Part shown: positions 1 to 23,368 of the stretch, in pieces | How positions within the stretch are numbered: the stretch's first letter is position 1 | Layout of the letters: each line of letters begins with the position of its first letter | IMG/VR virus record: IMGVR_UViG_3300006102_000009 | Location: 1 to 23,368 of that record | Length of the DNA stretch: 23,368 nucleotides | Source: a virus | Strand: one strand, 5' to 3' | Notes under the pieces: generated by a model | What the model was told of the DNA's origin: nothing | The model's database searches: none | Seen by the model: only the letters and a program-made list of their open reading frames with translations | Made by a program: the position numbers and the translations under genes

Positions 1-46
1 CAACAACGAATGCGAAGGGATGTGTGGGGTATGAGGATCAGGAGAG

Positions 47-208
47 ATGGACCAACAAGAGAAGTGTCCGTACTGCGGGCACGTTATTATTGACCCATTG
101 GTTGAGGCGGCGGCATTAGCGCAGAGGCGGGCGGATCACGCGGCGTATGTGAAGGCTTGGCGGGCGAAGAAGAAAGAGCAGAGGGCTCGGAGGGAAAAGA
201 GGTCATGA
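47..208 (+). CDS. small single-CxxC basic protein (53 aa)
   Basis: A 53-residue reading frame starts at ATG 47 behind a purine-rich AGGAGAG stretch. It begins MDQQEKCPYCGH, a single CxxC knuckle, and ends in a strongly basic tail (KAWRAKKKEQRARREKRS). One CxxC could bind half a zinc site, so metal binding would need a dimer or the nearby His. The stop overlaps the next start as ATGA at 205-208, the same arrangement used by the following genes, and this is the main reason to call it real. The function is unknown. Small phage proteins of this type often bind nucleic acid, but that is only inference. Confidence 0.6.
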   Translation: MDQQEKCPYCGHVIIDPLVEAAALAQRRADHAAYVKAWRAKKKEQRARREKRS

Positions 209-354
209 CCGACAAGAGCTACGCGGACGAGCCGCAGAGTGTGAGCGAGTTGCGCGCGACGCGGGAACATGACGGATCGAAGTGGACGCCGAGCCACATG
301 ACGACCATCGGGATGTTGTGTTGTGCTTTGAACCGAATGATGAACCGGCGATGA
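205..354 (+). CDS. small hypothetical phage protein (49 aa), possibly a frameshifted remnant
   Basis: The frame begins MTDKSYADEPQSVSEL and contains DGSKWTP. This resembles, from memory, the N-terminal half of a conserved phage protein family in Alphaproteobacteria. ATG 205 sits in an ATGA overlap with the upstream stop, and AGGGA and AAGAGG lie just before it. The stop (352-354) forms ATGA with the next start at 351. After WTP the sequence turns Met/Cys-rich (SHMTTIGMLCCALNRMMNRR), which looks unnatural. The neighbouring frame over the same bases reads HRDVVLCFEPNDE, a more protein-like stretch. The gene may therefore be truncated by a small deletion and frameshift. The function is unknown. 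Confidence 0.5.
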   Translation: MTDKSYADEPQSVSELRATREHDGSKWTPSHMTTIGMLCCALNRMMNRR

Positions 355-641
355 GCGAGCTGGTCGCGCGCCTACGAGACATAGAGCGAGCAGCGCAGTG
401 GGATGGTCGTGAATACGATTCCTCTGTAATCCACAAAGCGGCCGCCGAGATCGAGCGGTTGCAGTCTCTGGCGCTCACTGACTATAAAATATCCCAGATA
501 CTTAATGCTGGCATTGCAGCCGAACGCGAAGCGTGCGCGAAGATTGTGGAAGAGTGGCCACCAAACGTATCCGATGATATCGCCGCCGCCATTCGCGCCC
601 GCAGTTCAGAGAAGCCCAAACCGGAGAAAGGGATTGTTTGA
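351..641 (+). CDS. conserved phage hypothetical, helical (96 aa)
   Basis: I start this 96-residue protein at ATG 351, which overlaps the previous stop as ATGA. The open frame extends upstream to 282, but that part overlaps the preceding gene. The sequence is charged and mostly helical (MSELVARLRDIERAAQW, then AAEIERLQ). It carries the AEREACAKIVEE...IAAAIRAR pattern seen in many small proteins of proteobacterial phages. No catalytic motif or membrane segment is visible. The stop shares one base with the ATG of the DHH phosphoesterase (TGATG), so the two are probably translationally coupled. The function is unknown. Confidence 0.7.
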   Translation: MSELVARLRDIERAAQWDGREYDSSVIHKAAAEIERLQSLALTDYKISQILNAGIAAEREACAKIVEEWPPNVSDDIAAAIRARSSEKPKPEKGIV

Positions 642-1531
642 TGAATCCACTGTGCATCTACCACGGGAATTGTGCGGACGGGTTTGGGGCCGCGTGGGTA
701 GTGCGTCGGTACTTTGCTGGCATGGTAGATTTTCATGCAGGCGTTTACGGCAATCCGCCGCCTGATTGTTCCCGGCGCGACGTGATTATGGTGGATTTCT
801 CGTACAAGCGCGCAGTGATTGACGAGATTGCGAACGCTGCATCGACGGTTCTGATTTTGGATCATCATAAGACCGCCGCTGAAGATTTGGCGCCGTTTCC
901 TTCCTGGCATGGACCGTACAATCCTTCCGCGATGTTGGATTATCAGCGCGAGAACAACGCGCCCATTTCGGTACATGCCATCTTTGACATGGAACGGTCG
1001 GGTGCTGGATTGACGTGGGATTTCTTCTTCTCAACAGAACAGCGACCGAAGTTGATCGATCATATTGAGGACCGGGATCTTTGGCGGTTCAAGCTGCCGT
1101 TTACGCGCGAGATCCAAGCGGCGGTCTTTTCAGAAGCCTATGACTTCGGCAAATGGGATTTTCTGATGACGGCTCCGGTCGAGCATTTGATTGCTGAGGG
1201 TGTCGCGATAGAGCGCAAGCACCATAAGGATGTCGCCGAACTGGTCGGTGTGTGCAAACGGCGCATGAAGATCGGTGGACAGATCGTGTGGGGCGCGAGC
1301 TTGCCGTATACGCTGACGAGCGATGCAGGCAACATGATGGCCGCCGATGGCGAACCGTTCGCGGCGTGCTACTGGGACACGCCAGAAGGCCGGGTGTTCT
1401 CTTTGCGCTCGAGGGAGGGCGGAGCGGATGTTTCCGAAATCGCAAAGGCTTACGGCGGCGGTGGACACAAGAATGCGAGCGGCTTCCGTGTTCCGTTGAA
1501 CCAAATCCAACAATTTGAGGTGACATCATGA
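641..1531 (+). CDS. DHH/DHHA1-family phosphoesterase
   Basis: This 296-residue protein shows the ordered metal-binding motifs of the DHH phosphoesterase superfamily: YHGNCADGFGAAW (H8, D13), VDFSY (D52), the eponymous LDHHKT (74-76) and EDRD (144-146). A C-terminal DHHA1-type substrate loop follows, GGGGHKNASGF (272-282). Family members such as NrnA and RecJ-like enzymes use Mn2+ to hydrolyse short oligonucleotides, single-stranded DNA or related phosphodiesters. The size fits the short NrnA-like group rather than RecJ. A role in nucleotide recycling or nucleic-acid trimming during infection is inferred. ATG 641 is preferred to TTG 638 because it forms TGATG with the upstream stop. The stop forms ATGA with the next gene. 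Confidence 0.9.
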   Translation: MNPLCIYHGNCADGFGAAWVVRRYFAGMVDFHAGVYGNPPPDCSRRDVIMVDFSYKRAVIDEIANAASTVLILDHHKTAAEDLAPFPSWHGPYNPSAMLDYQRENNAPISVHAIFDMERSGAGLTWDFFFSTEQRPKLIDHIEDRDLWRFKLPFTREIQAAVFSEAYDFGKWDFLMTAPVEHLIAEGVAIERKHHKDVAELVGVCKRRMKIGGQIVWGASLPYTLTSDAGNMMAADGEPFAACYWDTPEGRVFSLRSREGGADVSEIAKAYGGGGHKNASGFRVPLNQIQQFEVTS

Positions 1532-1947
1532 GACTTTGGACCTTGCACATGTTTCTGAGTGGTGGTCAGGCGGTTGCGCTGACGTTCAAGACTGGGGAGG
1601 CGATGGAGCGGGAGCACGCGAAGCTGTGGGTTGAAGGGGAGCCGAAACCTGTGGGCGGAGTTCATTTGATAAGCGCCGCCGCTCAGGCATATTCGGCCGC
1701 GCATTTAGTGGATGACTTTGGTGGCTCGTTCTCGGTCCGGTTGAAGGATCTGAGCGGGTCGTTGATGACGGACGAGGTCGAGGGGTCTGAGGCTGGGATT
1801 GAGCGCGGGCTTCTGCAGGCGCGGTCGCAGATGAAGGCACAGCAGCGCGCCTCGCGGGATTCGACGTTGAATGGCGGGGTCATGCCGGCGAGTGGGTTGG
1901 CCATCCCGCCGATGGCGAACATCACGCATCCGAGGGGGCGGGGGTGA
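1528..1947 (+). CDS. hypothetical phage protein (139 aa)
   Basis: The frame opens at ATG 1528 inside an ATGA overlap with the DHH gene and closes in a GTGA overlap with the next. The N-terminal part looks like a small alpha/beta fold (LHMFLSGGQAVALTFKTGE), with a later AHLVDDFGGSFSVRLKDLSG stretch. A polar, probably disordered C-terminus rich in Gln, Arg and Gly follows (RSQMKAQQRASRD to HPRGRG). No enzymatic motif is seen. An opposite-strand frame across this stretch is a GC-driven shadow. The function is unknown. Confidence 0.65.
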   Translation: MRLWTLHMFLSGGQAVALTFKTGEAMEREHAKLWVEGEPKPVGGVHLISAAAQAYSAAHLVDDFGGSFSVRLKDLSGSLMTDEVEGSEAGIERGLLQARSQMKAQQRASRDSTLNGGVMPASGLAIPPMANITHPRGRG

Positions 1948-2111
1948 CGAAGGGCTTTCTCGGGCGGCAATGTCCACGATGCAAGGGGACGGGGCGCGAG
2001 CCGGGGCAAATGGACGGCGATCGCGAGACGTGCTCCGCCTGTGCGGGCACTGGGGAGGAGTGGGGCGACGTTGAGGACGCTCAGATTCGCATAGAAGAAC
2101 CTCCGAAGTGA
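1944..2111 (+). CDS. small DnaJ-type zinc-finger protein (55 aa)
   Basis: A 55-residue frame from GTG 1944 contains two CxxCxGxG repeats, CPRCKGTG (C10, C13) and CSACAGTG (C30, C33). This is the signature of the DnaJ central cysteine-rich zinc finger, reduced here to a single two-knuckle unit. Four cysteines are enough for one zinc ion. There is no J domain. Single-finger proteins of this kind are common in phage genomes and their role is unclear. It is linked by GTGA overlaps to the gene before (1944-1947) and after (2108-2111), which fixes both ends well. Confidence 0.75.
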   Translation: MTKGFLGRQCPRCKGTGREPGQMDGDRETCSACAGTGEEWGDVEDAQIRIEEPPK

Positions 2112-2959
2112 GTGAGATCGTCGTCCTCGCATCCGACCATAATGCAGTGGCCTTGAAGGACCGGCTTCGCGCCGCGCTGTTGGAGGACGGATATTGGGCG
2201 ATCGACATCGGGCCCTATTCGAACCGCCCGGCGGTGGATTACACGGACTACGCCCGGCAAGCCGCGATGATCGTGGCGCGCGGGGACGCCTCCAAGGCGA
2301 TACTTTGTTGCGGGACTGGGATTGGCATGAGCGTTGTGGCGAACAAGACGGCGCCGAATGTCCGGGCGGCGCTGGTCCACAACGACGTGACGGCGCGGCT
2401 TTCGAGGGAGCACAACGATAGCAACGTCCTCGCGCTGGGCGCATGGATCCGCTCGGACGAGGAGAACGTCGCCGCCGCGCGTGTGTGGTTAACGGAGGGG
2501 TTCGGGGAACTGAGGCACGTGCGCCGGGTCGAGAAGATCGCGCCCGAGCCGCGCTCCAAGATTGTCTTCACCAACGGGGTGTTTGATATCGTCCATCAGG
2601 GGCACCTCACGCTTCTTAAATGGGCCGCCTCGCTAGGCGAGCGGCTGGTTGTGGGGGTGAACTCGGATACCTCGACACGGCTTCTCAAGGGCCCGGCGCG
2701 CCCCATTAATAAGGAGGCTGACCGCAAGGCGGTGCTCGAGGCCCTGCGGTTTGTCGACGAGGTGATCATCTTCAATGAGATCAGCGCGCGGAGTTTGATT
2801 GCCGAGATACGTCCGTCGATCGTGGTCAAGGGCGGGGAGTGGCTGGCGGAGGAGGTCCGGGCAAGGGACCTAATTCCGGACGATATCGAGGTCAAGGTGT
2901 TCCCGGTGGTCCAGGGGTATTCGACGACGCGGATCGTCGAGCTTGCGAAGGGGCCTTGA
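2108..2959 (+). CDS. RpiB-type sugar-phosphate isomerase fused to HldE/RfaE-type nucleotidyltransferase
   Basis: This 283-residue protein is a two-domain fusion. Residues 1-140 match the RpiB/LacAB isomerase family: ASDHNAVALK (8-17), VDYTDYA (43-49), the CGTGIGMS loop (68-75) with the catalytic-type Cys68, and TARLSREHNDSNVLALG (95-111). Residues 150-283 match the cytidylyltransferase-like C-terminal domain of HldE (RfaE domain II): FTNGVFDIVHQGH with HxGH at 163-166, VGVNSDTST, LKGPARPIN, VVKGGEW and the terminal GYSTTRIV. RpiB enzymes interconvert aldose and ketose phosphates. HldE-C activates heptose 1-phosphate with ATP. The fusion suggests isomerisation and activation of related sugars. 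The substrate is unknown, and a kinase step and usually a phosphatase step would lie between the two reactions. GTG 2108 overlaps the previous stop. Confidence 0.9.
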   Translation: MSEIVVLASDHNAVALKDRLRAALLEDGYWAIDIGPYSNRPAVDYTDYARQAAMIVARGDASKAILCCGTGIGMSVVANKTAPNVRAALVHNDVTARLSREHNDSNVLALGAWIRSDEENVAAARVWLTEGFGELRHVRRVEKIAPEPRSKIVFTNGVFDIVHQGHLTLLKWAASLGERLVVGVNSDTSTRLLKGPARPINKEADRKAVLEALRFVDEVIIFNEISARSLIAEIRPSIVVKGGEWLAEEVRARDLIPDDIEVKVFPVVQGYSTTRIVELAKGP

Positions 2960-3654
2960 TGAGTTCCGTCGCCGGCCATCTCGTTCGCATTTACCAGATG
3001 ATGGCGACCGAGCTTCTGAATACGTGGTCGTCGGGGAATGTGTCGATCCGGGACGCCGATGCCGATAGCATCTATATAAAGCCGTCTGGTGTTCTCCCTG
3101 GCGCTCTGCAAGCCAATGACGTTTCCCGGCTCTGGCTCCATAATGGGGTTTGGTTCGGTCTGAAGCCCTCCACCGACACGGCGGACCATCTTTATCTCTA
3201 CCGCAAGTTTCCAAAGCTGACGTCAATCATTCATACGCATTCACCCTATGCGACGGCGTTCGCGGCCGCCGGGCGCGGGATACCATGCTCGCTGACGGCG
3301 ATCGCGGACGAGTTCGGGGGCGGCATTCCTTGCGCGCCGTTCGCCCGGATCGGGGGCGAGGAGATCGGCAAGTCGGTCGCGCGCTGGGTCGAGGGCGGTT
3401 ATCCTGCGGTTCTTCTCGAGCAGCACGGGGTCATGACCTTCGGATATGAGGCGGACCCGCTGGCATCCTCGCTGGCAGCTTTGAAGCGCGCCGTGATGCT
3501 GGAGGACTGCGCCAAGACCGTATGGCTAGCGCAAACCCTTTCTGGTACAACCATGCTTCGATCCTTGCCCCAGGCCGAGATCGATGCGGCGCATGAGCGG
3601 TATCGGACGAGCTACGGGCAGGGAGGGACGGACGCAGCCAAAAAGGTGAGCTAA
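2959..3654 (+). CDS. AraD-like class II aldolase/epimerase
   Basis: At 231 residues this matches the class II aldolase/adducin fold, closest in pattern to L-ribulose-5-phosphate 4-epimerase. Visible motifs are TWSSGNVSIRD (22-32), KPSGV (41-45), STDTADHLYLYRKFP (71-85, Asp73) and IIHTHS (zinc-type His92 and His94). ADEFGGGIPC follows, with Asp117 where the AraD catalytic Asp lies, then LEQHG (His156) and a near-terminal SYGQ like the AraD YYGQ end. AraD interconverts L-ribulose 5-phosphate and D-xylulose 5-phosphate, and relatives split fuculose or rhamnulose 1-phosphate. The Asp and Tyr favour an epimerase, but an aldolase role is possible. ATG 2959 shares a base with the fusion gene's stop (TGATG). 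The longer frame from 2839 is rejected. Confidence 0.85.
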   Translation: MSSVAGHLVRIYQMMATELLNTWSSGNVSIRDADADSIYIKPSGVLPGALQANDVSRLWLHNGVWFGLKPSTDTADHLYLYRKFPKLTSIIHTHSPYATAFAAAGRGIPCSLTAIADEFGGGIPCAPFARIGGEEIGKSVARWVEGGYPAVLLEQHGVMTFGYEADPLASSLAALKRAVMLEDCAKTVWLAQTLSGTTMLRSLPQAEIDAAHERYRTSYGQGGTDAAKKVS

Positions 3655-3655
3655 C

Positions 3656-3961
3656 ATGGCGGACTTCGGGCAGGCGAAAAACCTCGTATCCAATACGATT
3701 ACGCTTAATCTCCCCGCAGGCTGCCAGTATTGGTTTATCCATAACCAGGATATCGCCCCCCTTCAGATCACGGCCCCGGGCTTGGTCGGCGGTCCGTGCC
3801 TCAAGGAAGCCGGATCGGCCGGATCCTCGGGCGAGTGGATCGACAGCTTCAGATTTCCCTTCTTTCCAGCCAGCTTCACCCTGACCAGCGCCGGCGCGAG
3901 CCCGGTGTCGACCGGACAGTTCGGCGCATGGGCGTCTACGGCGGTCCCACAGAGACCGTAA
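3656..3961 (+). CDS. small virion-type beta protein, paralogue A
   Basis: This 101-residue protein begins MADFGQAKNLVSNTITLNL and reads as alternating beta strands. It is clearly paralogous to the gene at 8653: both have FGxAxNLxxNTITLxLP, then YWxxxNQDxAPL, a Gly-rich turn, GxWxDSxxFP and an AQFG/GQFG-like end. It starts one base after the AraD-like stop, behind AAAAGGTGAG. It has no signal peptide or enzyme motif. A decoration, fibre-base or tail-tip component is the likely role, judged only from its fold-like composition and position. Confidence 0.7.
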   Translation: MADFGQAKNLVSNTITLNLPAGCQYWFIHNQDIAPLQITAPGLVGGPCLKEAGSAGSSGEWIDSFRFPFFPASFTLTSAGASPVSTGQFGAWASTAVPQRP

Positions 3962-3962
3962 G

Positions 3963-4148
3963 ATGACCTTCGGAAAACAGTACTTCCCGCTTCGCACGCT
4001 CAAGCACCGGAACTATTTCTCCGGCGCTCGGTCTCAGGCAGTTGCCGCAGCAGCTCCCGTAGGCAACGCTTTCTTGGAATTGGCGAACGGAACGGATTTC
4101 CTATTGCTCGCGAACGCGACAGACAAGTTGCAGCTCGCCGGAGGGTAA
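3963..4148 (+). CDS. small phage structural-type protein (61 aa)
   Basis: A 61-residue frame starts one base after the previous stop. Its C-terminal half has a short beta-repeat pattern, LELANGTDFLLLANATDKLQL, in two similar units (LxLANxTDxLxL). Small proteins with this ending are frequent beside tail-fibre genes in proteobacterial prophages. It is followed closely by the fibre gene at 4152, which has a GGAGGG ribosome-binding site inside this gene's 3' end. The function is unknown. Confidence 0.6.
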   Translation: MTFGKQYFPLRTLKHRNYFSGARSQAVAAAAPVGNAFLELANGTDFLLLANATDKLQLAGG

Positions 4149-4151
4149 AAC

Positions 4152-5132
4152 ATGACTAGTAAGATTCTCTCGGGTTGCACGGCAATTCCAGCCGTTCTCG
4201 TTTCCTCTCTCTTCTATGCGACAGACGGACCTTCCAGCACCACGGATTACAAGGTAACCGGCACACAACTCGCCGCGTTCATCAATGCTTCTCCCGTCAT
4301 CACCGGGCACGCGACGATCGAAGGCGTCACGATTACAGGCGCCACAGGAACTGGCAATCTTGTATTCGCCACTGCGCCGACACTAACGACACCAATACTT
4401 GGCGCGGCGACTGCGACCAGCATCAATAAAGTTGCGATTACTGCGCCTGCCACTAGCGCAACGCTGACCATCGCGGATGGCAAAACACTTACAGTTTCCA
4501 ATATCTTGACGCTTGCCGGAACCGATTCAACAACGATGACGTTCCCGACGACTAGTGCGACAATCGCTCGGACGGATGCGGCGCAGACGTTTACCGGGGC
4601 GCAGACTTTTAGTACAGCCATTGCTGTGGGATCTGGCGGCACAGGCGCAGCCACTCTCACGGCTCACGGTGTTCTTCTTGGCGAAGGCACGTCTGCTGTT
4701 GCTGCGACAGGTGCAGGCACGGCGGGACAGATTCTCAAGAGCGGTGGCGCTTCTGCTGACCCTGCGTTCGCGGACAATGTAGCGGCGATTACTTTTGTCA
4801 TCGATGGTGGTGGCTCGGTACTCACAACCGGGGTGAAGGGCGATCTTTATATACCGTTTGCTTGTACGATCACCGCTGCCACGCTTCTAGCGGATCAGTC
4901 CGGATCTGTTGTGGTGAACATATGGAAGGTTGCACTGGCAAGCTATCCATCTACAGTTACCAATAAGATCACTGCCTCTGCTCCACCAACTCTCAGTTCA
5001 GCAGATCATGGGCAAACGACATTGACGGGATGGACAACAGCAATAGCTGCTGGTGACACGCTTCGTTTTAATGTCGACAGTATAACTACGATTACGCGCG
5101 TGACGTTAGTTCTGACGGTAACGAAGTCATAA
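4152..5132 (+). CDS. tail-fibre-like repetitive beta protein (326 aa)
   Basis: This protein is rich in Thr, Ala, Ser and Gly and shows the low-complexity strand pattern of phage fibre shafts. Examples are ATGTGNLVFATAPTLTTPIL, a TFPTTSATIARTDAAQTFTG stretch and AVGSGGTGAATLTAHGVLLG. These segments recur in many predicted tail fibres. The last ~110 residues (from NVAAITFVIDGGG) are less repetitive and probably form a globular tip. No intramolecular chaperone peptidase motif is visible. A GGAGGG sequence precedes ATG 4152. It probably acts in adsorption, judged by composition and context. Confidence 0.75.
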   Translation: MTSKILSGCTAIPAVLVSSLFYATDGPSSTTDYKVTGTQLAAFINASPVITGHATIEGVTITGATGTGNLVFATAPTLTTPILGAATATSINKVAITAPATSATLTIADGKTLTVSNILTLAGTDSTTMTFPTTSATIARTDAAQTFTGAQTFSTAIAVGSGGTGAATLTAHGVLLGEGTSAVAATGAGTAGQILKSGGASADPAFADNVAAITFVIDGGGSVLTTGVKGDLYIPFACTITAATLLADQSGSVVVNIWKVALASYPSTVTNKITASAPPTLSSADHGQTTLTGWTTAIAAGDTLRFNVDSITTITRVTLVLTVTKS

Positions 5133-5135
5133 GCC

Positions 5136-5471
5136 ATGGAATGGGTCAGCGGAAACATTCTCATACGTCCGAACAAGCTCAGGAAGGCTGGCGACAAGGT
5201 TGACGGTCACAAACACAATTTCGATCACACTTCCATCGTGTTCTCTGGGTCAGTGAGCGTGAGGGCTAAATTGTCAAATGGACAGATCGTAGAGAGAAAA
5301 TTCGGAGATGGACCAGACTGCTTTGGTCGGCATTTCCTGGTGAAGGCGGACGTGGAGCATGAAATTACAGCACTAGTAGACTACACGGAATTTTGGTGTA
5401 TTTACTCGCATCGCACTCCACAAGGGGACATAACTCAAGTCTTCACTGGATGGAACGATCCCTATGTGTGA
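5136..5471 (+). CDS. cupin-like protein in the tail module (111 aa)
   Basis: The sequence suggests a single small cupin barrel: GDKVDGHKHNFDHTSIVFSG (His-rich first motif), then FLVKADVEHEITAL (second motif with a His), then WCIYSHRTPQGDI. Histidines of the HxH...H kind could bind a metal, but no complete catalytic set is certain. Similar short cupin-like proteins occur beside tail-fibre genes in alphaproteobacterial phages. The role may be structural or sugar-binding. It overlaps the next gene by 8 bases. Confidence 0.6.
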   Translation: MEWVSGNILIRPNKLRKAGDKVDGHKHNFDHTSIVFSGSVSVRAKLSNGQIVERKFGDGPDCFGRHFLVKADVEHEITALVDYTEFWCIYSHRTPQGDITQVFTGWNDPYV

Positions 5472-5880
5472 ACTTCTCGTTCGGGTAACCGACAAGATCA
5501 ATCCCAATCTCTACGCGAACTGCCAATGCACTAAGCGGGGGGACATTATCGTGGCATGTCCTGACAATTGGAATTGGGGAGTTGATGAGAAAACTTTGCC
5601 TTTCTACCGCATCTTGAAATTACCTAATGTCACGCTTGCCCAGGCCGCCCCATACCTCGCTCCAGAGCCGCCTGTTGATCCGCTCAATCCATCGAAAACC
5701 TTACAGAAGCGTGTTTTCTCTCTTAATCTTGCGCACGTAACTTTGCCCGCAGCGTTAAAGACTTTCATTGCCGATGATACCAGGGCAAGTCCATCATACA
5801 CGTTCAACGCAACTGCGGCGCAGATAGCTGCTGTCGTTGTGACGAAAGCGCCAATCGCTGATCCAGGAGTGATTGGCTGA
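5464..5880 (+). CDS. conserved phage protein (138 aa)
   Basis: The protein begins MCELLVRVTDKINPNLYANC and contains CTKRGDIIVACPDNWNWG followed by LPFYRILKLPNV. This pattern is shared, from memory, by small proteins lying next to tail-fibre genes in Alphaproteobacteria prophages. A Pro-rich linker (YLAPEPPVDPLNPSK) separates this from a C-terminal part with no known motif. It overlaps the cupin-like gene upstream and the beta-helix gene downstream (TGATG at 5878-5882). The function is unknown; a tail or fibre-assembly role is plausible from location only. Confidence 0.6.
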   Translation: MCELLVRVTDKINPNLYANCQCTKRGDIIVACPDNWNWGVDEKTLPFYRILKLPNVTLAQAAPYLAPEPPVDPLNPSKTLQKRVFSLNLAHVTLPAALKTFIADDTRASPSYTFNATAAQIAAVVVTKAPIADPGVIG

Positions 5881-7091
5881 TGGGCACGATTACGAAAGCA
5901 ATTGGAACAGCAGTAGGCTCGGTAGGAACGGGTACGGTCACCGCCGCCGCATCTACTGCCGTTGTCGGAGTCGGAACTCTCTTCAATACGGAGATGAAGG
6001 ATGGCAGTGGATATCCGCTGACCTTCCAAGTGTCTGGCACGCTCTACAATGTCGCAAGCATTACCGACGATACGCACCTTACCCTTACCGTAGCCGCCAC
6101 GTTCACAGGTTCCGCATACACGAGAGGATCAAGAAACTATTCAACTGTGCAGGCGTGGGAGGACGCGCTTCCTGCCAATCTGGTGACGGACGGAAATTCC
6201 CAAGTCGGCCAGTGCTACAACGACAGTGAGTTTCTCGGAACGACAGCCCGTCTTGTAATCAGTGGAGAAACAACCGATTCGACCCATACGATTACGTTGA
6301 ACTGTGGAACCGGGCAAAGTTTCCGGGATAATGCGAACGCTCAAACGAACGCGCTGCGCTACAATCAATCGAACGGTGTTGGGATAAGAAGTAGCGCCAG
6401 CAATTCAATATGCGTGACCGTATCGGCTAACTACGTGACACTCGATGGCTTGCAAATTAGCGGCGGCGATATGGGGCTGTCCATCGGGGGAACAAACACC
6501 GTCGTACAAAATTGCATCGTTGAGTCCTTATGCCAATATTCCGGTCCTAATGTCATAGAGATAAATAGCAATCCAACAAAGATTATCAATTCTTTGGCGA
6601 TAATGCGGAAAGCTGGGTTCAATGGAATTAATAATGGTGCAGGCTCCGGCACGTCCACTTTGGCAAACTTAACGGTTGTTAAGCCAACTGATTTTACAGC
6701 GAACAATTCAGCGATTTCCACAACAACCGGCGGGACAACTAACGTAACCAACTGTGCAGGATTTGGGTTTGGAAGCTTTAGTTCCGGCTCTGGGACTTTC
6801 ACTGGAAGCAATAATTGCTCCGATAAGACGATAGGCTTCGGCACGTCCAATCAAGCAAGCAAAACTTACGCTAATCAATTTGTGAATACGACCGATGCGA
6901 CACGGGACTACCGCATTAAGACTGGTGCCGATTGTGTCGATACAGGCGCAACCGATACGACGGATATTCCGTCTGCTACCGATATTGTAAAGACATCAAG
7001 GCCTCAAGGAAGCGCGTGGGATGTTGGAGCCTGGGAGTTGGTTCAGGCGGCTGCTGGATTTGCCCATAGCTTCGGGACCGTGTTCGGGTGA
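5880..7091 (+). CDS. right-handed beta-helix (pectate-lyase-like) tail protein (403 aa)
   Basis: Residues 1-80 form a Thr/Val/Gly-rich N-terminal segment. After this the sequence shows the ladder of short hydrophobic strands expected of a parallel beta-helix: SICVTVSANYVTLDGLQISG, LSIGGTNTVVQNCIV, then NPTKIINSLAI and TSTLANLTVVK. It ends with SRPQGSAWDVGAWE, a closing motif common in parallel beta-helix proteins. A host-surface polysaccharide-binding or degrading role is likely, but no catalytic acids can be assigned. The gene is more AT-rich than the sugar genes around it, which suggests exchange by horizontal transfer. It overlaps the previous stop as TGATG. Confidence 0.7.
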   Translation: MGTITKAIGTAVGSVGTGTVTAAASTAVVGVGTLFNTEMKDGSGYPLTFQVSGTLYNVASITDDTHLTLTVAATFTGSAYTRGSRNYSTVQAWEDALPANLVTDGNSQVGQCYNDSEFLGTTARLVISGETTDSTHTITLNCGTGQSFRDNANAQTNALRYNQSNGVGIRSSASNSICVTVSANYVTLDGLQISGGDMGLSIGGTNTVVQNCIVESLCQYSGPNVIEINSNPTKIINSLAIMRKAGFNGINNGAGSGTSTLANLTVVKPTDFTANNSAISTTTGGTTNVTNCAGFGFGSFSSGSGTFTGSNNCSDKTIGFGTSNQASKTYANQFVNTTDATRDYRIKTGADCVDTGATDTTDIPSATDIVKTSRPQGSAWDVGAWELVQAAAGFAHSFGTVFG

Positions 7092-7096
7092 GCTAG

Positions 7097-8653
7097 ATGG
7101 GATATCGGCCTCGACCCAGGGTAGGACCAGCCGGACCAGCCGGACCAGCCGGAACATTCAATGGGATGCTGTCAGTCGAATCTTACGGTCTCATAGCAGA
7201 TGGTTCATCTCATCCGTTAAGCTCAATGTATGGCTCTCTTGCAGCGGCGCAGGCTGTCTATCCTTTCGCTACGGCACTGACGCAAGAAATAGATTTTTGC
7301 GCTTGTAAGGCGGCGTCCAATGCAGCGTTTGGAGCAGATGGAGTTGAGCACGGATCGTCCTCTTATCTGAACAAAAAACTATTCTTGCCAAATGGCCGAT
7401 ATCAGTTTGGCAACGATACGTGGCTCATTCGCAACTTAGTTTCCGGCGTGATCGAGGGTGCCGGAATGCTCGCCACAACTATTTATGGCAACGTTACTTC
7501 GCTCGCATTTGATGGGCTGTGGTATTCGGAGCTGGCAAACTTTTCTATCGAGTTGCAGCAATCGAACGCAACTGTTGCCCTGGATGTCGATGGAAATGTA
7601 CCGGGACATCCATATTCAACGCGAGGTGTGCAAGGGAACAATTTACGAAATCTTTTGGTCAACGGTGGTGGATCGACCTACGCTGTTGCACTTACCAGAC
7701 AGGGTGGAAGCAGCGCGCAAGGATCAGAATGTGTCTATACGAATCTGCATCTGGCTAACGCCTCATACGCTTGTTATTACCAAAACGGCTTCAACAATGT
7801 CGCCAATACATTTTATGGCGGTGACATCCAGAACTACCCGATGCATGGTGTTTATGCTGTTGGTGGGACCGTGCATGTCATCGCAACTAGCTTTGAGTCA
7901 ACGACTGGATATACGCAGATTCTCAATGATGGATACGACATCAGGGTCGGCGATGCTGGATCGTACAATTTCTGTCTCATTCATGGCTCAAGAACCGAAT
8001 CTATGAGGTTCCTTTATGCAGGTGCCGGGACTCTTGTCGATGTAAGAGGCATCAGCAGTAACAATGCTACTAGTGGGTGGGCTGCGGGCACTTCGTACCC
8101 ACTTCATTCTGGCATTGTGGAGGGGGCGAGCCTTTTTTCCCTTCGCTTATTTGTCGCGACTACCGGGGGAACCTCTGGAGGTTCAAAACCTAACTTTCCT
8201 GCTGTCGCTACAGGCGGGACGGTTTCTGACAACGGCATTGTGTGGACAGAAACAGAATTCAATTTCATGAACGTGGCAACCGGAAGTGTTGATCGTGAAT
8301 CGGTTCATATTCTTGGTCCTGGAAATCTGAAAATTCCAGAAAGATACGTGACGTTTACCTCTGACTCGACAGCTGCGGACGTTTATTTAGACGACAGTAC
8401 AGAGTTCGCCGCTATTGATACGACAAACGGACACAGGGATGTCTATCTTCCGGTGCATGTGGAGGATGGCAGAAAAATAACAATTAAGAAAACAGACACA
8501 AGCGCAAATACCGTGCTTGTCCGGAGTTTGAACTACACCATCGAAAGTGGTACTACCGTCATACCAGGTGGGGCTTTAGGATCGGTAACTTTTCAGCTGC
8601 TTGAACCAAACCTTGCTTCAAATCCTTATTGGTTGTTGGTTGGCAAGATCTGA
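7097..8653 (+). CDS. tail spike with collagen-like N-terminal linker and beta-helix body (518 aa)
   Basis: The first residues carry GPAGPAGPAG (10-19), a collagen-like triplet often found near the N-terminus of trimeric spikes. A SVESYGLIADG stretch follows that resembles the start of pectate-lyase-type spike domains. A long strand-ladder body contains LFLPNGRYQFG, GVIEGAGMLATTIYG and NLRNLLVNGGG, and a compact C-terminal domain ends YWLLVGKI. This layout fits a receptor-binding spike that may depolymerise a surface glycan. Catalytic residues cannot be assigned by eye. The gene is relatively AT-rich. Its stop shares a base with the next ATG. Confidence 0.8.
   Translation: MGYRPRPRVGPAGPAGPAGTFNGMLSVESYGLIADGSSHPLSSMYGSLAAAQAVYPFATALTQEIDFCACKAASNAAFGADGVEHGSSSYLNKKLFLPNGRYQFGNDTWLIRNLVSGVIEGAGMLATTIYGNVTSLAFDGLWYSELANFSIELQQSNATVALDVDGNVPGHPYSTRGVQGNNLRNLLVNGGGSTYAVALTRQGGSSAQGSECVYTNLHLANASYACYYQNGFNNVANTFYGGDIQNYPMHGVYAVGGTVHVIATSFESTTGYTQILNDGYDIRVGDAGSYNFCLIHGSRTESMRFLYAGAGTLVDVRGISSNNATSGWAAGTSYPLHSGIVEGASLFSLRLFVATTGGTSGGSKPNFPAVATGGTVSDNGIVWTETEFNFMNVATGSVDRESVHILGPGNLKIPERYVTFTSDSTAADVYLDDSTEFAAIDTTNGHRDVYLPVHVEDGRKITIKKTDTSANTVLVRSLNYTIESGTTVIPGGALGSVTFQLLEPNLASNPYWLLVGKI
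7124..7153 (+). repeat. three 9-bp tandem repeats (GGACCAGCC) encoding collagen-like Gly-Pro-Ala
   Basis: GGACCAGCC occurs three times in a row, followed by GGA, in the frame of the spike gene. The exact repetition at the nucleotide level means the array could expand or contract by slippage in 9-bp steps without breaking the frame. Confidence 0.9.
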
Positions 8654-9009
8654 TGCCAACCTTCGGCGCAGCGACAAATCTTATAGCGAACACGATCACG
8701 CTGACGCTGCCGAGAGGAACTGTAAAATATTGGTATCTTCAGAACCAGGATACAGCGCCACTCTTGGTGACTTTCCCTGTCGGGAGCGGGTTTGGTCCCG
8801 TGGCGCTCGACCCTGCAACAGTCACGGGAGGGGCTGGAGATTGGCTGGATTCGATAGGATTTCCGTGGCCTGGAGGCGGAACTAATAAATTCTCTGGGCT
8901 TACTGTCGTTCTCACGAGCACGATCGCAACAGCGCAGTTCGGATCTGGTGTGTCTATCTATGATGAACCTATCAACATTTACCCCGTTAACCTGCCCTAT
9001 GGGTACTAA
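8653..9009 (+). CDS. small virion-type beta protein, paralogue B
   Basis: A 118-residue protein paralogous to the gene at 3656: it shares TFGAATNLIANTITLTLP, KYWYLQNQDTAPLLVTFP, GDWLDSIGFPWPGG and an AQFGSG ending. A short extra tail follows (YDEPINIYPVNLPYGY). I use ATG 8653, which overlaps the spike stop as TGATG, rather than the upstream TTG at 8629. The two paralogues bracket the fibre/spike block. Each may anchor or decorate a different structure. Confidence 0.7.
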   Translation: MPTFGAATNLIANTITLTLPRGTVKYWYLQNQDTAPLLVTFPVGSGFGPVALDPATVTGGAGDWLDSIGFPWPGGGTNKFSGLTVVLTSTIATAQFGSGVSIYDEPINIYPVNLPYGY

Positions 9010-9025
9010 GAGGGATTGATCAATT

Positions 9026-9337
9026 ATGCTTATTGACTTTCAGAAACCTATTCTCGATCTCAAAAGTGAGCCGCTCAAGATGGCGGAACAGCCATTCCTC
9101 CTGTTGAACGCCTGTCAAGAAGCGCTGATCGCGCAATTCCAGGACGAAACGCAACTTCCGGCCGCCGATAAGGTCAAGCGGTTCGCGCTCGCAATGAAGA
9201 TCGACAACAAGCTCCCGATCGATATCACGATCGAAGAAGCGGCCGAGATTAAGAAGCTCGTCGGCAAGCTCTATAACAACCTAGTTGTCGGCAGGGTGTT
9301 CGAAATTTTTGATGCGGCAGCCGCATCGCCATGTTAA
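9026..9337 (+). CDS. conserved siphovirus-type small protein (103 aa)
   Basis: The sequence begins MLIDFQKPILDLKSEPLKMA and has LLNACQEALIAQFQDE, then KVKRFALAMKI, then ITIEEAAEIKKLVGKLY and NLVVGRVFEIFDA. This order is typical of a widespread small protein of phages of Gram-negative hosts. Its exact role is not known to me. It is predicted helical and probably cytoplasmic. AGAGGGA lies upstream of ATG 9026. Its 3' end contains a perfect inverted repeat (9311-9327). Confidence 0.7.
   Translation: MLIDFQKPILDLKSEPLKMAEQPFLLLNACQEALIAQFQDETQLPAADKVKRFALAMKIDNKLPIDITIEEAAEIKKLVGKLYNNLVVGRVFEIFDAAAASPC
9311..9327. repeat. perfect inverted repeat near the end of a gene
   Basis: GATGCGGC and GCCGCATC flank a single A. 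In RNA this could fold as seven pairs around a three-base loop. No U-tract follows, so it does not look like a classic terminator. It could be a protein-binding site, or it may simply reflect the coding sequence (DAAAAS). Confidence 0.5.
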
Positions 9338-9371
9338 AAAGCGTGACGGTTTTCCCGAAGAGGTAAAAGGT

Positions 9372-9740
9372 ATGGGCGCTGGCGTCACACCCGTAAAACT
9401 GGCGTCCCTCAAGGGGCGCCAAGAAACCACGATCACGTCGTCGACGGCTGCGACATCGATCATCCCTGCGGGCGCGGCCGGGGTGTTTAACGATCTCTAC
9501 GGCGTTCTGCTCTCGAATACGAGCGCGTCCGCATCCGAAGTCACGATCCAGGATGGCTCTGGAACCGACCAACCCATCCTCATTAACGTTCCGGCCGGCG
9601 ACACTCGCGGCTTCGTCTGGCCCTCGTCTGACGCGCAACCACAGACCACAGCGGCAACCGCTTGGACGGCCACCTGCGGGACGTCGGTCGCGTCAATGAA
9701 GGTCACCGCGCTCTATACGAAGCGCATCGGGCTCGAGTGA
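9372..9740 (+). CDS. small virion-type beta-sandwich protein (122 aa)
   Basis: I start at ATG 9372, preceded by AGAGG and AAAAGG. The open frame extends back to 9285, but that part overlaps the previous gene. The sequence is rich in Thr, Ala and Ser and reads as a beta sandwich: LKGRQETTITSSTAATSIIP, GVFNDLYGVLLSNTSASASE, VTIQDGSGTDQPILINVPAG, then TSVASMKVTALYTKR. Proteins of this shape are common as small phage structural proteins such as head decoration or tail components. No enzyme motif is present. Confidence 0.7.
   Translation: MGAGVTPVKLASLKGRQETTITSSTAATSIIPAGAAGVFNDLYGVLLSNTSASASEVTIQDGSGTDQPILINVPAGDTRGFVWPSSDAQPQTTAATAWTATCGTSVASMKVTALYTKRIGLE
9400..9421 (+). other. strong predicted mRNA hairpin early in a virion gene
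   Basis: TGGCGTCCC and GGGGCGCCA can pair over nine positions (one G-U) around a TCAA loop, 28 bases after the start codon of the gene at 9372. The stem could affect translation or mRNA stability. It may also be incidental, as no downstream U-tract is present. Confidence 0.4.
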
Positions 9741-9806
9741 TAAGCCTTTAATTCTCTCCGGGAATGTGACAAAGTCGCGTTCGAGAGAGCTTGAGCACTC
9801 CAGACA

Positions 9807-10673
9807 ATGACAGCACTGACCGATCGCCTGCGGGATTACTTCGCCTCGCAGAAGATCCTTCTGATCGGCGATACCATCCTTGACGTACAGACCTTCGTGG
9901 AGCCGATCAAACCGGCTGAAGGATCTCCGTTGACACCCAATTATTGTGTCGTGCATGAAGCGCGGTCGCTGGGCGGCGCGGGGCTAGTTTACCGAAACCT
10001 CGTCGCGCTCGGAAACCTTCCGACCTTCTACAACGATAGCGTCGGCTGGACTGGAGCGGGCGAGCCGACGACGAAAAAGCAGCGTATTTGGTGCGATGGC
10101 AAGAAGATCCTCCAACTCGACACCTTCGGGCCGGGAATCGAGGAGCCGATCTGGGAAGAATACCTCGACGAAGGCATCTCGCAAGCCGACAAGGTTGTGG
10201 TAGCCGATTACCGCCATGGCCTTCTGACGCCGGAACGGATCGCGGATATCGTGGGATATTGCCAGCACTTCGACAAGCCGCTCTATGTCGCCTCTCAGGT
10301 CAGCCAGAGCGTCAGCAATCATATTCTCTATCGATCGGACAAAACGATCTTTGTTCTGAACGAGACGGAAGCGGGCGCTACTGGACCTTTACCAGAGAAG
10401 CATGTTGTCACGCTCGGTGCACGCGGTTGCTTCTTTAGATCAAAGTTAGAGGGGTGCAGTCAGATGCACTATGAGATGCGCGGCATCACGGTCGATTGTG
10501 TCGACTCGACCGGAGCGGGCGACGCCTTCCTCGCCGCGTTTTGCCTCATGTCGCTTGACGATCCTTCCCTCGCGCTGCGCGTTGCAAACACTTGGGCTGG
10601 CCTTTCTACCAAGAACATCGGCGCTGACCCGCCGAACCCCGACGAATTCTGGAAAATGCTGGAGGCGTGGTGA
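9807..10673 (+). CDS. PfkB-family sugar kinase, HldE N-terminal-like
   Basis: At 288 residues this is a ribokinase-fold kinase. It shows ILLIGDTILDVQTFV (17-31), SLGGAGLVYRNLVALG (54-69), TKKQRIW...LQLDTF (89-107), VVADYRHGLLTPER (131-144), LNETE (184-188), VTLGARG (201-207) and CVDSTGAGDAFLAAF (231-245) with the catalytic base Asp239. The KQRIW/LQLD and ADYRHGLLT spans closely follow the heptose-7-phosphate kinase half of HldE, with a different sugar pocket possible. In E. coli HldE this half is joined to the nucleotidyltransferase; here that partner sits in the fusion gene at 2108. A 66-base gap precedes it, with no clear promoter. It overlaps the cupin gene as TGATG. Confidence 0.87.
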   Translation: MTALTDRLRDYFASQKILLIGDTILDVQTFVEPIKPAEGSPLTPNYCVVHEARSLGGAGLVYRNLVALGNLPTFYNDSVGWTGAGEPTTKKQRIWCDGKKILQLDTFGPGIEEPIWEEYLDEGISQADKVVVADYRHGLLTPERIADIVGYCQHFDKPLYVASQVSQSVSNHILYRSDKTIFVLNETEAGATGPLPEKHVVTLGARGCFFRSKLEGCSQMHYEMRGITVDCVDSTGAGDAFLAAFCLMSLDDPSLALRVANTWAGLSTKNIGADPPNPDEFWKMLEAW

Positions 10674-11041
10674 TGGCAGGCTTACCGTTTCTGTTTCCAA
10701 AGGTCGAAAAGATGGACACGTATTGGGGGTCTATCGATACGGTCCGAGCATCAACTGGCCTCGCTCTCAAGCGCATGAGCATGATGCCGGGACTCCAAAG
10801 CAGCATGGAGCATCACGTCATCAAACGAGAAGTGTATTTTGTCGTTGAAGGAAGTTTGCAGATCAACTTTCTCAAAGGACGCGGCGTGCGAGATACCTTA
10901 GTGCTTGATGCAGGAAGCGCGATCGAAATTCCCCCAGGGGTCGATCATCAGAGGATTGCACGAACCAAGTGCGTTATTTGGGAAGCCGCTAGTTACGACG
11001 ATGAATCGGATACCTACTTTGTGGAGGACGGACGGCTTTGA
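10673..11041 (+). CDS. cupin, mannose-6-phosphate-isomerase-like (122 aa)
   Basis: The sequence follows the pattern of the small cupins related to the C-terminal part of type II phosphomannose isomerases: LALKRMSMMPGLQSSMEHH, KREVYFVVEGSLQINFLKG, AGSAIEIPPGVDHQRIA and SDTYFVEDGRL. Such domains bind sugar phosphates or nucleotide sugars around a metal held by His and Glu residues, here within the EHH, KREVYF and DHQRI segments. Placed between the kinase and the transaldolase with overlaps on both sides, it may isomerise or bind a sugar intermediate. Whether it is catalytic is unclear. ATG 10673 is preferred to GTG 10667. Confidence 0.8.
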   Translation: MAGLPFLFPKVEKMDTYWGSIDTVRASTGLALKRMSMMPGLQSSMEHHVIKREVYFVVEGSLQINFLKGRGVRDTLVLDAGSAIEIPPGVDHQRIARTKCVIWEAASYDDESDTYFVEDGRL

Positions 11042-11682
11042 GAATTTTTATCGACTCGGCAAACATCGAAACCATTCGCTCAGCCATCACACGAGGGTTG
11101 GTGAGCGGCTGCACGATCAATCCGAGCTTACTTGCCAAAGAACCGAAGACAACCGCCATCGGCCATGTCGTCGCGCTTTTAGAAGCTGTTCCGACGCTGG
11201 AAGAACTTCACATCCAGGTGCCAACGGCGCTCGAATTCATGGCGTTGCGCAAAGAGATCAAATCCCTTCGTCACCACATCATCGCCAAGGCCCCGGTCAA
11301 CCGGCCGCAGCTTCTGAAGGACATGCTTGTGACGAGATGTCCGGTGAACGCTACCTGCGTCTTTACTGAGGCGCAGGCGATCGCAGCCGCTGCGATGGGT
11401 GCTCGCTTTGTCTCCTTCTTCTGGGGCCGGATGCTCGATGCGAAGCTGGATCCCGCTAACGTGGTCAAGCGCACACGGGCTGTTTTTGAAAGACAGGGCA
11501 TAAGAACTTCAATTGTCGCCGGGTCTCTCAGGAATCCCGAAGCTGTAGTCCGCGCCTTCGACAGCGGCGCCGACATCGCCACCACATCGCTCAGCGTGAT
11601 CGAGAAGATGTTCGAGGATGAGGACTCGGAAAAGTCGCTCAAGGGATTCGAGGACGATTACGCGGCGTGGATGTCGCAATGA
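11038..11682 (+). CDS. transaldolase / fructose-6-phosphate aldolase family (TalC-like)
   Basis: This 214-residue protein has the short-transaldolase length and pattern: MRIFIDSANIETIRSAI (Asp6), GLVSGCTINPSLLAKE, HHIIAKAPVN with the likely Schiff-base Lys, then NATCVFTEAQAIAAAAMGA, RFVSFFWGRMLDA, SIVAGSLRNPEAVVRA and GADIATTSLSVIEK. Members transfer dihydroxyacetone units or cleave fructose 6-phosphate. Cyanophages carry TalC as an auxiliary metabolic gene. INPS replaces the more usual TNPS, and APVN the usual IP-T segment, so substrate preference may differ. In this cluster it could supply or consume sedoheptulose-type sugars (inference). The start is TTG 11038 in a TTGA overlap with the cupin stop. 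The stop forms ATGA with the next gene. Confidence 0.88.
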   Translation: MRIFIDSANIETIRSAITRGLVSGCTINPSLLAKEPKTTAIGHVVALLEAVPTLEELHIQVPTALEFMALRKEIKSLRHHIIAKAPVNRPQLLKDMLVTRCPVNATCVFTEAQAIAAAAMGARFVSFFWGRMLDAKLDPANVVKRTRAVFERQGIRTSIVAGSLRNPEAVVRAFDSGADIATTSLSVIEKMFEDEDSEKSLKGFEDDYAAWMSQ

Positions 11683-13058
11683 ACGCCCCGGAAACGATGC
11701 TTGATCAGGCGTCTCCAGGGGCGGAGTTCTTCACCCTCGCCCTGACCGCCATCGAACTCAAGAATGCCGACAGCGCCTATCAATACCTCGTCGCTTGCCT
11801 CAAGGCCGACCAGCAGCACGCAGGCGCATGGTTTCACCTCTCGGATATCCTGTTCAACTCCAAGAAGCACGATGCCGCACTGCACGCTATTCGGCGGGCT
11901 TACCAGCTCCATCCAGGCGATCCCAGGGTGATGACCAATCTCGGCTGGTATTCCCATGTTGTCGGTGACAACGACACGGCCATGGCGTGCCTGAAGCGGG
12001 TTGTCGAACTCGCCCCCGAACTCCCCTTGGGATGGTCCAATCTCTCGCAGGTCGAAATCACCATGGGAGACCTCAAGGAAGGCTTACGGCACGCCCAGCG
12101 CGGCGTCGACCTGGGGCTCGGGGAGCCCCGGTTCTCGATGTGTCTGGCGTTCGCGCACCTCTACAACGGCAATCTGAGGGAGGGCCTTGAGCACTACCGG
12201 GCCCGCTTTCCCTTCAAGCTCCCCATGCTGCAGAACTATCCCTATCCCACCTGGAAGGGCGAGCACGTCGGGACGCTGTTTATCCAGGCCGAACAAGGTA
12301 TTGGCGATACGATCTCGATGCTGCGGTTCATCCCCGAAGCCGCGCGCCGGGTCGATCGGGTGATGTTCTTCACGAACCGGGAACTATTCTCGCTGTGTCA
12401 GGATTGGTTACCCGAAAATGTCACAGTGTTCCCCATCCCTCAGCATCTCCCGAAGGCCGATGCCTGGACGGCGATGATGTCCCTACCCCTCTCGCTTGGG
12501 CTCGAGCACAGCGATCTTGAGCGTTTTAGCGCGCCGTATATCTCGGGCTATTACAACGGGGATGGATATCCGGAGAAACCCTACAAGGTGAACCCCGCCC
12601 TCAAGCGGGTCGCCATGTGCTGGTCCGGCAGCGGAGCTAACGATCTCGACTATTGGCGCTCCATGCCCCTCAAGGACATGATGGCGCTGACCCATCTTCC
12701 GAACACCACTCTCCACGCCGTTCAGGTGGGCCCGCGCGCCGCCGATATCACGGAATTGGGCCTGCACGGCATTGTCGAGGACATGACCCCCTGGATCAGC
12801 GATATGCGGGACACCGTGAGGATCCTTCAGGGGATGGACCTGACGGTCACCGTCGACACGTCCGTCGCTCACCTCGCCGGCGCCATGGGGATACCCGCCA
12901 TCGTCATCCGAAACCGGCGCGCGGGGGATTGGCGCTGGAGCTTCGGGCAGAACAAATTCTGGTATCCCAAAATTCATCACATTGAACGGCAATGGAATGA
13001 ATCGTGGCCGGACGTCATGGAGCGGGCCGTGAGAAAGGCGGAGCAATGTCTCTTCTGA
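11679..13058 (+). CDS. TPR protein with GT9-like (heptosyltransferase-fold) glycosyltransferase domain (459 aa)
   Basis: Residues ~15-180 carry tetratricopeptide-like repeats (HAGAWFHLSDILFNSKKHDA, PRVMTNLGWYSHVVGDNDTA, LGWSNLSQVEITMGDLKEG). From ~190 the protein matches the C-terminal half of many TPR glycosyltransferases: YPTWKGEHVGTLFIQAEQGI, then GDTISMLRFIPEA, the core MCWSGSGANDLDYWRSMPLK and VTVDTSVAHLAGAMGIPAIV. The last segment fits the GT9/GT-B nucleotide-sugar site seen in ADP-heptose:LPS heptosyltransferases. The substrate is unknown. It directly follows the sugar genes in ATGA overlap and is followed by a methyltransferase-like gene. The likely roles are glycosylation of a virion or host-surface target. 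ATG 11679 is used rather than GTG 11667. Confidence 0.85.
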   Translation: MNAPETMLDQASPGAEFFTLALTAIELKNADSAYQYLVACLKADQQHAGAWFHLSDILFNSKKHDAALHAIRRAYQLHPGDPRVMTNLGWYSHVVGDNDTAMACLKRVVELAPELPLGWSNLSQVEITMGDLKEGLRHAQRGVDLGLGEPRFSMCLAFAHLYNGNLREGLEHYRARFPFKLPMLQNYPYPTWKGEHVGTLFIQAEQGIGDTISMLRFIPEAARRVDRVMFFTNRELFSLCQDWLPENVTVFPIPQHLPKADAWTAMMSLPLSLGLEHSDLERFSAPYISGYYNGDGYPEKPYKVNPALKRVAMCWSGSGANDLDYWRSMPLKDMMALTHLPNTTLHAVQVGPRAADITELGLHGIVEDMTPWISDMRDTVRILQGMDLTVTVDTSVAHLAGAMGIPAIVIRNRRAGDWRWSFGQNKFWYPKIHHIERQWNESWPDVMERAVRKAEQCLF

Positions 13059-13603
13059 AGCTCAATTTTGGGGCGGGTCAGAACACAGTCGAGGGGTTTG
13101 AACCAGTCGACAAAGAACCAGCCGCGAATCCCAAATGGCTCGTTGACCTTGAGGTATTTCCATGGCCTTGGGCGGACAACAGCGTTGAGTCAGCCGCTTT
13201 TATCCATAGTTTGGAACACATGGGGCAATCGCCAACCGTCTTCCTCGGAATAATCAAGGAACTCTATCGGATCTGCACCAACGGCGCCCTGATCTACGTG
13301 AACGTGCCGCATCCGAGACATGACTATTTTCTGGGCGACCCAACTCATATTCGTCCGATTCTGCCCGCCACTTTCGAGCTTTTCTCAAAGAAAATGTGTC
13401 TTGAAGTTCAGAAGATTAAAGGCGCCAATTCCCCGCTCGCGCTCTATTTAGGTGTCGATTTTGAAATCGTCTCCACCAACCTTGTCCTCGACGAGCGGTT
13501 CTCGTACCTTCAGGCGGATCAGAATTGGGACCGGATGGTCGCAACTATGTGTAACGTCGTCAAAGAAATTCAGATGACGTTGAGGGTGATAAAGGAACCG
13601 TAG
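13046..13603 (+). CDS. SAM-dependent methyltransferase-like protein (185 aa)
   Basis: The N-terminus LKLNFGAGQNTVEGFEPVDK resembles the SAM-binding motif I of class I methyltransferases (LNxGxG...GxxxVD). A D-containing strand and the acidic-loop region WADNSVESAAFIHSLEHMGQ follow, then IKELYRICTNGALIYVNVPH, the usual yR(v/i)..gG...i.vP signature. At 185 residues it is short and the C-terminal cap differs from typical enzymes. Motif I is GAG rather than GCG. It overlaps the glycosyltransferase by 13 bases and has AAAGGCGGAG upstream, so a shared pathway (methylating a sugar or glycan) is a reasonable inference. The stop is TAG. Confidence 0.72.
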   Translation: MSLLKLNFGAGQNTVEGFEPVDKEPAANPKWLVDLEVFPWPWADNSVESAAFIHSLEHMGQSPTVFLGIIKELYRICTNGALIYVNVPHPRHDYFLGDPTHIRPILPATFELFSKKMCLEVQKIKGANSPLALYLGVDFEIVSTNLVLDERFSYLQADQNWDRMVATMCNVVKEIQMTLRVIKEP

Positions 13604-13605
13604 TC

Positions 13606-14067
13606 ATGGGTATAGCGACAATCACGGCCACCAATATTCTGCTGCTGATTTTCAACGCCAGCGCATGGGCGAACTACGCGGACAATGCGGGATCAAGCCC
13701 GCAGACCAATATTGGCGTTGCGCTTCATACGGCAGACCCCACGCCATCCGGAGACGCGACATCGAACGAGATGGCGAACGCCAACAACGCGAACGGATAC
13801 CAGCCCTACACGCGCGTAAACGTCGCAAGGAGCAGCGGCGGGTGGACGGTGACGAACAACGTTGTAGTCCCGGTGACCGCCATCAGTTTCCCAGCGGGAA
13901 CGGCCGGCAGCGGAGTGGCGAAGTTTTTCTCGCTTTCAAAGTCGAATGCGAATCCGCCAACTGGGGCTCAACCAATTCTCTTTTCTGGCACGGTGACCCC
14001 AAACATTTCGTGTGGGAATTCGGTTACTCCACGGCTCACAACTGCTACTTCCGTCACTATGACGTGA
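13606..14067 (+). CDS. phage virion-type protein (153 aa)
   Basis: This frame has the pattern of a common phage structural family: NIGVALHTADPTPSGDATSN, YQPYTRVNVARSSGGWTVTN, VTAISFPAGTAGSGVAKFFS, then ILFSGTVTPNISCGNSVTPR. It has no signal peptide or catalytic motif. AAAGGA precedes ATG 13606. It starts a second block of structural-type genes after the sugar cassette. Whether it belongs to the tail or head cannot be told. Confidence 0.72.
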   Translation: MGIATITATNILLLIFNASAWANYADNAGSSPQTNIGVALHTADPTPSGDATSNEMANANNANGYQPYTRVNVARSSGGWTVTNNVVVPVTAISFPAGTAGSGVAKFFSLSKSNANPPTGAQPILFSGTVTPNISCGNSVTPRLTTATSVTMT

Positions 14068-14073
14068 TGTCCC

Positions 14074-14517
14074 ATGAGCGAGTTCCGCCGCTGCCTCTTG
14101 GAACTCGATATTGCCGGTGCGCGCAAGCTCTGGTCAGAAACGAATCCCGACTTCTACCAGCCAAAAAACGACCAAGAAATTCTGATTATGCTCCATCACG
14201 CGCGGACGCAAGCTGATAGCGTTCCTATGGCGAAGCGTCTCTATTCGCACGATTGGCTGGTTGAGCGCGCGTTGCCATCGGGGTTGCCGGATGAGCTGAA
14301 GCCCTCCAAGGAGCGTGTGCACTCAACGATCGTCACTGCCGTTGGCATATCGGTTTCGCCGACAACCCCCGATCATGCACCTCTGGCTGCGGCGCTTGAG
14401 AAGGCTATGGCGGATGCCGTAAACGATTGTTACGCATCAGGAATGACCGATCCTGTCTTTGTGCGATCCCGCATGGAAGAGGCGCGTAGCAGGACGATGA
14501 AGGCATTGATGGGATGA
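14074..14517 (+). CDS. conserved phage protein (147 aa)
   Basis: This is a helical protein with MSEFRRCLLELDIAGARKLW, QEILIMLHHARTQADSVPMA and SHDWLVERALPSGLPDELKP. It recalls proteins found beside tail genes of alphaproteobacterial prophages. It is followed by an ATGA overlap with the GDSL hydrolase gene. No known domain was recognised beyond this resemblance. A role in tail assembly or in accompanying the hydrolase cannot be decided. Confidence 0.65.
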   Translation: MSEFRRCLLELDIAGARKLWSETNPDFYQPKNDQEILIMLHHARTQADSVPMAKRLYSHDWLVERALPSGLPDELKPSKERVHSTIVTAVGISVSPTTPDHAPLAAALEKAMADAVNDCYASGMTDPVFVRSRMEEARSRTMKALMG

Positions 14518-15218
14518 GTCGGGCTTACGTCGCAGAAGGGGACAGCATCACATCCGATACGAGCGGTATTGGCGGAGTTACCCCATATCCGGACCGCTAT
14601 CTTTCATTTGCTTCACCCACAATCAACACTTTCGTCAACAACGCAGTGGGTGGCTCTGCCCTCGCGAATATGAACCTTCGGGCGGCTACGCTTGACGCGA
14701 TGCTGCCGCTTGGAACCGTTAATATTCTCAGCGTGTTGGTTGGTGCGAACGACAGCATAGGCGGGTCAAGCCTCTACGCAACTGCGGCCATATACGCGGC
14801 GGCCGTCGCTTCATACCTCGATGCGAGGCGCGCGGCTGGCTGGAAGGTGGTGCTGTGCTCGATCACTCCGATCGATCCGGGAACGAATCCAACCTTCAAT
14901 AGCACCCTCAAGGATCCGGTAAACATCATTTACCGCTCATGGGCTCCTGGCCTTCACTACGACGGATTCGCTGACTTTGGCGCGGACGCCATCATGGGGG
15001 ACGACACGTCCTTCACCGATTTTCCGGCCTACTGGCACGACGGCATACATCCGAACAATCTGGGTCAGACGCGCCTTGAGACGATCATCCGCCCGGTCCT
15101 GAACTCGATCGCTGTTTCGACGGCAGTTGGCGCTGCATTGTCACAGAGCAACGTAGATGGCGAAAGTCTGCCAATTATTGCGCACCAGGGCGCGCAATTC
15201 GTGGTCTTATCCTTCTGA
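14514..15218 (+). CDS. GDSL/SGNH-type hydrolase (234 aa)
   Basis: SGNH blocks are visible in order: AEGDSIT with nucleophile Ser11 (block I), NNAVGGS with Gly46/47 (block II), VLVGANDS with Asn79 (block III), and WHDGIHPNN with Asp176 and His179 (block V). These match lipases, esterases and deacetylases of the SGNH superfamily. A phage protein of this kind could remove O-acetyl groups from a surface polysaccharide at the tail tip. The location before a glycine-rich tail-type protein supports that, but no virion evidence exists. There is no signal peptide. Confidence 0.85.
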   Translation: MSRAYVAEGDSITSDTSGIGGVTPYPDRYLSFASPTINTFVNNAVGGSALANMNLRAATLDAMLPLGTVNILSVLVGANDSIGGSSLYATAAIYAAAVASYLDARRAAGWKVVLCSITPIDPGTNPTFNSTLKDPVNIIYRSWAPGLHYDGFADFGADAIMGDDTSFTDFPAYWHDGIHPNNLGQTRLETIIRPVLNSIAVSTAVGAALSQSNVDGESLPIIAHQGAQFVVLSF

Positions 15219-15239
15219 TGTAGGGGCTTTGAAAACCTC

Positions 15240-16094
15240 ATGCCGACACAGACATTTACGACCCCAGGCCCTGGCAGCTTCAATTTTGCCGGCACGATCA
15301 CCCAGGTTGAATGCTGGGGCGCTGGTGCGAGCGGTGGCGCCTCGGCCGGGTCCGCAAACGGCGCGAGTGGTGCTGGGGGCGGCGCATATTCAAAAACGAC
15401 TGGGCTGAGCTTAACCGGGCTTCTCAATTTCATCGTTGGTGCTGGTGGTGTTGGCGTTCATGCCGGTATCAATCAGGCTGTCAATGGTAACGACGGGGGC
15501 GATACGACATTCAACGTCACGACTTGTGGGGCTAGCGGCGGCAAGGCCGGTTCTGCAGTGGTGAACACAACTGGAGCTGTACTTGGTGGCTTGGGTGGAA
15601 CGGTCTTAAATGGAGTCGGGTTCCCTGGCGGGCGCGGTGGAAACAATCCTGATGTGGTCGCCAATGGGCAAAGTGCGGGCGGTGCCGGTGGTGCGGGTGG
15701 ACCCGATGGGGCAGGAAAACAAGGCGTCGACGTTACTGCCCCACACCAAGGAACCAATGGTGGTGATGGAGATAATTCTAGCGGTGGCGTTGGCGGCATC
15801 GGCACCCCTCCTGGAACGCCTCCCGTTGATGCTGGTGGGGTAGGGGGAAGCGATCCTAAAGGCGGCGCTGGCGGCGGCGCGTGCGGATACGATGCTGCTG
15901 AATTACACGGTGGCGCGGGCGGCACCCCAGGAGGTGCCGGCGCTGGTGCTGCTTCCTTCGGTAGTAGCGGCGCAGAAACGGCATATTCTGGTGCAGGAGC
16001 GCCAGGGAAGATCGTGGTAACGTACACGATAGGTCCGTTTAATCCCGCGTGGGCGGCGGAGTCGACCTCGATGGTCGGTGGCGTATTCTTCTAA
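15240..16094 (+). CDS. glycine-rich tail-tip/fibre-type protein (284 aa)
   Basis: From ~residue 30 the protein is dominated by Gly-rich runs (WGAGASGGASAGSANGASGA, GGAGGAGGPDGAG, then GGAGGTPGGAGAGAASFG). The front end, MPTQTFTTPGPGSFNFAGT, resembles the conserved strand of small phage glycine-rich proteins, and it ends GAPGKIVVTYTIG. Gly-rich adhesins such as gp38 of S16-like phages form polyglycine helical sandwiches at the fibre tip. This is a structural analogy, not a demonstrated relationship. The antisense Pro-rich frame is a shadow. Confidence 0.75.
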   Translation: MPTQTFTTPGPGSFNFAGTITQVECWGAGASGGASAGSANGASGAGGGAYSKTTGLSLTGLLNFIVGAGGVGVHAGINQAVNGNDGGDTTFNVTTCGASGGKAGSAVVNTTGAVLGGLGGTVLNGVGFPGGRGGNNPDVVANGQSAGGAGGAGGPDGAGKQGVDVTAPHQGTNGGDGDNSSGGVGGIGTPPGTPPVDAGGVGGSDPKGGAGGGACGYDAAELHGGAGGTPGGAGAGAASFGSSGAETAYSGAGAPGKIVVTYTIGPFNPAWAAESTSMVGGVFF

Positions 16095-16108
16095 AGCGCC
16101 TAGAGCGC

Positions 16109-16114
16109 AGGAGG
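16109..16114 (+). promoter_or_regulatory. AGGAGG ribosome-binding site deciding an unusual start
   Basis: This perfect Shine-Dalgarno sequence lies six bases before the ATC at 16121. It lies one base before an out-of-frame GTG at 16116, which is too close to use. No ATG, GTG or TTG in the frame of the 16121 gene lies at a sensible distance. Confidence 0.7.
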
Positions 16115-16120
16115 CGTGTC

Positions 16121-16819
16121 ATCTTTAGGAAATCCACAGCCGGTCAGTTCATCCATTTCCAAGGCATTGACTCCTCGAGCGGAGGCCCCAAAACCGGCGT
16201 GAGTTGGACGGTCCGGCGCTGCATCGATGGAACGTTTACAGCAGGCGGCGGGACCGTGACCGAGGATACCGGCTTGGGTTGGTACAAGTATGCCATGAGC
16301 GCTGGAGACACTGCCGGTAACGATATTGGGTTCAACTTCACCGGCACCGGCGCTATCCCTCAGACGGTGAATATCATCACGACCGCTTGCGATCCAACCG
16401 CCCCGACGAATTTCGGCATCACCGCAATTCCGGCAGTTGCCAGCGGCTCGGCCGGCGCGCTTCCGACGACGGGCACGGGCGCAAATCAAGTGCAGGTGGA
16501 TGGTAGCGGCGGCGTAACGGTTGGTGCCGCCTATCGGCCGGGCATCCGCAAGAATACGGCTCTGGCCAATTTCGCCGTGCTTATGACGGACTCCACAAAC
16601 CATGTGCCCGCAACTGGTAACGCTGGGAGCATGAGCGTTACTCGCGCCATCGACGGCGGCGCCTTCAGTGCAGGAACTATTGGCGCTGTAACCGAGATTT
16701 CGAGCGGCTGGTATGTGTTTAATCTCGGCGCTGGTGATCTGAACGGGGATATCGTTATGCTCAGAGCCACCGCCTCGGGCTGCGATGACGTGGACATCGA
16801 AATCCGGACCTGCCCATAG
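16121..16819 (+). CDS. internally duplicated virion-type protein; probable non-standard ATC start (232 aa)
   Basis: The frame has two related ~87-residue units. Unit 1 is residues 2-88 (FRKSTAGQFIHFQGIDSSSG, then GWYKYAMSAGDTAGNDIGF). Unit 2 is residues 142-232 (IRKNTALANFAVLMTDSTNH, then GWYVFNLGAGDLNGDIVML). A Gly/Ala-rich linker joins them. Proteins with this FRKxTA...GWYxxxLxxxD pattern occur in phage tail regions. The only standard start in frame is GTG 16049, 46 bases inside the upstream gene and with no ribosome-binding site. AGGAGG is placed ideally for ATC 16121. A 2-base insertion in an ancestral GTG-TCA-TTT start is an alternative. The stop is TAG. Confidence 0.72.
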   Translation: MFRKSTAGQFIHFQGIDSSSGGPKTGVSWTVRRCIDGTFTAGGGTVTEDTGLGWYKYAMSAGDTAGNDIGFNFTGTGAIPQTVNIITTACDPTAPTNFGITAIPAVASGSAGALPTTGTGANQVQVDGSGGVTVGAAYRPGIRKNTALANFAVLMTDSTNHVPATGNAGSMSVTRAIDGGAFSAGTIGAVTEISSGWYVFNLGAGDLNGDIVMLRATASGCDDVDIEIRTCP

Positions 16820-16836
16820 CACCGAGGTAGCCAACA

Positions 16837-17583
16837 ATGTCAGTTGTTGCGGCTTGGCGCGGCGGGCAGCCTATGACGGGCCGAATCGTCGGCGCTGCCG
16901 TCTTCCGAACGCGGGGCCCCGCTGTCGGGTCTGGACAAGGTATAGGCACCGCGTTCTCGATCTCGACCGCCTCTGGCGCGTCTCCTGTACTTCCGGCCCA
17001 AGGCTTAGTCATCGCGTCCTACGCCAACATGTCGATCGTTTCGACTTGGCGCGGCGGAGAACTCGCCAAAGGAAGATTGGCGGGCGGGATTGTTTTCCGA
17101 TCGTTGAATATGCCGCCATCAACATCTGTCGGCGTGGGAACGGCGGTCGCCTTATCAACAGTGCTCGGTGTATCAAATCCGCCTGCCCAGGCTACTCCCA
17201 GTGGGAAAAACGTCTTCCTGTCCATGGTTTTCGGTAGTCTACAAATCCAAGCAGAGTTCTTTTCTTTCGGGCCGCCTCAGACCATATTTTCCAACGACGA
17301 CGGCCTTTCCATGTTTTTGGAGGTTGGAGGACAGATACCGGGAACTTCCAATCTGTCGCTGATGTTTACCCGTCCGGATGGCTCATTCTACACATCTGCC
17401 AGTTACAAATTCTATGTTGGACGAGTGCCAGTCCTTGGAGAGAACATCAGGCTTCCCGGGTCCAGCTACGTTGTTTATGTTTTCAATCCCGGAGAACTTG
17501 CATATCCTGGCGTGTGGAGTGTTTCTCTACTTAAGGATGGCTTCATACATGCAACCACCGACTTCACCGTTGTGAGCGCATAA
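16837..17583 (+). CDS. tail-type protein with duplicated WRGG motif domain (248 aa)
   Basis: The N-terminal 115 residues contain two copies of a ~49-residue unit: VVAAWRGGQPMTGRIVGAAV (from residue 3) and IVSTWRGGELAKGRLAGGIV (from residue 67). Each is followed by a GxGTAxxxST...SGAS/LGVS segment. The C-terminal half is a separate beta-rich domain: DDGLSMFLEVGGQIPGTSNL, then SLLKDGFIHATTDFTVVSA. A phage tail or virion component is likely from context. GAGGTAG precedes ATG 16837. It shares neither sequence nor obvious origin with the duplicated neighbour at 16121. Confidence 0.7.
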   Translation: MSVVAAWRGGQPMTGRIVGAAVFRTRGPAVGSGQGIGTAFSISTASGASPVLPAQGLVIASYANMSIVSTWRGGELAKGRLAGGIVFRSLNMPPSTSVGVGTAVALSTVLGVSNPPAQATPSGKNVFLSMVFGSLQIQAEFFSFGPPQTIFSNDDGLSMFLEVGGQIPGTSNLSLMFTRPDGSFYTSASYKFYVGRVPVLGENIRLPGSSYVVYVFNPGELAYPGVWSVSLLKDGFIHATTDFTVVSA

Positions 17584-17584
17584 A

Positions 17585-17806
17585 ATGCCTCCGCAAATGC
17601 GAAATGTGTTTTCGAGCCATGTGCAATCGATCGGGCATGATCCAGAGACATCCGAATTGACCGTTGTCTATAAGAACGGCACGCACACGATTTATGACGG
17701 CGTGCCCGAGGACGTGGCAACCAAGATATTCCAGTCAGAGAGCATCGGGTCGGCGCTACACGAGCATGTCAAAGGCCAATATCAGCACAGGTATCTCAAG
17801 AAATGA
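17585..17806 (+). CDS. KTSC-domain protein (73 aa)
   Basis: The sequence matches the KTSC domain pattern: SSHVQSIGHDPETSELTVVY, then KNGTHTIYDGVPEDVATKIF and ESIGSALHEHVKGQYQHRYL. KTSC domains are small and occur alone in many phages or fused to lysyl-tRNA synthetase-like proteins. Their role is not well understood. It lies one base after the previous stop and overlaps the next gene as ATGA (17803-17806). Confidence 0.8.
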   Translation: MPPQMRNVFSSHVQSIGHDPETSELTVVYKNGTHTIYDGVPEDVATKIFQSESIGSALHEHVKGQYQHRYLKK

Positions 17807-18063
17807 GCCAGCCATCGCGCCCGCTTGACGATCCATCGAAGCCATTTACGGAGATGGCTGCAAGGATTCAGCGCAACGAGAAGTCTGAGTTCGCGGGGGC
17901 GATCGTTGTGGTAACCCCGGACGGCACAATCCTGTCCCAAGCCTTCATCAACCCCACGCCTGACACCGCAGGCTTCTGGTCGACCGCCAAGGCCATGGTT
18001 GAGGTTGCCGTCACGGATTACCTCCAGGCCAAGGACAAAGCCGCTGGATTTGGCTTTCGATGA
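17803..18063 (+). CDS. small phage hypothetical (86 aa)
   Basis: A short alpha/beta-looking protein: FAGAIVVVTPDGTILSQAFI, then TPDTAGFWSTAKAMVEVAVT. The overlaps at both ends are ATGA-type, with the KTSC gene (17803-17806) and with the HNH gene (18060-18063), so it belongs to the coupled run that leads into the terminase gene. No recognisable domain or motif was found, and the function is unknown. Confidence 0.65.
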   Translation: MSQPSRPLDDPSKPFTEMAARIQRNEKSEFAGAIVVVTPDGTILSQAFINPTPDTAGFWSTAKAMVEVAVTDYLQAKDKAAGFGFR

Positions 18064-18551
18064 AAATACGCGCTCCAGATTTCACGGCTAAAGAGCTAAA
18101 GCGGATTCTTAAGTACAATCCGAACACTGGAATATTTACGAGACTTCGATCTGGAAGGATCGCCGGCGGAACGGATACCGATACGAAGTATTGGAGGATA
18201 ATGATATCAGGTCGTTTGTATCACGCTCATCGCCTTGCTTGGTATTACATGACAGGAGAATGGCCACCATCGACGATTGATCACTAGGACAGAAATCGCA
18301 CGAACAACAAGTGGCGCAATCTTCGCCTTGCATCACTGAGCCAACAACAGGCGAACGCTCCATTAAGAAGAAATAACTCTTCAGGCTTCCGGGGTGTTCA
18401 TTTTGATGCGTCGCGCGGAAAGTGGGTAGCTGTTTTGTATTGTGGAAAACATCACCATCTTGGCAGATATGACAGCAAGCGCAGAGCTGCTGCTGCATAC
18501 AAGGAAAAATTTCAACAACTTCATGGACATTTTTTGTCCGGAGGGCATTGA
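18060..18551 (+). pseudogene. HNH endonuclease with AP2-type domain interrupted by an in-frame amber codon
   Basis: The frame encodes LKRILKYNPNTGIFTRLRSG, a GRLYHAHRLAWYYMTGEWPP segment, then STIDH followed by TAG (18285-18287). It continues with no other stop as DRNRTNNKWRNLRLASLSQQ, an AP2-like SGFRGVHFDASRGKWVAVLY and HHHLGRYDSKRRAAAAYKEK, ending at TGA 18549-18551. This is a complete ~163-residue phage HNH-AP2 homing-type nuclease except for the amber codon. The TGA shares a base with the terminase ATG (TGATG), preserving the neighbour arrangement. The 75-residue product before TAG would lose most of the HNH site and all of AP2. A recent nonsense mutation, amber read-through or a sequencing error could each explain this. 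Two other genes here end in TAG, which argues against a reassigned code. Confidence 0.88.
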
Positions 18552-20431
18552 TGGCCGCCTGGGACGACACGAAAGTAGAGACGTTCAAGGAAAATTTTTA
18601 TACCTTTCTCAACAGTTGCGTAGTCAACTCAAAGGAAAAAGGACGGATCACTCTCGGGGATAACATCTACTCAGCCCAACGTGTTTTTCTTGATTGCATA
18701 TTCAACGCGCTCAAGCGGGACGTTCACGATATTAAGGTTCTAAAAAGTCGCCAGCTTGGACTCTCAACGATTTCGCGAGCGCTGTCACTGTTCTGGCTCG
18801 GCGTCCACAATGGGCTTCGCGGCGCAATGGTTTTCGATACCGACGCCAACAAAGAGAATGCGAGAAAAGAGATAGAAGAGATGGTGCGCAATCTTCCAAA
18901 GCGCATGAAATTTCCTCGCATCAGTTCCTACAACCGATACGGGATTACGTTAGATAACGATTCCCAAATGCTTTTCATGTCTGCTGGCATTCGATCCAGC
19001 AAAGGATCTGGGCAACTCGGTCGATCAACTGGACTTAATTTTGTCCACGCATCCGAACTTTGTTCCTGGGAAGCGGAAGAGGGAATCGTTTCATTCAAAC
19101 AAGCACTTTCTGAAACGTTTCCAGACAGGTTATACATTTACGAAAGCACAGCGCGCGGCTTTAATTCCTGGCACACGATGTGGGAGGACGCCAAGAGCGA
19201 TGACCTGAATCAGGCGACGTGTTTTTTGGGGTGGTATCTCAAAGATAGCCAACGAATAGAGCGCGGAACTGAAATGTTCCGTCGCTACGGAAATGACGCA
19301 CCAAATGAGATCGAGCGTAAGAGAATCCAAGCAGTTAAAGAACAATACGGATTTGATGTCGATATCGAACAACTGGCTTGGTATAGGAGGAAAACCGACC
19401 CCGCCAGAGAGAAAGATCCCGGTGAGCCGACTGATGGATTTACTCAATCAGAACAACCATGGACCGAAGAAGAGAGTTGGGTTGCTACAGGCTCCACCTT
19501 CTTTCAAGCGGATAAGCTGACAGCACAAATTGTCGCCGCGTCGCAACTCAAGCATCAATCATACAAGTTCTATCCAGGAGCCGATTTTCCTCACAGCGAT
19601 TTCGAGGTCTCCAAGTATCGGCGCGACATTCATCTGAAAGTCTGGGAAGAACCGGATCCAAACGGCATGTACGTCGTTTCCGCCGATCCCGCATTCGGAC
19701 ACGATGAAAGAAATGACCGCTCTGCGTGCGAGGTGCTCCGCTGCTACGCGGATGGCTGTGACCAAGTGGCGGAGTATGCTTCTGCGTCAATCCCGGCGCA
19801 TCAATTCGCGTGGCTGATTGCAGCGCTTTGCGGCTGGTATCACAATGTTCTCTTCATTCTTGAGATCAATGGGCCCGGCGAAGCGGTGTGGAACGAATAC
19901 CGATCTCTCCCAAAACTCTTGCAGGGTTACCAGAGCGGCGTTGCGCAAGAACATGGTCTGAACAACATCCTTGGGAACGTGCGGAATTATGTCTACCAGC
20001 GCGCCGATTCGATGGGGGTTGGTGCTTCATGGCAATTTAAGACTCAGACTTCCCTCAAGGTCTCGATCATGGAGAGGTTACGGGACTTCGTGAGTACCGG
20101 AGCTTTCAAAATCCGCTCGGTCGATGCCCTAGAAGAGATGCGGACGGTGACCCGAGATGGCGACAGCATCAAGGCCGAAGGGTACAACAAGCGAGATGAT
20201 CGAGTGATGGCGCTCGCCATGGGCGGTCGCGCATGGGAAGAGAAATTGCGCCCCATGCTGATCGCCCAAAACCGCACAAGACAGGCCGAAGTCGCCAGAA
20301 AACAGCTATCCGCCCGTGGCCGGTACGAGCTTTTCACCAAGAACACTTTGGAGAGCTTTCTCAAGCAGAAAGAAGCGCGTAGGATCATGCAGGAAATCAG
20401 AGAACGGCGTGCTTCGTGGAGGGGGCGCTGA
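18551..20431 (+). CDS. terL: terminase large subunit
   Basis: This 626-residue protein has the N-terminal packaging ATPase and C-terminal RNase-H-type nuclease of large terminases. The ATPase motif appears as VLKSRQLGLST (residues 63-73, a Walker-A-like element). LNFVHASEL lies in the Walker-B region, and the coupling-type motif YESTARG follows. The nuclease acidic sites fit SADPAFGHDE, ILEINGPGEAVWNEY and DDRVMALAMG. It cuts concatemeric DNA and drives packaging into the procapsid, using the portal encoded downstream. ATG 18551 overlaps the HNH stop as TGATG; the TTG at 18548 is rejected. The stop overlaps the next ATG (TGATG). No small-subunit gene is recognised in the window. Confidence 0.93.
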   Translation: MAAWDDTKVETFKENFYTFLNSCVVNSKEKGRITLGDNIYSAQRVFLDCIFNALKRDVHDIKVLKSRQLGLSTISRALSLFWLGVHNGLRGAMVFDTDANKENARKEIEEMVRNLPKRMKFPRISSYNRYGITLDNDSQMLFMSAGIRSSKGSGQLGRSTGLNFVHASELCSWEAEEGIVSFKQALSETFPDRLYIYESTARGFNSWHTMWEDAKSDDLNQATCFLGWYLKDSQRIERGTEMFRRYGNDAPNEIERKRIQAVKEQYGFDVDIEQLAWYRRKTDPAREKDPGEPTDGFTQSEQPWTEEESWVATGSTFFQADKLTAQIVAASQLKHQSYKFYPGADFPHSDFEVSKYRRDIHLKVWEEPDPNGMYVVSADPAFGHDERNDRSACEVLRCYADGCDQVAEYASASIPAHQFAWLIAALCGWYHNVLFILEINGPGEAVWNEYRSLPKLLQGYQSGVAQEHGLNNILGNVRNYVYQRADSMGVGASWQFKTQTSLKVSIMERLRDFVSTGAFKIRSVDALEEMRTVTRDGDSIKAEGYNKRDDRVMALAMGGRAWEEKLRPMLIAQNRTRQAEVARKQLSARGRYELFTKNTLESFLKQKEARRIMQEIRERRASWRGR

Positions 20432-21003
20432 TGGCGTTCAAAAGCCGAAGGTATAAATGTCCGGAATGCAGCGGAGAATTTTCGTTTCTGCATGAGATTA
20501 TTAACGGCGTCGAGGAAGACCCTCCGTCTCACTGCCCAAGGTGCGGCTGTTACGTCGGAACCGAACCGCAGGCGTTGCCATCCAACTTCAGCATTTCGTC
20601 CTCTAAAGGGAAGAACCCCGACATTCTCTATAGGGAAATGGAGAGTTCATCCGCCGATCGCGCGCAGCAAGCGGCCGATCTTGCGGGCGTGCCCGTTTCC
20701 GAGATGGCATCGTTAAAAATCACGAATATGAAAGACAACATGCGCGAGGGCGATATCGCCGCCATTGTGCCGCCGCAGCCCTCTCAGGCTTACGTCCAGG
20801 CGACAAGGCAAACGAACAGCGCGCCAGCGTTCCAAGCCAATGGCGCGGAGTATGCCCGAGGGACGATCATCAATGGCTCTGCGATTGGGACCATGGTCGG
20901 GCCCAGCGCTGGTCATCACGGCGAGTCCATGCGTGAGCGCGTGACCAATTTCCACAAGAGCCTTGTGCCGGTCCAGCGGCGAGTTCAAAACAGAGCCACC
21001 TGA
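20431..21003 (+). CDS. zinc-ribbon protein between terminase and portal (190 aa)
   Basis: The N-terminus has two CxxC knuckles, KCPECSGEF and HCPRCGCYV, enough for one zinc ribbon within the first 45 residues. The rest is polar and probably partly disordered (SNFSISSSKGKNPDILYREM, QTNSAPAFQANGAEYARGTI, VTNFHKSLVPVQRRVQ). It sits in TGATG overlap with both terminase and portal genes. A packaging or assembly accessory is possible but not shown by the sequence. Confidence 0.7.
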   Translation: MAFKSRRYKCPECSGEFSFLHEIINGVEEDPPSHCPRCGCYVGTEPQALPSNFSISSSKGKNPDILYREMESSSADRAQQAADLAGVPVSEMASLKITNMKDNMREGDIAAIVPPQPSQAYVQATRQTNSAPAFQANGAEYARGTIINGSAIGTMVGPSAGHHGESMRERVTNFHKSLVPVQRRVQNRAT

Positions 21004-22682
21004 TGCGTCTCCCAGACGACACCAAGAAGCTGACGAGCCAAGCCACCGACATCGTGGAGATTTGCAGGACGTCGGTCGGTCAGCGCGCGACCGCGTACAA
21101 TTCCTATCGGCAATGGATTGAGAACGGGCGGGGCGCCGGAGGATTGGCGCTCGCCAACATGCTGTACGCGCATCTTGATCGACTGCAGTCGCATCTCTTC
21201 TCGCCCAGCCATTTGAGATTTTCGATCGATTTCGAGAATTTCTATCCGAAATTAACCCATAAGCAGGGCGAAGCCGTTGCCCGTCTTATCACCAGAGAGT
21301 GGGAGCGCAAGAGCATCGATCTTGTGTTCGGAGCCGGCGTTCGGCTCGGTTTGGATTACGGTTGTGGAATCGGAAAACTGCTGGTGACGCGGGGAGACGT
21401 GCCGCAATGTCATGCTCGTCTAGTCGCTCCATGGCAGTTCGGCGTCTACAACGAAGCGGTCGATTCCGTCGAAGACCAAGAAGCCTGCGTCGAAACGCTA
21501 TTCCTCAATCGGCATGAGGTCTGGCGCCGCGTCGCGCATCTTCCAGAAGCGGATAAACTCTACAAGCGCATTCTGGCGCATTCGAACAAAGGCGCGTCGG
21601 TGTCCACGCCACCGTCCTTCGCCCATCAGGTGTTGTCGACGGCGATTCTGGATACATCCCTTGCGAACGCGACTAGACCCATCCCCGGCGGCATCGTCCA
21701 GCTTTCCAATGATCCTTCGAACGTGACGCTCGGGCCCCAGATCGACGCCGAACTCTTCCCCATGCACGAGCTTTGGGTGAAGGACGACGAGCGGAACGAC
21801 TGGCTGACGATCCAGATTATCGAGCCCGACATCCTGGTCGCGCCCTTGCTGAAGCGCGTGAACCTGTTTTGCCCTGACACGCTGCCCTACACGAAAATCC
21901 AGCCTAACCACGTCGCGGGATATTTCTGGGGTCGTTCCGAAATCGTCGATCTGATCATGTTGCAGGATCTGTTGACGACGCACCTCGACGACGTCAAACG
22001 TCTTATGGGGCAACAATTCGACAAATTGCTGGCATTTTCCGGGTTCACGGGCCTCACGGATAAAGTCTACGGAGAATTCCGCGCGCAAGGTTTCCTGGCG
22101 ATGGAGCAAGGGGCCCAGGTCAATGATTTGACGCCGAAAATCCCAGAGTTCGCGCTGCCCTTCATCGCGCAAATCCTGCAACTGATGGACCGGGTCGCCG
22201 GATTCGACAACATTCTGTCAGGACGAGGCGAGCAGGGCGTCCGCGCCGGCTCGCACGCGGATAGCCTCCAGAGGATGGCGTCTCCGCGTCTCCGCGACCG
22301 CGCGCTATTGGTCGAGCGCCAATGCGCCGTCATGGGGGACAAGACACTCTCCGCATTCGAAGCCAAGGACGCACGCGCTTGGTTCCCCAACGAGAAGCAG
22401 GACGAGGTCGAAGCGTTCTTGATTTCGCAGCTTCCCGAGGATCGTCGACTTGTCGTGGATTCGCATTCGTCCTCGCCGATCTACGAAGAGAACCACCAGC
22501 AAATCGTGGCGTTCTTGCTCAAGGCCGGTGTGATCGATGGTGCGTCGGCGCTCGAGCTTCTGAACGTCCCGAACTTGGATGTTCTTTTGCAGCGTTTGGG
22601 GGAGCAACAGGCCGCCAAAGCGAAATTCTTGCAGGAGCATCCCGAATTGGCGATGCAAAAGGGCGGCAAGAAGGCGGCTTAA
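21003..22682 (+). CDS. portal / head-to-tail connector protein (559 aa)
   Basis: The length and order of the sequence fit phage portals: an N-terminal wing (ICRTSVGQRATAYNSYRQWI), beta-rich middle segments (FGVYNEAVDSVEDQEACVET, NHVAGYFWGRSEIVDLIMLQ), then the long stem/crown helices (DLLTTHLDDVKRLMGQQFDK, ALPFIAQILQLMDRVAGFDN with GRGEQGV) and a charged C-terminal helix. It directly follows the terminase and zinc-ribbon genes, as portals usually do. It forms the dodecameric ring through which DNA enters. The exact family is not assignable by eye. Its TAA stop overlaps the minus-strand neighbour's stop in the shared TTAA at 22679-22682. Confidence 0.82.
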   Translation: MRLPDDTKKLTSQATDIVEICRTSVGQRATAYNSYRQWIENGRGAGGLALANMLYAHLDRLQSHLFSPSHLRFSIDFENFYPKLTHKQGEAVARLITREWERKSIDLVFGAGVRLGLDYGCGIGKLLVTRGDVPQCHARLVAPWQFGVYNEAVDSVEDQEACVETLFLNRHEVWRRVAHLPEADKLYKRILAHSNKGASVSTPPSFAHQVLSTAILDTSLANATRPIPGGIVQLSNDPSNVTLGPQIDAELFPMHELWVKDDERNDWLTIQIIEPDILVAPLLKRVNLFCPDTLPYTKIQPNHVAGYFWGRSEIVDLIMLQDLLTTHLDDVKRLMGQQFDKLLAFSGFTGLTDKVYGEFRAQGFLAMEQGAQVNDLTPKIPEFALPFIAQILQLMDRVAGFDNILSGRGEQGVRAGSHADSLQRMASPRLRDRALLVERQCAVMGDKTLSAFEAKDARAWFPNEKQDEVEAFLISQLPEDRRLVVDSHSSSPIYEENHQQIVAFLLKAGVIDGASALELLNVPNLDVLLQRLGEQQAAKAKFLQEHPELAMQKGGKKAA

Positions 22683-22930
22683 TCGTTTAGCCGATCTTTG
22701 ATTTCATCCGCAAACGTTTCGAATGGAGTTGGGCTGAAAGACGCTGATCTAAAGGCGCCCTCAACAATTTCACACTTCGTTATCACATCGCTCAGCGATT
22801 TCCCGCTGCGAACGATTTTTCCTATATGCCCATAAGCTATTCGTAAAACCCGATACTTTTCGATATCAACCTTTGTGACAGGCCGATTGGAATCAATCGC
22901 GATATCGTACATTTCGAGTGGTTCAGTCAC
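22679..22930 (-). CDS. small hypothetical protein (83 aa)
   Basis: I start at GTG 22930, which overlaps the stop of the HTH gene upstream (GTGACTGA) and follows a GAGGA sequence. The frame extends to 22957, but that part overlaps the HTH gene. The protein, MTEPLEMYDIAIDSNRPVTK then YRVLRIAYGHIGKIVRSGKS, is mixed helix/strand with no recognised domain. Its tight coupling to the HTH gene suggests the two act together. The function is unknown. Confidence 0.6.
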   Translation of the reverse strand: MTEPLEMYDIAIDSNRPVTKVDIEKYRVLRIAYGHIGKIVRSGKSLSDVITKCEIVEGAFRSASFSPTPFETFADEIKDRLND

Positions 22931-23111
22931 GTTCCGTCCTCGCCAGCCACGTTTCAATCGACTCTTTCACGTACCGAATTCTCCCTCCGTGCCGGTAAAA
23001 TTTTGGTCCGGCTCCGGGCGTTTTCCGCAGACGAAAAAGAAACTCTTCTGAGAGTTCCAAAAGCTCGGCGACCTCCTTCGTCGTCAGGAATTTCTTCGTG
23101 TTCGATCGCAT
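22923..23111 (-). CDS. excisionase-like helix-turn-helix DNA-binding protein (62 aa)
   Basis: Residues ~8-30 have the winged-HTH/MerR-like recognition element FLTTKEVAELLELSEEFLFRLRK. A G-P-K-F-Y-R-H-G-G-R-I-R-Y wing and YVKESIETWLA follow, the pattern of HTH_17/AlpA-like excisionase or regulator proteins. It is the right length for that group. It probably binds DNA to regulate transcription or assist excision, but no integrase is in the window. GGGGAG precedes the start. Three 10-bp-spaced direct repeats lie 14-43 bases upstream and may be its binding sites. It overlaps the next gene by eight bases. Confidence 0.85.
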   Translation of the reverse strand: MRSNTKKFLTTKEVAELLELSEEFLFRLRKTPGAGPKFYRHGGRIRYVKESIETWLARTERD

Positions 23112-23124
23112 TGCTCCCCAACGC

Positions 23125-23154
23125 CAGACGACTACAGACGACGCCAGACGACAC
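23125..23154. repeat. three direct repeats CAGACGACnn at 10-bp spacing, probable operator/binding sites
   Basis: CAGACGAC begins at 23125, 23135 and 23145, an exact 10-bp period, just upstream of the minus-strand HTH gene. One DNA helical turn between copies places the same base face on the same side. Direct repeats of this kind are typical binding sites of excisionase-like and other small HTH proteins. The link is inferred from position. Confidence 0.6.
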
Positions 23155-23172
23155 TAGCAGGTTTTTGATGAA

Positions 23173-23313
23173 ATGGAACAGTTCTGCCAGCGCGCAAACT
23201 GCCCCGCATCGATCAACAGGGCTTCGCGCCTTCTGGCTCACGCTGCAAAAGAGTCCGGTCGGCGGTTGAAACGAGGAACATCCTGGGGTCGAAAAGCGTG
23301 GTTCCAACCATAG
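23173..23313 (+). CDS. possible small basic protein (46 aa)
   Basis: A short frame opens MEQFCQRANCPASINRASRL and becomes basic (AAKESGRRLKRGTSWGRKAW). Its TAG stop overlaps the next ORF's ribosome-binding sequence. It lies on the strand opposite the HTH gene, beyond the direct repeats, so a divergent promoter may serve it. The evidence is weak: there is no clear ribosome-binding site and no recognised domain. Confidence 0.3.
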   Translation: MEQFCQRANCPASINRASRLLAHAAKESGRRLKRGTSWGRKAWFQP

Positions 23314-23317
23314 GAGG
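23312..23317 (+). promoter_or_regulatory. AGGAGG ribosome-binding site before a tiny ORF
   Basis: A perfect AGGAGG lies five bases before ATG 23323, directly after the TAG of the preceding small frame. Its strength supports translation of the tiny ORF. Confidence 0.55.
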
Positions 23318-23322
23318 CTGTA

Positions 23323-23355
23323 ATGGCACGTCGTCGGAAGTCTCGCCGGAAGTAA
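23323..23355 (+). CDS. possible 10-residue arginine/lysine-rich peptide
   Basis: The frame encodes MARRRKSRRK and then stops at TAA. It has an ideal AGGAGG five bases upstream. A ten-residue, almost wholly basic peptide could bind nucleic acid or serve as a leader peptide. The length is too short for firm coding evidence. A 5-bp inverted repeat (CCGGA-AGTAA-TCCGG) spans the stop. Confidence 0.3.
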   Translation: MARRRKSRRK

Positions 23356-23368
23356 TCCGGAACTCATC

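Follow-up and report, generated by a model that had tools for sequence, protein, structure and literature searches.

The DNA analysed here (hereafter the window) makes up an entire IMG/VR record, 23,368 bases long, which is linear and probably a fragment. Toward its right end lie, in this order, a gene for the large terminase (18548-20431), a gene for a protein of 195 amino acids, the portal gene and, on the opposite strand, the gene for a small helix-turn-helix (HTH) protein, just upstream of which there is an array of three direct repeats (Table 1). The two phage records in which relatives of the portal gene are annotated as such come from Manatee Spring. Another locus (L064) was found through the terminase, with 100% identity, and its contig stops short of the HTH gene, 587 bases past the terminase gene.

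Table 1. Features of the repeat locus and its surroundings in the window.
Feature	Position	Strand	Remarks
Repeat copy 1, CAGACGAC	23125..23132	+	GTCGTCTG on the strand of the HTH gene; -21 to -14 from the HTH start codon
Repeat copy 2, CAGACGAC	23135..23142	+	10 bp from copy 1
Repeat copy 3, CAGACGAC	23145..23152	+	10 bp from copy 2
Shine-Dalgarno-like GGGGAG of the HTH gene	23114..23119	-	Between the repeats and the start codon; read from the sequence
Weak -10 candidate TAGTGT, preceded by TGC	23151..23156	-	Overlaps the outermost repeat; 6 of 12 matches; non-consensus
HTH_17 gene (62 amino acids)	22923..23111	-	Presumed binder of the repeats; assigned by Pfam, PHROG and predicted fold
Portal protein gene	21003..22682	+	Convergent with the HTH gene; relatives annotated as portal in MW202825 and MW202753
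Divergent micro-ORF, MARRRKSRRK	23323..23355	+	AGGAGG before it; falls in the Arg/Lys-rich series of 10-19 amino acids

The first-pass annotation had described three direct repeats, one helical turn apart, immediately upstream of the minus-strand HTH gene. Both parts of this description are correct: the copies that begin at 23125, 23135 and 23145 are exact octamers, and the ATG of the HTH gene lies at 23111, with 13 bases between it and the first copy, the array occupying positions -41 to -14 relative to the gene. The octamer core is identical in all three copies, the spacers between them are TA and then GC, and a 12-mer is common to copies 1 and 3 at a lag of 20; the two positions at which the copies differ, admittedly a small sample, are spacer bases of the middle copy. 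Whereas 0.85 copies of the octamer would be expected in the window, there are four, a count reached by 2 of 100 shuffles. The fourth copy, at 21013, is located within the portal gene, and copies spaced at 10 bp are found in the record only directly upstream of the HTH gene. Among 1000 order-2 Markov sequences as long as the window, none contained three copies of an octamer at a constant step of 9-33 bp, and the window contains one other such triple (at 7124, with a lag of 9, in sequence coding for Gly-Pro-Ala). Likewise, no equal-step octamer triple with a lag of 9-12 was found in 586,981 bases of 61 related loci. Since neither the simulated windows nor the related loci reach this pattern, the array is not an accident of composition.

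The array shows no codon periodicity, and the two longer open reading frames that cross it (23003-23269 on the plus strand and 22954-23367 on the minus strand) gave no tblastn match in the relatives. A promoter scan found none at the repeat site, the -10 candidate listed in Table 1 having the best promoter score of the region. Upstream of the HTH genes of the relatives and the window, a sigma-70-like promoter with at least 9 of 12 matches is present in 9 of 41 regions, while 2.24 would be expected, and the window is not one of the nine. A terminator scan of the site returned one terminator-like site, inside the HTH gene and below the shuffle mean plus one standard deviation, and an Rfam search of the window and seven relatives gave no match.

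The protein encoded next to the array matches Pfam HTH_17 with 33.3 bits (curated cut-off 27; E 6.1e-8) and PHROG 66, annotated as excisionase and transcriptional regulator (E 3.6e-7). In an AlphaFold model built with eight relatives (mean pLDDT 84), helices and wing take up residues 8-61 of the 62, so that the predicted protein consists of a winged HTH only, with no coiled coil or effector domain. The closest solved chain by profile is the excisionase RdfS (8dgl, E 1.9e-9), which is also the closest by fold (Z 8.8), followed by the GIsul2 excisionase (Z 8.4) and Pukovnik Xis (Z 7.6). BldC-DNA complexes rank high as well, and the DNA-binding domains of small terminases (7lw0, Z 7.6; gpNu1, Z 5.1) and MerR proteins come close behind. 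Middling Z scores are common for so small a fold, and therefore these matches place the protein in a class and not in a function. The model shows the small winged-HTH fold of recombination directionality factors, and the three octamers at 10 bp, as a presumed binding site of the protein, have the form of the operators of such factors, in which direct repeats recur at roughly one helical turn. Pukovnik Xis and Tn916 Xis (PDB 4j2n and 1y6u) share this fold class with the HTH protein, but they are tied to a tyrosine integrase, a link not seen in the window record. A search for close relatives of the HTH protein itself gave none in phage genomes, and of 30 pattern-matching stretches in viral contigs none was confirmed.

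The gene setting is much more widespread. Relatives of the portal protein were gathered by two scans of IMG/VR and one scan of genome contigs, several of the IMG/VR relatives coming from records of 59-67 kb. After discarding 16 shorter loci that had no HTH match, 107 loci remained, each with an HTH match or at least 700 bases after the portal gene. A minus-strand HTH gene lies within 2.5 kb of the portal gene in 93 of them and is missing there in 14; plus-strand matches numbered zero. The HTH family profile was built from the same loci in which it was counted, and for this reason an independent check with Pfam matters: HTH_17 alone matched once in each of 17 of 18 records (the window and 17 relatives of at least 59 kb). 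In one of these relatives (G023, the same as L102) the match sits farther from the portal gene, and the record without a match (G005, the same as L031) has an HTH gene according to the family profile. Exactly one HTH_17 match is thus found in 16 of the 17 large relatives, and therefore no competing protein of this family exists there. Phages of this clade, whose portal identity ranges over 40-58%, keep a lone reverse HTH_17 gene within the head gene cluster.

On the other side of the HTH gene, and divergent from it, these loci carry a very short open reading frame on the plus strand. Such an Arg/Lys-rich frame of 10-19 codons appears in 87 of the 88 HTH loci with at least 330 bases available, and in 39 of 40 non-redundant loci, compared with 92 of 1290 control windows. 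About half or more of its residues are Arg and Lys, it is usually preceded by a Shine-Dalgarno-like stretch, and its distance from the HTH start is 117-330 bases (median 159). The window was omitted from the 40-locus table and read apart, only 257 bases following its HTH start. The micro-ORF is present even at 26-30% portal identity, and 10 of the 14 loci with no HTH gene have one with a Shine-Dalgarno-like stretch (L068, L070, L071, L083 and L119-L124). In the Manatee Spring phages (MW202753 and MW202825) there are two micro-ORFs each, unannotated and lying under minus-strand "hypothetical" ORFs. Examples of its position in relatives are L009 (from 8056), L004 (from 8208), L126 (4758 and 4878) and L127 (7810 and 7929).

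The micro-ORF looks like a coding sequence. Over the 40 micro-ORFs, single-base codon differences were synonymous in 1729 cases and non-synonymous in 703, whereas the other two frames gave 198 versus 2283 and 553 versus 1947; these counts are pairwise and non-independent, and picking the ORFs by their Arg and Lys content favours synonymous change, but the contrast is still large. The product is possibly a packaged DNA-condensing peptide or an RNA-binding one. In L009, the ORFs that follow it presumably lead to the scaffold and capsid genes, and in MW202753 and MW202825 the major capsid gene comes after the micro-ORFs. A scan of IMG/VR with a strict fixed-spacing pattern for the micro-ORF gave no match, a result that is uninformative given that the spacing was probably too strict, and a literature search for Arg/Lys micro-peptides of this kind returned nothing relevant. 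This module of HTH gene and micro-peptide is the more surprising part of the surroundings of the repeats.

The repeats themselves do not accompany the module. For the conservation tests, 41 of 70 upstream regions were kept after removing similar ones, together with 74 non-redundant HTH proteins; start codons in the relatives were picked by rule, and some may be wrong. Lags were counted in up to 70 regions, and a soft three-copy score was computed on the 41, with shuffles and control periods. The perfect triple was found in the window and in none of the 40 other regions, and with the soft score at periods 9-12 only 3 of these 40 reached p 0.05 (median 0.54), as expected by chance. Exact lag-10 runs of six or more numbered 4 outside the window against 2.0 expected. 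Lag-20 runs numbered 6 against 1.6, but this enrichment was discarded, as it is a single value among 59 lags and the softer test gave 1 of 40 at p 0.05. No octamer triple was found in a scan of IMG/VR, where two copies at 10-bp spacing occur in 12 stretches, none of them beside an HTH gene of this phage family. In one of these stretches (L129, 180-197), two copies of GTCGTCTG spaced by 10 bp are followed, some 50 bp further on, by a gene for a protein with a winged HTH, which matches the HTH profile weakly and which we take to be a small terminase subunit of the lambda type. With no other perfect triple and soft scores at chance level, the array is private to the window record among the sequences available.

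Conservation of the repeats in relatives, on which the first-pass annotation had staked its proposal, was therefore not borne out, although the nearest relatives are distant: their portal proteins are at most 58% identical, and the HTH proteins of the eight compared are 25-40% identical. Because no relative above 58% portal identity spans the region, the lack of conservation weakens an operator function of the repeats and does not refute it, and, whichever reading holds, relatives this diverged would be expected to have a different operator sequence. The apparent loss of the repeat architecture in them is nevertheless a point against a mechanism common to the clade.

Several known systems resemble this locus in part. 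Well-studied directionality factors are described as sharing direct repeats one turn apart, weak binding to single sites and strong cooperativity (PMC7498355). The same paper describes the sites of Apl, from phage 186, as direct repeats with 10-11 bp spacing, found at attP and between pR and pL, both of which are repressed by Apl. Apl is thus a small phage DNA-binding protein with direct repeats about one turn apart, one set of them between promoters that it represses. However, it has five to seven sites of 6 bp, an attP set and an integrase, whereas the window has three copies of 8 bp and the record holds neither attP nor integrase. RdfS from ICEMlSym R7A forms filaments and binds and represses its own promoter (PMC11963761; 8dgl). 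Like the protein of the window it belongs to HTH_17, and it is the closest solved structure to that protein, but it differs by an extra N-terminal helix, a known role in excision and, as its authors report, the lack of a consensus motif that could be found. BldC from Streptomyces binds 9-bp direct repeats head to tail (PMC5859096). This regulator, like the HTH protein, is a short MerR-like winged HTH with no dimerisation domain and binds direct repeats near promoters (PDB 6ama and 6amk), although its 9-bp AATTXXXX(C) sites, as described there, contrast with the GC-rich octamer at 10 bp in the window.

According to these data, we consider it somewhat more probable than the opposite that the repeats are an autoregulatory operator of the adjacent HTH_17 protein. 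From the repeats, their position, the protein family, the predicted fold and the gene setting, we infer binding, cooperativity and repression as follows. One HTH monomer would sit on each octamer, and the 10-bp step would line the monomers up along one side of the helix, so that they would bind cooperatively in the manner reported for Apl, RdfS and BldC. Only 13 bp separate the array from the start codon, so that proteins bound to it would stop transcription of the HTH gene at initiation or in early elongation, which would amount to negative autoregulation, and they may also act on the divergent unit headed by the micro-ORF. Cooperative binding by the HTH protein itself, for autoregulation or for excision, had already been suggested at first pass. 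The autoregulatory half is plausible by class, given that the fold relatives (RdfS, Pukovnik Xis and BldC) belong to proteins that assemble head to tail along DNA, in several cases on direct repeats spaced by about one turn; the half concerning excision is not upheld. Judged by its anatomy, a layout with three identical octamers before a gene of this kind is what self-binding would look like. Three observations count against an operator: the arrangement is unseen in the relatives, the site has no consensus promoter, and none of the 12 two-copy stretches of IMG/VR adjoins an HTH gene of this phage family. In addition, a shared fold, here a predicted one, is no proof of self-binding, as MerR proteins share it too. 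Classical MerR proteins bind dyads.

Ranked after the operator, and unlikely, is the possibility that the repeats are a functionless 10-bp minisatellite produced by replication slippage. It would fit with the presence of the triple in the window record alone, and in none of the 40 other upstream regions, the 586,981 bases of relatives or IMG/VR; the two copy differences, however, both fall in the middle spacer and none in the 8-base core (a small sample), and the array sits exactly in the promoter-proximal stretch of a gene whose product belongs to a class of repeat-binding proteins. It is more doubtful still that the array serves as operator for a different phage or host protein, controlling either the HTH gene or the head genes that diverge from it. 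The link between HTH protein and repeats is putative, and response regulators also use phased direct repeats (PMC5859096), but the adjacent gene, being of the right class, offers a simpler candidate, and the record is a fragment from which the other regulators of the phage cannot be listed.

The two remaining explanations are both very improbable. One of them regards the repeats as a packaging site (cosB or pac) and the HTH protein as the small terminase subunit, in keeping with the resemblance of its winged HTH to small terminase DNA-binding domains and with the one of the 12 two-copy stretches (that of L129) that precedes a small-terminase-like gene, which is treated as an anecdote. Small terminase subunits are made up of a DNA-binding domain followed by a part for oligomerisation and binding to the large subunit. 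The winged HTH, in contrast, fills the whole of the 62-residue protein, leaving no such part; moreover, the HTH gene is antisense to the packaging genes, and the 14 loci mentioned above have no HTH match near the portal gene. The other explanation takes the repeats as an excision or attachment-site arm and the HTH protein as a recombination directionality factor, which would agree with the type of protein, the spacing of the repeats and the tyrosine integrase (PF00589) found over the cut-off in 4 of the 17 relatives of at least 59 kb. Nevertheless, the window record, itself a fragment, has no such integrase, and the HTH gene is present in 17 of the 17 relatives, including the 13 with no integrase over the cut-off; the occurrence of the gene therefore does not track that of the integrase. 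In the one relative whose coordinates were compared (G001, the same as L009), the two genes are about 39 kb apart. The recombinases with PF00239 found in 13 of 21 relatives are of the small serine type, with open frames of 196-292 amino acids apart from one partial match, and PF07508 gave partial matches only, within frames of 236-253 amino acids. Regulation is thus a better guess than excision for the role of the HTH gene, as far as gene content indicates. Small serine recombinases occur in G005, G006, G009 and G018, among others, and in L031 the gene is found on the terminase side of the portal gene, some 5 kb ahead of it.

A broader proposal, combining operator and module, is also unlikely as a whole. 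It holds that the repeats would be the form taken, in one lineage, by a rapidly evolving operator that belongs to a conserved switch, in which the lone reverse HTH_17 regulator between the portal and head genes of a large clade would control both itself and a divergent late unit starting with the Arg/Lys peptide of 10-19 residues, the operator changing with the recognition helix while the module stays. Should the HTH protein bind the repeats, the locus would show in compact, testable form how helically phased sites bring about cooperative repression, in a clade represented almost entirely by metagenomic sequences, and an HTH_17 gene that would otherwise be labelled an excisionase would gain a function. 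The module, with its HTH gene facing away from the gene of a tiny basic peptide, may point to an undescribed control or assembly step in the interval between portal and capsid genes.

Two further features of the window concern its tail-side genes. At the start of a tail-type protein, a perfect 9-bp tandem repeat (7124-7153, plus strand) encodes a collagen-like Gly-Pro-Ala stretch. Sugar-metabolism genes (2108-2959, 2839-3654, 9807-10673 and 11667-13058, all on the plus strand) are also found among the tail-side genes, and comprise a LacAB_rpiB and CTP_transf_like fusion (isomerase-nucleotidyltransferase), a class II aldolase, a PfkB kinase and a TPR protein with a weak heptosyltransferase match, a content that suggests phage-borne synthesis of heptose or glycans.
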